From Thermococcus alcaliphilus (GTDB lineage Archaea > Methanobacteriota_B > Thermococci > Thermococcales > Thermococcaceae): a DNA stretch of 64,000 bases. Positions within the stretch are counted from its first letter, which is position 1, and the number at the start of each line of letters is the position of its first letter. Shown one piece after another: positions 1-64,000 of the stretch. The stretch covers positions 1 through 64,000 of the forward strand of contig NZ_JAMXLV010000020.1 in NCBI RefSeq assembly GCF_024054535.1, given 5' to 3'. The notes beneath the pieces are model-generated. The model ran no database searches, was not told the DNA's origin, and saw nothing but the letters and a program-made list of their open reading frames with translations. Both the position numbers and the translations under genes were made by a program.

Positions 1-2
1 AC

Positions 3-134
3 TGGAAAAGAGTTCATAGGTTTGTTTTTCTGTTTGCTTTTTGGTATAATTTTGTCAGAATTCATTCTAGGTTTGGTGGACCTCCGGGTGATGTTACTGA
101 ATGGCTTCAGGAGGTGATACCCCAGTTATCCTAA
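3..134 (+). CDS. Partial transposase-like C-terminus, cut by window edge
   Basis: The frame is open from the first bases of the window to a TAA at 132-134 and gives 43 residues. It contains the stretch WYNFVRIHSRFGGPP and ends in EWLQEVIPQLS. The YNFxRxH pattern near a C-terminus followed by a short P-containing tail is typical of DDE transposases of insertion sequences (IS6-like and related). This assignment is by motif resemblance only. The N-terminus lies outside the window, so whether the element is intact cannot be seen. It converges on asnS. Confidence 0.42.
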   Translation, partial: WKRVHRFVFLFAFWYNFVRIHSRFGGPPGDVTEWLQEVIPQLS

Positions 135-169
135 CAGTATCTTTGGAAATTTAAAAGGAAAGAGAGCCT

Positions 170-1465
170 TTATGGATAAATTCTTGAGGGTGTTCTCGGG
201 AAGAGCGTTGCCCATCTGATGTGGTCGAGCTTTAGCACCCATGTAACGAGCCTCTCCAACCCAAGTCCAAAACCACTGTGCGGGACACTCCCATACTTCC
301 TAAGGTCGAGGTACCACTCGTAGTTCTTGGGATCCATTCCCTCCTCAAGTATTCTCTGCACAAGCTTGTTGTAGTCATCCTCCCTCTGGCTTCCACCAAT
401 GATCTCACCGTATCCTTCGGGAGCAAGCATATCAGCAGCTAAGGCCTTTCTTGGATCTTCGGGATCTTCCTTCATGTAGAATGCTTTAATGTGTTTGGGG
501 TAGCCGTAAACAAAGAAAGGCCTGTCGAATTCTTCGGTTAAAACTCTCTCCTCATCTGCTCCCATATCCTCGCCCCATTCTATCTTAACCCCTTTGCTCT
601 GGAGGATATCTATAGCCTCGTCATAGCTTATCCTTGGGAACGGGGGCTCTGTGTTTTTAAGGGTTGTGAGATCCTTCCTAAACCTTTCAATCTCCTTTTT
701 TCTGAGTTCTAGAGTGCGCTGGACCATATAGCTTACGAGCTCCTCCTCAACCTTCATTATATCCCATAAATCCATCCATGCTGCCTCAAGCTCAAGATGC
801 CAGTACTCGGTGAGGTGCCTTCTTGTTCTGCTCTTTTCCGCCCTAAAGCTTGGAGTTAAGCTCCACACCTTCTCAAGTCCGAATATTGCTGCCTCGAGGT
901 AAAGCTGGGCTGACTGGCTTAGGTATGCTTCTCTATCAAAGTACTTCAGCTTGAAAAGAGTTGAACCACCCTCAACTGCGCCTGTGACTAAAATTGGGGG
1001 GAACACCTCATACCATCCATCTTGAAGGAGCCACTCCCTTGCTGCCTGCATTAATGTACCTTTAACTTTCATGATATCGGCTACCTTAGGTGAGTGAAGG
1101 TGGAGATGTCTCACATCTAAAAGAAACTCGTCACTTGCGTCTTTCGTTATCGGGAAGAACTCAACGTTTTGAATGATCTCTATCTTATCCGCCTGAATCT
1201 CCACTCCAGTTGGGGCCCTTGGATCAACTTTAACGGTTCCCTCGATTATGACGCTTGACTCTATTCCAACCTGTTTTGCTTTAGTATAAGCCTCTTCGCT
1301 AAGTTCTTTTGTGAAGACTGTTTGTATTATGCCGCTTGAATCCCTAAGTACTATAAAAACCTTCTTACCTACTTCTCTCTTTCTATAGACCCATCCAGCA
1401 AGCCTTACCCTTTCTCCTTCCATTTTAGGCTTTACATCTGCACAATAAACCTTCTCGATCATCAT
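170..1465 (-). CDS. asnS: Asparaginyl-tRNA synthetase
   Basis: This cytoplasmic class II aminoacyl-tRNA synthetase charges tRNA-Asn. It has 431 residues, the usual archaeal length. An N-terminal OB-fold anticodon-binding domain occupies about residues 15-100 (RLAGWVYRKREVGKKVF). Class II motif 2 is seen as FRAEKSRTRRHLTEYWHLE and motif 3 as GFGLGLERLVTWVLKLDH, ending in FPRTPSRIYP. The sequence follows Pyrococcus AsnRS rather than AspRS throughout. GGAGGTG lies 4 bases before the first of two adjacent ATG codons, so the start could equally be 3 bases downstream. It is transcribed away from the small reading frame upstream. The family call is firm. Confidence 0.95.
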   Translation of the reverse strand: MMIEKVYCADVKPKMEGERVRLAGWVYRKREVGKKVFIVLRDSSGIIQTVFTKELSEEAYTKAKQVGIESSVIIEGTVKVDPRAPTGVEIQADKIEIIQNVEFFPITKDASDEFLLDVRHLHLHSPKVADIMKVKGTLMQAAREWLLQDGWYEVFPPILVTGAVEGGSTLFKLKYFDREAYLSQSAQLYLEAAIFGLEKVWSLTPSFRAEKSRTRRHLTEYWHLELEAAWMDLWDIMKVEEELVSYMVQRTLELRKKEIERFRKDLTTLKNTEPPFPRISYDEAIDILQSKGVKIEWGEDMGADEERVLTEEFDRPFFVYGYPKHIKAFYMKEDPEDPRKALAADMLAPEGYGEIIGGSQREDDYNKLVQRILEEGMDPKNYEWYLDLRKYGSVPHSGFGLGLERLVTWVLKLDHIRWATLFPRTPSRIYP

Positions 1466-1526
1466 AAAACACCTCCAATCTTGCTTGAGTTTTTAACCTT
1501 GGCTTTATTAATCTATCCCAGAAGAG

Positions 1527-1682
1527 TCAATTATTCCAGAGAAATTTTGCAAGGAACCTTTTGCCTTTAACCTCAAATACCACAGGCATGGTTATCACAT
1601 CCCTAGAATGCAGATGAATATTTAAATCCTTCGCCTCTTTCTTTGCCATTTTGCCATAGGGTTTAAATAACTCAAGCATCAT
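1527..1682 (-). CDS. Possible 51-residue protein of unknown function
   Basis: A short frame begins at a double ATG (1677-1682) and ends in a stop at 1527. The product is basic and amphipathic (starts MMLELFKPYGKMAKKEAKD, ends KRFLAKFLWNN) and has protein-like composition. A weak GGGGAT lies before the start. Against it, the probable TATA box of the divergent amidohydrolase gene (about 1658-1669) lies inside this frame, and no clear promoter of its own is visible. I do not recognise the sequence. It may be a real small gene or a chance frame. Confidence 0.35.
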   Translation of the reverse strand: MMLELFKPYGKMAKKEAKDLNIHLHSRDVITMPVVFEVKGKRFLAKFLWNN

Positions 1683-1712
1683 AAAGTTAATCCCCACAGG
1701 GAGGTGGTAAGA

Positions 1713-2954
1713 GTGAAAGCCATCGTGGCCGATTATGCCCTCGATGTTGAGGGGATTAAAAAGAACGTTGCCGTTCTTATAGAGGAAGACAAAATAATCG
1801 GAATTGTCCCCCGTGAAAAGCTTAACGAATTTGACGTGGATGAGACCTTTGGGGGAAGTGGGTATCTTCTCATGCCTGGGCTTGTCAATGCTCATACTCA
1901 CGTTGCAATGAGTAAATTTAGGGGATTTGGCGATGACATGCCCCTCGACAGGTGGCTTAAAGAAGTAATATGGCCAATGGAAAAGGAATGGACTGAGGAG
2001 GAAATCTACAAATGGGCATTAATAGGGATTGCCGAGGCAGTAGCAAACGGTTCAACCGTAATAAACGACCACTACTTTTTTGCATGGAAAATAGCGGAAG
2101 CTGCTGAAAAGCTGGGCGTTAGGGCTTTTATCGGGCAGACAATGATGGATCTTGTTGAGATGCCCATAGCGGAGCCTGAACTGGGGTTTAAGTTCTTCAA
2201 AGGATGGAAAAAAAGCGCTCTTGTGAGAGCAACGCTTGCCCCCCATGCAACGGACACCGTTTCAAGAGAGTTGCTAGCGGAAGTCAAAGAGGTTGCAGAG
2301 AAAGAAAATGCATTGATTCATATGCATGTCTCTCAAAGCAGAGAAGAAGTCCTTCGGGTCAAGAGAAGGGAAAAGATGCCACCGGTTGAATATCTAAAGG
2401 AGTTGGAAATGCTGGGAAAGAACTTCATAGGGGTTCATGGTGTTTATTTTTCAAAAGACGAGGTTAAAATTTATGCAGAGAGCGATGCAACCCTTGTCCA
2501 CTGTCCCACGAGTTTGGCAAAGCTCGAAGGGGAAATTGCCCCTATAATAGACCTGTGGAAGCTCGGTGGAAGAATTGCCCTCGGAAATGACTGTGCCGTG
2601 TCAAACAACTCCCTTGACATGATACTCGAAATGAAGTTTGCGGCAATACTCAACAAGGTGAAGAGAAAAGACCCCACAAAGCCAACTGCGAAGGAAGTAT
2701 TTTACTGGGCAACCGTTGGAGGGGCTGAAGCACTGGGACTAAAAGCCGGCCTCATAAAGGAAGGCTACTTAGCGGACTTGGTTCTGATAAACACAAAGAA
2801 GCTCCATTTCTTGCCAAGAGAAAACGTGCTTTCGCACATTGTCTACTCGGCAAAGGGGAGCGATGTGGAGAAGGTATTTGTGGGAGGAGAGCTGATATAC
2901 GATCAAGGAAGATTCCTAAAAACAGAGGAGATTGAGAGGTTGCTCAACGACTAA
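1713..2954 (+). CDS. Amidohydrolase, adenosine-derivative deaminase type (MTA/SAH deaminase-like)
   Basis: A metal-dependent hydrolase of the TRZ/ATZ-MtaD group, 413 residues. Members deaminate S-adenosylhomocysteine, 5'-methylthioadenosine or related purine compounds, feeding methyl-cycle salvage. Visible metal-site elements are NAHTHVAMS (HxH) near residue 60, HMHVSQ near 200, GVHGVYFS near 235 and ALGNDCAVS near 290. The GTG at 1713 is chosen because GGGAGGTGG lies just before it; another in-frame GTG at 1704 lies inside that ribosome site. A TATA-like GGGTTTAAATAAC at 1658-1670 fits a start near 1690. Its stop overlaps the convergent trmY by 4 bases. Exact substrate cannot be read from sequence. 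Confidence 0.85.
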
Positions 2955-3562
2955 AGAACGTTGTCAAGGAAGATATTGACGTAAGCTATTACATGCGATG
3001 TTAGATAGCTCTTCCTTCCTACACTAACTTTTTCCGCTATTCCTTCAAGAAAAGCTTCATCCTCTCTTGCTAACCCTTCGTGATCTCCAAGAACAAAGGC
3101 AACGTTGCCTTTGAAGTTTACTCTCTTAATCGGCTTCCCTTCTTCGTGAAGGTAGTAGAGGGCTGAATTCTTAATGGTTCTCCTTATGATGTCTTCAAAC
3201 CTTAGATTGCTCACATAAACCCCTGGAAGGACGGGATATTCCTTTGCAGGCTCTTTTATGCCCTCGCCAACTTTTAGGGCTTTTATGATTATCTTCGCAA
3301 GGCTTATTTCGTCGGGATTTATTGTCTTAGGCTTGATTTCACTCCCCTCAAATCTGATGGTCTTTGGGGGATCGGGGGGCCCGTTGAGGTTGAGCCACAC
3401 TCTAACGTTCTTCCTAAACCCATGGGAAAGAAGAAATGCTGAATTTAAAGACCTGCAAAGTAAATCAATCCTCCCACTCGTTCCCGGAAGGTCTTTCAGG
3501 CTAAAATCCGCTCTTGTATGGGCCTTGTTGGCCTTTATTATGAAAGTCCTCACGACGGACAC
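2951..3562 (-). CDS. trmY: tRNA (pseudouridine(54)-N1)-methyltransferase
   Basis: A SPOUT-class methyltransferase that converts pseudouridine to N1-methylpseudouridine at position 54 in the T-loop of archaeal tRNA, using AdoMet. Length is 203 residues, normal for TrmY. The N-terminus ([20 protein letters not shown]) and the C-terminal SPOUT knot region ([17 protein letters not shown], then [19 protein letters not shown]) match the family closely. The gene converges with the amidohydrolase, overlapping it by 4 bases. Confidence in function is high. Confidence 0.93.
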
Positions 3563-3596
3563 CTGAATGCAAGAAGAAAAGAAGGGTTAAAAAGGT

Positions 3597-4271
3597 TCAC
3601 TCTAAAGCTTGGAGAAGCTTTTCGAGGAACATTTTTTCTGGGTAAGCACCTTCGAATGAAACCTTGTCCTCGCCGTTGACCCTTATAACGACCTTTGGAA
3701 CTGCCATGACGCTGTACTGGTCGGCCCACTCGGGGAATTCTATTGCCTCAATCATGTCTCCAAGGATTTTACCTTTTCCTGCAAGTGAGTTCTCAATTGC
3801 AAACTTGTGTGCCATTCTAACGGCCATTGGACAGTAGGGGCAGGTTGGGGTTACAAAGACGTATATTTCAACGTCTTGGTCAATGTTCCTTACTGCCTCT
3901 TTAGTGTCCTCCATGAGGTCGGTTTCGCCTTTTGAAACGTCAACAATATCCTCTAAGAATGCTCCAAATTCATGCCCTGCTGGAAGGCCAAAGTACCTAA
4001 CTCCAAAGTCTTTCCCATCTTGGGTTATTATGGTTACTGGGGCTTTATCGATTCTGTACTTCTCGGCAAGCTCCTTTTCACTGTCAAAATCATGCACTTC
4101 ATAGCTTATAAGGTCGCTAAGCTCGCTAATTTCTTCAACAAGCTGTTTCAATTGGTCACAATATTGGCAGTGCTCTCTCCCTGTGAAGACTATAATCTTA
4201 ACCGGATTAACGAGCTTTGAAAAGAACTCCTCTTTAATTATTTTCTTGTCCCCATCACTAATAAGCGCCAT
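3597..4271 (-). CDS. pdo: Protein disulfide oxidoreductase (two-thioredoxin-fold PDO)
   Basis: Archaeal glutaredoxin-like protein with two tandem thioredoxin folds, acting in cytosolic thiol-disulfide exchange in hyperthermophiles. The chosen 224-residue form has CQYC at residues 35-38 in the first fold and CPYC near 146 in the second, the arrangement of the Pyrococcus enzyme. Start at 4271 is chosen because GGAGGTG lies 7 bases upstream; the ATG at 4277 almost touches it. It is divergent from surR, as in Pyrococcus. A perfect SurR core (GTTTCAAAC, 4291-4299) sits just downstream of its TATA-like TTAAAAAG, suggesting redox control. Confidence 0.93.
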   Translation of the reverse strand: MALISDGDKKIIKEEFFSKLVNPVKIIVFTGREHCQYCDQLKQLVEEISELSDLISYEVHDFDSEKELAEKYRIDKAPVTIITQDGKDFGVRYFGLPAGHEFGAFLEDIVDVSKGETDLMEDTKEAVRNIDQDVEIYVFVTPTCPYCPMAVRMAHKFAIENSLAGKGKILGDMIEAIEFPEWADQYSVMAVPKVVIRVNGEDKVSFEGAYPEKMFLEKLLQALE

Positions 4272-4290
4272 CTCCATACACCTCCAATCA

Positions 4291-4299
4291 GTTTCAAAC
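4291..4299. promoter_or_regulatory. SurR core site in the pdo promoter
   Basis: GTTTCAAAC is an exact match to the published SurR core GTTn3AAC. It lies between the pdo TATA-like element (about 4303-4312 on the reverse strand) and the pdo start, a position where a bound factor would be expected to interfere with transcription. Binding is inferred from motif match and location. Confidence 0.7.
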
Positions 4300-4354
4300 T
4301 AAAGCTTTTTAACCTTTGGATGCAACATATCTACGGAAACTTTACAAATTTAGA

Positions 4355-4371
4355 GTTTTCAACCAAAGGTT
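4355..4371. promoter_or_regulatory. Extended SurR site GTTn3AACn5GTT before surR
   Basis: GTTTTCAACCAAAGGTT matches the extended SurR consensus (GTTn3AACn5GTT) at every specified base. It ends 10 bases before the surR TATA box (TATATAAA, 4382-4389). A site just upstream of the TATA box is the activating arrangement known for SurR targets, so autoactivation is a reasonable inference. Confidence 0.8.
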
Positions 4372-4381
4372 AGGATGACGG

Positions 4382-4389
4382 TATATAAA
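4382..4389 (+). promoter_or_regulatory. TATA box of the surR operon
   Basis: TATATAAA lies 40 bases before the chosen surR ATG. With the usual archaeal spacing of about 25 bases the transcript would start near 4408-4412, leaving a short leader that still contains GGTGG. Confidence 0.7.
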
Positions 4390-4421
4390 CTTTACGATAC
4401 AGATTTGGGTAGGTGGGCAAC

Positions 4422-5114
4422 ATGTCTGAACCAGATATATTTTACATCTTAGGGAACAAGGTGAGGAGGGACTTACTCAGCCACTTGACATGTACCGAAT
4501 GCTACTTCAGCCTGCTCAGCAGCAAGGTTAACGTTTCCTCCACTGCTGTTTCAAAACACCTGAAAATAATGGAAAGAGAAGGAGTTTTGAAGTCCTATGA
4601 AAAAGAGGAAGGGTTTATTGGACCTACAAGGAAATACTACTCCATAGCCGTTTCAAAAACGTTTCTTGTAACTGTCACACCCAATATATTCTGGTATAAA
4701 AGCTTGGATTTAGATTCTCCAGAGAGATTTGAAAGATTTGAAATCAGGCTTGATGAACTTAACAAATCCCCAAAAAGCTTACATTCTATGGTAACAGCTT
4801 TTATAGATGCAAACAAAAAGTTGGATCAGATAGTAGAGGCTTTGAAAACTATTGAGAGCTACAGAAACAATCTCATGAAGAACATCAAAGAGAGGTATTT
4901 GAAAGAAATCGGCGACATGACCCAGCTTGCTATACTCCACTACCTGCTTCTCTATAAAAAAGCAACAGTTGAGCAGTTAAGCGATGTTTTGAATCTCAAA
5001 GAGAGGGAAATTAAGGAAAAGGCCGAAGAACTCTCAAGGGTAATACCGTTAAACATAAAAGAAAACCTCATAGAAATTGATGAGGAAGAGCTCAGGAAAA
5101 AAGAAGCAAAGTGA
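4422..5114 (+). CDS. surR: Sulfur-response redox transcription regulator SurR
   Basis: Thermococcales regulator that switches metabolism between hydrogen evolution and sulfur reduction. The 230-residue protein has an ArsR-like winged helix (about 1-75, with LTCTECYFSLLSSKVNVSST) and a second winged-helix-like region (about 155-215, IGDMTQLAILHYLLL). The CTEC pair at residues 24-27 is the redox switch that releases DNA on oxidation in the characterised Pyrococcus protein. ATG 4422 is chosen because GGTGG precedes it and known SurR proteins begin at the equivalent MxEPD. Ferredoxin and geranylgeranyl reductase genes follow directly, as in Pyrococcus. Confidence 0.95.
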   Translation: MSEPDIFYILGNKVRRDLLSHLTCTECYFSLLSSKVNVSSTAVSKHLKIMEREGVLKSYEKEEGFIGPTRKYYSIAVSKTFLVTVTPNIFWYKSLDLDSPERFERFEIRLDELNKSPKSLHSMVTAFIDANKKLDQIVEALKTIESYRNNLMKNIKERYLKEIGDMTQLAILHYLLLYKKATVEQLSDVLNLKEREIKEKAEELSRVIPLNIKENLIEIDEEELRKKEAK

Positions 5115-5124
5115 GGGGGTTGCT

Positions 5125-5328
5125 ATGCCAGAGAAAATCAGGATCCTCGTGAACGAAGATAGATGCTACCTTTGCGGTGGTTGTGCTGGTGTTTGTCCAG
5201 CCCTTGCGATAAGGGTGTCCTCTTCAAAATGGGAGTTCTTCCAAGATAAGTGTATTTCTTGCAGGATTTGTATAAACGCGTGTCCTGTGGGAGCTTTAAG
5301 CGCTGAGCCTCTGGAGGGAGAGCTATGA
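5125..5328 (+). CDS. Small 2[4Fe-4S] ferredoxin
   Basis: A 67-residue electron carrier with two complete cluster motifs: [12 protein letters not shown] near residues 13-24 and [12 protein letters not shown] near 43-54. GAGGGGG precedes ATG 5125, ten bases after the surR stop. Its end overlaps the next gene by 4 bases (ATGA), so the two are translationally coupled. From this context I infer that it delivers electrons to the geranylgeranyl reductase, as ferredoxin is known to do for some archaeal enzymes of that family. Confidence 0.9.
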
Positions 5329-6506
5329 GATACGATGTTGTTGTTGTCGGGGCAGGAATTGCGGGCCCAATAGTCGCTAGAAACGTTGCTAAAGAAGGGT
5401 ACTCCGTTCTTCTCATAGATAAAAAGCCTGCCATAGGAGCTCCAAAGCAGTGTGCCGAGGGAATCAACATAAACGTTTTCGAGAAGTACGATATTCCATA
5501 TGATAAGAGATTCATAAACCGTGAGATTTATGGGGCAAAACTGTATTCTCCCAGCGGTTACGAGCTTGAAATAAGGTACGACAAAGTGAGCGGGGTTATT
5601 TTGGAAAGAAAGGTATTTGATAAAATGCTGGCTTTTTATGCCGCAAGGGCTGGAGCCGATGTACTCGCCAGAACTGAAGCTCTCGACGTTATTAGGGAAA
5701 ATGGGGTTATAAAAGGTATAAAAGCAAAACACGAAGGCGAGCTTCTTGAGATATACGCTGACGTCATTGTGGCAGCGGATGGTGTTGAAAGCACCATAGC
5801 AAGAAAAGCGGGTATTAATACATACGCTCCTCCCCACGAGTTTGACTCCGCATATGAGTACGAAATGCTCATCGAGGGATTTGATCCGGATATGATCCAT
5901 CTGTGGTTTGGAAACGAAATTGCACCGAGAGGCTACGTATGGGTCTTTCCGAAAGATGAGGACAGAGCTAACGTTGGAATAGGTATAAACTCCGATAATC
6001 CAAGGACAGCTAAATACTACCTCGACAAGTGGCTCGAAGAAAACAACATTCCAGCAAAGAAGCTCCTTGAAATAAACGTAGGTGTTGTTCCCGTAGGAGG
6101 ATTTGTAAAAGAACTCGCTAAAGACAACGTGGTCGTTGTAGGAGATGCCGCTAGACAGGTAAACCCCATGCATGGCGGTGGAATGGCAGAGGCTATGGAA
6201 GCAGGAACAATAGCAAGCAAGTGGATAGTAAAGGCGCTTGAAGAGGAGAATCTCGAGCTTCTAAAGAACTACACAAGAGAATGGTGGGAAAAAGACGGTA
6301 GAAGATTGGAGAGAGTTCTTAAAATCAGAAAAGCCGTGGAAAAATTAACTGATGAAGATCTGGATGTATTTATTCAAGTGCTAAGCGGGGCAGATGCGGA
6401 GAAAATCGCGGGTGGAGATTACGTAGAGGTCATAAAAGCCCTCCTTAAACATCCAAAAGTGCTCATGAGCAAAAGAAGGATAGCACTCCTCAAGGAACTC
6501 CTATGA
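5325..6506 (+). CDS. Geranylgeranyl reductase (archaeal lipid double-bond reductase)
   Basis: FAD-dependent reductase that saturates the geranylgeranyl chains of archaeal membrane lipids. Length 393. The N-terminal dinucleotide motif is [15 protein letters not shown], followed by the family-typical [10 protein letters not shown] (residues about 42-51); the second FAD motif is [17 protein letters not shown] near residues 268-284. It overlaps the ferredoxin by 4 bases and sits in the surR operon, linking lipid saturation to redox state. The last base before the stop lies close to a heptad repeat array that fills the gap to topA. Confidence 0.92.
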
Positions 6507-6509
6507 TTC

Positions 6510-6537
6510 TAACTTTTAAGTTATAACTTCTAACTTT
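6510..6537. repeat. Four contiguous 7-bp repeats (TAASTTW heptads)
   Basis: Reading the + strand gives TAACTTT, TAAGTTA, TAACTTC, TAACTTT in unbroken 7-base phase. The array fills the space between the convergent ends of the reductase gene and topA and runs over the topA stop codon. Related arrays lie at 27083-27110, 41115-41149 and 42250-42270; the last two flank the parA gene pair. Role unknown; a protein-binding site is proposed in the findings. Confidence 0.75.
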
Positions 6538-9500
6538 TACCTTTTCTCCGATTTTTGTAGCAGTTCATATCAAGGCATACCTCGTATTCCCTGTTGCGTT
6601 CCTTGATCTTCACTATTGGGGCATTTCCGCACTCAGGACATGTTTTTCCCGTTGGAATTATCTCGCCCCTTTGGAGAAGGGGATAAGTAACGTCACAGTT
6701 AGGCCAATTGGAGCAGCCCACAAATCTTTTTCCTGTTTTCCTGTTATATCTCACCACTAAGTCGCCGCCGCATTTAGGACACTTCCCCACTATTATAGTG
6801 TCCATAGATCTTCTCTTTTCAACAGATTTTTTGATGCTCTCTTCTTCTTCGGCAGTTAGTTCTTTTGTATCGGCGCTTTTCTTATTCTTTTTGTTTTTCT
6901 GGCTCTCTACAAACGTTTCCAGAAGTTTTCTCCCTATTTCTCCCTCTTTCTTTTTGAACTCCTTTAGAATTCTTACTAAGGCTTCCTTAGACTCCTCAAT
7001 GACCTTCTCCTTGCTTATTTTCTTCTGCATTATCTGTTCCATTTTTTCTTCGAACTCTCTCGTTAGTTCAACACTTACTATATCAGGGACGTTGTTTTCC
7101 AAGGCTTCTATCACCTTCATACCAAGAGGGGTCACCTTTATCTTTTTCTTGCCCTCTATGTATCCCCTCGAATAGAGAGTTTCTAGGATTTGAGCCCTTG
7201 TGGCCTTAGTTCCAATGCCTAGGTCTTCCATTTTTTTGATAACGCTTGCTGGAGAATACCTTGCCGGAGGTTTGGTTTTCTTCTTCTCCCTCTTTATCTG
7301 AATAACTTTGACTCTCTCTCCTTTCTCGAACTTTGGAAGCAGAACTTCATCAAATTTAACATACTTACCGTAAATCTTCAGCCATCCCTCTTTAACTGTT
7401 CTCGAACCACTGAGGATAAAGCGGTGGTTGTTTGAGTTTATGATTACCTTCATACTCTCTCTTACGGCAGGATCAGCGAATGCAGCTAGGAATCTCCTAA
7501 CTATCAAATCGTAAAGATTTTGCTCATCTTTGCTTAGATCTCCAGGTTTAGGTAGCTCACCGGTGGGATATATTGCCGGATGAGCAGGATCATCTTTTTT
7601 GCCTTCTACGGGTTTTAAAACTCCTTTACCCAAAAGTTCATGAGCATGGGGCTTGTAATCCGGAATTTTGGCAAGGTTATGGATAATCGATTCATAGTTC
7701 AAGTTTTTTGGAAGCTTTTGGGACGAGGTTCTTGGATAGGAACAATTGTGAACTACAACACCATTAGCGATGAAGTTATGGTATGTATCAACGACAAGAT
7801 CATAAACCTTGCCTCGGTAGTGGAACTTCTCAATGGATTTTATTCCGAGTATATAAACGTCTCCGGTTGCTATTCTGCGGAGATCTTGATCGATTAAGTA
7901 TCTTACAATATTTCGAAGCTTGTCGAGGCTGATTCTTCTACCGTGGGCGGTTTGGTTTGACATATCAAAATTCTTCCATAAGGCGTTGGTTGATAGTATT
8001 TTTCCTTCCCAGCTTTTTACCTTAATGAGGCTATAGTGGTGTGAATAGGGTTTTCTTTCCCTAATAGCGGTATCTTTAACACTCTCCAAATCGCGTCTTT
8101 TGATCCTCAAGCGATCTTTCATTATCTCATAAAACCTTTGAGCATCACGTGAATATATTTTAAGCTCATAAGCTATAACGCTACCATTCTTATCTTTCTT
8201 TTCCCAGAGATATGTACCGACTCCAAGAAACTGCCACATCAGTTTAACTGTGTATATCGCTTCTCGGTTTTTAGAGGTAAGAACTATCTGAGGGGAGAGG
8301 GATTTTTTGCTTCCAGTTTGCTTTGTACCAATGTGGGAGTCAGCGTCATAATAACCTGCTAAAAATGCTGCCACCCATTCAGGTTTTGCCATTATTATCC
8401 CAGGAATTCTGAAAATTTCTGTTTTGTTTCCATAGGGACAGCCAAGCAGCTCAAGAAGTCTTGTTAACGACTTGTTATTGATTGCAATTATGAGGTATTT
8501 GGGATTGAACGTGAAGGATAGTCCCAAGGAGTTTGTAACACTTTTAACGGCTTCTATTGTATCCTTTGTTCTTTCTTTTGCAGAGATTGTTATCTCTCCT
8601 CTTCTGTTCAAATGACCGTCACCTACTACAAGACCAAATAAGTACCAAAAGTCCTCACTAAATTCAAAGGTAATCGGAGTGGTAGCTGTGCTATAAGAGA
8701 ACCCTTTAAATGTCCTCCTTAGTTCAGAATCAGAGATGATACCTCTCTGTAGTAAGAACTTAACAAGTGGAACCGGCATTTTGCCTCGCAGATATTTATA
8801 GTATGTTGGTTCTTTTATTTCGAATTTCCACAGGATTTCTGTTTTCAAGCTTGCACTTTTTACTCTTTTCTTTATAATCTCCCCAAATTCTCGGTCGTAG
8901 ATTATGTAGTCCTTCATGGAGACAGCGTTTTCAAGGAGGAAGTCCAAAAGTGTTGGAGGTTCCTCATTCTCGGGAGGTTTGTCCCTATTTATAAGAAGAA
9001 CAACTTGGTCATCCCCTCTTAGTTCTTCAGCTGGAACAAACATAAGCTTATCCTCCCTATACACTAGCACTGGATGATCTGCGGTGAGATATAGTTCCGT
9101 CCTGTCAGTTAGTGTGACCTTGTACATTGGTTCATCCGCGTCCCTCTCCAAAAGCTTATAACCAGCTTTTGATAGTTTTAGATCAAAATCAAGGGCAAAA
9201 ACCTCTCCTTCTTTGGGTAGCTCCCTTATTCTCTTAATTCCTTGGGGAGTTGGTATTAGAGAATCAGGATGTAGACAATAGCCCTTTTCATACAAGCTTT
9301 GTGCTATGTCGAGTGTCTTCTTTGGGCTGTAGCCGAAGGCAGAGTAAGCTTCTCTTTGGAGTGTCCCAAGGTCAAAGGGATGAGGAGGATTTCTCTGCTG
9401 CTGTTTTATCTCCACTTTCTCTACAAATGCAGATCCTTTTTTAGCCTCTTCAACGATTTTCTTGGCCTCTTCCTCATTAAAAATACGGTCTTTCTCGTAG

Positions 9501-10222
9501 ACGGCTGTGTACTGTTGGCCGTTTTTTTCGAGAATCATTTTTATGACCCAGTACGGCGTGGGGACGAAATTTGCTATTTCCCTCTCCCTTTCAACCAAGA
9601 ACTTCAACGTCGGCCCTTGAACCCTGCCCGTGCTTAAAACTATCCACTTGCCGCTGGCTTTTCTTATAGCCGAGCTCAATGCTCTAGAGAGGTTCACTCC
9701 CCAGTACCAGTCAAGTACATGCCTTGCTATTCCTGCATCTGCCATTCCAAAGTTAATCGTCGGCTCTAGGTTATACCATGCTCTTAGCAGATCTTTTTTT
9801 GTGAGTGCGGAAAACTTCATTCTCTTGGCTTTTGAAGGATCAACGCCGCAGGCATATTTTAATGCCGTATACCCTATTACCTCACCTTCGGTATCGTAGT
9901 CACACGCAACGACAAACTCATCCGCTCTCTTTGCAAGCTCCCTAAGGGCTTTTATGTAATCCTTAGCGTAGCTTTTTCCCTTTTCCGCAACATAAACGGG
10001 GACCCATTCTATATCAAAAACCGGGTAGCCGTAAGTTTTCTCCTTCGGAGCGAGAGAGAAGAGGTGTCCAACAGCTGGAGCAACTATTATCTTTTTCCCA
10101 TCCCTTGTCAGCTCATAGTAGGGAACTTTACCGATGGTCTTCCTTATTGGTTTCTTTTCGGCAAGTGCATAGGCTATTTTTCTGGCTACATTGGGCTTCT
10201 CTGCAATTATGAGCGTAGTCAT
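6530..10222 (-). CDS. topA: DNA topoisomerase I (type IA), intein-containing precursor
   Basis: Relaxes negatively supercoiled DNA through a transient 5'-phosphotyrosine link. The precursor has 1230 residues; removing the 511-residue intein leaves a 719-residue enzyme, a normal size. The N-terminal TOPRIM domain shows [13 protein letters not shown] and the acidic CDYDTEGE. The catalytic tyrosine is in CSYPRTSSQ directly after the intein. The C-terminus carries two zinc-binding segments (CPKCGG...CSNWPNC and CPECGN...CLDMNC). Start at 10222 gives the conserved [10 protein letters not shown]; longer frames run into the structured RNA upstream. GAGAGGGAT precedes the start. Confidence 0.95.
7745..9277 (-). 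mobile_element. Intein with LAGLIDADG homing endonuclease inside topA
   Basis: Self-splicing protein insert of 511 residues (precursor residues 316-826). It starts with Cys ([17 protein letters not shown]) and ends VVVHN, followed by extein Cys. The block B motif TADHPVLV and the C-terminal block [13 protein letters not shown] are intact. Two LAGLIDADG-like segments, [11 protein letters not shown] and [13 protein letters not shown], indicate a homing endonuclease that looks intact by sequence. The insertion point is two residues before the catalytic Tyr of topoisomerase I, so enzyme activity requires splicing. Confidence 0.95.
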
Positions 10223-10271
10223 GATATCCCTCTCAATTCCTTTAGAGGGGTGGTATAAGAATTTTTTGGAA

Positions 10272-10434
10272 GTTGTGGGCCGGCAACAGAGGCCCGCGTT
10301 CACTTTTCGCGCGGGTGGATGCACCGGCCCTGTGGGCTCGGCGTGAGCACGCTCCGCTCATAGAGCCCGATACCTTGCGGAGGCGGGTTTGACCGAGCCC
10401 ATGCGAGGAGACTAATTGTCCCCTCGCTGTCGGC
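10272..10434 (-). ncRNA. GC-rich H/ACA-type guide RNA (two ACA-tailed hairpins)
   Basis: A GC-rich island in AT-rich DNA. On the reverse strand one hairpin has an 8-bp base stem (GGGCTCGG with CCGAGCCC, 10393-10400 and 10334-10341), an internal loop, an upper stem CTCCGC/GCGGAG, then ACA at 10333-10331. A second has GGGCCGG/CCGGCCC (10324-10330 with 10277-10283), internal loop, upper stem CCCGCG/CGCGGG, a loop with CGAAAAGTGAA that fits a K-loop, then ACA at 10276-10274. A third 10-bp hairpin (10403-10427) lies at the 5' end. ACA directly after each stem occurs only on this strand, which fixes orientation. TTTAAC near 10457 could be the TATA element. GC-rich H/ACA RNAs of this kind are known in Pyrococcus. 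Confidence 0.8.
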
Positions 10435-10465
10435 ATTCTAAGATATGAATGGAAGGTTAAATTCT

Positions 10466-11332
10466 TTACGCTGTTGTTATTAAGATTACACCAGCAACGG
10501 CTAATACTAATCCTAGGATTATCTTGGCGTTTGGCGGCTCTTTTAGAACTGCTATCGCAAGAAGAGAAGATATAATGGGATTTACAGCACTTACTGGGGC
10601 AGAGATTTGGGAGCCGACTAGGCTTACAGATTTAACGAATGCGTATTGCCCAATTATCAATCCAAGTAAAGCTGCTCCCGAGAGTATTGCAACTTCCCTC
10701 CGCGTAATTTCCCTAAGTTCCTCAGAATATTTAGGCAGGAATGCACTAATTCCAAATGCGGCGAATATCATTCTAATACCAGCTAAAGAGAGAGGAGAAA
10801 CTTGTGAAGAAAGAAAATCGAGCAGTGTTATTGCAATACTCCATGAAATGGGTGCTAAAAGGGCGAATACAAACCCCTTGCCATCTAGGTGCTCTTCAAT
10901 CTCTCCCTTTCTGACGATGACAATTGCCAAAAATACGAGGAATGCTCCAACAATTATCTGGGCATTTACGCTTCTACCTAAAAACAACCAGGCCCATAAT
11001 ATAGTCCAAAGGGGATAAGAGGAGGTTATTGGGACTGTTCTTGATACTCCCATCAACCTGAGAGCACTGAAGTAGAAGTAATCACCTATAACAAAGCCAA
11101 ACTGTCCAGAGATAAACGCGATCACGAGAACCCGCCAATTGAGAGATAATATCTCGGCATAGTTTCCAGTGAACAAGAACAAACAAGCGTAAAAAAGTGC
11201 CGTAATGTAGAGCCTAACTATATTAACGGTGACTGCACTTTTGTTTCTCATTCCAATTTTCACTAGAACTGAAGCAGTTCCCCATCCAAATGCCGAAATC
11301 AGTGCGAGTAATGCTCCGAGTAAGGTGTTCAT
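10466..11332 (-). CDS. EamA-family membrane transporter (DMT superfamily)
   Basis: Integral membrane protein of 288 residues with about ten hydrophobic segments arranged as two EamA halves (segment starts include LLGALLALISAFGWGTASVL and GKGFVFALLAPISWSIAITL). Families of this type export metabolites or amino acids; the substrate cannot be inferred here. ATG 11332 is chosen over a GTG 18 bases upstream because a TATA-like GTTTTTAAATTAA (11351-11363) lies about 25 bases before it, which suggests a leaderless transcript. It ends just upstream of the H/ACA-type RNA on the same strand. Confidence 0.82.
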   Translation of the reverse strand: MNTLLGALLALISAFGWGTASVLVKIGMRNKSAVTVNIVRLYITALFYACLFLFTGNYAEILSLNWRVLVIAFISGQFGFVIGDYFYFSALRLMGVSRTVPITSSYPLWTILWAWLFLGRSVNAQIIVGAFLVFLAIVIVRKGEIEEHLDGKGFVFALLAPISWSIAITLLDFLSSQVSPLSLAGIRMIFAAFGISAFLPKYSEELREITRREVAILSGAALLGLIIGQYAFVKSVSLVGSQISAPVSAVNPIISSLLAIAVLKEPPNAKIILGLVLAVAGVILITTA

Positions 11333-11433
11333 GTTGAGAAGAGAGACCACTTAATTTAAAAACTTAACGTTTCGAAAATTATCTTAACTCCCACACCATA
11401 GGGCTTAAAAACTCTCGGATATTAAAAATAAAG

Positions 11434-11490
11434 TAGTGATGATCTCGGCAAATCTGAGCGTTGCTATGATGACGATCTTGAGTGCTGATC
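11434..11490 (+). ncRNA. C/D box guide sRNA
   Basis: Four boxes appear in order with correct spacing: C box GTGATGA (11436-11442), 11-base guide, D' box CTGA (11454-11457), 8-base spacer, C' box ATGATGA (11466-11472), 12-base guide, D box CTGA (11485-11488). This is the layout of archaeal 2'-O-methylation guides. A TATA-like CTTAAAAAC at 11404-11412 sits about 25 bases before the expected 5' end. By the box D+5 rule each guide would direct methylation of the base pairing five positions upstream of D or D'. I have not identified targets. Confidence 0.85.
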
Positions 11491-13056
11491 TCATCTGATC
11501 CTAATTTCGGTGTTTCTGAGCTTTATTGGGATGTTCTGTTCTGCCGATACTTCTTTTGTTACTTTTTCTAGGGTTCTCGTGATATCTTCACGTACCCTTT
11601 CGTCGGAGACAATTCCTAGCAGTGTGCTCCTTTTGTCAAAACTTGCTTCAAGATCAACAAGTACTGTTCCATCTTTAAACTCCCAATCAAGGTTCATCCA
11701 CCTAAATATTGAATTTGGAAGCTCTGTGAATTCTCTTTGCAGTCTCTTCCTCAAGTCTTCTATTGCCGGTTCTACTTTGTTCTTTAACAAGGCCTCTTCA
11801 GCTTCTTTCTTCTTCTCTTCAGTTATGTAAGAGAGTTCCTCCACTCCAGCTTCTTTAAGGAGCTTTTCTATCTCTTTTTCTAGCTCTTCTTTTTTGCTCA
11901 TTATTTGCTTGGCCTTACTTGAAACTTCTTCCTCTTCTAGATAAAGCTCCACTCTGTGGACGGTCACATATTTGTTCAACGCCTTTCCGATTTCTCTTGC
12001 GTGAGTCCTTAGAATTCTATTAACAATCCTCTCTGCTTCTTCTTTACTAACTCCCGAAGCTTTTCCCCAGAGCGTCAGGTTAATTTCATGCTCACTTCTT
12101 CCCTTTATGTCCAGGAGCATCTTATCAATATCAATGCCTGCACTTTGAATATCCTTGAAGAGTACTCTGGCGTAAGCAGAAAAGTAAGGCTTGACGCTCT
12201 CATGTGCTTCCACTATTATGTTGCTTTCAACCTTGCGTGGGATGACAACCTCCTTTTTCTCTTCTTTCTCTTCTTCTGACTCTCCAGGGGCAGTTATTTT
12301 TGCCTGAGCGTTGCTTAAGATTGGCTTAAGTCCGGCTTTTCTCCAGATTATCGGAAGGTGCTTGTTGACGAAGTATAATACCCTTCTCTCTAAGATTTCC
12401 CTTGAGCTCTTGTCCTTCTCGCTTGTTCCATGGATGTTTACGTGAAGGTAAATTACTCCAGAGCCCACTTCCCCAGTTATTCCAACTCTCTCTACAGAAA
12501 CTCCATTTAAGCTTTTTATCTCCTTTAGAATCTCTTCGGCATATTCTTGAAGAACCGGCTTGAAGATCTCCCCTCCTACCACTTTAACCTCAATTTCTGG
12601 GGCACTGGGTTTCTTTTCAATTTTGGGGGCTTTCTCAAGGGGTTTCTCCTCCTTTTTTGGAGGGACCTCTTTTTTAGCCACCTCTTGTACCTTCACTTGA
12701 GGTTCTGTTTTTGCTTCCTCTTTTTTTCTCTCAAGGGCTTTCTCTAGCAATTTCTCTTTTTCTAGTACCTCGGCACTTTCGATTTTGTTCTCTCCGAATA
12801 TTTTTTCAAGCTCAACTTTCGGAGTTAAATTGTAGATTTCCAAGTTGTCAGTTATTGAAAGCTTCAAGGATATCTCATCAAGCCCGTACAAGTCTACTAC
12901 GAGAGGATAGTCTATTATTCTCTTCAGAGTTTCAATGCTATCGCTTCCGATTAACTTTTTCTTGGAGTTTAGGAGGTCTATTTGAGCTGCTAGAAGTTTT
13001 TTTCTGTCCAGCAAAATCGTGGCGTAGTATTTTTCTTTTTCATCTTTTGTGAACAT
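11491..13056 (-). CDS. Large protein with three related C-terminal domains, unknown function
   Basis: 521 residues from the first available ATG. An N-terminal alpha/beta region (1-90) is followed by a Lys/Pro/Glu-rich linker (about 95-155), then three similar segments of about 85-95 residues at roughly 160-255, 290-375 and 430-521, separated by charged or coiled-coil linkers. Each starts with a helix, has an LxVxxxG-type strand, then an arginine-rich helix (for example REILERRVLYFVNKHLP) and ends with a strand. The N-terminus faintly recalls archaeal DUF2226 proteins. The coding-like frame continues about 75 bases upstream of the ATG without a start codon (see findings). Confidence 0.7.
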   Translation of the reverse strand: MFTKDEKEKYYATILLDRKKLLAAQIDLLNSKKKLIGSDSIETLKRIIDYPLVVDLYGLDEISLKLSITDNLEIYNLTPKVELEKIFGENKIESAEVLEKEKLLEKALERKKEEAKTEPQVKVQEVAKKEVPPKKEEKPLEKAPKIEKKPSAPEIEVKVVGGEIFKPVLQEYAEEILKEIKSLNGVSVERVGITGEVGSGVIYLHVNIHGTSEKDKSSREILERRVLYFVNKHLPIIWRKAGLKPILSNAQAKITAPGESEEEKEEKKEVVIPRKVESNIIVEAHESVKPYFSAYARVLFKDIQSAGIDIDKMLLDIKGRSEHEINLTLWGKASGVSKEEAERIVNRILRTHAREIGKALNKYVTVHRVELYLEEEEVSSKAKQIMSKKEELEKEIEKLLKEAGVEELSYITEEKKKEAEEALLKNKVEPAIEDLRKRLQREFTELPNSIFRWMNLDWEFKDGTVLVDLEASFDKRSTLLGIVSDERVREDITRTLEKVTKEVSAEQNIPIKLRNTEIRIR

Positions 13057-13234
13057 CTTCAGAAATAGTCCACTAAACTCCTGATTGGAGAAAGCATTGT
13101 AGATTAAATCAAGCAGTTCTTGTTTTTTGGTGCATACGATGTTCTCTTCCAGTGGTGTGATATTTGGAAGCCACTACAATTAAAGTCCATCTGAGCATAT
13201 ATTTAAGCATTATTGTCCTTATAAGGTGAGCACC

Positions 13235-14698
13235 ATGAGAGTATTAATACTCGGTGGAGGAACAATAGGAAGAAGCATTGCACAAGTGCTTAAAGGTGAA
13301 TTTGACATTGTTATTGTCGAGCAAGATGATATTAGAGCGAAGTCTCTCAGTGAAAGTGGATTTCACGTTATTCAAGGTGATTTCTCATATACCGCATCTT
13401 TGTTGAAGGCAGGCATTGATAAAACTGACCTTGTAATAATAACCACAATGGACATAAGCAAGATAAAGAGAACAATACAGACAATTAAAAACAACAACCC
13501 AGAAGTGCCGATTTTAGTTCTTCTACCTGATGATATAACCGCTGAAGAGCTGGCATCTCAAATAAAGGAAGAATTTGAAAATGAAGTCAAAATAGATTAT
13601 GCAATTTCTCCAAGAGAAGCAGTGATCAAGGCAATTGTTGAAATGGTAGAAGATATTGGAAAAAGGAAAAACGCCGTTTTACTTGCCAAGAAGCTTTCAG
13701 AAATAAAACAAAAGACGGATTCACTCTTAATAGTCATGCACGATAATCCCGATCCGGATGCCATGGCTAGCGCTGCTGCTCTCCAGGTCATAGCCCAAAA
13801 CATGGGGCTAAAGGCGACTATTGTTTATGGAGGAGAGATAACACACCATGAGAACAGAGCTTTCGTAAACCTTCTCGGGCTGGATATGAGGAAGGTTTCT
13901 CCGGGTTCTTATGAAATTAAAAGATATTCCGCCATAGCGTTAGTGGATTGCCAGCCAAATGGAAATTTGAGCATTTTAGACGATGAAGATCTTAAGAAAA
14001 TAGAGATACTCGTTGATCACCATCAGCTTCTCCAAAATCTAGAAGAAAGGCTTCCCAAGAATGCATTTTTTGATATTAGGCCGGAAGTAAATGCCACATC
14101 CTCGATAATGGTGGAATACTTAAAACATCTCAACATAGAGGTCAATGAATTGCTCGGCACCAGCCTTTTCTATGGCATCTACATAGACACAAAGAAGTTC
14201 TCAAAGCTTAACCATACCGATCTTGAAGCACTAGCCTTTTTGGCAGGGAAAGTTGATTATGACATCTTGGAAAAGATAGAATCTCCAGACATCTCAACTG
14301 AAACTGCAGAGGTCCTAGCTAGGGCAATCCTGAACAGAAAAATGTACAAGAACATCGTTATCTCAAACGTGGGCTTTATAACCAACAGAGACGCTATCCC
14401 TGAGTCTGCAGACTTTTTACTTAGGCTAGAGGGAGTTAATACCGTTTTAGTCTTTGGAATAGTCGATGATAGGATTGAAATCTCTGCCAGAACAAGAGAT
14501 GTGAGAGTAAACGTTGGCAAGGTTCTAAAGGAGGCTTTTGGAGACATAGGTAGCGGTGGAGGGCATCCGCAATCAGGGGGAGCGAGAATTCCATTGGGGA
14601 TATTCAAACTCGCTAAGGACAAGGATTCCCTCTTAAAATTGGTAGAAGAAGCAATAACAGAGAAATTCTTAGAGGCATTGAATGCCAAAGAGAGCTAG
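13235..14698 (+). CDS. TrkA-N plus DHH/DHHA1 phosphoesterase-like protein
   Basis: 487 residues. An N-terminal nucleotide-binding TrkA-N/RCK domain (1-130, VLILGGGTIGRSIAQVL) is joined to a DHH phosphoesterase domain: HDNPDPDAMAS near 175, VDCQ near 240, VDHHQ near 265, and a DHHA1 end with GSGGGHPQSGGARIP near 445. DHH proteins hydrolyse phosphodiesters such as cyclic dinucleotides or nanoRNA; the RCK fusion suggests regulation by a nucleotide. ATG 13235 follows AAGGTGAG at 6 bases. The upstream gap is a divergent promoter shared with the 521-residue protein. Its stop overlaps the convergent PRC-barrel gene by 4 bases. Confidence 0.85.
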   Translation: MRVLILGGGTIGRSIAQVLKGEFDIVIVEQDDIRAKSLSESGFHVIQGDFSYTASLLKAGIDKTDLVIITTMDISKIKRTIQTIKNNNPEVPILVLLPDDITAEELASQIKEEFENEVKIDYAISPREAVIKAIVEMVEDIGKRKNAVLLAKKLSEIKQKTDSLLIVMHDNPDPDAMASAAALQVIAQNMGLKATIVYGGEITHHENRAFVNLLGLDMRKVSPGSYEIKRYSAIALVDCQPNGNLSILDDEDLKKIEILVDHHQLLQNLEERLPKNAFFDIRPEVNATSSIMVEYLKHLNIEVNELLGTSLFYGIYIDTKKFSKLNHTDLEALAFLAGKVDYDILEKIESPDISTETAEVLARAILNRKMYKNIVISNVGFITNRDAIPESADFLLRLEGVNTVLVFGIVDDRIEISARTRDVRVNVGKVLKEAFGDIGSGGGHPQSGGARIPLGIFKLAKDKDSLLKLVEEAITEKFLEALNAKES

Positions 14699-14904
14699 TC
14701 TTTCTTAGCTTCTATTAATATTATGTCCCCAATTGCGGTTACCCTTTCATAGGGGATTCCAACTTTTTCTCCCGGGAGTCCAAGCGCTAGTATTCTTCCC
14801 TCTCCTTTGTCGATCTCTATCAATACCTCATCAACGTAACCGATGTAATATCCTTTGGTGTTGTATATCTGCTTCCCATAAAGCTTTGACAGCCTCATTA
14901 CCAT
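14695..14904 (-). CDS. PRC-barrel domain protein
   Basis: A 69-residue single-domain protein with the PRC-barrel pattern (GKQIYNTKGYYIGYVDEVLI, then GIPYERVTAIGDIILIE). Archaeal PRC-barrel proteins are small beta-barrels; some are linked to RNA metabolism or cell division, but the role here is open. ATG 14904 is preferred because GGTGAG lies 4 bases before it; an ATG at 14916 and one at 14898 are alternatives. It may be the last gene of the translin-endonuclease V-RbkR operon. Confidence 0.82.
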   Translation of the reverse strand: MVMRLSKLYGKQIYNTKGYYIGYVDEVLIEIDKGEGRILALGLPGEKVGIPYERVTAIGDIILIEAKKD

Positions 14905-14938
14905 ATCGCTCACCATTTGAAATTGGAAGTTTTTCCTT

Positions 14939-15463
14939 TTAAATTTTCTTACTCATCCTTGCAGTGTTTTCAAGGAAAGATTTGAGGAAAATGACTACAG
15001 TTGCAATAACAGTTCCTGCAACTCCTACCAGCACAATGCTTATTGCCGATCCTTCAATTTCCGAGATTTTGGAGTTCATGAAAAGTAAATTTGCGAGTAT
15101 GAATCCACCGAAATAAGCAAAAGGAACTATGGACACATCAAGTGTGCTTTCTGCAGAAACAAGCCCCATAACAAACACAACAGCCACCAAAAGGGAGAAA
15201 GAGTAAAGCATGGAAAACTCCACTTTAAGCCAGAGGATATAAAGGATGAGGGTTAAGAAAAATCCCACAAGAAAAGCATATCCACTTGCTCTTACTTTTC
15301 CTTTGAGAACCCCAAAACTTCCGCCTAGAAATAACCCAGCAATGTAAATTGGGATAAGGGTATCCATCGCAGTGTAGGGAGGATAAAAGAGGACTATCAG
15401 TAAAAAGCTTAGAGTCACTCCAAGGCCACCATACCCCAGAGAGGAAAGGATCTTCTCCTTCAC
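14939..15463 (-). CDS. Membrane protein of unknown function
   Basis: 174 residues with about five or six hydrophobic helices (for example LGVTLSFLLIVLFYPPY near the N-terminus and ISIVLVGVAGTVIATVVIFL near the C-terminus). No family recognised. The GTG start overlaps the riboflavin kinase stop (GTGA), implying translational coupling in the same operon. Nothing in the sequence links it to flavin transport beyond the neighbourhood. Confidence 0.7.
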   Translation of the reverse strand: MKEKILSSLGYGGLGVTLSFLLIVLFYPPYTAMDTLIPIYIAGLFLGGSFGVLKGKVRASGYAFLVGFFLTLILYILWLKVEFSMLYSFSLLVAVVFVMGLVSAESTLDVSIVPFAYFGGFILANLLFMNSKISEIEGSAISIVLVGVAGTVIATVVIFLKSFLENTARMSKKI

Positions 15464-16095
15464 TTTACTACCTCCACTTTAACTTTTGAGCCGTCCTTTA
15501 GATTAAGCTTCTCCCTAAGGCATACGGGGGCTATTATCTCTGCGACTCTTGGGGGATGTATTGTTCTGGAAGGAACAACTATTGCTCCTTCGATTCCATT
15601 TATCCTAACTTTGTAAGCCTTTACATCTCCAAAAGTTCTACCTCCTTTGGTGAAACCAGGGATTATTATGGGTTCCACATTGTAGAGGGCATCGTAAATC
15701 GTCTTTGGGAAGATTATCAGAAGATTTAGAGTCCCTGGATAAGGAGTGAAGCCGAGATACTCCTTTATTCTATCTTTGTACTGCTCCACATAATATCTTC
15801 CCTCTCCAATCCCGGAAACAACTTCTCCCAAGATATATTTCCCGTACAAGATCTTTCCGATCTCGTCAAATATCTCTTCAAGAAGCCTCAATCCATCGGG
15901 AGTTACCTCTACAAAAGTTTTCTTTCCAGAAACCTCTCGCTTTAGATAGCCCATTTTTTCCATATTCTCGAGCTTTCTCATTACGGACTGGGGAGAAATC
16001 CCTACCTCCTTTGAAAGTTCCCTTAAGGTAATTTTAACTTTATCCCCAATAGCACCTTTCCTGGCAAGGGAAATGAGCAGTTTAATTTCTTCCAT
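15460..16095 (-). CDS. Riboflavin kinase fused to winged-helix regulator (RbkR type)
   Basis: 211 residues. An N-terminal winged helix (1-80, [20 protein letters not shown]) precedes an archaeal CTP-dependent riboflavin kinase domain (about 85-211), recognised by [31 protein letters not shown] and the closing [20 protein letters not shown] strand. The characterised RbkR family both makes FMN and represses riboflavin genes. ATG 16095 is preferred over a longer frame because GGGTGCTGG precedes it and the protein then begins at the helix; it overlaps the endonuclease V end by 14 bases. No riboflavin synthesis genes are in view, so autoregulation cannot be tested here. Confidence 0.88.
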
Positions 16096-16642
16096 TTCCA
16101 GCACCCTTGGAGAGTTTATCCGCAATTCTCAGGGGCTTAGGATAGCCGTTTTCGTTAATTATCTCAACAATCTTCTTCGCAGAGTCAAGGTCAATTAAAT
16201 TACCAACACTTACATAAGCTTTTCCCACCTTCACGAAATCCTTTGTACCATGCAAAGGACGTTTTGCAACTCCTATCGTGGGTTTGTTGATAAGCAGACC
16301 TATATGTGAAGCCAAGCCGTATCCCCTCGGATGTGCCTTTCCGTGCCCCTCCACGAGAAGGACATCAAACTCTTCACCCTTTATCAGCAGCAAAATTGGT
16401 CTTGTTTCTCTCAAGAAAAAGTAGGTGGGGATGTAGGGAAAATTTACCTCCGTTTCGATAACTTTTGTTTTTACCACCTCGCAGGAAGGGAAAGAGCATA
16501 AAACAAAAGCTCCTCTCGCGTGGTTGCCCTTATATGATACGTCAACTGCAGCAATCCTCTTAACCTCTGAGATATCCAACGGCTTTTCTACGATTTTTCT
16601 GCTCAGCTTTCTTTGAATTTCTGCAATCTTTTTAAAGTTCAT
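16082..16642 (-). CDS. nfi: Endonuclease V (deoxyinosine repair)
   Basis: Cuts DNA near deoxyinosine formed by adenine deamination, which is frequent at high temperature. 186 residues with the diagnostic motifs AAVDVSY (first catalytic Asp), [10 protein letters not shown] (lesion wedge) and [22 protein letters not shown] 16642 follows GAGGAGTGG; the frame extends to a TTG at 16657 that lies inside that ribosome site. It overlaps both neighbours, so it is translated within the translin-RbkR operon. Confidence 0.94.
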
Positions 16643-17252
16643 TTCTCCACTCCTCAAGCTTCTTTTCTAAGTCTTTGTTGATCTTTGCCCTAGTTAAGTC
16701 TTCAAGGGTCCTTTCCAGAATGTATCTTGCTTGATCTTGCTTCTGCCTTATGTTTACGAGACCCTTTGGATACTCGAGAGTAACAAGTTCATCGTAAACC
16801 TTTTCCATGAAAGTGTAAACTTCCTGAGCCTTTTCTAAGTTCCCCTTTAGCAGGAGAGTTAGAAAATATCTCCTTAGCTCTCCAATGAAGTCTCCAATTC
16901 CAAGGGCATAGTCTGCCTCAGGAATTCCAATCTCTCTCGGAGATGGAAACTCTTTTCCAAGGAGATAGCAGTAGAAAAGTAATGCCTCAACATACTCTTG
17001 ATGTGCGCTCTGAACGTAACCTGTAAAGTAAAGATCCTCATGGCCTTTAAGCTTCTCTTTTAGTTTTTTAACGAGCTCTTCGGCTTTTTCCAGTCTCTCC
17101 TTTGCAGTCTCTATCTCTCCCCTATGTAGGGCTTTTATTGAGTCTCCGCTCACCCTTACGATTTCTCTGGTAAGCTTGAGTGCTTCCTCTCTCAGCTCAT
17201 CCTTTTTGTCGAGAACTTCTCTTATCTCTTCTATTATTTCAGAAATGTTCAC
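16632..17252 (-). CDS. Translin/TRAX-family protein
   Basis: All-helical 206-residue protein. The family pattern is clear in the long N-terminal helices and in [20 protein letters not shown] and [20 protein letters not shown]. Eukaryotic relatives form octameric RNA-binding shells with TRAX RNase subunits; archaeal homologues form similar assemblies. GTG 17252 is chosen since GGTGAT lies 4 bases before it; a GTG at 17261 is part of that site. First gene of the reverse-strand operon with endonuclease V, just downstream of the second H/ACA-like RNA. Confidence 0.85.
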
Positions 17253-17295
17253 CCTTATCACCAGAGAAATTTTGATTATTTGGAATAAAAACCTT

Positions 17296-17458
17296 CGTAT
17301 GTGGGCTTGGCTTATCCTACCGCCCTCATCGTTAGCCTTTCGGCAACCTCAAGCGGCCCCGGAGGCCAAGCCCTGTGCGCCCGGCATCGTCCCCCAGATT
17401 CACAGCTGCCCAGACGCTCCTCCGGTCGGGCTACCGGGCGTGCCGGATGCCGTTATAA
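17296..17458 (-). ncRNA. Second GC-rich H/ACA-type guide RNA
   Basis: The 3' hairpin on the reverse strand is strong: base stem GGGCTTGGC/GCCAAGCCC (9 bp), pocket strands CTCCGGGG and TAGGATAA, upper stem CCGCTT/GGGCGG, a K-turn-like TTGAG opposite GATGAG, a GAAA-capped tip, and ACA immediately after the base stem. A 5' half (about 17375-17458) has possible base stem CGCCCGGT/GCCGGGCG followed by C and ACA, but its upper fold is unclear. TTTTTATT follows the 3' ACA as a likely terminator. AAATTAAAATTT near 17475-17485 could be the TATA region. Confidence 0.75.
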
Positions 17459-17591
17459 TATTCCACTGGTGAAATTTTAATTTTTCTCCTCTTAATAACT
17501 GTCAGTTATATATTGACCCCAATATCATGCCGAAAAATATATAAAGGCACCTTCAGACTATGCACGTAAGAATTCATTTGAGGTGATGATC

Positions 17592-18809
17592 ATGGTTGAA
17601 AAGAGGAGGAACATCATTGTTGAAGAGCTCGTGAGGACTCCCGTTGAGATGCAGAAGGTAGAGCTTGTAGAAAGGAAGGGAATAGGACACCCAGACAGCA
17701 TAGCCGATGGAATAGCGGAAGCCATCAGCAGGGCGCTCTCAAGGGAGTATATAAAGAGATATGGAATTATTCTTCATCACAACACAGACCAGGTTGAAGT
17801 TGTAGGTGGAAGGGCTTATCCAAGGTTCGGTGGCGGAGAGGTAATAAAGCCAATATATATCCTCCTTTCTGGTAGAGCCGTTGAGTTTGTTGATAAGGAG
17901 ATGTTTCCGGTTCATGAAGTTGCAATAAAAGCAGCTAAGGAGTACTTGAGGAAAGCAGTTAGACACCTAGATGTAGAAGAGCACGTAGTTATTGACTCGA
18001 GAATAGGGCAGGGAAGCGTTGATCTGGTTGGTGTTTTCAACAAAGTTAAGGAGAACCCAATACCCCTTGCAAACGACACCTCCTTTGGCGTAGGGTATGC
18101 ACCATTAAGTGAGACTGAGAAGATAGTCCTTGAAACTGAGAGGTTACTCAACAGCGAAAAGTTCAAAAAAGAATGGCCTGCTGTTGGAGAAGACATCAAG
18201 GTAATGGGGCTTAGGAAAGACGATGAAATCGACCTAACCATTGCCGCTGCCATAGTTGACAGCGAAGTTCAAAATCCACAAGAGTACATGGAAGTTAAGG
18301 AGGGAATATACAGTGCTGTTAAAGAGCTCGTTTCTCAATACACAGACAGAAAGGTCAACATTTACGTTAACACCGCCGATGATCCGGAGAAAGACATTTA
18401 CTACATAACCGTCACGGGAACTTCAGCGGAAGCAGGAGACGATGGTAGTGTTGGCAGAGGAAACAGAGTAAACGGTTTAATTACTCCAAACAGGCACATG
18501 AGTATGGAGGCAGCAGCCGGTAAGAACCCAGTCAGCCACGTAGGTAAGATTTACAACATTCTTGCCAATTTAATAGCCAATGACATTGCCGAGCAAATAG
18601 AAGGCGTACAAGAGGTCTACGTGAGAATTCTAAGCCAGATAGGAAAGCCAATTGATGAACCTCTCGTGGCAAGCATCCAAGCAATTCCGAAGCCAGGCTA
18701 CAAAGTGGAGCAGTTCGAAAGACAAGCCTATGAAATAGCGGATGAGTGGCTTGCAAACATAACAAAAATCCAAAAAATGATATTGGAAGACAAAATTAAC
18801 GTCTTCTGA
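17592..18809 (+). CDS. mat: S-adenosylmethionine synthetase, archaeal type
   Basis: Forms AdoMet from methionine and ATP. 405 residues, as usual for the archaeal family, which differs from bacterial MetK. Conserved stretches include [52 protein letters not shown] and [23 protein letters not shown] 17592 follows GAGGTGAT; earlier in-frame GTG/ATG codons lie in the ribosome site. TATATAAA at 17538-17545 is a good TATA box. The gene is divergent from the H/ACA-like RNA and supplies the cofactor used by the several methyltransferases nearby. Confidence 0.96.
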
Positions 18810-18810
18810 T

Positions 18811-18939
18811 TTAACTACTGCTCTTTTTCATCTTTTCTTGCATAAGAATTCTCAAGATTCTAGCCTCTTCAAGCAATAGCTTTTCCTTTTGCTTCTTAAT
18901 AATTTCAAGCTTCTTTTGCAAAAGCCTATCATCCCTCAT
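18811..18939 (-). CDS. 42-residue basic helical protein, unknown function
   Basis: ATG at 18937-18939 follows GGTGAT by 5 bases, and the frame ends in TAA at 18811-18813, one base from the convergent AdoMet synthetase stop. The product (begins MRDDRLLQKKLEIIKKQKEK, ends QEKMKKSSS) is Lys/Glu/Leu-rich and predicted to form one long amphipathic helix with leucines at coiled-coil-like spacing. A TATA-like GGTTTTTAAGG (about 18971-18981) lies about 25 bases before a plausible transcript start. Promoter, ribosome site and start agree, so I consider it real. Partner and role unknown. Confidence 0.65.
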   Translation of the reverse strand: MRDDRLLQKKLEIIKKQKEKLLLEEARILRILMQEKMKKSSS

Positions 18940-19075
18940 AGGAAATCACCAGAATGTATACGTCTTTCTTCCTTAAAAACCTTCCGCTTAATGCCTAAGT
19001 TTACATCGACAAAAGACGTAAAAAACCATATCTTTAAAAACCTTGGGTTAATAAATTAGATAGAGGTGAGAGAGA

Positions 19076-19630
19076 ATGATAATTGCCGTGAGCGGGACAC
19101 CCGGAGTTGGAAAAACAACTGTGGCAAAACTTCTGGCTGAGAGATTAGGTTACGATTATGTAGATCTCAGAGAGTTTGCCTTAAAACACGGTGTGGGCGA
19201 GATGAGAGGGGAAGAACTTGAGGTCAGCATTGATGAACTTGCGTATTATGTTGAGAGAAAGCTCAAAGGCAAAGATGTGGTGCTTGACGGACACCTAAGC
19301 CATCTAATGCCAGTCGACCAGGTTATAATCCTCCGCGCCCATCCGAAACTAATAGGCGAACGTTTAAAGGAGAGAGGATACAGCAAGGGGAAAATAGCAG
19401 AGAATGTTGAGGCAGAGCTCGTGGACGTGTGTCTTTTAGAGGCTATAGATGAGAACGAGAACATTATAGAGGTCGACACCACAGACAAATCCCCGGAGGA
19501 AATAGTAGAAGAGATTTTAGACCTTCTCAACAGGGGAATAAAAAGAAGAATCGGTATTGTTGACTGGACTAAAGTCTATGACGAAATAATTCCCTACCTA
19601 AAACTCGGAGGTGACGACGAATGGGTGTAG
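19076..19630 (+). CDS. AK6/Fap7-type adenylate kinase-like NTPase
   Basis: Small P-loop kinase of 184 residues with Walker [16 protein letters not shown], the family-typical LREFALKHG, and [12 protein letters not shown]. Eukaryotic Fap7 acts in small-ribosomal-subunit maturation with ribosomal protein uS11, and archaeal forms bind the equivalent protein; adenylate kinase activity is also known. GAGGTGAG precedes the ATG. Its last 10 bases overlap htpX, so the two are translated together. Confidence 0.88.
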
Positions 19631-20499
19631 GGCTGTGGATTAGAACGGGAATTCTAATGGCGTTTCTTACCGGCCTATTAATGGCCATAGGCTATGTTTT
19701 AGGCAGTGAGACCGGAATGCTCTTTGCTTTTATCTTCGCTTTAGTTATGAACTTCTTCAGCTACTGGTACAGTGATAAAATCGTTCTCACATGGTATAGG
19801 GCAAGAATACTGGAAGAGGACGAAGCCCCTGAGCTTTACGAAATGGTGAGGGGGCTCGCTCAGGAAGCAGGAATTCCCACACCAAAAGTGGCAATAGTGC
19901 CAACTGAAACACCAAACGCCTTTGCAACCGGCAGAAATCCAAAGCATGCTGTGGTGGCAGTCACTCAGGGGCTGTTGAGACTCCTAAATAGGGATGAACT
20001 GGAAGGAGTAATAGCCCACGAGATAAGCCACATAAAGAATAGAGACATACTCATCCAAACTCTAGCGGCAGTATTGGCCGGAGCAATAATTATGGTGGCA
20101 AGATGGGCCGGATGGATGCTCTGGCTCGGAGGATTTGGAGGAAGAGATAGGGATAGAGATGCAGGGAGTGCCTTGGGAGCAATACTGCTAATAGTTTTAG
20201 CTCCAATAGCCGCAATGCTCATCCAAATGGCAATAAGCAGGGCGAGGGAGTACTTGGCAGACGAAACCGGAGCCAAAATAAGCGGAAAACCATGGGCCCT
20301 AGCAAGAGCACTAGAGAAAATTGAATACGCAGTTTCAATGAGACCCCTCAAAGACGGAAACCCAGCAACGGCCCATATGTTCATAGTAAACCCATTCAGA
20401 GGAGTTAGCTTTGCAGAGCTGTTCTCAACACACCCGCCAACTCAGAAGAGAATCGAAAGGCTCAGGAAGATTGCGGAAGAGATGGGAATTGCCTTTTGA
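19621..20499 (+). CDS. htpX: Membrane zinc metalloprotease HtpX
   Basis: M48-family integral membrane protease for membrane protein quality control. 292 residues with N-terminal hydrophobic helices (1-50), zinc motif HEISH near residue 139, and two further membrane segments (about 150-205). The downstream glutamate ligand is likely in [15 protein letters not shown] near 215. GGAGGTGAC precedes the ATG. It overlaps the AK6-like gene, an arrangement that makes co-expression likely. Confidence 0.93.
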
Positions 20500-20572
20500 T
20501 TTATTTCCAATTTCTTTGAAGTCATCGAAATTGATTTATGTTTTTAAAGTGTAGATTTTGTTGATGATCAAC

Positions 20573-21580
20573 ATGAAACGATGGGTGTTACTGGTTCTCA
20601 CGACAATCTTGCTTTTCTCGACATATTACGCTAGCACACTTAAGAATGATTCTAGGGATAACTCTCAAACGTGGGACGAAAACGATCTCTACCTCTGGAG
20701 AACAAAAATTGAACACTTAGCCACAAATTCAAGCTATGGGATCGGTGTAGTATGGCTCGGAAAGGACAGCATTGCAAGGGATAACTACATCCACATTGCA
20801 ATAAGTCCCTATGGGGATAAAGAAGCCCTTATAAAAGCCATTGAAGAGCAAGGCATTCCTCTTGAGGCCGTTAAAATAGAAGTCCGGGGAGAATACGACG
20901 AGGATTTCACAAAACCGGAACCTCTTTGTCCCGTAAACTATACCCACAACCGAGCGGAGGACGTTGAAGGGGACGTGAGAATATACACAAGCTTTGGAAC
21001 AAGCGGAATGTACTATCTCAAACTGCTTTCATGTGAAGAGGAGGGAAACGAGTTAAAGCTCACCTTCAGGCTGTGGAAGTGCAATCCCGCATCCGTTGTG
21101 TGCACTTTAGACCTCACGTTTCCATCGTTTGAAATTAAGTTTTTGAAAGACTATCAAAGAGTTCAGGTGATTGTTTTGGCAGATACTTGGAAAGGAAAAA
21201 GAACAGGCATCTATACGTTCGACCTTTCCCACAGGCCTCTTTGGGTTCTTTATGAAGACTCTGAAAAAAGAGAGGAGATGTATATCTATAGAGACGGCTG
21301 GATTAGGGTTCTTTTTGCTCTTCCACCAAGAGAGGCACTTGAAGACATTGGCAATCCTTACCTCCACCTTTATCCTTGGGAACTTTTTAGAAGGTATGGA
21401 TACAACCAGACGAGGCTTAATCAAGAAGTCCTAGCAATTGCAGAAGGAAAAGGGTACCCCTGGGAGGAGAAAAAACAGCTGATATTTGTTTACGTTCCAG
21501 ACTTTAGTGAAGAAACTCTGCAAAAGGTGAAAGAAGATTTTGGGGAGTATGTTCAGGCAGTAGTGCTAAGGAGTGAATAG
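20573..21580 (+). CDS. Secreted or membrane-anchored protein of unknown function
   Basis: 335 residues with an N-terminal hydrophobic segment (WVLLVLTTILLFSTYYAS) fit for a signal anchor, then a soluble Asn/Asp/Glu-rich region with several potential N-glycosylation sites. Cysteines occur in LCPVNYTHN, KLLSCEEEG and KCNPASVVCTL. No recognised domain. ATG 20573 lies about 25 bases after a TATA-like TTTTTAAAG (20541-20549), suggesting leaderless translation; in-frame TTG/ATG codons at 20558-20564 are alternatives. Stands alone between htpX and trm10. Confidence 0.65.
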   Translation: MKRWVLLVLTTILLFSTYYASTLKNDSRDNSQTWDENDLYLWRTKIEHLATNSSYGIGVVWLGKDSIARDNYIHIAISPYGDKEALIKAIEEQGIPLEAVKIEVRGEYDEDFTKPEPLCPVNYTHNRAEDVEGDVRIYTSFGTSGMYYLKLLSCEEEGNELKLTFRLWKCNPASVVCTLDLTFPSFEIKFLKDYQRVQVIVLADTWKGKRTGIYTFDLSHRPLWVLYEDSEKREEMYIYRDGWIRVLFALPPREALEDIGNPYLHLYPWELFRRYGYNQTRLNQEVLAIAEGKGYPWEEKKQLIFVYVPDFSEETLQKVKEDFGEYVQAVVLRSE

Positions 21581-21633
21581 CTATTCAATTTTTCGAGAGA
21601 AAGCCTTAAAAACTCTCTTCCCAGCTCAGAACG

Positions 21634-22770
21634 ATGACCATGAAAAAGCTCAGTGACGTTTTCAAGGAACTTTTAAAGGAGAAGGGCATAGATAAAGTCG
21701 GGAGCCTCTCTAGAAGAGTCCCCAAAAGGTCTTCAGAAAAACCACTCCAAGAAATTGCCCTAGCCCTTCTTGAGGAAAAAGGAGTAATCGTAAAAGTAAG
21801 GGAGCCCACTACAATAGCATGGGACTTGGAAGGGAAGCCCACAAGAGGAGCGCTTTTTGCATACATACCTCTGACCTCTTCTCATCTCGAAAAGTTTGAA
21901 ATCATAATTACCGGTAAAGACCTCAAGGAAAAGCTTTCTCAGCTTAGCTACCCTTATTTCATAATCGACCTCATGCACTGGGAGAAGCACACGGAAAAAG
22001 AAAAGAAGAAGGTTGCTCTTCAGGCGTCTCAAAGCTACGGGGTTATTAGAGATTACTTTTGGGGTGAACGCTTGGCTCTTACGTGGGTCAACGAAGAGTT
22101 CAAGGAAATGGCGAACTTTCCGTTAGATAAGGTAACTGCCTACGAGGGGCCGACGGGGGAGTTCCTTCGCGAAAAAGGCATAGAAAAGGTTGTACTTCTC
22201 GATCCGTGGGCCGAGAAAGACCTGAGCAAAGAGGACTTCTCAGCGGGTGCCTTTATAATCGGCGGAATCGTCGATACCGGTGGAACGAAGAAGAAAACCA
22301 CTCCAAAAATAGGGGAGGAGCTCGAAAAGAGAGGCATAAAAGTTTTGAGGAGAAAAATCTCACTAAAAGGGGACATAATTGGTGTTCCCGATAGGATAAA
22401 CCTCATCCTTGAAATCCTGCTCAAAATGGTTGTGGAGGACAAACCTATGGACGATGCTGTTTTAGAAGTTCAATCGCCTCTCCACGCAAAGTGGAGGCTG
22501 AGAAAGGAGCTTCCAAAGCACAAGAAGAGGTTCTTGATAGACGGAAAGAAGTTTCTGGTTGTTGAAAAAGAGCTCTTTGATGAGTACTCAAAGTGGCTCA
22601 ATATAAGGTGGGAAGACTTCGTTCAGGTCTTGAGGGAGCTTGGCTTTGTAGCCCTTGAAAGGAAGAGAATCCAGCATCTTAATAAGATCTCAACTCCCAG
22701 GCTAATCAATGGCAAGCTCTATAGAGTTGTTCTTTTAAAAAGGGCTATGATGCTCTGTTATAACTGCTAA
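21634..22770 (+). CDS. trm10: tRNA (purine-9, N1) methyltransferase Trm10
   Basis: SPOUT methyltransferase that modifies position 9 of tRNA; the Thermococcus enzyme methylates both A9 and G9. 378 residues. The N-terminal half binds tRNA; the catalytic SPOUT region spans about 190-300 and shows AFIIGGIVDTGGTKKKTTP and KGDIIGVPDRINLILEILLK. ATG 21634 lies about 25 bases after CCTTAAAAAC (21604-21613), so the message may be leaderless; ATG 21640 is an alternative. Converges with valS. Confidence 0.9.
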   Translation: MTMKKLSDVFKELLKEKGIDKVGSLSRRVPKRSSEKPLQEIALALLEEKGVIVKVREPTTIAWDLEGKPTRGALFAYIPLTSSHLEKFEIIITGKDLKEKLSQLSYPYFIIDLMHWEKHTEKEKKKVALQASQSYGVIRDYFWGERLALTWVNEEFKEMANFPLDKVTAYEGPTGEFLREKGIEKVVLLDPWAEKDLSKEDFSAGAFIIGGIVDTGGTKKKTTPKIGEELEKRGIKVLRRKISLKGDIIGVPDRINLILEILLKMVVEDKPMDDAVLEVQSPLHAKWRLRKELPKHKKRFLIDGKKFLVVEKELFDEYSKWLNIRWEDFVQVLRELGFVALERKRIQHLNKISTPRLINGKLYRVVLLKRAMMLCYNC

Positions 22771-22799
22771 GCTACTTATTTTTATTTCCGAAAACCGTA

Positions 22800-22828
22800 T
22801 AACTTACGCCCCCGTAAGTAACTTACGG
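22800..22828. terminator. Inverted repeat between convergent trm10 and valS
   Basis: ACTTACG, four C, CGTAAGT forms a 7-bp hairpin (22801-22818), and a third copy of the arm (ACTTACGG) follows directly. It lies 30-60 bases beyond the trm10 stop and 38 bases or more beyond the valS stop on the other strand. A two-way termination or RNA-end structure is possible; a protein site is an alternative. Confidence 0.4.
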
Positions 22829-22865
22829 TACCACAATTCCAAAAAGCACCCTAAAATAAAAAGTG

Positions 22866-25526
22866 TCAGAAGAAGAGGATAACAGCATCGCCAACGACTG
22901 CCGTCTCTACCTCTTCACCTTCGCTGAACACTGCCTTTCTGATAACGATATCCTCTTTGCCGAGCTCAACCCTTTGCCCATCCACTTCGAACTCGACTTT
23001 TCCTTGTTCCTTAAGTGCTCTTGAGACCTCTTCTGCATTTTCTTTGAGGTAAGCGGTTATCTTTGGCACGAGCTTTCCATACTTTGGCCCAACGGTCTTG
23101 AAGTTCGGCTTGATTTCTGTAATCCTCTCCTCAAGCTCCGGCTCTCCTTTGATTATTTCGAGCTTTTCAATGTTCATTGTTCCGGCGATGTCCTTTTCAA
23201 GGGCTTTCAGCATCTCATAGCTGTCAGTTACATAGATCGCCACGTGTTTAAGCTTGGCGTTCAAAGCTAAGCCGTGGGAGTTCTTGTATCTCCTCATTGC
23301 TCCAATTATTTCACTGGCAAACTTCCCAAGCTTTTCTGCTTCTTCGTCTATTCTGTCCTCCCTATAAGCGGGCCAGCTGAGGAGGTGCACACTTTTAGCT
23401 CCAACTTTATCCCTAAACATCTCCTGATAGAGCTCCTCCGTTATGTGCGGAGCAAAAGGCGCGAGTAAGAGTGTTATGTTGTATAGGAGCTCATATAAAG
23501 CAGCTTTAGCCTTGAGCTTGCTTTCCTCGTCCTCCCCGTAGAGGCGGTGCTTTATCATCTCGATGTAATCATCCGCCACCTCGTGCCATACGAAGGTCAT
23601 AAGCTCTCTTGTGAGAAGGTTGAAGCGGTACTTTTCAAGCTCTTCTGTAGCAAACTTTATCAGGCGGTGGAGTCTTGAGAGTATCCACCTGTCGAGAGGT
23701 TCGAGCTCTAAGCCCTTGTATTTCTCATAGTCAAAGTCCTTGATGTGTCTTTCGGCAAAGCGGAAGATGTTCCACAGCTTCTGGAGGAAGCGGTAGTTGT
23801 AGTCGACGATCTCCCACTTGAAGGGGTGATCCTCTCCCGGAGGTGCCAAAGCTGTCCATAACCTTAGGGCATCTGCTCCGTACTTTGGAATCACTTCCTC
23901 TGGTGAGACAACGTTACCATAGCTCTTGCTCATCTTTCTTCCATCTGGTCCGGCCACCATACCGTTGATAAGGATGTCGTGCCAAGGTTTCTGCCCGGTG
24001 AGCATATAAGTTCTGAAGATGGTGTAGAACGCCCATGTCCTTATAATGTCAGTTCCCTGTGGTCTTAGTGAAGTCGGGAAGTTGTGCTTGAACCACTTTT
24101 CATCCCTTTGCCACTTGCTTATGACCAAGGGGGTTATGCTCGAATCTACCCAGCAGTCGAGAACGTCTTTTACACCCTCCAGGTTTGTGCTTCCACACTT
24201 TGGACACTTTTCTACAGGGGGCTTGTCAAATCTCGGATCAACTGGGAGGTCTTCCTCTCTTGCGGGAATTATCTCGCCACAGTCCTTACAGACCCAGAAG
24301 GGGATTGGGGTTCCAAAGACTCTCTGCCTGCTTATTACCCAATCCCAATCCATGCTCTCTGCCCAGTCCTTGAGCCTTAGAAACATGTCCTCCGGATACC
24401 ACTTAATCTGCTCTGCCACTTTAACTATATCATCTGTGAAATCCTTCACCTTGATGAACCACTGCTTCTTTGGCAACAGCTCAATTGGTGCCATACATGA
24501 GCTTCTTTCCGTATGCCTCAATACACGGTGATGTACTTTCTTTTTGTCATACAGGAGACCCATTTCTTCAAGGTCTTTTGCTATTGCCTCCCTAGCTTCT
24601 TCAGCCGTTAATCCCTTGTATTTGCCAGCGTTTTCGTTCATTCTACCGTTTTCATCAATCGCTATAATCACGGGCAAGTTGTAGCGCTTCTGCCACACTA
24701 CATCCTGCTCATCACCGTAAGTACAGTTGTAAACAGCCCCTGTACCAAAGTTTGGATCTACATCCTCATCCGCTAATATGGGCACTTCTCTCTCAAATAT
24801 CGGGAGCTTTACCTTCTTGCCAACCTTATCTTTATAGCGCTCATCCTCAGGGTGCACGAATACGGCTACACAAGCGGGCATGAGTTCTGGTCTTGTAGTG
24901 GCTATTGGTATGTAGTCATCTTCTCCAGCGATAGGAAGCTTGATGTAATAGAGGTAACCATCCTCCTCTACGTAGCCTACCTCTGCCTTTGCCAAACTAG
25001 TTCTACACCTTGGGCACCAGTAAACAGGGTGCTTGTCTTGGTAAAGAAGACCCTTCTTGTAAAACTCGAGGAGGGATTTCTGCACCAAGGCTTTGTAGTC
25101 ATCGTCCATCGTGTGGTACTCCAAATCCCAATCTGCAGAGTAACCTATGCGAATGAACTGATTTCTCATTGCCTCAATTGCCTGCCATGTCCACTCTATA
25201 CACTTCTTGAGAAACTCCTCTGGCTGATCCTTACTTATTCCAAACTCCTTCTCCACTTTAAGCTCCGTTGGAAGGCCATGGTTATCAAATCCCTGTGGGA
25301 AGAGGACGTTGTAACCTCTCATTCTCTTATACCTTGCCACGATGTCAATCCAGGTATGGCTCAGCACGTGGCCCAAGTGCAGAGTACCACTCGTGAACGG
25401 TGGTGGGGTATCTATGGAATAAGCCGGCCTCTTTTCATCGAGCTCGTATTTGTAGACTTTCTCCTCAAGCCAGAACTTCTGCCACTTTGGCTCTATCTCA
25501 TTTGGATCGTAGGTCTTCGGGAGCAT
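22866..25526 (-). CDS. valS: Valyl-tRNA synthetase
   Basis: Class I synthetase charging tRNA-Val, 886 residues. Signature 1 is HLGHVLSHTWID (HIGH class), signature 2 KMSKSYGN (KMSKS). An editing CP1 domain lies between, with a zinc-like CxxC set (CKDCGE, CPKCGS) near residues 415-455 and another at CPRCRTS near 175. The tail from 640 carries the anticodon-binding helical domain. ATG 25526 follows GGTGATAGAA. A TATA-like CTTTTTAAGG lies near 25568-25577 on the reverse strand. Stands alone. Confidence 0.96.
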   Translation of the reverse strand: MLPKTYDPNEIEPKWQKFWLEEKVYKYELDEKRPAYSIDTPPPFTSGTLHLGHVLSHTWIDIVARYKRMRGYNVLFPQGFDNHGLPTELKVEKEFGISKDQPEEFLKKCIEWTWQAIEAMRNQFIRIGYSADWDLEYHTMDDDYKALVQKSLLEFYKKGLLYQDKHPVYWCPRCRTSLAKAEVGYVEEDGYLYYIKLPIAGEDDYIPIATTRPELMPACVAVFVHPEDERYKDKVGKKVKLPIFEREVPILADEDVDPNFGTGAVYNCTYGDEQDVVWQKRYNLPVIIAIDENGRMNENAGKYKGLTAEEAREAIAKDLEEMGLLYDKKKVHHRVLRHTERSSCMAPIELLPKKQWFIKVKDFTDDIVKVAEQIKWYPEDMFLRLKDWAESMDWDWVISRQRVFGTPIPFWVCKDCGEIIPAREEDLPVDPRFDKPPVEKCPKCGSTNLEGVKDVLDCWVDSSITPLVISKWQRDEKWFKHNFPTSLRPQGTDIIRTWAFYTIFRTYMLTGQKPWHDILINGMVAGPDGRKMSKSYGNVVSPEEVIPKYGADALRLWTALAPPGEDHPFKWEIVDYNYRFLQKLWNIFRFAERHIKDFDYEKYKGLELEPLDRWILSRLHRLIKFATEELEKYRFNLLTRELMTFVWHEVADDYIEMIKHRLYGEDEESKLKAKAALYELLYNITLLLAPFAPHITEELYQEMFRDKVGAKSVHLLSWPAYREDRIDEEAEKLGKFASEIIGAMRRYKNSHGLALNAKLKHVAIYVTDSYEMLKALEKDIAGTMNIEKLEIIKGEPELEERITEIKPNFKTVGPKYGKLVPKITAYLKENAEEVSRALKEQGKVEFEVDGQRVELGKEDIVIRKAVFSEGEEVETAVVGDAVILFF

Positions 25527-25717
25527 TTCTATCACCTCTTCTGAAGATGTTTAACCTATCAAAAGCGTACCTTAAAAAGGTTAATCCTTCCGGCGGTGGT
25601 GAGAGAAAGTTCACTAACCAGAAAAGGAAGAATCGTTTTTCAATAACTCTAGCAGTTGGTGTGGCGATTGACGATATGCACCACCAGAAAATAAAACAAA
25701 TTTGGAGTTTAAAAAGT

Positions 25718-26467
25718 TTACTTAATCCCAACAAGCCAGTATCTTCTGTCATTTGGGGCAAGTTCCCTCTTTAAATTTCCGTAGATTCTAACTTCGCTAA
25801 AGTGCTCTCTTGCTAGAAGCTTCATTTCTCTTGGAGTGTAGATTTGGAGCTCGTCATCAACGAAAAACGCTTTGGTGTCTCCATTTGGCTTAATTATCTG
25901 CACGAGCCTCTTGAAGCGGAGCTTTTGGAAGGCTGGCTCTACTTCACGCCAATCTGTAATTACCAGCTTTTCTTCACCTTTTTGTTCGTCCCACACTATT
26001 GGGCCGTTGCTCCCTCCATAGAACCAGCATGGAAAGTCTGCGATGAACACTCCCCCGGGCCTAAGAGCTTTAACAACACCATTAAATAGCTTCTTAAGGT
26101 TTTCCTCATCGAAATACATGATGCTGGAGAAGAACATTGTAATAGCATCGAATTCATTCTCGAAGGTTATTTCAAGGGCATCTCCCTGAAGGAACTCAAC
26201 GCCTAAACCTCTTTCTTCGGCTTTTCGTCTTGCAACTTTAAGCATTTCTTCATGCAGGTCTAAGCCGATAACATCATAGCCCCTCTCTGCGAGCTCAAGG
26301 GTTGGAATCCCCGTTCCACAGGCCAAATCGAGGATTCGCTTCACTTCTCGCTTTGCATCGTTTTTGAATATTTCCTCAACAAAGTCGATCTCCATCTTAA
26401 CTCTCTCAGCCCTTTTTCGATAGATGGCATCGTAATACTCCGCCAAGACCGTGTAGAGCTCGTGCAT
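25718..26467 (-). CDS. Class I AdoMet-dependent methyltransferase
   Basis: 249 residues. AdoMet motif I is LDLACGTGIPTLELAERG near residue 48, motif II VIGLDLHEEML, motif post-II LQGDALEI and motif IV FDAITMFFSSIMYFD. The substrate is not clear; the family includes small-molecule and tRNA methyltransferases. ATG 26467 follows GGTGGCTCC; an in-frame GTG lies 9 bases upstream. The 190 bases between its end and valS hold the valS promoter and no supported gene. Confidence 0.83.
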   Translation of the reverse strand: MHELYTVLAEYYDAIYRKRAERVKMEIDFVEEIFKNDAKREVKRILDLACGTGIPTLELAERGYDVIGLDLHEEMLKVARRKAEERGLGVEFLQGDALEITFENEFDAITMFFSSIMYFDEENLKKLFNGVVKALRPGGVFIADFPCWFYGGSNGPIVWDEQKGEEKLVITDWREVEPAFQKLRFKRLVQIIKPNGDTKAFFVDDELQIYTPREMKLLAREHFSEVRIYGNLKRELAPNDRRYWLVGIK

Positions 26468-26569
26468 AGGAGCCACCAGTAAATATTGCCTTTTGCCTTT
26501 AAAAAGTGTTGAGGAACCCTAGCTAAAAAGTTATTAACCTCTTAGCCGAATGTTAAATGGTGATGTAAA

Positions 26570-27079
26570 ATGGGAGTTGAAGAGCACAAAGCCAAAGCAC
26601 CCAAAAAGTTCAAGTTCGCCGTTATAACCGTCAGCGACACGGCAAGTCTTGGAAAGAGGGAAGATCTAAGCGGTTATTATATCATTGAGGAGCTGAAAAA
26701 GGAAGGAAACGAAAACGTTTACTATGCGGTTGTACCAGATGAGAAGCTCAAGATAATAAAGGCTGTAATCGAAGCCCTCGAAAAGGCGGATGTTGTCATT
26801 ACCACTGGGGGAACCGGAATCACAAGGAGAGACGTGACGATTGAAGCCTTAAGACCCCTCTTCGATAAGGAGCTTGTTGGCTTTGGGGAAATCTTCAGGC
26901 TAAAAAGCTACGAAGAAGTTGGAACTGCAGCGGTTCTAAGCAGGGCAACAGCCGGAATAATAAGAGACAAGGAGAGCAAAGTTGTCTTCTGCCTGCCTGG
27001 AAGCTTAAACGCAGTGAAAACAGCACTTGAAATTATCAAAAAGGAAGCCTATCACATACTCAAGCATGCGAGGGAGTGA
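26570..27079 (+). CDS. moaB: Molybdenum/tungsten cofactor protein MoaB
   Basis: Adenylates molybdopterin (MoaB/MogA family) ahead of metal insertion. 169 residues with TVSDTASLGKREDLSG, TTGGTGITRRDVTIEA and FCLPGSLNAVKTALE, all family signatures. GGTGAT lies before ATG 26570. The moeA gene follows 43 bases later, separated by a heptad repeat array. In Thermococcales this pathway mainly serves tungsten enzymes such as aldehyde ferredoxin oxidoreductases. Confidence 0.93.
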   Translation: MGVEEHKAKAPKKFKFAVITVSDTASLGKREDLSGYYIIEELKKEGNENVYYAVVPDEKLKIIKAVIEALEKADVVITTGGTGITRRDVTIEALRPLFDKELVGFGEIFRLKSYEEVGTAAVLSRATAGIIRDKESKVVFCLPGSLNAVKTALEIIKKEAYHILKHARE

Positions 27080-27082
27080 TTA

Positions 27083-27110
27083 TAAGTTATAACTTTTAAC
27101 TTAAAAGTTA
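27083..27110. repeat. Four contiguous 7-bp repeats (TAASTTW heptads)
   Basis: Reads TAAGTTA, TAACTTT, TAACTTA, AAAGTTA in phase on the + strand. The 16-base TTCTAACTTTTAAGTT of the 6.5-kb array is present here in inverse orientation (27098-27113). It occupies nearly the whole gap between moaB and moeA. Confidence 0.72.
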
Positions 27111-27122
27111 GAAGGTGATAAG

Positions 27123-28313
27123 ATGAGAGAATTCAAACAGCTCACCCCATACAGAAAAGCCCTTGAAATGATGCTAAACGACTTAAAAGAAATTGAAGAA
27201 ACTGAGGAACTTCCTCTTGACGAAGCTCTCGGAAGGGTGCTCGCTGAGGACGTTGTTTCACCAATAGACTTGCCTCCCTTTGACCGTTCTGCCGTTGATG
27301 GATATGCCGTTAGGGCTGAAGATACATTTCAGGCGAGAGAGTACGCTCCAGTAGAGCTTGAGGTTATTGATGAGATAACAGCAGGGATGGAAAGCGAAAA
27401 GGAAGTTACAAATGGAAAAGCTGTGAAGCTAATGACAGGCAACAAAATGCCAAAGGGAGCCAATGGTGTCATAGAGCAAGAAAAGGTGAAGCGAGAAGGG
27501 AACAAAATCTATGTCCTCAGACCCGTTGCGCCCGGACAAAACGTTGCTTTCAAAAGTGAAGACGTGAAGAAGGGAGAGGTCGTCCTGAAGAAGGGACGTA
27601 TTCTAAGACCTCAAGACCTCGGAATGCTCAAAGGCCTTGGGATTAAAACTATCAAAGTAAAAAGAAAGCCCAGAGTCGGGATAATAGTTACAGGTGATGA
27701 GCTTATAGAAGAGTTTGATGAAAAAGCCTTGAACAAAGGAAAAATCCTGGAAAGCAACTCCGCAATGCTGAAAGCCCTTGTAAGGCAGTACTTTGGCGAG
27801 CCTGTCTTTTATGGTGTGCTTCCGGATGATGAAGAACTAATTGGAAAAACAATCGAGAAAGCTAAAAAAGAATGCGACCTCGTCTTAATTACCGGTGGAA
27901 GTGCCTTTGGGGAGAAGGACTATGCCCACAAGTTTGTCAGTCTGCTCTTCCATGGATGTACGAACAAGCCGGGAAGGCCGATAGGGTATGGAGAGGGAAC
28001 CTTTGTAATGAGCGGCTATCCTGCAGCTGTCTTTGCCCAGTTCCACCTCTACGTCAAATACGCCCTTGCAAAGCTTGTCGGAGCTGATTACAAGCCCATA
28101 AGGGTCAAAGCAAAGCTCAAGGAAAAAGTCCCCTCTTCCCTCGGCAGATATGAGTTCGTGAAGGTTTACTATGAAAATGGCGAAGCTGTGCCGATTAAGA
28201 AGAAGGGAAGCGGAATAATGAGCGCAATAGTTGAGAGCAATGGTTACCTCGAAATCCCAGAGGACAGCGAAGGGTATAAAGAGGGAGAAGAGGTTTGGGT
28301 TACACTCTATTGA
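27123..28313 (+). CDS. moeA: Molybdopterin molybdenumtransferase MoeA
   Basis: Inserts molybdate or tungstate into adenylated molybdopterin. 396 residues in the normal four-domain order: DLPPFDRSAVDGYAVRAED near 55, KLMTGNKMPKGANGVIEQE near 100, the MogA-like domain from 180 with GIIVTGDELIE and LITGGSAFGEKDYA, then NKPGRPIGYGE and a C-terminal beta domain. GAAGGTGAT precedes the ATG. Likely co-transcribed with moaB. Confidence 0.94.
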   Translation: MREFKQLTPYRKALEMMLNDLKEIEETEELPLDEALGRVLAEDVVSPIDLPPFDRSAVDGYAVRAEDTFQAREYAPVELEVIDEITAGMESEKEVTNGKAVKLMTGNKMPKGANGVIEQEKVKREGNKIYVLRPVAPGQNVAFKSEDVKKGEVVLKKGRILRPQDLGMLKGLGIKTIKVKRKPRVGIIVTGDELIEEFDEKALNKGKILESNSAMLKALVRQYFGEPVFYGVLPDDEELIGKTIEKAKKECDLVLITGGSAFGEKDYAHKFVSLLFHGCTNKPGRPIGYGEGTFVMSGYPAAVFAQFHLYVKYALAKLVGADYKPIRVKAKLKEKVPSSLGRYEFVKVYYENGEAVPIKKKGSGIMSAIVESNGYLEIPEDSEGYKEGEEVWVTLY

Positions 28314-28324
28314 GCATCTGCCCT

Positions 28325-29344
<1,020 letters not shown>

Positions 29345-29389
29345 TCACACCTCCAAGGAGCATTGAAAAAAGAACTTAAAGTTTTTGCC

Positions 29390-29719
29390 CTACCCAAGTG
29401 ATTTTATAACCTCCAAAAATCTCTGCACCACCTCTTCGGGAGCATCTTTCTTGGGACTTCTCTTCATTCTCGGCAGCTCTCCATGTTTATATCTTTCAAT
29501 CCACTCAAAAACCTGCTCAAGGGCTTCCTTAAAGTTGCTTACAGGTTCAAATGGTTCATCAAGGTAATAAATTTCCTCGTTTTTGAGGTCGTATATCAAA
29601 ACTGCCGGGTAAAGGGTGTCATCCTTGCACGGGCATTCAGAGTCTATGCTTACTTCAATTATGAAATCCCCCACCTCAAGAAGCCCCTCCTCTTTTAAGG
29701 TTTCTTTCCATCTGCTCAT
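29390..29719 (-). CDS. Conserved-looking 109-residue protein, unknown function
   Basis: Acidic alpha/beta protein with a CPC motif near residue 34 (SIDSECPCKDD) and an alternating-charge C-terminal helix ending VVQRFLEVIKSLG. No family recognised. ATG 29719 is about 25 bases from a TATA-like AAATTTAAAAC (29741-29752), pointing to a leaderless message. Divergent from the phosphoesterase gene. Confidence 0.65.
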   Translation of the reverse strand: MSRWKETLKEEGLLEVGDFIIEVSIDSECPCKDDTLYPAVLIYDLKNEEIYYLDEPFEPVSNFKEALEQVFEWIERYKHGELPRMKRSPKKDAPEEVVQRFLEVIKSLG

Positions 29720-29801
29720 ATCTTTTATGAATTGGTTTTCAAGTTTTAAATTTAACCATCAAGCATTTAAGCTCTCTCATGTATTTTGTAAGGGTGGTGA
29801 G

Positions 29802-30458
29802 ATGAGAATAATAGCGGTAACGGACATTCACGGGAGGGGAAACAAGGTTAAAGAACTTTTAGAACACATCAAGGGACAAGAGCCTGACCTTATTCTAATA
29901 GCTGGTGACATAACTCATTTCAGGGGTAGAGATGCAGCTTATAATATCCTGAAGGAATTTATTAACTTTGGAAAGCCCTTCTATGCAGTTATGGGGAACT
30001 GTGATGGGAGAGATGTTCTTGAACTGCTTGAAGAACTTCATATCAGCCTTCACGACAAAAGGGTGGAGTTTAATGGCGTCGGCATTGTTGGAATAGGGGG
30101 CTCAAACATAACGCCTTTCTCGACAATATGGGAGTTCAGCGAAGAGGAAATTTGGGAAATTCTGACCAAAAATTATCAAGATGGCGATATAGTGCTTTCT
30201 CACGTTCCGCCTAAAAACACCAAGGTTGACAAAACCTTTGTGGGAACACATGCCGGAAGCAAGTCGCTGAGAAAATTCATTGAGGAAAAGCAGCCTCCAC
30301 TAGTTATATGCGGTCACATACATGAGGCAATTGGAATAGATGAGATTGGAGAAACCATAATTGTAAATCCAGGTCCTCTGTCGAGGGGACATTATGCCAC
30401 AATAGATTTTGATGAAGAAAAGAAAAAAGTAAAAGATATAACGCTCGAGAAGTTTTAA
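29802..30458 (+). CDS. Calcineurin-like metallophosphoesterase
   Basis: 218-residue phosphoesterase with all metal motifs in order: DIHGRGN, GDITHF, GNCDG, SHVPP and GHIHE. Substrate unknown. ATG 29802 is chosen because GGTGGTGAG lies directly before it and the protein then begins at the first beta strand (MRIIAVTDIHG); a longer frame upstream overlaps the divergent 109-residue gene and shows no homologous features. The tRNA-Ala gene follows 46 bases downstream on the same strand. Confidence 0.88.
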   Translation: MRIIAVTDIHGRGNKVKELLEHIKGQEPDLILIAGDITHFRGRDAAYNILKEFINFGKPFYAVMGNCDGRDVLELLEELHISLHDKRVEFNGVGIVGIGGSNITPFSTIWEFSEEEIWEILTKNYQDGDIVLSHVPPKNTKVDKTFVGTHAGSKSLRKFIEEKQPPLVICGHIHEAIGIDEIGETIIVNPGPLSRGHYATIDFDEEKKKVKDITLEKF

Positions 30459-30504
30459 TGCATGGAAAACTTTTTAAGTTGACTCTAAAGATAAAAATCG
30501 GGAT

Positions 30505-30581
30505 GGGCCGGTAGCTCAGCCTGGGAGAGCGACGGCTTCGCAAGCCGTAGGCCGCGGGTTCAAATCCCGCCCGGTCCACCA
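30505..30581 (+). tRNA. tRNA-Ala (anticodon CGC)
   Basis: Full cloverleaf: acceptor GGGCCGG/CCGGTCC, D arm with AGCTCAGCCTGGGAGAGC, anticodon arm ACGGC-TTCGCAA-GCCGT (anticodon CGC), T arm with GGTTCAAATC, discriminator A and encoded CCA. The G3-U70 wobble pair that identifies alanine tRNA is present. No intron. CTTTTTAAG near 30469-30477 is the likely TATA element. Confidence 0.97.
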
Positions 30582-30593
30582 CTATTCTAAGGT

Positions 30594-31235
30594 TTACAGT
30601 TTCACCTCTACTCCATCAATTTCGCTGTTGATTGATTTTTTGACATTAAGAAAGAAACTTTTACCCTTCTTTCTTATCTCAACGACAGTAGTTGCAACTT
30701 CCTCTAGGAGCGGGAGGATATTGGGAGTATTCTTCTCTAACAGCTCAGTATTAATGAAGTAGTAGCCAATTCCCTTGGGATTTCCGGTATACCCCAGAAC
30801 GATATTCACAATAGACAATGCTTCTGTTCTTGAATTTATTACAAAGAAAAGTTTATCAAATCCCAAAACTGGGCTTACTATTTTATCCCCTACATCTAGA
30901 ATTGACTCAACAATGCCAAATGCTTCCTTTTCCTGAACAACAGGCTCTCCAAGAGAAAGTCTTGTAATAACATTCCCCACGTGCAACCGTCCCCCAATTT
31001 TGATAACCCTAACATTGTCTAGTAAGCCAGAGTTTAGCCCTTGGAGTTCCATCTGGCTCTTATACAGGTAAAGCGTATCGAGAATGTCCACAACAACCAC
31101 AGCATAATCTTTTTTGTATGCCCAATTTAACAAGTGAGCAAATCCTATATGAGGAGGTGTTGATGAGTCGTGTTCGATAAGTACGTTCTCTCCAAATAGT
31201 ATTGACTCCCAAACTCTTCTAATAACTTCCCTCAT
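30594..31235 (-). CDS. DUF257 family protein (Thermococcales-specific)
   Basis: 213 residues. The pattern VLIEHDSSTPPHIGFAHLLN, VVDILDTLYLYKSQMELQG and VRVIKIGGRLHVGNVI is that of the DUF257 family, abundant in Pyrococcus and Thermococcus and without known function; the fold resembles RecA-like ATPases but I see no good Walker A motif. Start 31235 follows GGTGG at 6 bases; an ATG 18 bases upstream precedes the ribosome site. Ends 12 bases after the tRNA. Confidence 0.8.
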   Translation of the reverse strand: MREVIRRVWESILFGENVLIEHDSSTPPHIGFAHLLNWAYKKDYAVVVVDILDTLYLYKSQMELQGLNSGLLDNVRVIKIGGRLHVGNVITRLSLGEPVVQEKEAFGIVESILDVGDKIVSPVLGFDKLFFVINSRTEALSIVNIVLGYTGNPKGIGYYFINTELLEKNTPNILPLLEEVATTVVEIRKKGKSFFLNVKKSINSEIDGVEVKL

Positions 31236-31407
31236 GACAAGCCACCTTTTCATATTTTACTGTTTAATGTTCTTAAAGATTTAGGAACAAAAAGATTAGC
31301 CGTAACGCTTATGCAACAGTAGTTTGGTAGTAGCAATTAACAAAAATCCAAACCTCTGAAGCAAAACTTTTTTAGGTGCTTTGCCTTCATGCACTAAGGT
31401 GGTGTTC

Positions 31408-33111
31408 ATGGATAAGTATGAAGTTCTTCAAGACCTGATGAGAAGAAGGGGCTTTGCGTGGGGTAGTTTTGAAATCTACGGTGGAGCGAGAGGTTTTTAT
31501 GATTACGGTCCTTTGGGGGCTACAATAAAAAGAAAAATCGAGAAGAAAATCAGAGAAGCCTTTATAAGGGAGGGCTTCTTTGAAATTGAAACTCCCGATA
31601 TCACCCCGGAAGAGGTTTTTATTGCCTCGGGACACGTGGAGAAGTTCGTTGACCCATTAACTGAGTGTAAAAAGTGTGGCTCAAGATTTAGAGCCGATCA
31701 TCTTGTTGAAGAAGCTCTTGGCATAGACACCGAGGGGCTTAGTGCCGAGCATCTCACGCAACTCATAAGAGAGCACGACATAAAGTGCCCAGAATGTGGC
31801 GGAGAGCTCAGCGATGTGTGGTACTTTAACTTGATGTTTGAAACTTACATCGGACCTTACAAGGATAAGAAGGGCTATCTGAGGCCCGAAACTGCCCAGG
31901 GGATATTCGTGAACTTCAAGAGGTTGAATAACTTTGCCAGAAACCAACTACCATTCGGGGTCTTTCAGATAGGAAAAGCTTATAGAAACGAGATTTCCCC
32001 AAGACAGGGAATGTTGAGACTCAGAGAGTTTACTCAGGCAGAGGTCGAGATTTTCTTCAATCCCAATGAGACCGAGCATCCGCACTTTGATGAGGTTAAA
32101 GACGAGATCGTCAGGCTTTATCCAATAGAGCACCAGCTTAAAGATTTAGGCATGATTGAAGTCACCTTAGAAGAGGCTGTGAAGAAGGGCTACGTGCTGA
32201 ACACCTTTTTTGCCTATTATATGGCAATGGTGAAGAGGATTCTCCTTGACATAGGTATCCCCGAGGATAAGATCAGGTTCAGACAGCAGTTGCCAGAGGA
32301 GAGGGCGCACTACTCAAGCGACACATGGGATGTGGAGATTCACAGCGAAAGGTTTGGATGGATTGAGTGCGTTGGTATAGCCTACAGGGGAGACTACGAT
32401 CTAAGCAGGCACATAAAAGAAAGCGGGGCAGATTTAACAGTTATGATCCACTACAAAGAGCCCAAGATAGTTAAGAAGCTTAAGGTTTCCCTCAACATGA
32501 AAAAAGTTGGGCCTAAACTTAAGAAAGATGCAAAAAGGATTAACCAGAAGCTCCAGGAGATGAGCCAGGAAGAGCTCAAGAAAATAGTGGAAGGGCTTGA
32601 GCGGATTGGAAAGGTTATCATTGACGGCTATGAACTTGAAAAAGACGACTTCCTCATCAAAGAGGTTGAAGAAAAGATAACCGGCGAAAAGATAGTGCCC
32701 CACGTCTTAGAGCCGAGCTTTGGTATCGATAGACCGTTTTACCTGCTCCTTGAGAACTCCTTGGCTATGGACGAAGACGGAAGAGTTTATCTCAAGATAA
32801 AGAAGGACATGGCACCGATAGAAGTTGCCGTTTTGCCCCTCGTGGCCAAGGAGCCCCTAACGAGCATAGCCTATGACATCTTCAGAACCCTGCAAAAAGA
32901 GGGGTTCATAGTTGTCTATGACGAGAAGGACACCATTGGAAGGAGATATGCAAGGTACGACGAGATAGGAACGCCTTACTGTGTAACAGTAGATAACCAG
33001 ACGCCTGAAGACAACACCGTGACGATAAGGGACAGGGACACGAGGGAGCAGATAAGGGTGAAGATAGAGGAGCTTCCAGAGAAGCTGAAGGAGATGATTT
33101 TTGGAAGCTGA
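31408..33111 (+). CDS. glyS: Glycyl-tRNA synthetase
   Basis: Class II alpha2 synthetase, 567 residues, archaeal/eukaryotic type. It begins MDKYEVLQDLMRRRGF and shows GFYDYGPLGATIKRKIE, a zinc-type pair CKKCGS/CPECGG near 90 and 130, motif 2 FRNEISPRQGMLRLREF-type (AYRNEISPRQG), and motif 3 PSFGIDRPFYLLLENS. The anticodon-binding domain starts near 470 (VAVLPLVAKEPL). AGGTGGTG precedes ATG 31408. Confidence 0.96.
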   Translation: MDKYEVLQDLMRRRGFAWGSFEIYGGARGFYDYGPLGATIKRKIEKKIREAFIREGFFEIETPDITPEEVFIASGHVEKFVDPLTECKKCGSRFRADHLVEEALGIDTEGLSAEHLTQLIREHDIKCPECGGELSDVWYFNLMFETYIGPYKDKKGYLRPETAQGIFVNFKRLNNFARNQLPFGVFQIGKAYRNEISPRQGMLRLREFTQAEVEIFFNPNETEHPHFDEVKDEIVRLYPIEHQLKDLGMIEVTLEEAVKKGYVLNTFFAYYMAMVKRILLDIGIPEDKIRFRQQLPEERAHYSSDTWDVEIHSERFGWIECVGIAYRGDYDLSRHIKESGADLTVMIHYKEPKIVKKLKVSLNMKKVGPKLKKDAKRINQKLQEMSQEELKKIVEGLERIGKVIIDGYELEKDDFLIKEVEEKITGEKIVPHVLEPSFGIDRPFYLLLENSLAMDEDGRVYLKIKKDMAPIEVAVLPLVAKEPLTSIAYDIFRTLQKEGFIVVYDEKDTIGRRYARYDEIGTPYCVTVDNQTPEDNTVTIRDRDTREQIRVKIEELPEKLKEMIFGS

Positions 33112-33156
33112 TTCCAATCCTTTTTTCTCTTATAAAATGAAACCTCGTGAGTTATT

Positions 33157-33699
33157 ATGGCTAACAAAATCCACCTCCTCTACAAGCGCATTCCAAACAG
33201 AATTCTTGAGAGGGATGATGAGCTTATTGCGGACTTAGGAGATATAATCGTTGCGAAATCTAAGTTTGAAGGAATGCTAACTCCGCTTTTTGTAAACGGT
33301 GTCAAGGTCATAGAGAACGGATACATCATGATATATTTTGCCTTTATTGGCGAGAACTATGATATACTGAAGGTTTACGATAAGGAAGGCAACTTTAAGG
33401 GGTTATACGTCGATATCCTAGCTTATACCAAGCGAGAGGGTAACACCTTGGAGATGCTGGATTTGTTCTTGGATATTTTCATTTTCCCCAATGGAGAAGT
33501 CTTCCTTCTTGATGAGGAGGAGCTTGAGATGGCACTTCTCTATGAGCTTATAGACAAAGAAACGTTCGATTTTGCATATTCAAAAGCGAGAGAGATCATA
33601 GAAAAATTCGAAAAAGGCTTGTTCCCTCCGGATGTTGTGTGGCAGTATTCACTTTCTTCTCCAAAGGACGATCAAGACCAGTCCTATAACTACCAATAA
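33157..33699 (+). CDS. DUF402 family protein
   Basis: 180 residues with the DUF402 core IYFAFIGENYDILKVYDKEG and GLYVDILAYTKREG, followed by DLFLDIFIFPNGEVFLLDEEE. The domain is found in bacterial nucleoside/nucleotide phosphatases such as FomD and in the RNase FAU-1 group, so a phosphate-ester or RNA substrate is possible. Its last 50 bases overlap the convergent beta-helix gene, a large antiparallel overlap for this window. Confidence 0.8.
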   Translation: MANKIHLLYKRIPNRILERDDELIADLGDIIVAKSKFEGMLTPLFVNGVKVIENGYIMIYFAFIGENYDILKVYDKEGNFKGLYVDILAYTKREGNTLEMLDLFLDIFIFPNGEVFLLDEEELEMALLYELIDKETFDFAYSKAREIIEKFEKGLFPPDVVWQYSLSSPKDDQDQSYNYQ

Positions 33700-34833
33700 G
33701 CTTACGTAGGTGAGATTCTCTTCTTCTTGTGGGGATGGGGCAGAAGGAGATGAAGTGTTCAACGGTGAAGAAACCTGTGTTGAGCTTGTGGTAGTGTTTA
33801 ATTCTTCTTTCACTAAGCCCAGAACCTCGTAGTTTTCTGAGGGAAGGATCAATGGATATTTATCGACTTTGAAAGGCTGGTCTATAACTCCATCACCATT
33901 TTCATCTGATCCTCTATAAGAATCCCAGTAGTTGCCCAAAAATCCTTCAAACGTTACATTCGCAAATTTATAGACAACTCTGGGAGAGTGAAAAGTGTTT
34001 TTATTCCCAACTTGGGGAAAAACATAGTAAAAACCTATTGCTCCTTCTGGCGTATACGGAACTTCTTTCCCGTAGAAATCATTTAAGTAAATGCTGTTAT
34101 TAATACCAAAAATGTACATCCCATACACTTCTGCCGCATACTCCATACCACCACTTGAAGGAAGGTAAATTGTATTTCTAATTATCTCGGTGCCACTGGA
34201 GCGATCTAGATAAACCGCTGCTCCTTTACAGTACCCACCAAATGCTGCTGATGGAAAGCACTTGACGGAGCTTACAAATCTATTGCCATAAATCGTGGAG
34301 TTCTTGACCATTACCAGATACACTCCGTATATGTTTGAAAAGAGGTAGGAATGGGGGACAAAGGTGTTATTTATTATGTGCAGGTTTCTTGAATAGTCAG
34401 CAAAAATTGCTCCACCTTTACAATCAGCATCTCCAGCAAATTTGCTTTTCCAATAGCAGTACAGATTTCCCTTAAATGTGCTATTGGCAACCGTGATGTT
34501 CTCGGAGTTGATGATTTTTATTCCATAGCTGCATCTAACTATTCGGATATTCTCAATCCTGACGTTTTTTGTATTCTCAAGGATTATTCCTGGGCGCTTG
34601 TTTTCTCCCACTATGCTCACGTTTTTTATTAAAAGGAATAAACTGGTGTTTTTGATTAAAATAGCAGTGTCATTGCTGGCATTGATGAAGAGATTTCCAA
34701 GAAGGTATGGATCATCTGGAGTTCCAGAGCCAGGGAGTTCTTTTAGGCTCTCATCCCCAACAAATGTTAGCTGAGCTGCACTTGCTAAGGGAAGAAAAAG
34801 TAGCATAACAAGAAAAATTACCAGCACCCTCAT
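33649..34833 (-). CDS. Surface-anchored right-handed beta-helix protein
   Basis: 394 residues: signal peptide (LVIFLVMLLFLPLASAAQ), a NosD/CASH-like region of repeated strands (about 40-310, with recurrent NxxNITVANSTFKGN and IYGNRF-type turns), then a Ser/Thr/Pro-rich stalk and a C-terminal membrane anchor (LLVVIGLVLIVLWRRK). Beta-helix proteins of this form bind or cut polysaccharide. The DENGDGVIDQPF segment near 285 resembles a calcium-binding loop common at the end of such helices. Ligand unknown. Confidence 0.82.
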   Translation of the reverse strand: MRVLVIFLVMLLFLPLASAAQLTFVGDESLKELPGSGTPDDPYLLGNLFINASNDTAILIKNTSLFLLIKNVSIVGENKRPGIILENTKNVRIENIRIVRCSYGIKIINSENITVANSTFKGNLYCYWKSKFAGDADCKGGAIFADYSRNLHIINNTFVPHSYLFSNIYGVYLVMVKNSTIYGNRFVSSVKCFPSAAFGGYCKGAAVYLDRSSGTEIIRNTIYLPSSGGMEYAAEVYGMYIFGINNSIYLNDFYGKEVPYTPEGAIGFYYVFPQVGNKNTFHSPRVVYKFANVTFEGFLGNYWDSYRGSDENGDGVIDQPFKVDKYPLILPSENYEVLGLVKEELNTTTSSTQVSSPLNTSSPSAPSPQEEENLTYVSLLVVIGLVLIVLWRRK

Positions 34834-34889
34834 TGAGCCCCCTCACCTTTAAATATCCTTCTCTTCCCAAATACTTTACGGTGATTGCA

Positions 34890-35168
34890 ATGATAAAAGA
34901 CGCCAAAGAAGGAGTGATAATCCAGATATACGTACAGCCAAATGCGAAGAAAACCGAAATTGAAGGCGTAGATGAATGGCGAAAAAGGCTGAAGGTCAAG
35001 GTAAAAGCTCCGCCAGTAGAAGGAAGGGCAAATAAGGAAGTTGTGAAGTTCTTCTCAAAGCTACTTGGGACGGAGGTTGTTCTTTTGAGGGGAGAGACAA
35101 GTAGGGAGAAAGATTTGCTAGTTAAAGGGCTCACTGCAGAAGAAGTGAAGGAAAAGTTGAAATCTTGA
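34890..35168 (+). CDS. DUF167 (YggU-type) protein
   Basis: 92 residues with the family signature VQPNAKKTEIEGVDEW and VKAPPVEGRANKEVVKFFSK. Structures of family members are small alpha/beta folds; function is not established. ATG 34890 follows GGTGAT at 4 bases, and the upstream frame to 34833 contains the TATA-like TTTAAATA, so the longer frame is not used. Confidence 0.85.
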   Translation: MIKDAKEGVIIQIYVQPNAKKTEIEGVDEWRKRLKVKVKAPPVEGRANKEVVKFFSKLLGTEVVLLRGETSREKDLLVKGLTAEEVKEKLKS

Positions 35169-35257
35169 ACTCTCACTGATGCCTGAGAATATACCTAATT
35201 ATAACAACACCAGCCGAGTTTAATCATTCCTTTTCAGATTCTTCTTCAAGATCAAGC

Positions 35258-36409
35258 TTAGCTTCTATTTTTCTTAATTTTCTTTTTGATTATCGCTTTT
35301 ATATCATCAGTAATACTAGGCAGCAGCCTCATCTTCTTCAAGTACATTAAATAGTCCATAGAGGGCACGTAGACCAATATAGGGAAAAACAGGAAGATAT
35401 TCATTACTGAAACCTTGCTGTATTTTTCAACACTCTCATAATAACGTACCATAAATTCCGCTGGATCTGTAGGTTCTTTGTTTTCAATCATATTAGCTAA
35501 ATAGTGTAACGTAGCATACATATTGAGCAACCGTGATTCGACTAACATTCTGCTTAATTGTGATAATATCTCTCCAAAGATCCACATTAGTGTAATAAAC
35601 GATACATAAAATGCAGGTATTTTTAGCAAATCTATTGTGATTTTAAACAAATTCGTAAATATGTCTTGGATTTTGTCATAGCTTAAGTTTTGGGTGTATA
35701 CCAACAGAATAATGAACAAAATCCAATAAGCAACTGATATTACAATGCCATAAAAAAAGATTGATGAACGCCTCCAAGGCCTTTTTAGTTTCAATTTTTC
35801 TACTTTGCTAGAAAGTATTTCATTAATCTTAGACCCAAAATACCACAATAATGGAATAGACAAAAACATCAAAATCCATTTAACTAAAATGATGAAAGCA
35901 TCATAAGTTTCTTTCGAGAGGTAATTTTCTACTGTTTCTAGCTCAGGTGCTAATTTGATATTAGCTGCAAACATTAACAAAATAAACAATAAAAACACAA
36001 GTATTAACGTTGCTAATATAAATGTAGCAAGGTTCTCGGCAATTAAGTAGCTACGATATTTCGAATATACTGGATCTTTTTTAGGGGTTGGGTATAACCC
36101 AAATAGTTCTGGCCATTTTAAAAGTGTGGAATCAATTTTTACGAGATAATAGAAAAACATTAAAGGTACAAAAAAGAACGCGAAAATTAGCATAAAATAT
36201 GCTGTCTCTCCGAGAAGAGATTTTAATGAGTCACTAAACAGGCCAAATGACGTCAAAAATGCAAAAAACGATACTATAGCACCGATACTCCTGAAAGTAG
36301 AAGGACGTAATGTTTTTATGAAATCCAATGTATTTGACATCTCCTGAAGTTTAGAGTTGATGTCCTCTCTAGTGATTAGGGGAAGATCAATAATGCTATC
36401 ATGTTTCAT
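35258..36409 (-). CDS. AT-rich orphan membrane protein
   Basis: 383 residues with about eight hydrophobic helices (for example FRSIGAIVSFFAFLTSFGLF, ATFILATLILVFLLFILLMF) and charged cytoplasmic loops; no family recognised. Base composition and codon choice are clearly more AT-rich than neighbours, which suggests recent acquisition. At the 3' end a second frame stays open past the stop to 35224 with protein-like, acidic sequence (see findings), so the true C-terminus may differ. Confidence 0.65.
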   Translation of the reverse strand: MKHDSIIDLPLITREDINSKLQEMSNTLDFIKTLRPSTFRSIGAIVSFFAFLTSFGLFSDSLKSLLGETAYFMLIFAFFFVPLMFFYYLVKIDSTLLKWPELFGLYPTPKKDPVYSKYRSYLIAENLATFILATLILVFLLFILLMFAANIKLAPELETVENYLSKETYDAFIILVKWILMFLSIPLLWYFGSKINEILSSKVEKLKLKRPWRRSSIFFYGIVISVAYWILFIILLVYTQNLSYDKIQDIFTNLFKITIDLLKIPAFYVSFITLMWIFGEILSQLSRMLVESRLLNMYATLHYLANMIENKEPTDPAEFMVRYYESVEKYSKVSVMNIFLFFPILVYVPSMDYLMYLKKMRLLPSITDDIKAIIKKKIKKNRS

Positions 36410-36469
36410 ACAATTAAAAATTAATGAGAAAAGAGTTAAAAAGTTTTTTTACAAATAAAATCCATGGAG

Positions 36470-37474
36470 CTATTTTAGAATCCCAAGGCTCTTGTTAGTC
36501 TTTTTGATGCTCTCCCACTTGTCTGCGAGCTCAAACATCGCCCTTATTGCATCAACGTTTTCTGGAACGACGTCGCTTTCTTGATGCACCGCTTGGATGT
36601 AGAATAGCCTGTTGCCCTTTACATTGATGCTCTCCTTCCACACCGCTATCTCGTAGAGGTTGTTCCACTCCCTGTGCAAATCCCTTGCAAACTCTATCAG
36701 CTGGGCTGTGCTGTCAAAACCTCTTTCCTTCTCAAAGAGCAGAACTCTCGTGGTGTTTTTGAAGATGTCGATGACGTCTTCCCTTGTAAGGGGCTTTTTG
36801 AGCTCTACCATTACGCTGTGGACGTGCATTAATGTGGTCGGCACAACAAATGCCATTGTCTCGATGTTTATTGGGATAACCGTCTGAACATCCGGTCCGT
36901 GATGGGATGGAACCTCTACCGTGGGCTTTATGGCGTTAATGGGGCCTCTCTTGATATCATTTGGATCCGCAGCCCTTCTAATCATCACAGCGTAGACGTA
37001 GTCGATGTAGTCCTTTATTGCGTTGAGAGTTCTCGTTAAGCCTGTGGTGTTGCAGGAGACAACTCTAACATAATTTTTGCCCAAAGCCTTTTCATAGTTT
37101 GCCTGTGCAACGAAGGAAACCTCCGCAACCTCCGCTTTCTCTCCCCCTTGAAATATCGCCTTAACCCCTGCTTTCTCGTAGAGGGCTCTGTTTTTCTCAC
37201 CCATTCCTCCGGGTGTGGCATCTACAATTACATCTACTTTTTCGAGCAGATCCTCAAGAGTGCCTGCTACCTCAAATCCAGCCTTCTCGAATCTAGGTAA
37301 AAATTCACTGGATGCTGCATAGACAGGTATTCCGAGCTCTTTAGCACGATAAGCCTCAAAGTCTGGCTTCGTCTTTGTAACTCCTATTAGCTCCATATCA
37401 TCTTGTTTTGAAACTGCGTAAGCAACCCTCTTTCCTATAGTCCCGTAACCGTTAATTCCTACCTTGACTCTCAT
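36470..37474 (-). CDS. gap: Glyceraldehyde-3-phosphate dehydrogenase, archaeal phosphorylating type
   Basis: Interconverts glyceraldehyde-3-phosphate and 1,3-bisphosphoglycerate, in Thermococcales mainly for gluconeogenesis. 334 residues. Nucleotide motif [19 protein letters not shown] at the N-terminus; catalytic Cys in [12 protein letters not shown] near 140; [12 protein letters not shown] near 193. GGGGTGAG precedes the ATG. A palindrome resembling the Thermococcales glycolytic motif lies upstream of the TATA-like CTTAAGTATT. Confidence 0.96.
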
Positions 37475-37520
37475 TTTCTCACCCCAAATTATCTTAAAAG
37501 AGGGAAATACTTAAGCATTG

Positions 37521-37539
37521 TTTTCACTGGGAGTGAAAA
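37521..37539. promoter_or_regulatory. Glycolytic-motif-like palindrome upstream of gap
   Basis: TTTTCACTGGGAGTGAAAA has 8-bp arms around GGG. Its core TTTCAC-N5-GTGAAA keeps the spacing of the known motif TATCAC-N5-GTGATA bound by TrmBL1/Tgr, with one base changed per arm. It lies just upstream of the gap TATA region (about 37506-37519), the position where Tgr activates gluconeogenic genes. A terminator hairpin for the upstream hydrolase gene is the alternative reading. Confidence 0.55.
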
Positions 37540-37546
37540 AAAGAAA

Positions 37547-38407
37547 TCAGAGGTATTTCTCAAAAAACTGCAAAACCTTTCCCTTATACTCCTCAGGCAT
37601 AAGCTGAATCGTCCTTACGTGTGCCGCTTCAGTGATCCAAAGCTCAACATCTGGATTTATTTTCTTGTTCCTTTCGTAAAACTCTTTAATTTCTTCAACC
37701 TTGACTATTGGATCTTTTTTGCCCGCTATCAAAAGGAGGGGCTTCTTGACTCTGTCGGCATATCCTATTGGATTTACCTCCTTAGCACTGGTGATCATCT
37801 TTGATATGGGCTTCACAAAGTAGTAAAGCCATTCGGGCAGGTTTGCAAAGTATTTCAGGCTTCTGGCTCCTGTCTTGTCAAGATACATAGGAGGGCTGTC
37901 AGCAACGGCACAGCAGACTCTTTCATCTTCTGCAAGAGCCCTAATAGCCACCATAGCGCCCATGGAGTAGCCTATTAAACCAATGCGCTTGGCACTGCTG
38001 GGTTTCTCTTTTTTAAGCCAATTGATGGCGGAGATAAGGTCTATAAGCTCTCTGTCTCCTACGGTGGTGTATTTGCCTTCACTTTCTCCGTGGGCTCTAA
38101 AGTCGAAGGCCAGAACATTATAGCCGCTTTTTGCGAGGGTTTCTATCATTGGAATTATGTAAAAGCCCCACCTGCTTGAGGTGTAACCATGGAGGGGAAT
38201 TATAGTCTTTTCGCTTCCTCTATCTATCCACCATCCCTTGAGCTTGAGTCCATCGGAAGTAGGTATTGTTACCTCTTCGTACTCAATCCCAGCGTCCTTA
38301 GGCGTCCAGTTCTTGATCTCTCTGGGAGGAGTGACCATCTTATAAGCCACTACAAAGATAAAAGCAAAAAACAAAATCAAGGCAAGGAGAATTATTTCCA
38401 GGATCAT
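37547..38407 (-). CDS. Membrane-anchored alpha/beta hydrolase
   Basis: 286 residues: an N-terminal transmembrane anchor (IILLALILFFAFIFVVAYKM) and an alpha/beta hydrolase with oxyanion motif PLHGYTSSRWG, nucleophile elbow GYSMGAM (Ser near 147), acid in GKKDPIVK near 230 and His in EAAHVRT near 262. Substrate unknown; esters or peptides are typical. It overlaps the MFS gene upstream by 4 bases, so it is the last gene of the two-transporter operon. Confidence 0.85.
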   Translation of the reverse strand: MILEIILLALILFFAFIFVVAYKMVTPPREIKNWTPKDAGIEYEEVTIPTSDGLKLKGWWIDRGSEKTIIPLHGYTSSRWGFYIIPMIETLAKSGYNVLAFDFRAHGESEGKYTTVGDRELIDLISAINWLKKEKPSSAKRIGLIGYSMGAMVAIRALAEDERVCCAVADSPPMYLDKTGARSLKYFANLPEWLYYFVKPISKMITSAKEVNPIGYADRVKKPLLLIAGKKDPIVKVEEIKEFYERNKKINPDVELWITEAAHVRTIQLMPEEYKGKVLQFFEKYL

Positions 38408-39705
38408 TTCTTGCCCACCTCAAGTTTTTTCATGCTCCATATCATTGGCATTGCCACCAGCACCATGATAGCTCCTATGGGGAACAAAACCCTATAGTTT
38501 CCTCCCGCTAGATCAACGATAGCTCCACCTATTGTTCCAGCTAGCAGTACTGGCAAAGAGCGTGTTGCTTCGAAGAACCCATAATATCTTCCGGTGAAGG
38601 CCTCCTTCTCATACTGGGTCAGCAAATCTCCGATAACGGGATATGATGCCGCCATCAGTATTCCCCAACCAAGTCCAGCAAGTGCGAGTGCTATCACTAT
38701 TTGAGTTTGGGTTTTTATGAACCATCCCCACAGCTGGGGTAGGGCAAATACAATCCCACCCACTATGATGCTCAATCTCCTTCCGATTTTGTCGTAGATT
38801 AAGCCTCCGGGCAGAGCTCCAAGCAAGACAGTCACATTGAACAGTGCCATTAAATAAAGGCCGAGTGAAGTAACGGCTTTTACGTTTTCTTCACTTGCAC
38901 TTCCGTGGAGGATAAAAGCAAGTATCCCATAGAGGAATATCGCCACAAACTCAAAGCTCATCCACCAAAGAGTCTGGGCAGCATAGAATTTAAGGAAATC
39001 CCTGTTCGTAACGATGCTCTTGAGGTAGTTCACCAGGCTTTCATCTTCCATGATTTCAGGTGCCTTTGGCTCTCTAACTATGAAGTAAACGAACAAAGCA
39101 GCCCCTATGAGGAAGAGCGATGTTACAATGAAAGGTATCTTAAGGTAAGGGGTTTGAGCTAGAGCCTTTATGCTCTCACTTTCGCCCGTTTCTGCCACTG
39201 CTTTTGCTATCAAAAACCCGGCTAGTCCAAAAAGGAAGAGATTACCTGCCCATTCAAATAAGGTTATGACTCCACTGGCTTTTCCTCGCTCTCCACTCTC
39301 TATGGTGTCTGGCATTAAAGCTCTGAATTGAGCCGTGTAGATGTGCATGGAGAAGTAAAATACTGCCAATGTAAGCGCAAATCCTGCCAGAGGAACTCCA
39401 AGGGCATAGCTTGTATAGATCATTAACACCGCAATGCCAGCAAGAAGACCTCCTATCATTACAAATGGCCTTCTTCTCCCGTGTTTTGATCTGAGGGTAT
39501 CGCTATAATAACCAAGCAGAGGTGGAATTAGAATCCCAATGAATCCTTCGAGGGCTAATATCGTGCCTTTAATGAAGGCTGATTCTGTATAGCTGGAAAG
39601 TAAGGGGAAGGAGAGCCCCTTGTTTAATGCCCATCCCGTGCTTCTGCTGAAGCCCAACAGTGCTAATCCTATTACAACACCCCAGCTAAACTTTTTCCTC
39701 TCCAT
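38404..39705 (-). CDS. MFS transporter, GPH/SLC45-like (second of pair)
   Basis: 433 residues, about 12 membrane helices. The loop motif GYYSDTLRSKHGRRRPFVMIG after helix 2 and GGLIYDKIGRRLSIIVGG after helix 8 are those of sugar:cation symporters of the GPH/sucrose type. ATG 39705 follows GAGGTGATG; ATG 39711 is inside that site. It is paralogous to the transporter just upstream and begins about 10 bases after its stop. Confidence 0.82.
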   Translation of the reverse strand: MERKKFSWGVVIGLALLGFSRSTGWALNKGLSFPLLSSYTESAFIKGTILALEGFIGILIPPLLGYYSDTLRSKHGRRRPFVMIGGLLAGIAVLMIYTSYALGVPLAGFALTLAVFYFSMHIYTAQFRALMPDTIESGERGKASGVITLFEWAGNLFLFGLAGFLIAKAVAETGESESIKALAQTPYLKIPFIVTSLFLIGAALFVYFIVREPKAPEIMEDESLVNYLKSIVTNRDFLKFYAAQTLWWMSFEFVAIFLYGILAFILHGSASEENVKAVTSLGLYLMALFNVTVLLGALPGGLIYDKIGRRLSIIVGGIVFALPQLWGWFIKTQTQIVIALALAGLGWGILMAASYPVIGDLLTQYEKEAFTGRYYGFFEATRSLPVLLAGTIGGAIVDLAGGNYRVLFPIGAIMVLVAMPMIWSMKKLEVGKK

Positions 39706-39715
39706 TCTCATCACC

Positions 39716-41041
39716 TCAGTCCATATCTGGTATCAGCTCATAAACATCGCCAACTTTTCCTTTTATGTCTCCTCTTTTAACGAACTGAACCGTTATGGTG
39801 GCTAGTATGAAGAAAATTGCTGCAAAAGGCAGCAGAGTACTGTAACCAATGACATCTAAAAATGCACCTGCTAAAGGCGGAGCTACAAGGTTTGCCGCTT
39901 GGCTGAAGAAATAATATAACCCGGTGTAGCCCCCAAGCTTCTCTTCCGTAGTCATATCGACGACCATTGGGAGGGAGTTAACGTTTATCATCGCCCAGCC
40001 AATGCCGCCAAGGAAGAAGAGCACCATAAATTTAAGCACCACGGGGTCCGTAAGGGCGCTGCTTTTGGGTTTTGAAGCCTCTCCCAGAAGATAAGCCAAT
40101 ATCATCACAGCTGTTGTAAGCACTAAGCCCATGGTTATTGTTTTCTTTCTTCCTATCCTTCCTCCGATGAATCCAGCTGGAATTGCAAAGAGCATAAAGC
40201 TTAGGGAAACAACGCCCATCATGAACGCTCCAGTGCTTTCTTCAATCCCAAGATGGTATTTGGCATAACTCGTGAAGAACGTCTCTACTGAGTTAAAGGC
40301 AATGAACCATAGGAATATCGAGAGCAAAATGAATAGGAGGCTCTTTTCTTTACTTGCAAATACGTCCTTGAGGTTCTCTTTGAGTTCGCCAAAGCTTTTC
40401 TTTGAGGTCTCTTTTATAAGCTTCTTGAGGTCTATTCTCTCTCCCGGAACGCGGTATTCTTCTGGTTCCGGTACAAAGAAGACCACAAGGAGGTTGGCAA
40501 TGAGCATTATTGCCGCTCCTGCAAAGAACGGGTAGGCGTAGTTTATGTCATAGAGAAGCTTCCCCCCAAAGTAAGCCAAAAGCGCTCCAATACCTCCCAT
40601 AAAGTTTATGATTCCATTTGCTTGGCTTCTCTTTTCACTTGGAGTTATGTCTGGCATGAAGGCTATTACCGGAGAACGGAACAATGCCATGAAGAAGTTC
40701 ATGAAGACTATCGTACCCATGAAGAGCGCAAGGTTCTCATATCTCCTTGCTACCGGAATAAGTGCAAAGAGCAACGCTGCTGAAGGAGCCCCAAGTAGGA
40801 TGTAGGGCTTTCTTCTGCCGATCCTTGTTCTTGTTTTATCGCTCAAAGCACCGAGGAAAGGCAACAGCAGCACCGCAAAGAGGTTATCGATGGTCATGAC
40901 GAAACCAGTAACAGTCCTGCTCATCCTAAAGGTGTCTTGAAGGAAGATCGGGATGTATGCATTGTACAGAGACCATATTATACTTATTCCAAAGAACCCA
41001 AATCCGAGCAAGAAAATACGTTTATAGTTGAACTCGACCAT
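39716..41041 (-). CDS. MFS transporter, GPH/SLC45-like (first of pair)
   Basis: 441 residues with about 12 helices; family loops GALSDKTRTRIGRRKPYILLG and GGRIGRKKTITMGL. Probably takes up an oligosaccharide or glycoside by cation symport; substrate not readable. GGGGGGTGAT precedes ATG 41041. Divergent from parA across a gap that holds heptad repeats. Confidence 0.82.
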   Translation of the reverse strand: MVEFNYKRIFLLGFGFFGISIIWSLYNAYIPIFLQDTFRMSRTVTGFVMTIDNLFAVLLLPFLGALSDKTRTRIGRRKPYILLGAPSAALLFALIPVARRYENLALFMGTIVFMNFFMALFRSPVIAFMPDITPSEKRSQANGIINFMGGIGALLAYFGGKLLYDINYAYPFFAGAAIMLIANLLVVFFVPEPEEYRVPGERIDLKKLIKETSKKSFGELKENLKDVFASKEKSLLFILLSIFLWFIAFNSVETFFTSYAKYHLGIEESTGAFMMGVVSLSFMLFAIPAGFIGGRIGRKKTITMGLVLTTAVMILAYLLGEASKPKSSALTDPVVLKFMVLFFLGGIGWAMINVNSLPMVVDMTTEEKLGGYTGLYYFFSQAANLVAPPLAGAFLDVIGYSTLLPFAAIFFILATITVQFVKRGDIKGKVGDVYELIPDMD

Positions 41042-41114
41042 TTAATCACCCCCCTTAGTACATCAGCGCATTGATGCTGTACGTTAAGGAAGGTTATTAT
41101 TCTTTCGGTTCATC

Positions 41115-41172
41115 TAACTTATAAGTTATAACTTATATCTTATAACTGCCAAGATTTATAACTTCTAAGCTC
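41115..41172. repeat. Heptad repeat array upstream of parA (five in phase plus two)
   Basis: TAACTTA, TAAGTTA, TAACTTA, TATCTTA, TAACTGC run without gaps from 41115 to 41149; TAACTTC and TAAGCTC follow off-phase at 41159-41172. The array covers the probable parA promoter (TATA-like TTTATAAC near 41155-41162) and ends 13 bases before the parA ATG. It is the longest such array in the window. Position suggests both autoregulation and a partition site. Confidence 0.78.
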
Positions 41173-41184
41173 GTAGATAAAGGC

Positions 41185-41934
41185 ATGCCGGTGATAAGTA
41201 TTGCAAATCAAAAAGGTGGAGTAGGAAAGAGCACCACTGCAATAAACCTTTCAGCTGCATTGGCACTCAAAGGAAAAAGAGTTCTTCTCGTTGATATGGA
41301 TCCCCAAGGAGCAACGACAGTCGGACTTGGGTTTAGAGATGCTACTCCAACTATCTACAACGTGATCTTAGACGAAGTGGATACTGAAGATGCAATAATC
41401 CCCACTGAAATAGAAGGGCTTGAGCTGATCCCAAGCAACATTGCACTAAGCGGTGCTGAAATTGAGCTCAGCAGCCAAATAGGGAGGGAGTACATCCTAA
41501 GAAACAAACTTGCTAAAATTAAGGATGATTACGACTACGTCATAATAGACACTCCTCCCTCTCTCGGCATTTTAACGATGAATTCCCTTGTCGCCAGCGA
41601 TGAAGTGATAATACCGATTCAGGCAGAATACTATGCTCTAGAGGGAATCGGTCTCCTGCTAAAGGCGATAAAACTTGTTAGGGAAAGATTGGGTATTCCC
41701 CTCGAGATTAGAGGGTTCTTAATCACTATGTTCGATAAAAGAACCAATTTATCCAAGGAAGTCAGGGAAGAGGTAAAGAGAATATTTGGAGAAAAGGTGT
41801 TCAGAACTATGATCCCAAGAAACGTAAAGCTGGCTGAAGCGCCTTCCCATGGAAAGCCAATTTTTCTATATGCACCGGACAGCAGAGGTGCTAAGGCATA
41901 TATGAAGCTTGCCGAGGAGGTTGATGGTGTATGA
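41185..41934 (+). CDS. parA: ParA/Soj-type partition ATPase (SegA-like)
   Basis: 249-residue Walker ATPase of the ParA/MinD superfamily. Deviant Walker A KGGVGKSTTAINLSAALA at residue 9, VDMDPQGATTVGLG, Walker B YVIIDTPPSLGILTMNSL, and the ParA-type end RNVKLAEAPSHGKPIFLYAP. There is no N-terminal DNA-binding extension, so it is of the short type that binds DNA non-specifically as a dimer. Its stop overlaps the next gene by 4 bases, forming a classic ATPase-plus-partner operon. Confidence 0.93.
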   Translation: MPVISIANQKGGVGKSTTAINLSAALALKGKRVLLVDMDPQGATTVGLGFRDATPTIYNVILDEVDTEDAIIPTEIEGLELIPSNIALSGAEIELSSQIGREYILRNKLAKIKDDYDYVIIDTPPSLGILTMNSLVASDEVIIPIQAEYYALEGIGLLLKAIKLVRERLGIPLEIRGFLITMFDKRTNLSKEVREEVKRIFGEKVFRTMIPRNVKLAEAPSHGKPIFLYAPDSRGAKAYMKLAEEVDGV

Positions 41935-42239
41935 AGAAGAAAAAAGCCCTTGGGAGGGGACTGGAAGCAATAATCTCCGAGCCGATGCCCAAGTTAGAAA
42001 GCCCCCAAAAGGAGGAGATAAATGGAGAAGCACTCGAAAGAAGCTTGCAGGAGGCTTTAAAAAATCCAAGGATTACCTTGTGGTCTCCCGAAGCTGCGGC
42101 AGTGCTTAGATATCTGAGGAAAACTATTCCCGAATTCAGCATCTCAAACGAAGCAAGCAAGCTTTTGGAAAAAGCAATAAGAGAAAAGTACCCAGAGATA
42201 TGGAGTGTAGTTGAAAAGAGATTGAAAGAGCTTGAATAG
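41931..42239 (+). CDS. ParA partner: ParB-like tail plus ribbon-helix-helix-like domain
   Basis: 102 residues. The N-terminus (MKKKKALGRGLEAIISEP) matches the LGRGLxALI tail by which bacterial ParB stimulates ParA ATPase. The ParB CTPase and helix-turn-helix domains are absent. Instead the C-terminal half has a strand-helix-helix layout (RITLWS, PEAAAVLRYLRKTIPE, ISNEASKLLEKAIREKY), which resembles ribbon-helix-helix proteins such as archaeal SegB. Overlap with parA (ATGA) implies coupled translation. I infer a site-specific DNA adaptor for ParA. The RHH reading needs structure prediction. Confidence 0.75.
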   Translation: MKKKKALGRGLEAIISEPMPKLESPQKEEINGEALERSLQEALKNPRITLWSPEAAAVLRYLRKTIPEFSISNEASKLLEKAIREKYPEIWSVVEKRLKELE

Positions 42240-42249
42240 CTCTTCCTTC

Positions 42250-42270
42250 TAACTTTTAAGTTGTAAGTGA
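42250..42270. repeat. Three heptad repeats downstream of the parA operon
   Basis: TAACTTT, TAAGTTG, TAAGTGA in phase, beginning 11 bases after the partner gene stop and ending just before the glycerophosphodiesterase start. Shares the 16-base TTCTAACTTTTAAGTT (42247-42262) exactly with the 6.5-kb array. Confidence 0.68.
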
Positions 42271-42275
42271 GAACT

Positions 42276-42977
42276 ATGATAATAGCCCACAGAGGTCTTG
42301 GAGAACCTGAGAACAGCATGCTTTCTTTTAAAAGGGCTGTTAAGAGAGGATTTGGGATAGAGTTCGATGTTTGGAAGACTGCAGATGGGGAGCTCATAAG
42401 CCTACATGATCCAGAGATAATCATTGATGGGGAGAAGCACTCCGTAAAGGAACTCACTTTTAAAGAACTCAAAGCACTTGCACCTTTGGGAGCTCGTATA
42501 GCGAGGGTAGAAGAGCTATTCAGAAAATTCCCCAATGCCCTCTTCAATGTAGATGTAAAGGATGCAGAGGTAGTTGAAGATTTACCAGAGCTTATTCGCA
42601 ATTACGAAGTTGAAAAAGCGATAGTATCAACAACAGATGTCGAGATACTCAAAGCTTTGAGGGCTCGTGATAAGGGGCTAAAGTTGGCTTTTTCTATAAT
42701 AGAGCGAAGCAGCGTTCCAAAAGTGCCCCTCCTAAAACGACGTCTTGAGATATTTGCTCTCCATGTCCCCATAGATGGAATATCTTATGTGGGCTTTGCA
42801 AACTTCAGGACTCTTTTAAAATGGGTCAGGAGTATGGGAATAAAGATCGGTTTCTGGAGCTATGAAGCGGATGAACTAAGATACCTCCCTTTGCTGATTG
42901 ATTTAGGAGATTATTTCATCTCCAACAATCCAGTAGAAGTTAGAACCCTTTTAGCTCGTCTGAAGAAAAGTTTTTAA
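42276..42977 (+). CDS. Glycerophosphodiester phosphodiesterase (first of pair)
   Basis: GDPD-family enzyme, 233 residues, releasing glycerol-3-phosphate from glycerophosphodiesters. Catalytic elements: AHRGLGEPENS (His and Arg), EFDVWKTADGELISLHDPE (metal Glu/Asp and second His). ATG 42276 gives a start at the first strand (MIIAHRG). Followed 35 bases later by a paralogue. Likely intracellular, as no signal peptide is seen. Confidence 0.9.
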   Translation: MIIAHRGLGEPENSMLSFKRAVKRGFGIEFDVWKTADGELISLHDPEIIIDGEKHSVKELTFKELKALAPLGARIARVEELFRKFPNALFNVDVKDAEVVEDLPELIRNYEVEKAIVSTTDVEILKALRARDKGLKLAFSIIERSSVPKVPLLKRRLEIFALHVPIDGISYVGFANFRTLLKWVRSMGIKIGFWSYEADELRYLPLLIDLGDYFISNNPVEVRTLLARLKKSF

Positions 42978-43012
42978 CTCCTGTTAGATTACCTCCGGTT
43001 TGGCGATAAGAC

Positions 43013-43768
43013 ATGTCCCACTGGGAAACCGAGAAAATATTGGTTATTGGGCATAGGGGAGGAATAGGTAAGTACCCAGAAAACAGCCTACTTGCGTTTG
43101 TTGAAGCAATAAAAGCTGGAGCTGATGGAGTAGAACTCGATGTTTGGTTAACCAAAGACGGCAGAGTTATAGTCATGCATGACGAGAGCATAGATAGAAC
43201 ATCAAATCTAAGGGGGAAGCAGAAGGAAATGACGTTAGATGAGCTCAAGAAGGCAGACCTTGGAATGGGACAAAAAATACCAACTCTTGAGGAAGTTTTT
43301 GAAGCTTTGCCAAAAGATTCACTGATTAACGTTGAGATAAAGGATATAGAAGTCGTGGAAAAAGTGCTTGAGATAGTGGATACGTTCAATGCCGTGGAGA
43401 GAACCATGATCTCCTCTTTCAACATAGATGCACTGAGGAAAACAAGGGAGGTAAACAGAGATATAGCCTTAGGGCTCCTTGTGGAAGAGGAGAGTGTAGT
43501 CCCTCTAATTCCAAAGCTTAAAGATGAGCTTTCCCTTTACTCGGTCAATGTTCCCATAGATGGCATACCCGTAATTGGCTTTGAGAGGTTTAAACAGGCA
43601 TTAGTATGGGTTAAAAGCTTAGGTCTTAGGATAGCCCTATGGCCTGCAAATGAGAGAATATACTACGAAAACGACAATCTTGCAAAACTTAAGGGACTTT
43701 TTGATATCGTAATCACAGACGATCCTGAAAAGATGATAGAGTACCTCAAGAAACTTGGGCTGAGGTAG
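43013..43768 (+). CDS. Glycerophosphodiester phosphodiesterase (second of pair)
   Basis: 251 residues. Same catalytic pattern: [36 protein letters not shown], then INVEIKD. It shares the whole fold with the preceding gene, including the [15 protein letters not shown] / HVPIDGISYVGFANF region, so the two arose by tandem duplication. The tandem copies suggest different diester substrates. Glycerol kinase follows 48 bases later. Confidence 0.9.
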
Positions 43769-43816
43769 CGCCAAACTTAAATATATCAAAACTCTATCTC
43801 TTTTCTTGGTGGGAAA

Positions 43817-45301
43817 ATGGAGAAGTTCGTTCTTGCGTTAGATGAAGGCACTACTTCGGCAAGGGCTATTGTTTTCGATAGAGAAAGCAACATTCTTGGC
43901 GTTGGCCAGTACGAGTTCCCCCAGCACTACCCGAAGCCGGGATGGGTCGAGCACAATCCGGAAGAGATATGGGATGCCCAGCTTAGGGCCATAAAGACCG
44001 CCTTGGAGAGGGCAAAAATCGAGCCAAACCAGATAGCGGCAATAGGTGTAACCAATCAGCGCGAAACAACGCTCGTTTGGGATAAAGAAGGAAAGCCTCT
44101 CTACAACGCGATAGTCTGGCAGTGCAGGAGAACCGCTGAAATGGTCGAGGAAATCAAGAGGGAGTACGGAGAGATAATAAAAGAAAAGACCGGTCTCGTG
44201 CCTGATGCATATTTCTCCGCTTCAAAGCTCAAGTGGCTCCTCGACAACGTTCCAAGTTTGAGAGAGAAAGCCGAGAAGGGTGAGGTTAAGTTCGGAACCG
44301 TTGATACTTTTCTCATCTACCGCCTCACAGGTGAGCATGTGACGGATTATTCCAACGCCTCAAGGACGATGCTTTTCAACATCAAAAAGCTCAAATGGGA
44401 TGAGGAACTCCTTGAGCTCTTTGACATCCCGGAAAGCGTTCTCCCAGAGGTTAGAGAGTCAAGCGAAATTTACGGCTACACTAAAAAAGAACTCTTCGGT
44501 GCTGAGATTCCCGTAAGTGGAGATGCCGGAGATCAGCAAGCCGCTTTATTTGGTCAGGCTGCCTTTGAAGCCGGAATGGTCAAGGCAACATATGGAACGG
44601 GCAATTTCATACTTGTAAACACTGGAAAAATGCTACTCTACTCGGACAATCTACTCACAACTGTTGCTTGGGGTCTCAATGGAAAGGTGAGCTACGCTCT
44701 TGAGGGTAGCATCTTTGTGACGGGAGCAGCGGTACAGTGGCTTAGGGACGGGATAAGGATAATCAACCATGCTTCCGAGACAGAAGAGCTGGCAACGAAG
44801 CTTGAGAGCAACGAGGGGGTTTACTTTGTCCCGGCCTTTGTTGGTCTTGGAGCGCCTTATTGGGATCAGTTTGCAAGGGGTGTAATAATAGGCATAACTC
44901 GTGGTACCGGGAGAGAACACTTAGCGAGAGCTACTCTTGAAGCTATTGCTTATCTTACGAGAGACGTTATCGAGGAGATGGAAAAGCTTGTCCAGATTAA
45001 AGAGCTTCGTGTTGACGGAGGAGCTACATCCAACAACTTTCTCATGCAGTTCCAAGCAGATATTCTCAATAAAAATGTCATAAGGCCGGTAGTAAAGGAG
45101 ACCACCGCACTAGGAGCAGCATACCTCGCCGGCTTGGCAGTTGATTATTGGGAAGACCTTGAGGAGATAAAGGAACTCTGGAAGGCTGAAAAAGTCTTTG
45201 AGCCAAAGATGGATGAAGAAACAAGGGAAAAACTCTACAGGGGCTGGAAAGAGGCAGTGAAGAGGGCACTTGGATGGGCAAGGATTGTTGAAACTCAGTA
45301 A
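43817..45301 (+). CDS. glpK: Glycerol kinase
   Basis: FGGY-family kinase making glycerol-3-phosphate from glycerol and ATP. 494 residues; [16 protein letters not shown] at the N-terminus, [14 protein letters not shown], the family line [23 protein letters not shown] and [22 protein letters not shown]-like ACTTAAATATA (43774-43784) and GGTGGG before the ATG suggest it has its own promoter. Highly typical sequence. Confidence 0.96.
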
Positions 45302-45457
45302 GCTATTCATCACAAATGTCCACTAATTCAATGTTCATCCATGTTCTCTCTTTTTATGTCCAAAGCTGTTCTTTCCTTTTCGTTGAGTTGGACTAAAGCT
45401 CAGAGAAAGCTTTAAAATGGTGAAAGTCTTATCCTAAGCTAAATTGGGGGATGAAGT

Positions 45458-46948
45458 ATGAAGACCAGAGTTGCCATAATAGGTGCCGGAATAAGTGGTG
45501 CGAGCATAGCACGTGTTTTGAGTAAATACGAAAATCTGGAAGTTCATCTGATTGAGAAGAACGCCGACGTAGGATGGGGCGTGAGCAAAGCAAACACCGC
45601 TTTGATACACGGCGGCTACGATGATGACCCAGAGAAATATCCCGTGAGGGCAAAGCTTTGCATAAAGGGTAACCGCCTCTGGCATGAGTGGGTAAAAGAA
45701 CTTGAGATTCCTCACATCTGGAATGGTGCGCTGATAGTTGCCCTAAGGGATGAAGACTTCAAGGAACTTGAGGAGCTCTTAGAGAGGGGGAGAAAAAACG
45801 GAGTTCCCGAGATGAGAATTGTAGACAAAGAAGAGCTTTTCCATCTGGAACCTAACCTGAATCCAGAGGCTCTTGGTGGGCTTTGGGTCCCTATAGTTGG
45901 TCAGATAGGCCCAATCCCAGCGGTTATTGCAATAGTAGAGAATGCCGTGGCAAATGGAGTGAAGCTTCACCTGGAAACAGAGGTTAGAGGGATAAAAGTT
46001 GAAGGAGGAGAAGTGAAAGGAGTTGAAACTAACAACGGCTTCATTGAAGCGGATATAATCATAAATGCCGCAGGGCTGTATGCGGATGAAATCTCCAGAA
46101 TGGTAGGAGTAGAGGACTTTGAGATTCACCCAAGAAAAGGCGAATACTGGATTTTTGATGACGATATACCCGGCCCAAGAAGGGTTCTCTTCCCTACACC
46201 AACGCCAAAGAGCAAGGGTGTAGTTGTTACCACGGAGATAAGCGGCCATCTGATGATAGGACCGAATGCTCAAGATTTACCAAAGGAAGAGAAGGAAAAT
46301 CTAGCAACAACTAGGGAGGGACTCGAAGAGGTCTGGAAGAAAGCTAAGGAGCTCTGGCCCAACTTACCTCCAAGAAGCAAGGTAATAAGGACATTTGCCG
46401 GATTGAGGCCTGAACCTACAGGAGGGGACTTCATCATAAGGGCGGAAAAGGAAGTTTGGGGATTTATCAACGTTGCTGGCATCCGCTCTCCAGGCTTAAC
46501 AAGTGCCCCTGCCATAGCATATGAGGTCAGGGATATAATAAAGCGCGATCTCGGGATAAAGTTAGTTGAAAAGAAAAAGTGGAACCCCTACCGCAAAGAC
46601 ATAACGCACTTCTTCATGCTTTCCAAGGAAAAAGCAAATGAGCTCGTGAAGCAAAATCCATCTTATGGAAAGATCGTATGCAAGTGCAACCACGTGAGTG
46701 AAGGGGACATTCTGGAGGCTATTGAAAGAATGAAACTTATAGGCGTCAAAACTCCCAGCATCGACTCAATCAAAGTAAGAACAAAAGCCACAAGCGGGAC
46801 ATGTCAGGGAAGCTTCTGCAGGGTAAGAATAGCCAGAATACTAGCTAGAGAATATGGAGTAGACCTTTGGAACGTGACCCTCAAAGGAAAGGGAAGCGAG
46901 ATTGGTATCGGAGATGTAAAGGTTCTCCTCAGGGGTGATGTAGAGTGA
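45458..46948 (+). CDS. FAD-dependent glycerol-3-phosphate dehydrogenase GlpA-like, with BFD-type iron-sulfur domain
   Basis: 496 residues. FAD motif VAIIGAGISGASIARVLSKY, DAO-family core with NTALIHGGYDDDPEKYPVR, and C-terminal GFINVAGIRSPGLTSAPA. The last 100 residues carry a [2Fe-2S] BFD-like domain: CKCN near 405 and CQGSFC near 450. This matches GlpA of anaerobic G3P dehydrogenases. Oxidises G3P to dihydroxyacetone phosphate in partnership with the next two genes. GGGGATGA precedes the start; a TATA-like CTTTAAAAT lies near 45408. Confidence 0.9.
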   Translation: MKTRVAIIGAGISGASIARVLSKYENLEVHLIEKNADVGWGVSKANTALIHGGYDDDPEKYPVRAKLCIKGNRLWHEWVKELEIPHIWNGALIVALRDEDFKELEELLERGRKNGVPEMRIVDKEELFHLEPNLNPEALGGLWVPIVGQIGPIPAVIAIVENAVANGVKLHLETEVRGIKVEGGEVKGVETNNGFIEADIIINAAGLYADEISRMVGVEDFEIHPRKGEYWIFDDDIPGPRRVLFPTPTPKSKGVVVTTEISGHLMIGPNAQDLPKEEKENLATTREGLEEVWKKAKELWPNLPPRSKVIRTFAGLRPEPTGGDFIIRAEKEVWGFINVAGIRSPGLTSAPAIAYEVRDIIKRDLGIKLVEKKKWNPYRKDITHFFMLSKEKANELVKQNPSYGKIVCKCNHVSEGDILEAIERMKLIGVKTPSIDSIKVRTKATSGTCQGSFCRVRIARILAREYGVDLWNVTLKGKGSEIGIGDVKVLLRGDVE

Positions 46949-48189
46949 TCTATGACACCATAATTATTGGTGGAGGTCCAGCGGGTCTAGCCGCTGCAGT
47001 TAAGGCAAAGAAGCTCGGCCTAAAAGTTCTTCTGTTAGATGAAAATGAGTTCCTGGGAGGCATTTTGCCTCAATGCATACACCCCGGATTTGGACTGCAC
47101 TACTTCAAAGAGGAACTTACCGGGCCGGAATTTGCACATAGGTTTATCAGAGAGATAAACGAACTGAACATAGAGCACTATACCAATGCATACGTTCTTG
47201 AGATTGAGAACTACTCCGACTTGGAGAAGAAGGTTGTCTTTTCTTCTCCAGAAGGCGTGAAGGAGGTGTGGGGAAAGACAATAATTTATGCTGCTGGGGC
47301 AAGGGAAAGGCACGCTTTCGAGATAGGCATTGTGGGAGATAGAGTTGCAGGCATTTACACGGCTGGAGAGGCTCAAACTTTAATGGACATTTACGGAGTA
47401 ATGCCCGGAAAAGAAGTGGTTATAGTTGGCTCTGGTGACGTTGGCTTAATAATGGCGCGCCGCTTTGCCTTAGAAGGAGCAAAAGTAAAGGCGGTCATTG
47501 AGCTTATGCCCTACCCCGGCGGTCTTGCAAGGAACGTTATGATTCTCAGAGACTTTGAAATTCCTCTTTACTTGAGTCACAAGGTCGTGGAAGTTAGAGG
47601 AAGGAAAAGAGTGGAGAAAGTAAAGGTAGTTAAAGTCGATGAAAACCTGAAAGAAATCCCCGGGAGTGAATTCTGGATCGAATGCGATACATTGCTTATT
47701 TCGGCAGGGCTAATACCAAACGTAAAGCTTCTCAAAAAGATAGGGGCTCAAATAGACCCTCTAAACGGAGGACCTATAGTTAATGAATTCCTAGAAACCA
47801 CCATCCCGGGAATATTTGTGGCAGGAAATGCCCTCTTGATAAACGACCTCGTGGATTACGTAGCGGAACAAGGGGAACTTGCAGCTTTAGGCGCCAAGGA
47901 GTTCATCGAAAACCAAGGCATCCTCTCAAGAAAGTGGATAGAGCTGAAAAGAGGCTCAAATGTCAGAATTTTGGCTCCACATTACATAAGTGGAGAGAGG
48001 GACGTCTATATTTATGCAAGGGTCTCCAGACCAATGGAAAACGTTAGGGTAACTTTTCCAGAAATCGAAAAAGAACTAAGACTTCCGGTGGTTAAACCCT
48101 CTGAGATGCTCAGAATAAAGCTCAAAGCCGAGGAAATACAAAAAGCAGAGGAAGAGATAACCATGGAGGTGGGGAAGGGTGAGGTATAA
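46945..48189 (+). CDS. FAD/NAD(P)-dependent oxidoreductase, electron-transfer partner of GlpA-like enzyme
   Basis: 414 residues with FAD motif TIIIGGGPAGLAAAVKAKK, the family-typical GGILPQCIHPGFGLHYF, second nucleotide motif VVIVGSGDVGLIMARRF, and the FAD-domain closing TTIPGIFVAGNALLIND. Similar proteins follow GlpA-like genes in Thermotogales and Firmicutes and probably pass electrons to NAD(P). The GTG start overlaps the preceding stop (GTGA). Confidence 0.88.
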   Translation: MIYDTIIIGGGPAGLAAAVKAKKLGLKVLLLDENEFLGGILPQCIHPGFGLHYFKEELTGPEFAHRFIREINELNIEHYTNAYVLEIENYSDLEKKVVFSSPEGVKEVWGKTIIYAAGARERHAFEIGIVGDRVAGIYTAGEAQTLMDIYGVMPGKEVVIVGSGDVGLIMARRFALEGAKVKAVIELMPYPGGLARNVMILRDFEIPLYLSHKVVEVRGRKRVEKVKVVKVDENLKEIPGSEFWIECDTLLISAGLIPNVKLLKKIGAQIDPLNGGPIVNEFLETTIPGIFVAGNALLINDLVDYVAEQGELAALGAKEFIENQGILSRKWIELKRGSNVRILAPHYISGERDVYIYARVSRPMENVRVTFPEIEKELRLPVVKPSEMLRIKLKAEEIQKAEEEITMEVGKGEV

Positions 48190-48541
48190 GCTCACCTGCA
48201 TAGTATGCCCCATGGGATGCACAGTTGAAGTGGAAGTCGAAAATGATAGAGTTAAAGAAGTAAGCGGCTACAAATGTCCTAGGGGAAAAGAGTGGGCAAT
48301 TGAAGAGGTCATAAGCCCAAAAAGGGTTGTAATGAGTGTGATAAAGGTTAAAGATGGCAAACTGCCCACGGTGAGTGTTAAGACTGACAAGCCAGTTCCC
48401 AAAGACAAGATACCCGAGCTCATGAAACTGCTTGCAAAGATTGAGGTTAAAGCACCGGTAGAGGTTGGTCAAGTAATCTTAGAGAAACCACTAAACTTAG
48501 ACGTGAAGGTAGTCGCAACCAGGAAAGTCGATTCAGCTTGA
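48179..48541 (+). CDS. DUF1667 protein of the glycerol-3-phosphate dehydrogenase cluster
   Basis: 120 residues. N-terminal cysteine set CIVCPMGC and a third near CPRGKEW at 34, then VISPKRVVMSVIKV and a C-terminal PVEVGQVILEKPLNLDVKVVATRKV. DUF1667 proteins are known as the third gene of GlpA-like/FAD-oxidoreductase operons, suggesting an electron-carrying or assembly subunit. GTG start overlaps the previous gene by 11 bases with GGAGGTGGG before it. Confidence 0.88.
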   Translation: MRYKLTCIVCPMGCTVEVEVENDRVKEVSGYKCPRGKEWAIEEVISPKRVVMSVIKVKDGKLPTVSVKTDKPVPKDKIPELMKLLAKIEVKAPVEVGQVILEKPLNLDVKVVATRKVDSA

Positions 48542-48546
48542 TCTCT

Positions 48547-49200
48547 TCATTTTTTAATCCATTCTGGAGTTGAATAAGAATAGGAAAGGTTCAACTCAAC
48601 TAAGGAAATTGCTGTTTTCGTTCTATTTGAATTGCTTTCTATTGTGGTAGCGGTTATATTAACGAGGAACCTCACTGGGAGGGTGCCATTTACCCACAGC
48701 TCTCCGGTAGAGTTCAAGATGTAAACGTACTCTTTGTCTTGCTCTTTTCTGTTGTATCTGATGGTAAAAACGTAGAACTCATTCTTCCTTCCAACAAATT
48801 CAGCGGTTCCGTTTTTAAGAAAAACCGATAAGGTCATGAGTGGCCAGCCAAAGTAGTCCTTAAGAAAAGATGTCGTGTTCTCTGTAGATACAAGCTCTTC
48901 GAGGGGATACTCTTCAGTTACGTTTTCAAGAACTTTCTCTTCATCCCGTCTAAATCTATAACTGTGGTATTTTCCATCAAATACAGCAACTCTGTAAATC
49001 TCTCTCAACTCTCCGGTTAGGCTGTAGGTTTTCCACTCCTCAAAGCCTTCGTTCCTCTCTAAGCTCATCCCTCCGCTTATAGCTCGGGTAAACATTAACT
49101 TGGAATCCTCAATCTCTGAGATATAAACTTGATATTGATATTCTCCAACTTTTTTAATCGCTTCGACCATTTCATCTAAAGGGAAAATTAGTTTCTTCAT
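48547..49200 (-). CDS. Paralogue of the neighbouring lipoproteins, lacking a signal peptide
   Basis: 217 residues. Its end (LNLSYSYSTPEWIKK) and the LWVNGTLPVRF segment match the two lipoproteins upstream, but it starts directly at the mature domain (MKKLIFPLDEMVEAIKKVG). GGTGATTG before the ATG and the 4-base overlap with the preceding gene show that it is probably translated. It either stays in the cytoplasm, is the product of a duplicated gene that lost its leader, or is held to a secreted partner by another means. Confidence 0.7.
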   Translation of the reverse strand: MKKLIFPLDEMVEAIKKVGEYQYQVYISEIEDSKLMFTRAISGGMSLERNEGFEEWKTYSLTGELREIYRVAVFDGKYHSYRFRRDEEKVLENVTEEYPLEELVSTENTTSFLKDYFGWPLMTLSVFLKNGTAEFVGRKNEFYVFTIRYNRKEQDKEYVYILNSTGELWVNGTLPVRFLVNITATTIESNSNRTKTAISLVELNLSYSYSTPEWIKK

Positions 49201-50000
49201 TCAATCACCTTTTTGATCCATTCAGGTCTCTCGTAGGTGTATTCTATCTCAAACTTGGCTGAAAATCTTCTGGTAGAGGTTGCGTTTTCTATTAGGAGGT
49301 GGAACATCTCAATCCCCTCAACTTCGCCTTTTATAGGGAGGTTATCTTTAATCCACAGTCTGGCAGTGCCTTTTACCGTTCTCACGTACCTTATAGTTTC
49401 AAAATAATCCTGCAGGTGCTGGCTGACGTTTTCTGGCATTGGGGATTCATAGGTTTTGGAAAAGTTAAACACAACTAGGTAAACTCCATCTCCTTCTGCA
49501 ATTTCAAAGTTAGTCGCATTCTGAAGCATGTCTCGGATTGAATAGAGGGGGTTTCTCGCAAGGTTTGGACCTTTTAATATCTCATATTTTAACTCCTCTG
49601 GGCTTTCTATGTATGTCGGACCTTTTTTCAGCTTTTCAAAGTACTCTTGAATTGTCATGTTTGCTTCGCTACTTTGCACTATTTTATTGTTCCTTTCTAT
49701 TGCAAAGGAAAAGTACATAAAATCTCCAAGAAGAGTCCAATTTAAGTAAGAAACTTCATTGTTGTTCTGAATTGTGGTTAGCTCCCAGAATGCCTCCTCT
49801 CTGTCATAGTTAAAGCCACCCCGAGAATGGATTGTAGTGTTGCTGAAGTTACTTATAACGACATAATCCACTGAGTACATATACTTATCAACGTCTTCGA
49901 TTTCCTTAATAATTGCCTCTGGCGTCGGTTCCTTTTGCATACATGCAGAAGAGCTCACTACTACAAAGAGGATTAAGAGGATAGCCAGCGATTTCTTCAA
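49197..50000 (-). CDS. Predicted lipoprotein, tandem paralogue 2
   Basis: 267 residues from a TTG start. Signal peptide LAILLILFVVVSSSAC with lipobox SSAC. Mature part shares HSRGGFNYDREEAFWEL, a YFEKLKKGPTYI segment and GTARLWIKDNLPIKGEVE with the next lipoprotein; ends YERPEWIKKVIE. TTG 50000 is preferred since GGTGAGAGG precedes it; a GTG at 50009 is inside that site. Many Asn-X-Ser/Thr sites. Function unknown. Confidence 0.75.
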   Translation of the reverse strand: MKKSLAILLILFVVVSSSACMQKEPTPEAIIKEIEDVDKYMYSVDYVVISNFSNTTIHSRGGFNYDREEAFWELTTIQNNNEVSYLNWTLLGDFMYFSFAIERNNKIVQSSEANMTIQEYFEKLKKGPTYIESPEELKYEILKGPNLARNPLYSIRDMLQNATNFEIAEGDGVYLVVFNFSKTYESPMPENVSQHLQDYFETIRYVRTVKGTARLWIKDNLPIKGEVEGIEMFHLLIENATSTRRFSAKFEIEYTYERPEWIKKVIE

Positions 50001-50072
50001 ACCTCTCACCGAAATGTATTACGTATTCAAAATACATATATTTTTCGGTAGAAAAATTGGAAAATTTAAAAA

Positions 50073-50960
50073 TCATCCAGTAACTTCAGCAACCCACTCT
50101 GGAGACTGGTAAGTGTAGGCTATTTCAAATTCTATCCTAGCATTTGATGTTGTAGTGCTTTCTTCTAAGCCTTCATAGCTTGTTGTTCTTGTTATCTCTA
50201 TTTCCCCTTTTGTGGGCAAGTTATTTTGGAGCCACAATCTTCCCGTTCCTTGAGTCACTATAACTTTCTGCACAGAATTAATGCTTGTTCGTTCCTCCTT
50301 TGTGAAAGTAAACGTTACAACGTAATTACTTCCTTCCTTGATCGTCGTAACTGAGTTTGCATTGGTGAGGAGATCCCTAACGTAATAAAGTGGGTTCCTT
50401 ATAGGATCGGGGCCTTTGAAAAGCCATTGCCTGAATTCTTCCGGCGTTGCAATCTCTGTATGTCCTTTGAGGACCTTTTCAAAGTAATCTTCTATCGTGG
50501 AGGTTACTTCTCCTTTTTGGACTATCTCGTTATCTTGTTTAACAAGAGCAGAGTAATAAACTGAGTCATCCCAAACGGTTTCATTAGAATATGTGATAAA
50601 ATCTCCGCTTTTGCTGATAATCTCCCAAAAGGCTTCTCCTTTGCTATAGTCAAATCCTCCTCTTGAAGTTATTTGAGTATTCCCCTCCAGAATTGTGGAA
50701 TATTTGACAGTGAACCCATATTTCTCGACTTTTTCGATAGCGTTGATTATATCTGCCTTGTTTATAGTAGTTGTAGTTTGAGTTTGAGTCGCAGTTGTCT
50801 CTGATGGAACACTAGAGGTGCCGGAGGTTTCACTCGTGCTTTGTTGGGTTGTTGATGTAGATGGTGTGCTTGTGGGAGAAGTAGAACTCTCCTTTGAAAC
50901 ACATGCGGAAATACTAACACTTATGAGGAGAACCAACATTAAAGCAAGGAACTTCTTCAT
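50073..50960 (-). CDS. Predicted lipoprotein with Ser/Thr-rich stalk, tandem paralogue 1
   Basis: 295 residues. Signal peptide and lipobox (LISVSISAC), then a stalk of about 45 Ser/Thr/Pro residues and a domain with TSRGGFDYSKGEAFWEI, GPDPIRNPLYYVRDLL and GTGRLWLQNNLPTKGEIE. Ends YTYQSPEWVAEVTG. GGTGAAC precedes ATG 50960. The stalk is absent from the paralogues. A role as a surface binding protein is possible but unproven. Confidence 0.75.
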   Translation of the reverse strand: MKKFLALMLVLLISVSISACVSKESSTSPTSTPSTSTTQQSTSETSGTSSVPSETTATQTQTTTTINKADIINAIEKVEKYGFTVKYSTILEGNTQITSRGGFDYSKGEAFWEIISKSGDFITYSNETVWDDSVYYSALVKQDNEIVQKGEVTSTIEDYFEKVLKGHTEIATPEEFRQWLFKGPDPIRNPLYYVRDLLTNANSVTTIKEGSNYVVTFTFTKEERTSINSVQKVIVTQGTGRLWLQNNLPTKGEIEITRTTSYEGLEESTTTSNARIEFEIAYTYQSPEWVAEVTG

Positions 50961-51037
50961 TTTGTTCACCAAAATTATCTTGGTTTTTTGAGTATTTATC
51001 TTTTTTCCACTATAATAAAAATAAAAAAGAAAAAAAG

Positions 51038-51556
51038 TCAGTTCTTGGATTTTAAGAGTTTTGAAGTCTCCCTCAGCTGGGCATATCCAGACTCTAAGTA
51101 GGTATCTCCTTCTCTAATGTATCCATCTGCATAGGCACTCCAGGCTCTGTTTAGATGTCTTTCGGCTTTGCTAAAACTTGTCATGATTTCTCCATAGAAC
51201 TTGATTCCTTTTATCCTAAGCGGCTGGGCTTTTTCCGCAAATGTTTCCAACGTCTCTAGCACTTTTCCTAGTCTCTTCCTGGCTTTTTTGAGGTCTGTCT
51301 CTTTCTCCTTCATCACTGTTTCTATCTCTGTAAGTGCGTTTTCTAAAACCTTCTTAAGCTCTACTTCTCCCCCTTCTCCTTTAGTAATGTTTCTGTGAAG
51401 TTCTTCCTTCTCTCCCTGTCTTCTAAGGACTATCCCAGCACCCATGATAAATAATGCCCCACCAACTGCAAACCAGAGTGGTGGATTTCTGGCGGAAGCT
51501 ATAGCTCCTGTGATTAAACCGGCTGTGAGCATAACATTCCCAACTAGCTTCTTCAT
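51038..51556 (-). CDS. Membrane-anchored helical protein, unknown function
   Basis: 172 residues: two hydrophobic segments near the N-terminus (LVGNVMLTAGLITGAIAS and WFAVGGALFIMGAGIVL), then a charged, coiled-coil-like helical region to the end. ATG 51556 follows GAGGTGATG. It starts 10 bases after the OPT transporter stop and is probably co-transcribed with it. No family recognised. Confidence 0.7.
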   Translation of the reverse strand: MKKLVGNVMLTAGLITGAIASARNPPLWFAVGGALFIMGAGIVLRRQGEKEELHRNITKGEGGEVELKKVLENALTEIETVMKEKETDLKKARKRLGKVLETLETFAEKAQPLRIKGIKFYGEIMTSFSKAERHLNRAWSAYADGYIREGDTYLESGYAQLRETSKLLKSKN

Positions 51557-51566
51557 GTTCATCACC

Positions 51567-53306
51567 TCATGGTTGTAATACCTCAGCAACTGTGAGCACT
51601 GCGAAGAGTAGGGTCATAGCGGCTTCTCCAACCATTAATCCAGCAGCAAATGGGAGCACTTTTTCAACTATGAACTCATAGCCCTTCTTCCTCTTTGCAA
51701 TCTCATTTACAATACATCCAATTCCATAGGGAATGATGTAAAGCATTGGAAGGTACATTGAAAGTCCCACAAGAACACCAAGTCCTGGGATTCCACTGAG
51801 TGAAAGGACAAAGCCAAGTAATCCTCCCGCTATGAACTTGTCTATTGGAACATTTCCACCGAGCACTGCATCTACCATTGATTTGAGGGCCATTGCCTGA
51901 GGTGCTGGAACTTTGTCGTTTCCAATTCCATAGGCATTCCATATAAGGCCAACAACTGTTAGAGCGATTATTGGGCCGAGCCAGGCAGTTAAGAGCTCAA
52001 CCTTTTGCTGTCTTGATGGAATAGCACCCACCATATGACCAGTCTTGAGGTCTTGCATCATATCTGCAGCACCTGAAATGGCAACACCAACAGTTGCTCC
52101 CATTAGTATGGTGAGCGGCACGTTCTTGTGGGTCAAATAGAGAAGTATCATAACCGAGACTAAGGAAAGACCCGATACTGGACTCCAATCAGTCATTCCG
52201 GTGGACATTGCTACGAGAAGTGAGGCTATAAAAATCCATGCAACACCGATGAGAGCTGTGAGGAGGCTCCTACCAAGTCCAAGGCCTCCAAGCTTGTATG
52301 CTGTTATTAAGAGCAAAGCAAATGCCAAAATTGCTCCACCAATTAGATAGTATATTGGAAGCTCCTCACTATTTCCATTTTTGTCTTTCACTCTGCTCGC
52401 CTGTGCAAGGCTCTTCATTGCAACAGCAATTACCGGAAGTGAGAGTATCAGTCCTGCTATTGAACCGCCAAGAAGCATTCCTATACCAAGGGGTCTTGTC
52501 ATAGTTCCATAAACGTAGCCGCTTATAGCACTACCCTGAACGTCAGCTGGAATCCATCCAAGGGCTTTAACCACTGGGGTTATGATATAGTAGGAGAGTA
52601 TACCACCAGCAAGAACTATCAGACCGTTCCTTCCAGTGATTAAACCCATACCAAATACCATGAGTGAGAGGGCTATAGTTAGGTTAATCCATTCTGGAAG
52701 GTGGAGCACCGAGCCAAGGTCAACGACCTCGGGTATTATGTGTGGTAGTCCAAATAGAGGGAACTGTTGAATGAGATAAACTAGGGCACTGATAATCATA
52801 CCAAAGAACAGCAATCTTGCCTTCTCTATACCGCTACCGGGAGTTTTGAGTATTGTAGCCACTGCAGTACCTGTTGGAAATCTAAGTCTGTCTATCTCGA
52901 TCATTTGCTTCCTGAGTGGAATTATGAATGTTATACCCAAAATTGCTCCAGCGGCTGTTGCCAGGAAGAAGTACAAGGTGTTTATCTCCTGGTGAAGGCC
53001 CATTATGTAAAGTGCCGGTATTGTGAATATGACACCAGAGACGGAGATATTTACTGCTGAAGCAATTGTCTGGACTATATTATTTTCAACGACCGTGCCC
53101 TTCTTGAGTAGTCCTCTAAGAATGCCCCAACCAACAATTGCCGCTATTGCAGAGCCTCCAGAGGTGAAACCCATAATCATTCCGGCGTAGGTAAAGCTTG
53201 CAGCCATAAATGCTCCCCAGAGAACCCCTAAGATTATGGCAACTGGTGTTACTTCTCTATAGCTTTCTTCCCTCTTTGTAACGCTCTGCCCGACATACCT
53301 TTCCAT
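51567..53306 (-). CDS. OPT-family oligopeptide transporter
   Basis: 579 residues and about 14-16 membrane helices. Family features include SFTYAGMIMGFTSGGSAIAA near residue 40, PLRKQMIEIDRLRFPTGTA, GAADMMQDLKTGHMVGAIP and PYGIGCIVNEIAKRKKG. OPT carriers import oligopeptides (or metal chelates) with protons, fitting a peptide-fermenting lifestyle. GGAGGGTTG precedes ATG 53306; a TATA-like GGTATATAGAATAG lies near 53340-53353. Confidence 0.93.
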   Translation of the reverse strand: MERYVGQSVTKREESYREVTPVAIILGVLWGAFMAASFTYAGMIMGFTSGGSAIAAIVGWGILRGLLKKGTVVENNIVQTIASAVNISVSGVIFTIPALYIMGLHQEINTLYFFLATAAGAILGITFIIPLRKQMIEIDRLRFPTGTAVATILKTPGSGIEKARLLFFGMIISALVYLIQQFPLFGLPHIIPEVVDLGSVLHLPEWINLTIALSLMVFGMGLITGRNGLIVLAGGILSYYIITPVVKALGWIPADVQGSAISGYVYGTMTRPLGIGMLLGGSIAGLILSLPVIAVAMKSLAQASRVKDKNGNSEELPIYYLIGGAILAFALLLITAYKLGGLGLGRSLLTALIGVAWIFIASLLVAMSTGMTDWSPVSGLSLVSVMILLYLTHKNVPLTILMGATVGVAISGAADMMQDLKTGHMVGAIPSRQQKVELLTAWLGPIIALTVVGLIWNAYGIGNDKVPAPQAMALKSMVDAVLGGNVPIDKFIAGGLLGFVLSLSGIPGLGVLVGLSMYLPMLYIIPYGIGCIVNEIAKRKKGYEFIVEKVLPFAAGLMVGEAAMTLLFAVLTVAEVLQP

Positions 53307-53312
53307 TTTCAA

Positions 53313-53622
53313 CCCTCCGTACGTTTTTGTACATGTGGTCTATTCTATATACCAGGAATACAAAAGCAAGACATTCTGCCTTTTTTTGCACATATAAAGT
53401 TTTCTAGATCGATTATATCCGTTAACGAGAATTATAAACCAATATAACTTACAAAAAAGCAACTATGTTGCACTTTTATCATAAGACATGTAAAGAGCAC
53501 AAGACGCAAGGAAGGAATTCATGAATGTATCTTCATAAAACATGGATGGTCAAGAATTGCCGTTATTTCAGAAAAATTTTCAAATAAAACAGAAAATTCC
53601 GAAAATTATTAGGAGCGCTTCC
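53313..53622. other. Intergenic region with OPT promoter and repeated TTTTTGNACAT motif
   Basis: 310 bases without a supported gene. GTACAAAAACGTAC (about 53319-53332, reverse strand reading) is an inverted repeat beside the OPT transcript start. TTTTTGTACATGTGG near 53325 and TTTTTTTGCACATATAAAG near 53381-53399 share a TTTTTGNACAT core, and TTGCAC recurs near 53468. These may be operator copies for a regulator of peptide uptake. No RNA structure was recognised. Confidence 0.4.
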
Positions 53623-53829
53623 TCAGAGAGAACTAAACTTTTGAAGAAATATCCTTAGGTCTGTTTTAAAGGGCTCTTGAGCATTCCTTATCTCTTCTTC
53701 CAAAGATTCTACAAAAGAGACTTCATCTTGGGCTTTTGAACTTATCTCTTCAACTTTTCTCTTTAGCTCCTCGTAGTACTCAATATATGGCCTCACCTCA
53801 AAGAGGGCTCTCTCTATTTTTTCCTTCAT
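53623..53829 (-). CDS. Small coiled-coil protein, unknown function
   Basis: 68 residues, highly charged (starts MKEKIERALFEVRPYIEYYE, ends TDLRIFLQKFSSL), predicted as two long helices. GGAGGTGAAGGC lies directly before ATG 53829; a longer frame starts inside the upstream PrsW-like gene and is less likely. It begins 5 bases after that gene's stop region, so it is likely co-expressed with it. Confidence 0.65.
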   Translation of the reverse strand: MKEKIERALFEVRPYIEYYEELKRKVEEISSKAQDEVSFVESLEEEIRNAQEPFKTDLRIFLQKFSSL

Positions 53830-53833
53830 GCCT

Positions 53834-54532
53834 TCACCTCCTAACGAACCAGTACCACCACGCTCTTTCGAGGTCTTCCCTTTGTCCAAGCATTATAAAA
53901 TACCTAATGAGGGCTATGTTAATAAAAATCAGCAATATCGTGAAGATGTAATACGAGGGGATTGCAAGGCTTAGAAATGCAAAATAGTCCCACAGAAAGT
54001 GGAGCAGTATTGCAAGGGCAAAATAGCTTGAAAGGCTTTGGATTTTCCCCTCCGCCTTCAACCCGTATCCAACGCCAACTATTGCACTCCAGGTTGCGTG
54101 GGCGAAAGGTGTTAAGAAAGCCCTCACAATGGTAGTCCCAACCCCAAAGCCAATCCCGTACAAGAAATTCTCGGTAGCTGCAAATCCCAATCCCGCTGCA
54201 ACACCGTAAACCACGCCATCCATTATTCCGTCCATTTGTCCTGCCTTAAATGGAAGCCTAATGGCTAGAGCTTTTGCCGGTTCTTCCACAATGCCGGCCA
54301 CAAGCGCCATATAAAATGCAGTTGCTGGTAAGAGGGCATATCCAAACTCTCCTTGTACTAAAAATGCCTCTAAAAACATTGCAACGCCAACAGAGAGAGT
54401 GCCTCCCAAGATGAATGTTGCCATAACATAGCGTTTTGGCTCGGGTTCATACTTATCCTCGTGATAGAAATACCAGAGCAGTGCCAAAGCTGGTGCATAG
54501 GCGAAGAATATTATAGCACTCAATACATCCAT
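53834..54532 (-). CDS. PrsW-family membrane protein (putative intramembrane protease)
   Basis: 232 residues with about seven membrane helices. The conserved family elements are present: Glu pair in AGIVEEPAKALAIR, GVAAGLGFAATENFLYG, PFAHATWSAIVGVGYG and LHFLWDYFAF. These Glu/His motifs are shared with the ABI/CAAX protease superfamily. In Bacillus PrsW cleaves an anti-sigma factor; the archaeal substrate is unknown. GGTGATGAT precedes the ATG. Confidence 0.88.
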   Translation of the reverse strand: MDVLSAIIFFAYAPALALLWYFYHEDKYEPEPKRYVMATFILGGTLSVGVAMFLEAFLVQGEFGYALLPATAFYMALVAGIVEEPAKALAIRLPFKAGQMDGIMDGVVYGVAAGLGFAATENFLYGIGFGVGTTIVRAFLTPFAHATWSAIVGVGYGLKAEGKIQSLSSYFALAILLHFLWDYFAFLSLAIPSYYIFTILLIFINIALIRYFIMLGQREDLERAWWYWFVRR

Positions 54533-54579
54533 ATCATCACCAGAAGAAATTTAGTTCTTTTTGATTTTAATCCTTGCGG

Positions 54580-55257
54580 TCAAATTCTTTGGAGTGCTCT
54601 GATTAGGTCTCCAAGCTTTCCAAAGTCCAGGAGTTCTTTGTCCAGGGGGACAAGAACCTTAAAGTTGAAAAGATTGACATCTCTAAGAAAGGGAGAAACG
54701 ATTTCCCTGAGAATATCGTTTCCATATGCCCATGGAGAAAAAGCTGGGAGCACTATTAGAGGCTCACCCACTAAAAATATCGGAACTTTTATTAATGCTC
54801 CGACTTCATCCCTAAGCCTTATTGCAGGGTGCTCATGACCGATTATAAACTTCTCCCCCTCGACAAGCTTGTGACCGTGAACTATTTTCCACTTCCCGAT
54901 TTCAAGCTCATCAACCACCTCTACACCAAGTTCCCTGATCCAGCTTATCCCTACGTCATGGTTACCCCTTACAACGACTATCTCCTCTACAAGAGGAGTT
55001 ATCTTCTCAAAAAACGCCTTGAGTTCAAGCTTTTCTCGCTTGAGGGGAATGAACGAATGCTTGAGGTCGCCGTCTATTATCAATCGTTTTGGTCGTTCTT
55101 CTTTGAGAAGGGCAACAGCGGAATCAACCATCTGTCTGAAGGCTTTTGGAAGATAGATGCCTTCTTTTGCCATGCTTTCTTCATACCCAATGTGTAGATC
55201 CGCTATTATGATGGAATTTTTAATTTTAATTGCCTTCTGGGGAAGGAGCTTATACAT
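54580..55257 (-). CDS. Metallophosphoesterase (COG1407-like)
   Basis: 225 residues with metal motifs IADLHIGYEESMAKEG, IDGDLKHSF, VVRGNHDVG, HGHKL and GHEHPAIRLRD. The AIRLRD ending is typical of the ICC-like group often linked to DNA repair helicases elsewhere. TTTAAAAATT near 55272-55282 lies about 25 bases before ATG 55257, so the message may be leaderless. Substrate unknown. Confidence 0.86.
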   Translation of the reverse strand: MYKLLPQKAIKIKNSIIIADLHIGYEESMAKEGIYLPKAFRQMVDSAVALLKEERPKRLIIDGDLKHSFIPLKREKLELKAFFEKITPLVEEIVVVRGNHDVGISWIRELGVEVVDELEIGKWKIVHGHKLVEGEKFIIGHEHPAIRLRDEVGALIKVPIFLVGEPLIVLPAFSPWAYGNDILREIVSPFLRDVNLFNFKVLVPLDKELLDFGKLGDLIRALQRI

Positions 55258-55355
55258 GGTTGGAACTACTCCTCAGAATTTTTAAACATATTGAATTTTG
55301 TTAGGCTAACCGAAAAATATTTAAATTTGAGCTGAGAGCTAAAGCTGGTGATAGT

Positions 55356-55634
55356 ATGGCTTATATAGGATTTGCAAAGACAGATTTAGCCCCTTACGAG
55401 ACCTATACCAGAATATTAGAAGAACTGGAGCGAAGGGGCTTTAAGATAAAGTTTTCCAAACATCATTGGGCAGGAGACATGCCATTTGGTCTTGTTATAG
55501 TCGAGAGTGACAGAGGAAATATAGCGGTAAGATGGGCACTTGGAAAAATCTTTGAGCTCAGAATTGAAGAAGTGAGTGATGAAGATCTTAACGAATTCAT
55601 TGATGATACCCTAGAATATATAAGCGGGGATTAG
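55356..55634 (+). CDS. 92-residue protein of unknown function
   Basis: Alpha/beta protein starting MAYIGFAKTDLAPYETYTRI, with HHWAGDMPFGLVIVESDRGN in the middle and an acidic end ([16 protein letters not shown]). GGTGAT precedes the ATG by 3 bases and ATATTTAAAT (about 55316-55325) is a TATA candidate. Converges with the HAD gene with 4 bases overlap. Not recognised, but the expression signals support it. Confidence 0.7.
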   Translation: MAYIGFAKTDLAPYETYTRILEELERRGFKIKFSKHHWAGDMPFGLVIVESDRGNIAVRWALGKIFELRIEEVSDEDLNEFIDDTLEYISGD

Positions 55635-56299
55635 CTTCTCTCGCTTTTTATTCTCTCTATTACATCAAAAATGCTCCATAGGTCCTGGATAACGTGAAGG
55701 TGCGGAATTTGGTCTAAGATTTCTTTGGTAACGTATTTTGCCGTTGGAGGGAAATAGTACCAAACGTACTCCGTGTTCTCGTCTCCCCTTCCAATAAAGC
55801 GCCATGGTTTATCATCAACCCATACAAAAATTTCGTTTCCATACTTCTCCCTGACAAGCTGAAATGCCTCGCAGAGCGTCATCTCCCTTCCAAAAATTAT
55901 CACGTCATCAAAAAGTTCGTAAAAGCCCCCTATTTTCAGTCTGTATTCCTTCATGCCATCTAAAAAATCCTCCGCAGAAAAGGATATCACTATATGCCCC
56001 TCTTCTTTAAGCTTTTTCAGAAGTTCTTTTGAATCGTCAATTGGTTTTGAAAGCTTTGCCCTCTCCTCAAACCATGTACGAGCGAATTTGGTCTTGAAAA
56101 ACCTCGGCTGTTTTATTTTGCCTGTATGCTTTCCAAATTTAGGTCTTTCAAAGTAAAGCTCTATCTTAGTGAGAATTTTAGCGAGTATCCCTTTAAAAGG
56201 GAGCCAAGGGAAATGTTTTTTTAACGCCCTTCTAAATGCCTCCTCTATGACTGAGTAGCTGTCTACAAGCGTTCCATCAAAGTCGAAAGCTATTATCAT
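55631..56299 (-). CDS. HAD-superfamily hydrolase
   Basis: 222 residues. Motif [13 protein letters not shown] (nucleophile Asp near residue 5), motif II in VISFSAED, and the acidic motif [16 protein letters not shown]. The cap between motifs I and II is basic and helical. Similar enzymes dephosphorylate small metabolites. GGGGGATT precedes the ATG. Divergent from gcvPA. Confidence 0.83.
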
Positions 56300-56427
56300 T
56301 ATTGAATCCCCCTTGTTATTCTGCCACTAGCTCAATGAATACTATTCCCTTTAAGTTTTGCCCTCCACAAAGCATATATTTTAGTGAAACAAAATATTCA
56401 GATGATAATTTCAAAAAGGTGGTGAAC

Positions 56428-57783
56428 ATGGGTAAACACTACATTCCAAACTCGGCACACAAGGAGGAAATGCTTAGAGAGATTGGCTTTAAGAGCATTG
56501 AAGATCTCTTCTCTGATGTTCCGAAAGGCTTTGTCAAGGAATTTAATCTTCCAGAAGGCAAGAGCGAATATGAAGTTTTCCTTGAGATGAACGAGATTCT
56601 CAGCAAAAACAAGACTGTCCTTGAGATGCCAACTTTTCTTGGTGCTGGGGCTTACTTCCACTATGTACCAGCTCATGTAAAGTACCTCATAGAGAGGAGC
56701 GAATTCATAACTTCCTATACCCCCTATCAAGCGGAGATAAGCCAGGGAATGCTGCAGGCACTTTTTGAGTACCAGAGTTTGATCGGAGAGCTGGTAGGAC
56801 TGGAGATTGTAAATGCCTCGATGTATGACTGGGGAACTGCACTCGGTGAAGCGGCAAGAATGGCAGCAAGGGTTAAGAAAAAGAACAAATTCGTGGTTCC
56901 AAAGCATCTTCATCCGGAAAGAAATAAGGTTCTCAAGACCTTTGTAGAAGGAGCGGACATGGAGATAAAATACGTAAAATGGAATGAAAAGGGACAGATT
57001 GATCTTGAGGATCTGAAGGAAAAGGTAAAAGATGCCGCCGGAGTTTACGTTGAGCTTCCCAACTTCTTTGGAATAATCGAAGAACAGGTAAAAGAAATTG
57101 GAGAGATTGCTCATGAAAACGACGCCCTATTTGTTGTAGGAGTAGACCCAACGATTTTGGGAGTAATAGAAGCACCAGGTAACTTAGGAGCTGACATTGT
57201 GGTTGGTGAGGCGTCTTTCCTCGGAAGTGCATTAAACTTCGGAGGCCCAAGAGCGGGTATATTCGCCACTAAAAATGAAAGAGCCCTCGTAAGACAGATG
57301 CCAGGAAGAATTATTGGAATGACGAAAGATGCAGAAGGCAAAAGGGCTTTTGTCATGACACTTCAAACAAGGGAACAGCACATAAGGAGGGCAAAGGCAA
57401 CATCAAACATTTGTTCAAATGAGGCCCTTGTAGCAGTTGCAGCTGCAATTCACCTAGCTTCCCTTGGGCCAAAGGGACTGCAGAAGCTTGGAGAAATAAT
57501 CCTGAAGAACACGGCGTATTTCAAGAAGAGATTAAGTGAAGTCGCTGAAATACCGTTTGATGCAATCAACTTCAAGGATGTTCCAGCTAAATTCGAGATT
57601 CCCTACTCGGTTATCCATGAGAGACTCCTCGAAAAAGGAATACACGGTGGTTTCTACCTAAAACCACACTTCCCGGAGCTCGGCGAGAGTGTCCTATTGG
57701 CAGTGACTGAAACAACCAGGAGAGAATGGATAGATGCACTCATAGAGAATGTTAGAGAGATAATAAACGAGGCGGAGCTGTGA
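56428..57783 (+). CDS. gcvPA: Glycine decarboxylase P protein, subunit 1
   Basis: With gcvPB forms the PLP-dependent decarboxylase of the glycine cleavage system. 451 residues; [20 protein letters not shown] at the start, [38 protein letters not shown] and [15 protein letters not shown]-type ([17 protein letters not shown]). ATG 56428 follows AAGGTGGTG; the upstream frame covers the promoter (TATA-like AGCATATATTTTAG near 56371-56384). gcvPB follows after 10 bases. H, T and L proteins are not in this window. Confidence 0.95.
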
Positions 57784-57793
57784 GGTGATAAAG

Positions 57794-59293
57794 ATGTTCA
57801 GGCAAGCTAAATGGGATGAACCTCTAATTTTTGAACTCTCAAAGCCTGGAAGAATCGGCTTTACTCTTCCAGAACCTATTGAGGATGTTGATGTTCAAAT
57901 TCCAGAAGGCTTAAAGAGGAAAAGCCTTGAGCTTCCGGAGCTTAGTGAACCGGAGATAGTCAAACACTATACAAGACTAAGCGAGATGAACTATGGCGTG
58001 GATTCCGGCATATACCCACTCGGCTCTTGTACTATGAAATATAACCCCAAAATAAACGAGGAATTTGCCAACCATCCTAAAGTGGCCTTCATACATCCCT
58101 ACCAAGATGAAAGAACTGTTCAAGGTGCCCTGCAGATAATGTGGGAGCTCGAGCAGTGGCTTAAAGAAATCACTGGAATGGATCGCTTCACCCTTCAGCC
58201 GGCTGCCGGTGCTAATGGTGAGTTCACGGGAGTCATGATAATTCGTGCCTATCATCTCGACCGCGGAGAGACCCAAAGGACTGAAATGCTTGTTCCCGAT
58301 TCAGCTCACGGTACAAATCCAGCCTCAGCAGCGATGGCTGGCTTTAAAGTCATTGAGATACCCTCAAACGAACAGGGCATGGTAGACTTAGAGGCTTTAG
58401 AAAATGCTGTAAGCGAGAGGACGGCAGGAATAATGCTCACAAATCCCAATACTTTGGGAATTTTCGAGGAGGACATTTTGGAGATAGCAAAGATAGTCCA
58501 CAAAGCTGGAGGATTACTGTACTATGATGGCGCAAACTTGAACGGAATTCTCGGAAAGATAAGACCAGGAGATATGGGCTTTGATGTTGTTCACATAAAC
58601 CTTCACAAGACGTTTTCAACGCCTCACGGAGGTGGCGGCCCCGGAGCAGGGCCTGTCGGTGTAAAAGAGCACCTCGTAGACTATTTACCAGTGCCATTAG
58701 TGGAATTCGACGGAGAAAGATACTATCTAAACTACGATCTACCAAAGAGCATTGGGAAAGTTAAGGAGTTCTATGGAAACTTCGCAGTACTTGTTAGAGC
58801 GCTCACATACCTTAAGATGATGGGAAGAGAAGGACTTAGGGAAGTCGCCGAGGTTGCCGTGTTGAATGCCAACTACCTCACACAAAAACTAAAGGGTACA
58901 AGAGGATATGAGCTACCTCACAAAGAACTTAGGAAGCACGAGGTGGTATTTTCAGCGGAACCTATGAGGAAGGAAACAGGTGTAAAGGCCTTAGACGTTG
59001 CTAAGAGATTGCTCGACTTTGGACTGCATGCACCGACGATTTACTTCCCACTCATAGTGCATGAAGCATTGATGATCGAGCCAACAGAAACTGTCAGCAA
59101 AGAGGAATTAGATGCATATGTTAAAGCACTCAAGAAGATCAGCGAGGAAGCATATACAAACCCAGAAATCGTCAAGAGTGCTCCACACAACACGGCAATT
59201 AGAAGAGTTGACGATGTGCTCGCAGCTAAAAAGCCAGTTATAACGTGGAGAATGTACAAAGAGCTTAAGGAAAAAGGGGAAGTTGACTACTGA
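57794..59293 (+). CDS. gcvPB: Glycine decarboxylase P protein, subunit 2
   Basis: 499 residues; catalytic subunit. PLP-binding lysine in [19 protein letters not shown] near residue 270; [20 protein letters not shown] near 65, [18 protein letters not shown] and [18 protein letters not shown]. Operon with gcvPA; GAGGTGAT precedes ATG 57794. The enzyme feeds one-carbon and amino acid metabolism. Confidence 0.95.
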
Positions 59294-59362
59294 GTTTCCT
59301 TTTTTCTTCTCCTTTTCCAAAAACAATATAAACCCTCTTTAGCTCTCTTCTTTGGGGGTTCT

Positions 59363-60730
59363 ATGGAAGTTGAAAAGCTAATCAAAAAAGCCGAAGAGCT
59401 CAGTCAAAAGTATGGAATACCTTACTACGAGGTGAGAATAGCCAGAATAAGTGCAACCCATATTGAAATGCAGAATTCTCACTTTGAGGACATCTCTTCA
59501 AACATGGAAATTGGGATTGGTGTTAGAGCTTTTGACGGTTCCTGGGGTTTCTCATCGGCAAATGACATTAGAAGGGCAGAAAGAGCAATTGAAACTGCAA
59601 TGAAAATTGCAAAAGCCACAAAGGGGAACTCGAAAATCTATGTCGGAGACCCGGTTAAGGATGATGCGGAAATAAGTGTTAAGAAGCCATTTTCTGATGT
59701 GGATTTGGAAGAAAAAATAACCCTTCTAAAGGAGCTGGATTCTCTATTGGTGGAAAAAGAGCTACCCAACAGAAGGATAGCCTACGGAGATGGAGTGAAA
59801 GAGCAGTTCTACTTTAACTCCGTGGGAAGTGAAATCAGAACAGTAGTTCCCAAAATACGTTTGAGCTTCTCTGTCACTGCAAAAAAAGGCAATGACATGC
59901 AGACCTACTGGAAGGTCTTTGGAGGAACTGTGGGGTGGGAAATGATAGAAGGGATAGACTTCGAGTACTGGACGTCTTTTGTCAAAAATAAAGCCAAAGA
60001 ACTTCTAAACGCATCCCTACCCCCCTCGGGAGAGTTTGACGTAATAGTTGACCCCGAGCTTGCTGGAGTTTTCATTCACGAAGCCCTTGGGCATGCAGCG
60101 GAGGGAGATGCCGTTAAAAACGGGGAAAGCATACTGGAAGGAAAACTTGGGAAAGAGATAGCCGTTGAGGAGCTCACCGTTGTAGACGATCCCACTTTGC
60201 CAGGAAAATTTGGCTCATACATCTACGATGATGAAGGGATTAAGGCGAGAAAAGTAGAAATCATAAAGGATGGAGTTCTTAAAGAATATCTCCTCGACAG
60301 AGAAACTGCAACATTCTTTGGGCTTGAGCCTAACGGTCATGGAAGGGCACAGAGTTACAACTATCAGCCCCTCGTGAGGATGAGCAACACCTATATAGAG
60401 CCCAGAGACTGGAGCTTTGAGGAGATGGTTGAAGAGGTCAAAAACGGGCTCTACCTCATAGGAGACAAAGGCGGGCAGGTGGACATAGCTAACGGAACCT
60501 TCATGTTCGGGGCAAAGGAGGGATATATAATCGAGAACGGGGAGATAAAGACACCCATAAGAGATGTAGCGCTCTCGGGCAAGATTCTAGACGTCCTCAA
60601 GAACATAAGAGCCATAGGAAGAGACCTCAAAATCGAGTTCCCCGGCTACTGCGGAAAAGGTCAATGGGTATCTGTTGACGACGGAGGCCCCCACGTTTTG
60701 ACGAGGGCACTAGTGGGAGGATTCCTTTGA
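59363..60730 (+). CDS. tldD: TldD-type metalloprotease subunit
   Basis: 455 residues. The HEALGHAAEGD motif near residue 235 (HExxxH) supplies the zinc ligands, with a third ligand expected near FPGYCGKG. TldD acts with TldE to degrade unfolded peptides or process peptide precursors in bacteria; archaeal TldD of Sulfolobus is a protease. The partner TldE lies 1.6 kb downstream. Its last 21 bases overlap the convergent lipoprotein gene. Confidence 0.92.
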   Translation: MEVEKLIKKAEELSQKYGIPYYEVRIARISATHIEMQNSHFEDISSNMEIGIGVRAFDGSWGFSSANDIRRAERAIETAMKIAKATKGNSKIYVGDPVKDDAEISVKKPFSDVDLEEKITLLKELDSLLVEKELPNRRIAYGDGVKEQFYFNSVGSEIRTVVPKIRLSFSVTAKKGNDMQTYWKVFGGTVGWEMIEGIDFEYWTSFVKNKAKELLNASLPPSGEFDVIVDPELAGVFIHEALGHAAEGDAVKNGESILEGKLGKEIAVEELTVVDDPTLPGKFGSYIYDDEGIKARKVEIIKDGVLKEYLLDRETATFFGLEPNGHGRAQSYNYQPLVRMSNTYIEPRDWSFEEMVEEVKNGLYLIGDKGGQVDIANGTFMFGAKEGYIIENGEIKTPIRDVALSGKILDVLKNIRAIGRDLKIEFPGYCGKGQWVSVDDGGPHVLTRALVGGFL

Positions 60731-61288
60731 TCCCCAGATTTTTATCTCAATTCTGCCCCAGCTCTTCCACCCGTTTTCTCCAAATGCCACTATGTAAACA
60801 TAATATTTCTGACCAACGTGGGTGTTTTTAGTATTGATTTCCACCTCGAAGGTCGCATTTTTCTCTGGGGGGATAAAAAGCTCTCTCGGAGTTATCTCGA
60901 CGCTTATGTTTTCAATATCTTTAAGATTCTCTGCCGTACGACTCCAGCTTTCACTCGTACTGGGACTTCCCAGAAAGGCCTTTATCTCTACTTTCCCTGC
61001 GTAGTAGCACGTTATGTTGCCTACTTTATACTCCTTGGCAAAGATTTCGCCTCTAATTCTTATAGTGGCATTGGGTGGCATTAGAAACGCTGGAGTCTGC
61101 AGCACTTTGCCGTCGAGTTTTTCAAAAAGGAGATTATTCGCGTTGAACTCCCCATAACCTGGATAAATAACTGGACACGAGAAGGATGACTCCAAGGAAC
61201 TGCTTTGAGTACTTTTAGAGGTCTCATTCATCTCCAAGCATCCTGCTATAACAACCATGAGAACCAAGACCAACCAAGGAAGTCTCAT
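60710..61288 (-). CDS. Predicted lipoprotein
   Basis: 192 residues. Signal peptide LVLVLMVVIAGC with lipobox IAGC, then a Ser/Thr linker and a beta-rich domain ending in IVAFGENGWKSWGRIEIKIW, reminiscent of an immunoglobulin-like or CARDB-type fold. Two further cysteines (SFSCPV, NITCYY) could pair. AAATATATATCC near 61318-61329 fits a TATA box. Function unknown. Confidence 0.75.
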   Translation of the reverse strand: MRLPWLVLVLMVVIAGCLEMNETSKSTQSSSLESSFSCPVIYPGYGEFNANNLLFEKLDGKVLQTPAFLMPPNATIRIRGEIFAKEYKVGNITCYYAGKVEIKAFLGSPSTSESWSRTAENLKDIENISVEITPRELFIPPEKNATFEVEINTKNTHVGQKYYVYIVAFGENGWKSWGRIEIKIWGSKESSH

Positions 61289-61303
61289 TGTTTTTCGCCA
61301 ATA

Positions 61304-61477
61304 CTAATTTCTGCTGAGGGGATATATATTTCTATTTGAGACTGGTGGGATAATTATGGTATCACCTTTTGAAGCGATTTGACGTATTGCTTCCCCTAAC
61401 CACCCTTTTGGGTAACCTCTCAGATAGTTACAGGGATTTCTAAAACAAGAGTATGAAAGAGCTAGAGATAAAATCAC
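61304..61477 (-). CDS. Possible 57-residue frame coupled to the membrane protein gene
   Basis: A GTG at 61477 overlaps the TGA of the upstream membrane protein gene (GTGA) and the frame runs to TAG at 61304-61306. The middle part (NYLRGYPKGWLGEAIRQIAS) has protein-like composition. Against it, the TATA-like element of the downstream lipoprotein lies inside the frame and no strong ribosome site is seen. It may be a small gene or a decayed fragment. Confidence 0.25.
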   Translation of the reverse strand: MILSLALSYSCFRNPCNYLRGYPKGWLGEAIRQIASKGDTIIIPPVSNRNIYPLSRN

Positions 61478-61989
61478 CATTCTTTAGGCACTTTTACTCT
61501 TAATACTCTATCAGAGAATGGTTTGTAATTGAGGAGTTTCCCAATGAGAAGTGTTGTAAAGCTGAGCCCTAATGTGAGAATGAAGAATAATCCATTATTC
61601 CTTCGAACTTCATCCCTGAAGACTGTTAATGAAAGCAAAAAGCCCGCTGCAAGGCCAATCCAAGCGTAAGTTATTTGGGGGGCGTAGTAGAAGAGTTTGT
61701 CGCCAAAAGCGTAGAATGTTGCAGCCACGCCAGCGCCAGCAAAGTAAGAGTACGCAAGGTGTCTATTGTATGGATAAATGAGGGAGCCTATTGTGAATAT
61801 TATCCCAAAATGCCACGCGAAAGTTATAATCCTGTTTTTGAACCTGTTTGGGAGAACCGTACGGAGGAGAATGAGAGTTATGAGAGCGAATAAAGTTAAG
61901 TAATTCAACTCCTTGAAGGGCACAAGAATGTTAAGTACTCCAATCCCAATCGCCAAGAAAAACAAACTTCCAAATAAAATCTTCTTCAT
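61474..61989 (-). CDS. Membrane protein of unknown function
   Basis: 171 residues with about five or six hydrophobic helices (ILFGSLFFLAIGIGVLNILV at the N-terminus). No family recognised. The start is preceded by GGTGAGTGAATG in which GGTGAG serves as ribosome site. Lies between tldD and tldE on the opposite strand. Confidence 0.65.
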   Translation of the reverse strand: MKKILFGSLFFLAIGIGVLNILVPFKELNYLTLFALITLILLRTVLPNRFKNRIITFAWHFGIIFTIGSLIYPYNRHLAYSYFAGAGVAATFYAFGDKLFYYAPQITYAWIGLAAGFLLSLTVFRDEVRRNNGLFFILTLGLSFTTLLIGKLLNYKPFSDRVLRVKVPKEW

Positions 61990-62293
61990 TCACTTCACTC
62001 ACCAATAATTTGCATTCAAATTATTTAAAACTTGAGAATTATGTGTTAGTGAGGTGGTAGCCGAGCTATCGTGACTGGATGAGAGGAGGGATGAAAAGTC
62101 CTTATTCTCCTGATTCTTATTCTGATTTCCCCAATGGCGGGGAATTAGTCAGTTGTGCTGTTTCTTCAGTTCGTAATTGCCAATAAGAAAACCTGTAGGT
62201 ACTTCATAATCATCCTACCAATATGATTAGAATTAGGGATGCAACACAAAATCTTTAATAATCTTCTCTGGCTTATGAAAGCCGGGTGGAAAA
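61990..62293. other. Intergenic region upstream of tldE
   Basis: About 300 bases. It holds GAGGTGGTAGCCGAGCTA, a direct repeat CTGATTCTTATTCTGATT (near 62110-62130) and a short hairpin CCCCAATGGCGGGG (near 62129-62143). A 35-codon frame from about 62091 has no promoter or ribosome-site support. AATCTTTAATAATC near 62250 is a TATA candidate for tldE. No RNA family recognised; a decayed mobile element is possible. Confidence 0.35.
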
Positions 62294-63595
62294 ATGATAG
62301 ATGAGCTGATTAAAATCCTAAACCGCGAGAACGTCGAGTGGGAAGTTTACTGGGAGATTGGTAGGGGAAGTTCATTTAAAATTGAGAAGTGTGAGCTTGA
62401 GAGAGCCCAAAGGAAATATCATTCCGGCATTGGCCTTAGGGTGGGATACAACGGAAAACAGGGCTTTTCTTATATTACCGGGCTAACCCACTCAAAAGAA
62501 GACCTTGAAAAGTTTGTTAAAAAGACCATAAAACTTGCAAAGGTCGGAGAGGTAAAGTTTTACGGGTTCCCCGAAAAAAAGTCCATTAAAAAAGTTAGCG
62601 GGATTTATGATAAGCGGATAGCGGAGCTGGAGTTTGAAGAAGCTTTGGAGCTAGGAAGGGAGATTTCTAAAAAAGAGAGCGAGCTGAGAGATAAATATGG
62701 AAGAAGCTATACTTTTTCGGGGAGATTGGCCTTTGGTGTGGCAAAAGACGGCATAGCGAACTCAAACGGAATCGAGATGGAAGAAGAAGGCACAGCAATG
62801 AGCTTTAGCGTTTACATCGTTAGAAAAGATGGAAAAGTTGGAACTGGGGATTACTACAAAGCCTCAAGAACTATGATGGACTTCGAAAGAGAGCTTGAGG
62901 AAGGGCTAGAAAAGGCTATGCAGGAGGTTGAGCTAAGCTACAATGCAAAACCGCTGGAGTCTTTTGATGGAGGGCTCGTTCTAGAGCCGCACTCAGTTGC
63001 ATCAATCCTTGGACTGTTCATTTCAAACCTAAGGGGGGACAACGTATATCACAAAAGGAGCAGATTTAACAAACTGGGTGAAAGCGTTGCAAGTGAAGCG
63101 TTCACCCTCATTGATGATGCCACGCTGGAAGGCAAAATCGCGAGCTACTCTTTCGATGGCGAAGGAAATCCTTCTCAGAGAACTGTTCTGGTTGAAAGCG
63201 GTATTTTAAAGAACTTTATCTTGGATGAAACATATGCAAGGCTCCTTAAAATGGAGAGCACGGGAAATGCCGTGAGAGACTTTAGGACTCCTCCCCACAT
63301 AGGAACGAGCAACATAATCGTGGAGGGAGAAAAAGAGAACCTCGAGGATTTTGAAGGGGTTATAATAAAGAAAGTCTTTGGTGAGCACACTGCAAACCCA
63401 ATAAGCGGAGATTTTTCACTAACGGTTGAGCTTGGTTATGTTATCAAAAACGGTGAAGTCATTCCATTCAAGGACAACATGTTTGTGGGAAACGTTTTTG
63501 AGTTCGTAAAGTCTATAACAGCAGTAGGGAAGAAGAAAGAGGAACTTGGGGCTTTTATATCTCCCAGAGTGCTTGGTGTGGGAAGAATTGTCTGA
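62294..63595 (+). CDS. tldE: TldE/PmbA-type partner protein
   Basis: 433 residues of the same fold as TldD but without the HExxxH motif; the corresponding region is LVLEPHSVASILGLFISN. Other family features are GDFSLTVELGYVIKNGEVI and TPPHIGTSNIIVEG near the C-terminus. Acts as the structural partner of TldD, forming the peptide-degrading complex. GGGTGGAAAA precedes ATG 62294. Confidence 0.9.
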   Translation: MIDELIKILNRENVEWEVYWEIGRGSSFKIEKCELERAQRKYHSGIGLRVGYNGKQGFSYITGLTHSKEDLEKFVKKTIKLAKVGEVKFYGFPEKKSIKKVSGIYDKRIAELEFEEALELGREISKKESELRDKYGRSYTFSGRLAFGVAKDGIANSNGIEMEEEGTAMSFSVYIVRKDGKVGTGDYYKASRTMMDFERELEEGLEKAMQEVELSYNAKPLESFDGGLVLEPHSVASILGLFISNLRGDNVYHKRSRFNKLGESVASEAFTLIDDATLEGKIASYSFDGEGNPSQRTVLVESGILKNFILDETYARLLKMESTGNAVRDFRTPPHIGTSNIIVEGEKENLEDFEGVIIKKVFGEHTANPISGDFSLTVELGYVIKNGEVIPFKDNMFVGNVFEFVKSITAVGKKKEELGAFISPRVLGVGRIV

Positions 63596-63642
63596 AGAAA
63601 GGTTTAAGTTATTCAATTACATATTTTTTATTTGGTGATAGC

Positions 63643-64000
63643 ATGAGAGTTCTGGAAGAAAAGCCCGTGAAGATTAAAGTAGTTAGAACAAGAAGAGGAG
63701 CTCTCCTCCACATGATAGAAATCTCAAAGAACCATTTCTTCCTCGAACAGAACCCGCTTAAGGATTCAAAGTACGGTGTAGCTTATAGGAAAATAAAGAA
63801 CAAGTTCCCCGAATTTTATATGTTCTGGGAGATCAAGAACAACCGGTACACAGGAAGACTTTTGGTAGGTTCTTTCCTTGAAAAAGAAGAAATAGACGAA
63901 TTCATTACGCTGGTCGCTCAGACAGATGAGTTCAAGAAATTTGAGCACATACTTGAAGAAATCGAAGAGGAGGAAGAAGAGGAAAAGGAGGAAAAGACAA
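63643..64000 (+). CDS. Unknown protein, 3' end beyond the window
   Basis: 119 residues visible and the frame is still open at the window end. It starts MRVLEEKPVKIKVVRTRRGA after GGTGAT at 3 bases, has an aromatic middle part (KFPEFYMFWEIKNNRYTGRL) and turns into a Glu-rich tail. Not recognised. Begins 48 bases after tldE on the same strand. Confidence 0.7.
   Translation, partial: MRVLEEKPVKIKVVRTRRGALLHMIEISKNHFFLEQNPLKDSKYGVAYRKIKNKFPEFYMFWEIKNNRYTGRLLVGSFLEKEEIDEFITLVAQTDEFKKFEHILEEIEEEEEEEKEEKT

Follow-up and report, generated by a model that had tools for sequence, protein, structure and literature searches.

Contiguous heptad arrays as candidate chromosomal partition sites of SegAB systems in Thermococcus and methanogen-type archaea

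The window analysed here, a 64-kb (64,000-nucleotide) stretch of DNA from Thermococcus alcaliphilus, encodes a pair of genes in which a ParA-type ATPase, SegA, is followed by its partner SegB with a 4-bp overlap (segA ends at 41934 and segB starts at 41931), as in SegAB systems. Contiguous 7-bp repeats flank the pair on both sides, and two extra arrays (6510-6544 and 27083-27117), beyond the pair recognised in the preliminary description of this stretch, lie elsewhere in the window. The features are as follows.

41115..41149, no strand assigned: heptad array 1, five TAASTTA-type units in phase, directly 5′ of the segA promoter; putative operator and centromere of the system
41149..41161, plus strand: candidate archaeal BRE/TATA (CCAAGA TTTATAA), some 27 bp ahead of the segA ATG
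41185..41934, plus strand: segA, ParA-type deviant Walker ATPase (KGGVGKS), 249 aa
41931..42239, plus strand: segB, 102-aa SegB homologue with an N-terminal ParB-like box, KKKALGRGLEAI, and a C-terminal SegB domain
42250..42270, no strand assigned: heptad array 2, three units directly 3′ of segB; a fourth, GAACTAT, is degenerate
6510..6544, no strand assigned: heptad array 3, five units where two genes converge, entering the 3′ end of the second
27083..27117, no strand assigned: heptad array 4, five units in a 43-bp gap between moaB-like and moeA-like genes

The BRE/TATA motif is an archaeal promoter element, and identical letters stand upstream of segA in two relatives (G074 and G077). From their translations, we take the genes flanking array 3 to be a 393-aa geranylgeranyl-reductase-like gene and a topoisomerase-like gene; the names moaB-like and moeA-like at array 4 are likewise presumed from the translations. 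A DNA topoisomerase I-like ORF of 1264 aa on the minus strand of the window (6530-10324) contains, as read from its translation, an apparent intein (an endonuclease-like insert).

SegA matches PF13614 (AAA_31) at 2.9e-67 and carries NQKGGVGKST; a tree of 25 SegAs groups the five from Thermococcus together with support 97/97. A SegB profile built from 12 genus relatives and searched against the PDB retrieved the SegB structures 7duv_A (1e-11) and 7dv2_A (3.2e-11). The suggestion that the locus encodes a ParAB/SegAB-like system therefore holds, the ParA-like gene being SegA and the 102-aa partner a SegB homologue by sequence. Family searches with the 102-aa protein found no Pfam family at E≤1, and so neither ParB_N nor HTH_ParB, no SegB family in NCBIfam (one chance row at E 0.16) and nothing in PHROGs at E≤0.1. 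AlphaFold reached a pLDDT of 52.4 with 12 close sequences and a moderate 74.7 with 30 diverse SegBs; the latter monomer model, inspected for a ribbon-helix-helix, has predicted helices at residues 53-65 and 71-86 and no strand. With this model, Foldseek had no match at E≤0.001 and no SegB among its rows up to E 10, and the best two of five rows from VIA-align were 7duv and 7dv2, at low Z scores of 4.5 and 4.3, over 54 residues with 41% identity. Among Thermococcales, SegB is present in 13 of 94 genomes, comprising all 13 of genus g1 and no other genus; in one of these (G085) only the last 18 residues are present, at a contig end.

A scan of contigs seeded with the N-terminal stretch of SegB recovered seven loci, namely three metagenome-assembled (MAG) relatives and four bacterial ParBs. 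The SegB N-terminus (residues 3-31 or more) matches these ParBs at 43%, 48% and, in two cases, 35-36% identity, which is a likeness and not a statement of function. All four carry ParB_N and HTH_ParB in Pfam, with a KGGVGK-bearing frame approximately 0.7 kb upstream of each, and the N-terminal box of bacterial ParB is the ParA contact. We observed that the euryarchaeal SegB N-terminus (window 41931-41970; L060-L063) resembles the bacterial chromosomal ParB box, although SegB has been described as without identity to bacterial proteins.

Read directly, positions 41115-41149 are TAACTTA TAAGTTA TAACTTA TATCTTA TAACTGC and positions 42250-42270 are TAACTTT TAAGTTG TAAGTGA. The five and three in-phase TAASTTW repeats originally described thus stand by register but not by exact match, as three of the five units before segA are exact, the fourth carries one mismatch and the fifth two, while one of the three after segB is exact and the other two have one mismatch each. 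Arrays of three TAASTTN units occur at four places in the window and nine in the genome. Searching both strands of the window for three TAASTT units at 7-bp pitch with ≤1 mismatch gave 12 overlapping matches, compared with none at pitches 6 and 8 to 13, two at pitch 14 (a multiple of 7), and a mean of 0.015 (maximum 1) in 200 dinucleotide shuffles of the window. Across the assembly (1.89 Mb, 25 contigs), all matches at ≤1 mismatch resolve into nine arrays on contigs C18 and C20 only, and, judging by the site order in the closed relative G077, C18 and C20 are probably adjacent.

For comparison within the genus we used the pattern TAASTTNTAASTTNTAASTT at ≤1 mismatch, with the reversed pattern as control, and nine of the 13 genomes, the fragmented G081, G082, G083 and G085 being left out. 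This yielded 68 arrays, which range from 3 to 7 units when units are counted by a 4-of-5 core rule. Exact TAASTTW on one strand accounts for 152 of 323 units; because units were selected by their core, core frequencies are biased, and to a smaller degree those of the outer T and A. At the centre, C and G are about equally frequent, and neighbouring centres follow no fixed order (GC 69, GG 66, CG 64, CC 53), which indicates that the odd palindrome TAA-S-TTA can stand in either orientation. Grouped by flanking proteins, with two post-segB arrays pooled into the segA-upstream group, the 68 arrays fall into 13 site groups, of which three are found in all nine genomes, one in eight and the rest in one to seven. 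An array lies upstream of segA in 7/9 genomes and just after segB in 6/9, and every genome has at least one of the two, so that the arrays near parA predicted for relatives are present throughout. The site of array 3 is kept in 5/9 genomes and that of array 4 in 9/9. At this moaB/moeA site, G076 and G074 are exactly 7 bp longer than the other seven, the extra segment being a good heptad in G076 and a degenerate one in G074.

A mechanical ORF picker classified the contexts of the 68 arrays as 20 convergent, 24 tandem, 6 divergent and 18 intragenic, although nine of the 18 represent a single genuine mid-gene site and several more reflect spurious or end-overlapping ORFs. The mid-gene site, kept in 9/9 genomes, sits inside a 533-aa coding gene that, from its translation, we take to be carbamoyltransferase-like. 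There, all nine SegB genomes read NLKLAYAGG, with lysine replacing a proline that is kept in 30/30 of the SegB-less Thermococcales searched (30 of 81). The nine-residue window ranks 44th of 525 from the bottom in conservation and is weakly conserved anyway, so the proline, rather than general divergence, is the telling point. These contexts bear on the idea that the arrays serve as plain operators for a transcription regulator (SegB or some other one), with the segA-upstream array providing simple autoregulation. Array 1 does abut the likely segA BRE/TATA, as such an operator might, but 20 of the 68 arrays lie between convergent ORFs, a conserved one is mid-gene and the sites cluster round segAB (see below), and we regard this account as very unlikely.

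Arrays and SegB occur together well beyond this genus. All 13 SegB-bearing Thermococcales genomes have arrays (207 overlapping matches, reversed control 0), and the 81 SegB-less ones have four matches in three genomes, with five reversed-control matches in five. Across 396 archaeal genomes, which include the 94 Thermococcales and in which SegB was called at E≤0.001, SegB is present in 35; at least seven array matches were found in 29 of these 35 vs. none of the 361 genomes without SegB, where 13 have one or two matches and none has more. Outside Thermococcales, the corresponding figures are 16/22 and 0/280. Six of the 35 SegB-bearing genomes lack a TAASTTN array set, with no matches in G104, G120, G255, G271 and G360 and two in G222. 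Families f7, f38, f82 and f91 account for the array-bearing genomes outside Thermococcales and are, we take it, probably Methanobacteria; the label Methanothermobacter-like used below is an assumption of the same kind. Given that the array-bearing genomes comprise few clades, one Thermococcales genus and four Methanobacteria-like families, the co-occurrence rests on few independent events and its force is limited. Among the genomes compared, heptad runs are common only where a SegAB-type system is present, and they are probably its docking sites for chromosome sharing. Arrays of three TAASTTA units were also counted in 12 stretches of IMG/VR contigs (L216-L227; one contig twice).

The AT-rich unit would suit AT-rich repeats arisen by chance or a family of mobile repeats. 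However, the reversed control is 0 in 13/13 genus genomes, the window has nothing at pitches 6 and 8-13, and the orthologous sites are fixed; we consider the probability of such an origin negligible. A different DNA-binding protein, co-inherited with segAB by chance, could also read the heptads: few clades have both arrays and segAB, and SegB is a candidate reader. Against this, the arrays adjoin segAB in Thermococcus and in the other array-bearing clades, and a 2025 genome-wide study reports no other gene consistently linked to segAB (PMC12284271), which makes an unrelated reader highly improbable.

We evaluated chromosomal placement in closed genomes, with p-values that take sites as independent in genomes that are related, and with cdc6 as the proxy for the replication origin. 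Enrichment had been proposed near both parA and the origin. The first was recovered in all five closed Thermococcus genomes, where sites are nearer segAB than under uniform placement (mean-distance p 0.00005, the test floor, to 0.007). The second divides by lineage. Near-cdc6 enrichment at p<0.05 was found in 6/7 closed genomes outside Thermococcales (7 of the 16 array-bearing ones there were covered) but in none of the five closed Thermococcus genomes, whose sites are 287 to 887 kb away from the best orc1/cdc6 and not significantly closer to it than under uniform placement (p 0.26 to 0.88), so that closeness to cdc6 is rejected for Thermococcus. Clustering round segAB reaches p≤0.00025 in three Methanothermobacter-like genomes. 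G218, G254 and G373 carry segAB at 41-42 kb from their best cdc6, and every site entered in the test is 9 to 86 kb away from that gene (p≤0.0001; for G373 among the matches listed, 10 of 14). The remaining genomes are more varied with respect to cdc6: the sites of G288 stand at an intermediate distance (109 to 213 kb, p 0.0175); G356 gives a mixed picture (p 0.0175), with two of its sites 20 and 50 kb from its second cdc6; the one merged site of G339 is at 23 kb (p 0.025); and G116 falls above 0.05 (p 0.094). Clustering round segAB is weak in G356 (p 0.059) and G116 (p 0.092).

Three further features were noted in these genomes. G074 has a second cdc6-like gene above the family cut-off (C1:1339272-1340357) amid its arrays, which was excluded from the placement test; G079 also has a second cdc6-like gene, on another contig than most of its arrays. 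In G288 (L208-L212), six near-identical four- or five-unit arrays lie within approximately 63 kb, more uniform than elsewhere, as if recently homogenised.

The Thermococcus distribution invites the question of whether the arrays, as SegB sites, act mainly in chromosome folding (loops, domains, SMC loading or blocking) rather than in segregation. In the five closed Thermococcus genomes the arrays extend over arcs of 348-582 kb, or 17 to 31% of the chromosome, away from cdc6, and Sulfolobus SegB is described as bridging distant sites and forming loops (PMC12284271). On the other hand, the cdc6-side clusters in Methanothermobacter-like genomes resemble bacterial parS sets, and the system has a ParA partner and a ParB-like N-terminal box. 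We consider a mainly folding role unlikely, with the qualification that folding and segregation are reported together in Sulfolobus, so the two may not be true alternatives.

The proposed sites can be compared with three known partition systems. The SegAB of Saccharolobus/Sulfolobus likewise has a SegA ATPase, a homologous SegB (7duv/7dv2) and overlapping genes. According to the 2025 study, Sulfolobus SegB sites lie both upstream of segA and at other chromosomal positions; they consist of a 13-bp palindrome, TCTAGASTCTAGA, with 83.7% inside genes (PMC12284271). Candidate sites here differ in having 3-7 contiguous TAASTTA heptads per array, many of them intergenic. In the window, the Sulfolobus palindrome shows no enrichment, with 14 matches at ≤3 mismatches vs. 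20 expected. Thermococcus sibiricus was scanned with the Sulfolobus motif in the same study, which gives seven weak sites, none near segAB, regards euryarchaeal sites of quite different sequence as likely, and takes the 193 hits at a looser threshold as degenerate sites (PMC12284271). Our genome G078, which is probably T. sibiricus, the species of that scan without near-segAB sites, has heptad arrays on both flanks of segAB.

The delta/omega system of pSM19035, a ParA with a ribbon-helix-helix ParB, likewise uses contiguous in-phase 7-bp units in mixed orientation. Its parS has 7-10 heptads, each bound by one omega dimer, and full ATPase stimulation requires at least four contiguous heptads (PMC9499535). 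On DNA, both omega and SegB have been described as forming a left-handed helix, with differing dimer interfaces (PMC9178275). The omega system differs from the present one in being plasmid-borne with a non-palindromic WATCACW unit, whereas the arrays here are chromosomal and dispersed. The analogy with omega drawn at the outset thus survives in the architecture of contiguous in-phase heptads but not in the letters: two-unit WATCACW matches at ≤2 mismatches number 3 in the window vs. 5.1 expected. Omega is also absent from the sequence matches of the SegB profile search.

Bacterial chromosomal ParABS systems share a ParA homologue, several sites per chromosome and the ParB N-terminal box, and the likeness extends to sites near cdc6 at p<0.05 in six of the seven closed non-Thermococcales genomes. 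They differ in that SegB has neither ParB_N nor HTH_ParB and that Thermococcus sites lie away from cdc6. The 16-bp parS consensus has no match in the window at ≤3 mismatches (0.28 expected).

The arrays, their register and conservation, their co-occurrence with SegB, their clustering round segAB and the homology of SegB were all computed here. Judged on these sequence comparisons, the TAASTTA heptads are very probably a SegB-bound chromosomal centromere and the segAB operator, the DNA half of a SegAB partition system. The proposal that the heptads are centromere and operator is supported by SegB homology, by arrays near segAB in 9/9 genomes compared and in 13/13 genus genomes overall, and by at least seven matches in 16/22 SegB genomes outside the order. 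SegB dimers would bind head-to-tail 7-bp TAASTTA units, perhaps one dimer per heptad and several per array, coating each array; bridging would gather the arrays of a domain into one partition complex. Through its ParB-like N-terminal box, SegB would engage the SegA ATPase and may stimulate it, and SegA, riding on bulk DNA, would move or position the complex and so bring about segregation. The array upstream of segA would let SegB govern its own operon, and the position of array 1 just upstream of the likely BRE/TATA fits such autoregulation. This proposed sequence of coating, gathering and SegA action draws, by analogy, on omega, with its dimer per heptad and four contiguous units (PMC9499535), and on SegB, with its helical wrapping, dimers of dimers and looping (PMC9178275, PMC12284271).

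We also looked for a 7-bp register in other SegB lineages, resampling the DNA upstream of segA with a first-order Markov model (p≤0.05, single lag, uncorrected). The test covered 24 of 26 loci, G222 and G373 being left out as segA was not identifiable in the fetched stretch. Periodicity of 7 bp exceeds resampling in 21/24 loci and was not found in G255, G271 and G288. In G104, from another order of the same class, CCTAAAG/CTTTAGG-like units recur at 7/14/21-bp periodicity upstream of segA (p 0.030), and the coding DNA of the segB linker is also 7-bp periodic under synonymous-codon shuffles (p 0.009 at lag 7, 0/2000 at lag 14). Linker signals are weaker in the Sulfolobales-like G255 (p 0.0085 and 0.011), are limited to one lag in G120 (lag 7 p 0.0025, lag 14 p 0.20) and, leaving aside G271, whose repeats are exact copies, show no clear lag-7 excess in the remaining SegBs.

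The G104 locus (L064, 444-550 and 1341-1550) has approximately 15 in-phase heptads of different sequence upstream of segA, with SegB linker DNA in 7-bp register. A viral-labelled contig, L215 (1965-2035 and 2870-3020), encodes a close relative with both 7-bp features by eye and by lag score. In L185 (G271), the Sulfolobales-like segB linker encodes a 14-residue repeat in eleven copies, as identical 42-bp (6 x 7) DNA repeats with the last one shortened.

Linker repeats in Metallosphaera SegB have been read as a predicted beta-helix (PMC12284271). A broader reading, which we put forward tentatively and hold to be somewhat short of an even prospect, is that a 7-bp pitch is the general archaeal SegB centromere code, whose letters have drifted between lineages: TAASTTA for Thermococcus and for Methanobacteria, the CCTAAAG/CTTTAGG type for the order to which G104 belongs, and TCTAGAS-like half-repeats for Sulfolobales. 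Some lineages might then hold the centromere inside segB, the repetitive SegB linker, till now taken as a protein repeat, being coding DNA in 7-bp register, and SegB might combine a ParB-type ParA-contact box with a heptad-reading domain.

No prior description of heptad SegB sites was found in the largely open-access literature searched. The preliminary reading is supported and extended to a putative chromosomal, multi-site heptad centromere common to Thermococcus and methanogen-type SegAB. As such, the arrays offer a concrete candidate for the DNA read by euryarchaeal SegB. If this is true, methanogens would gain a parS-like cluster on the cdc6 side, Thermococcus would gain a centromeric domain set apart from cdc6, and heptad arrays would become a marker with which to compare polyploid and low-ploidy archaea.
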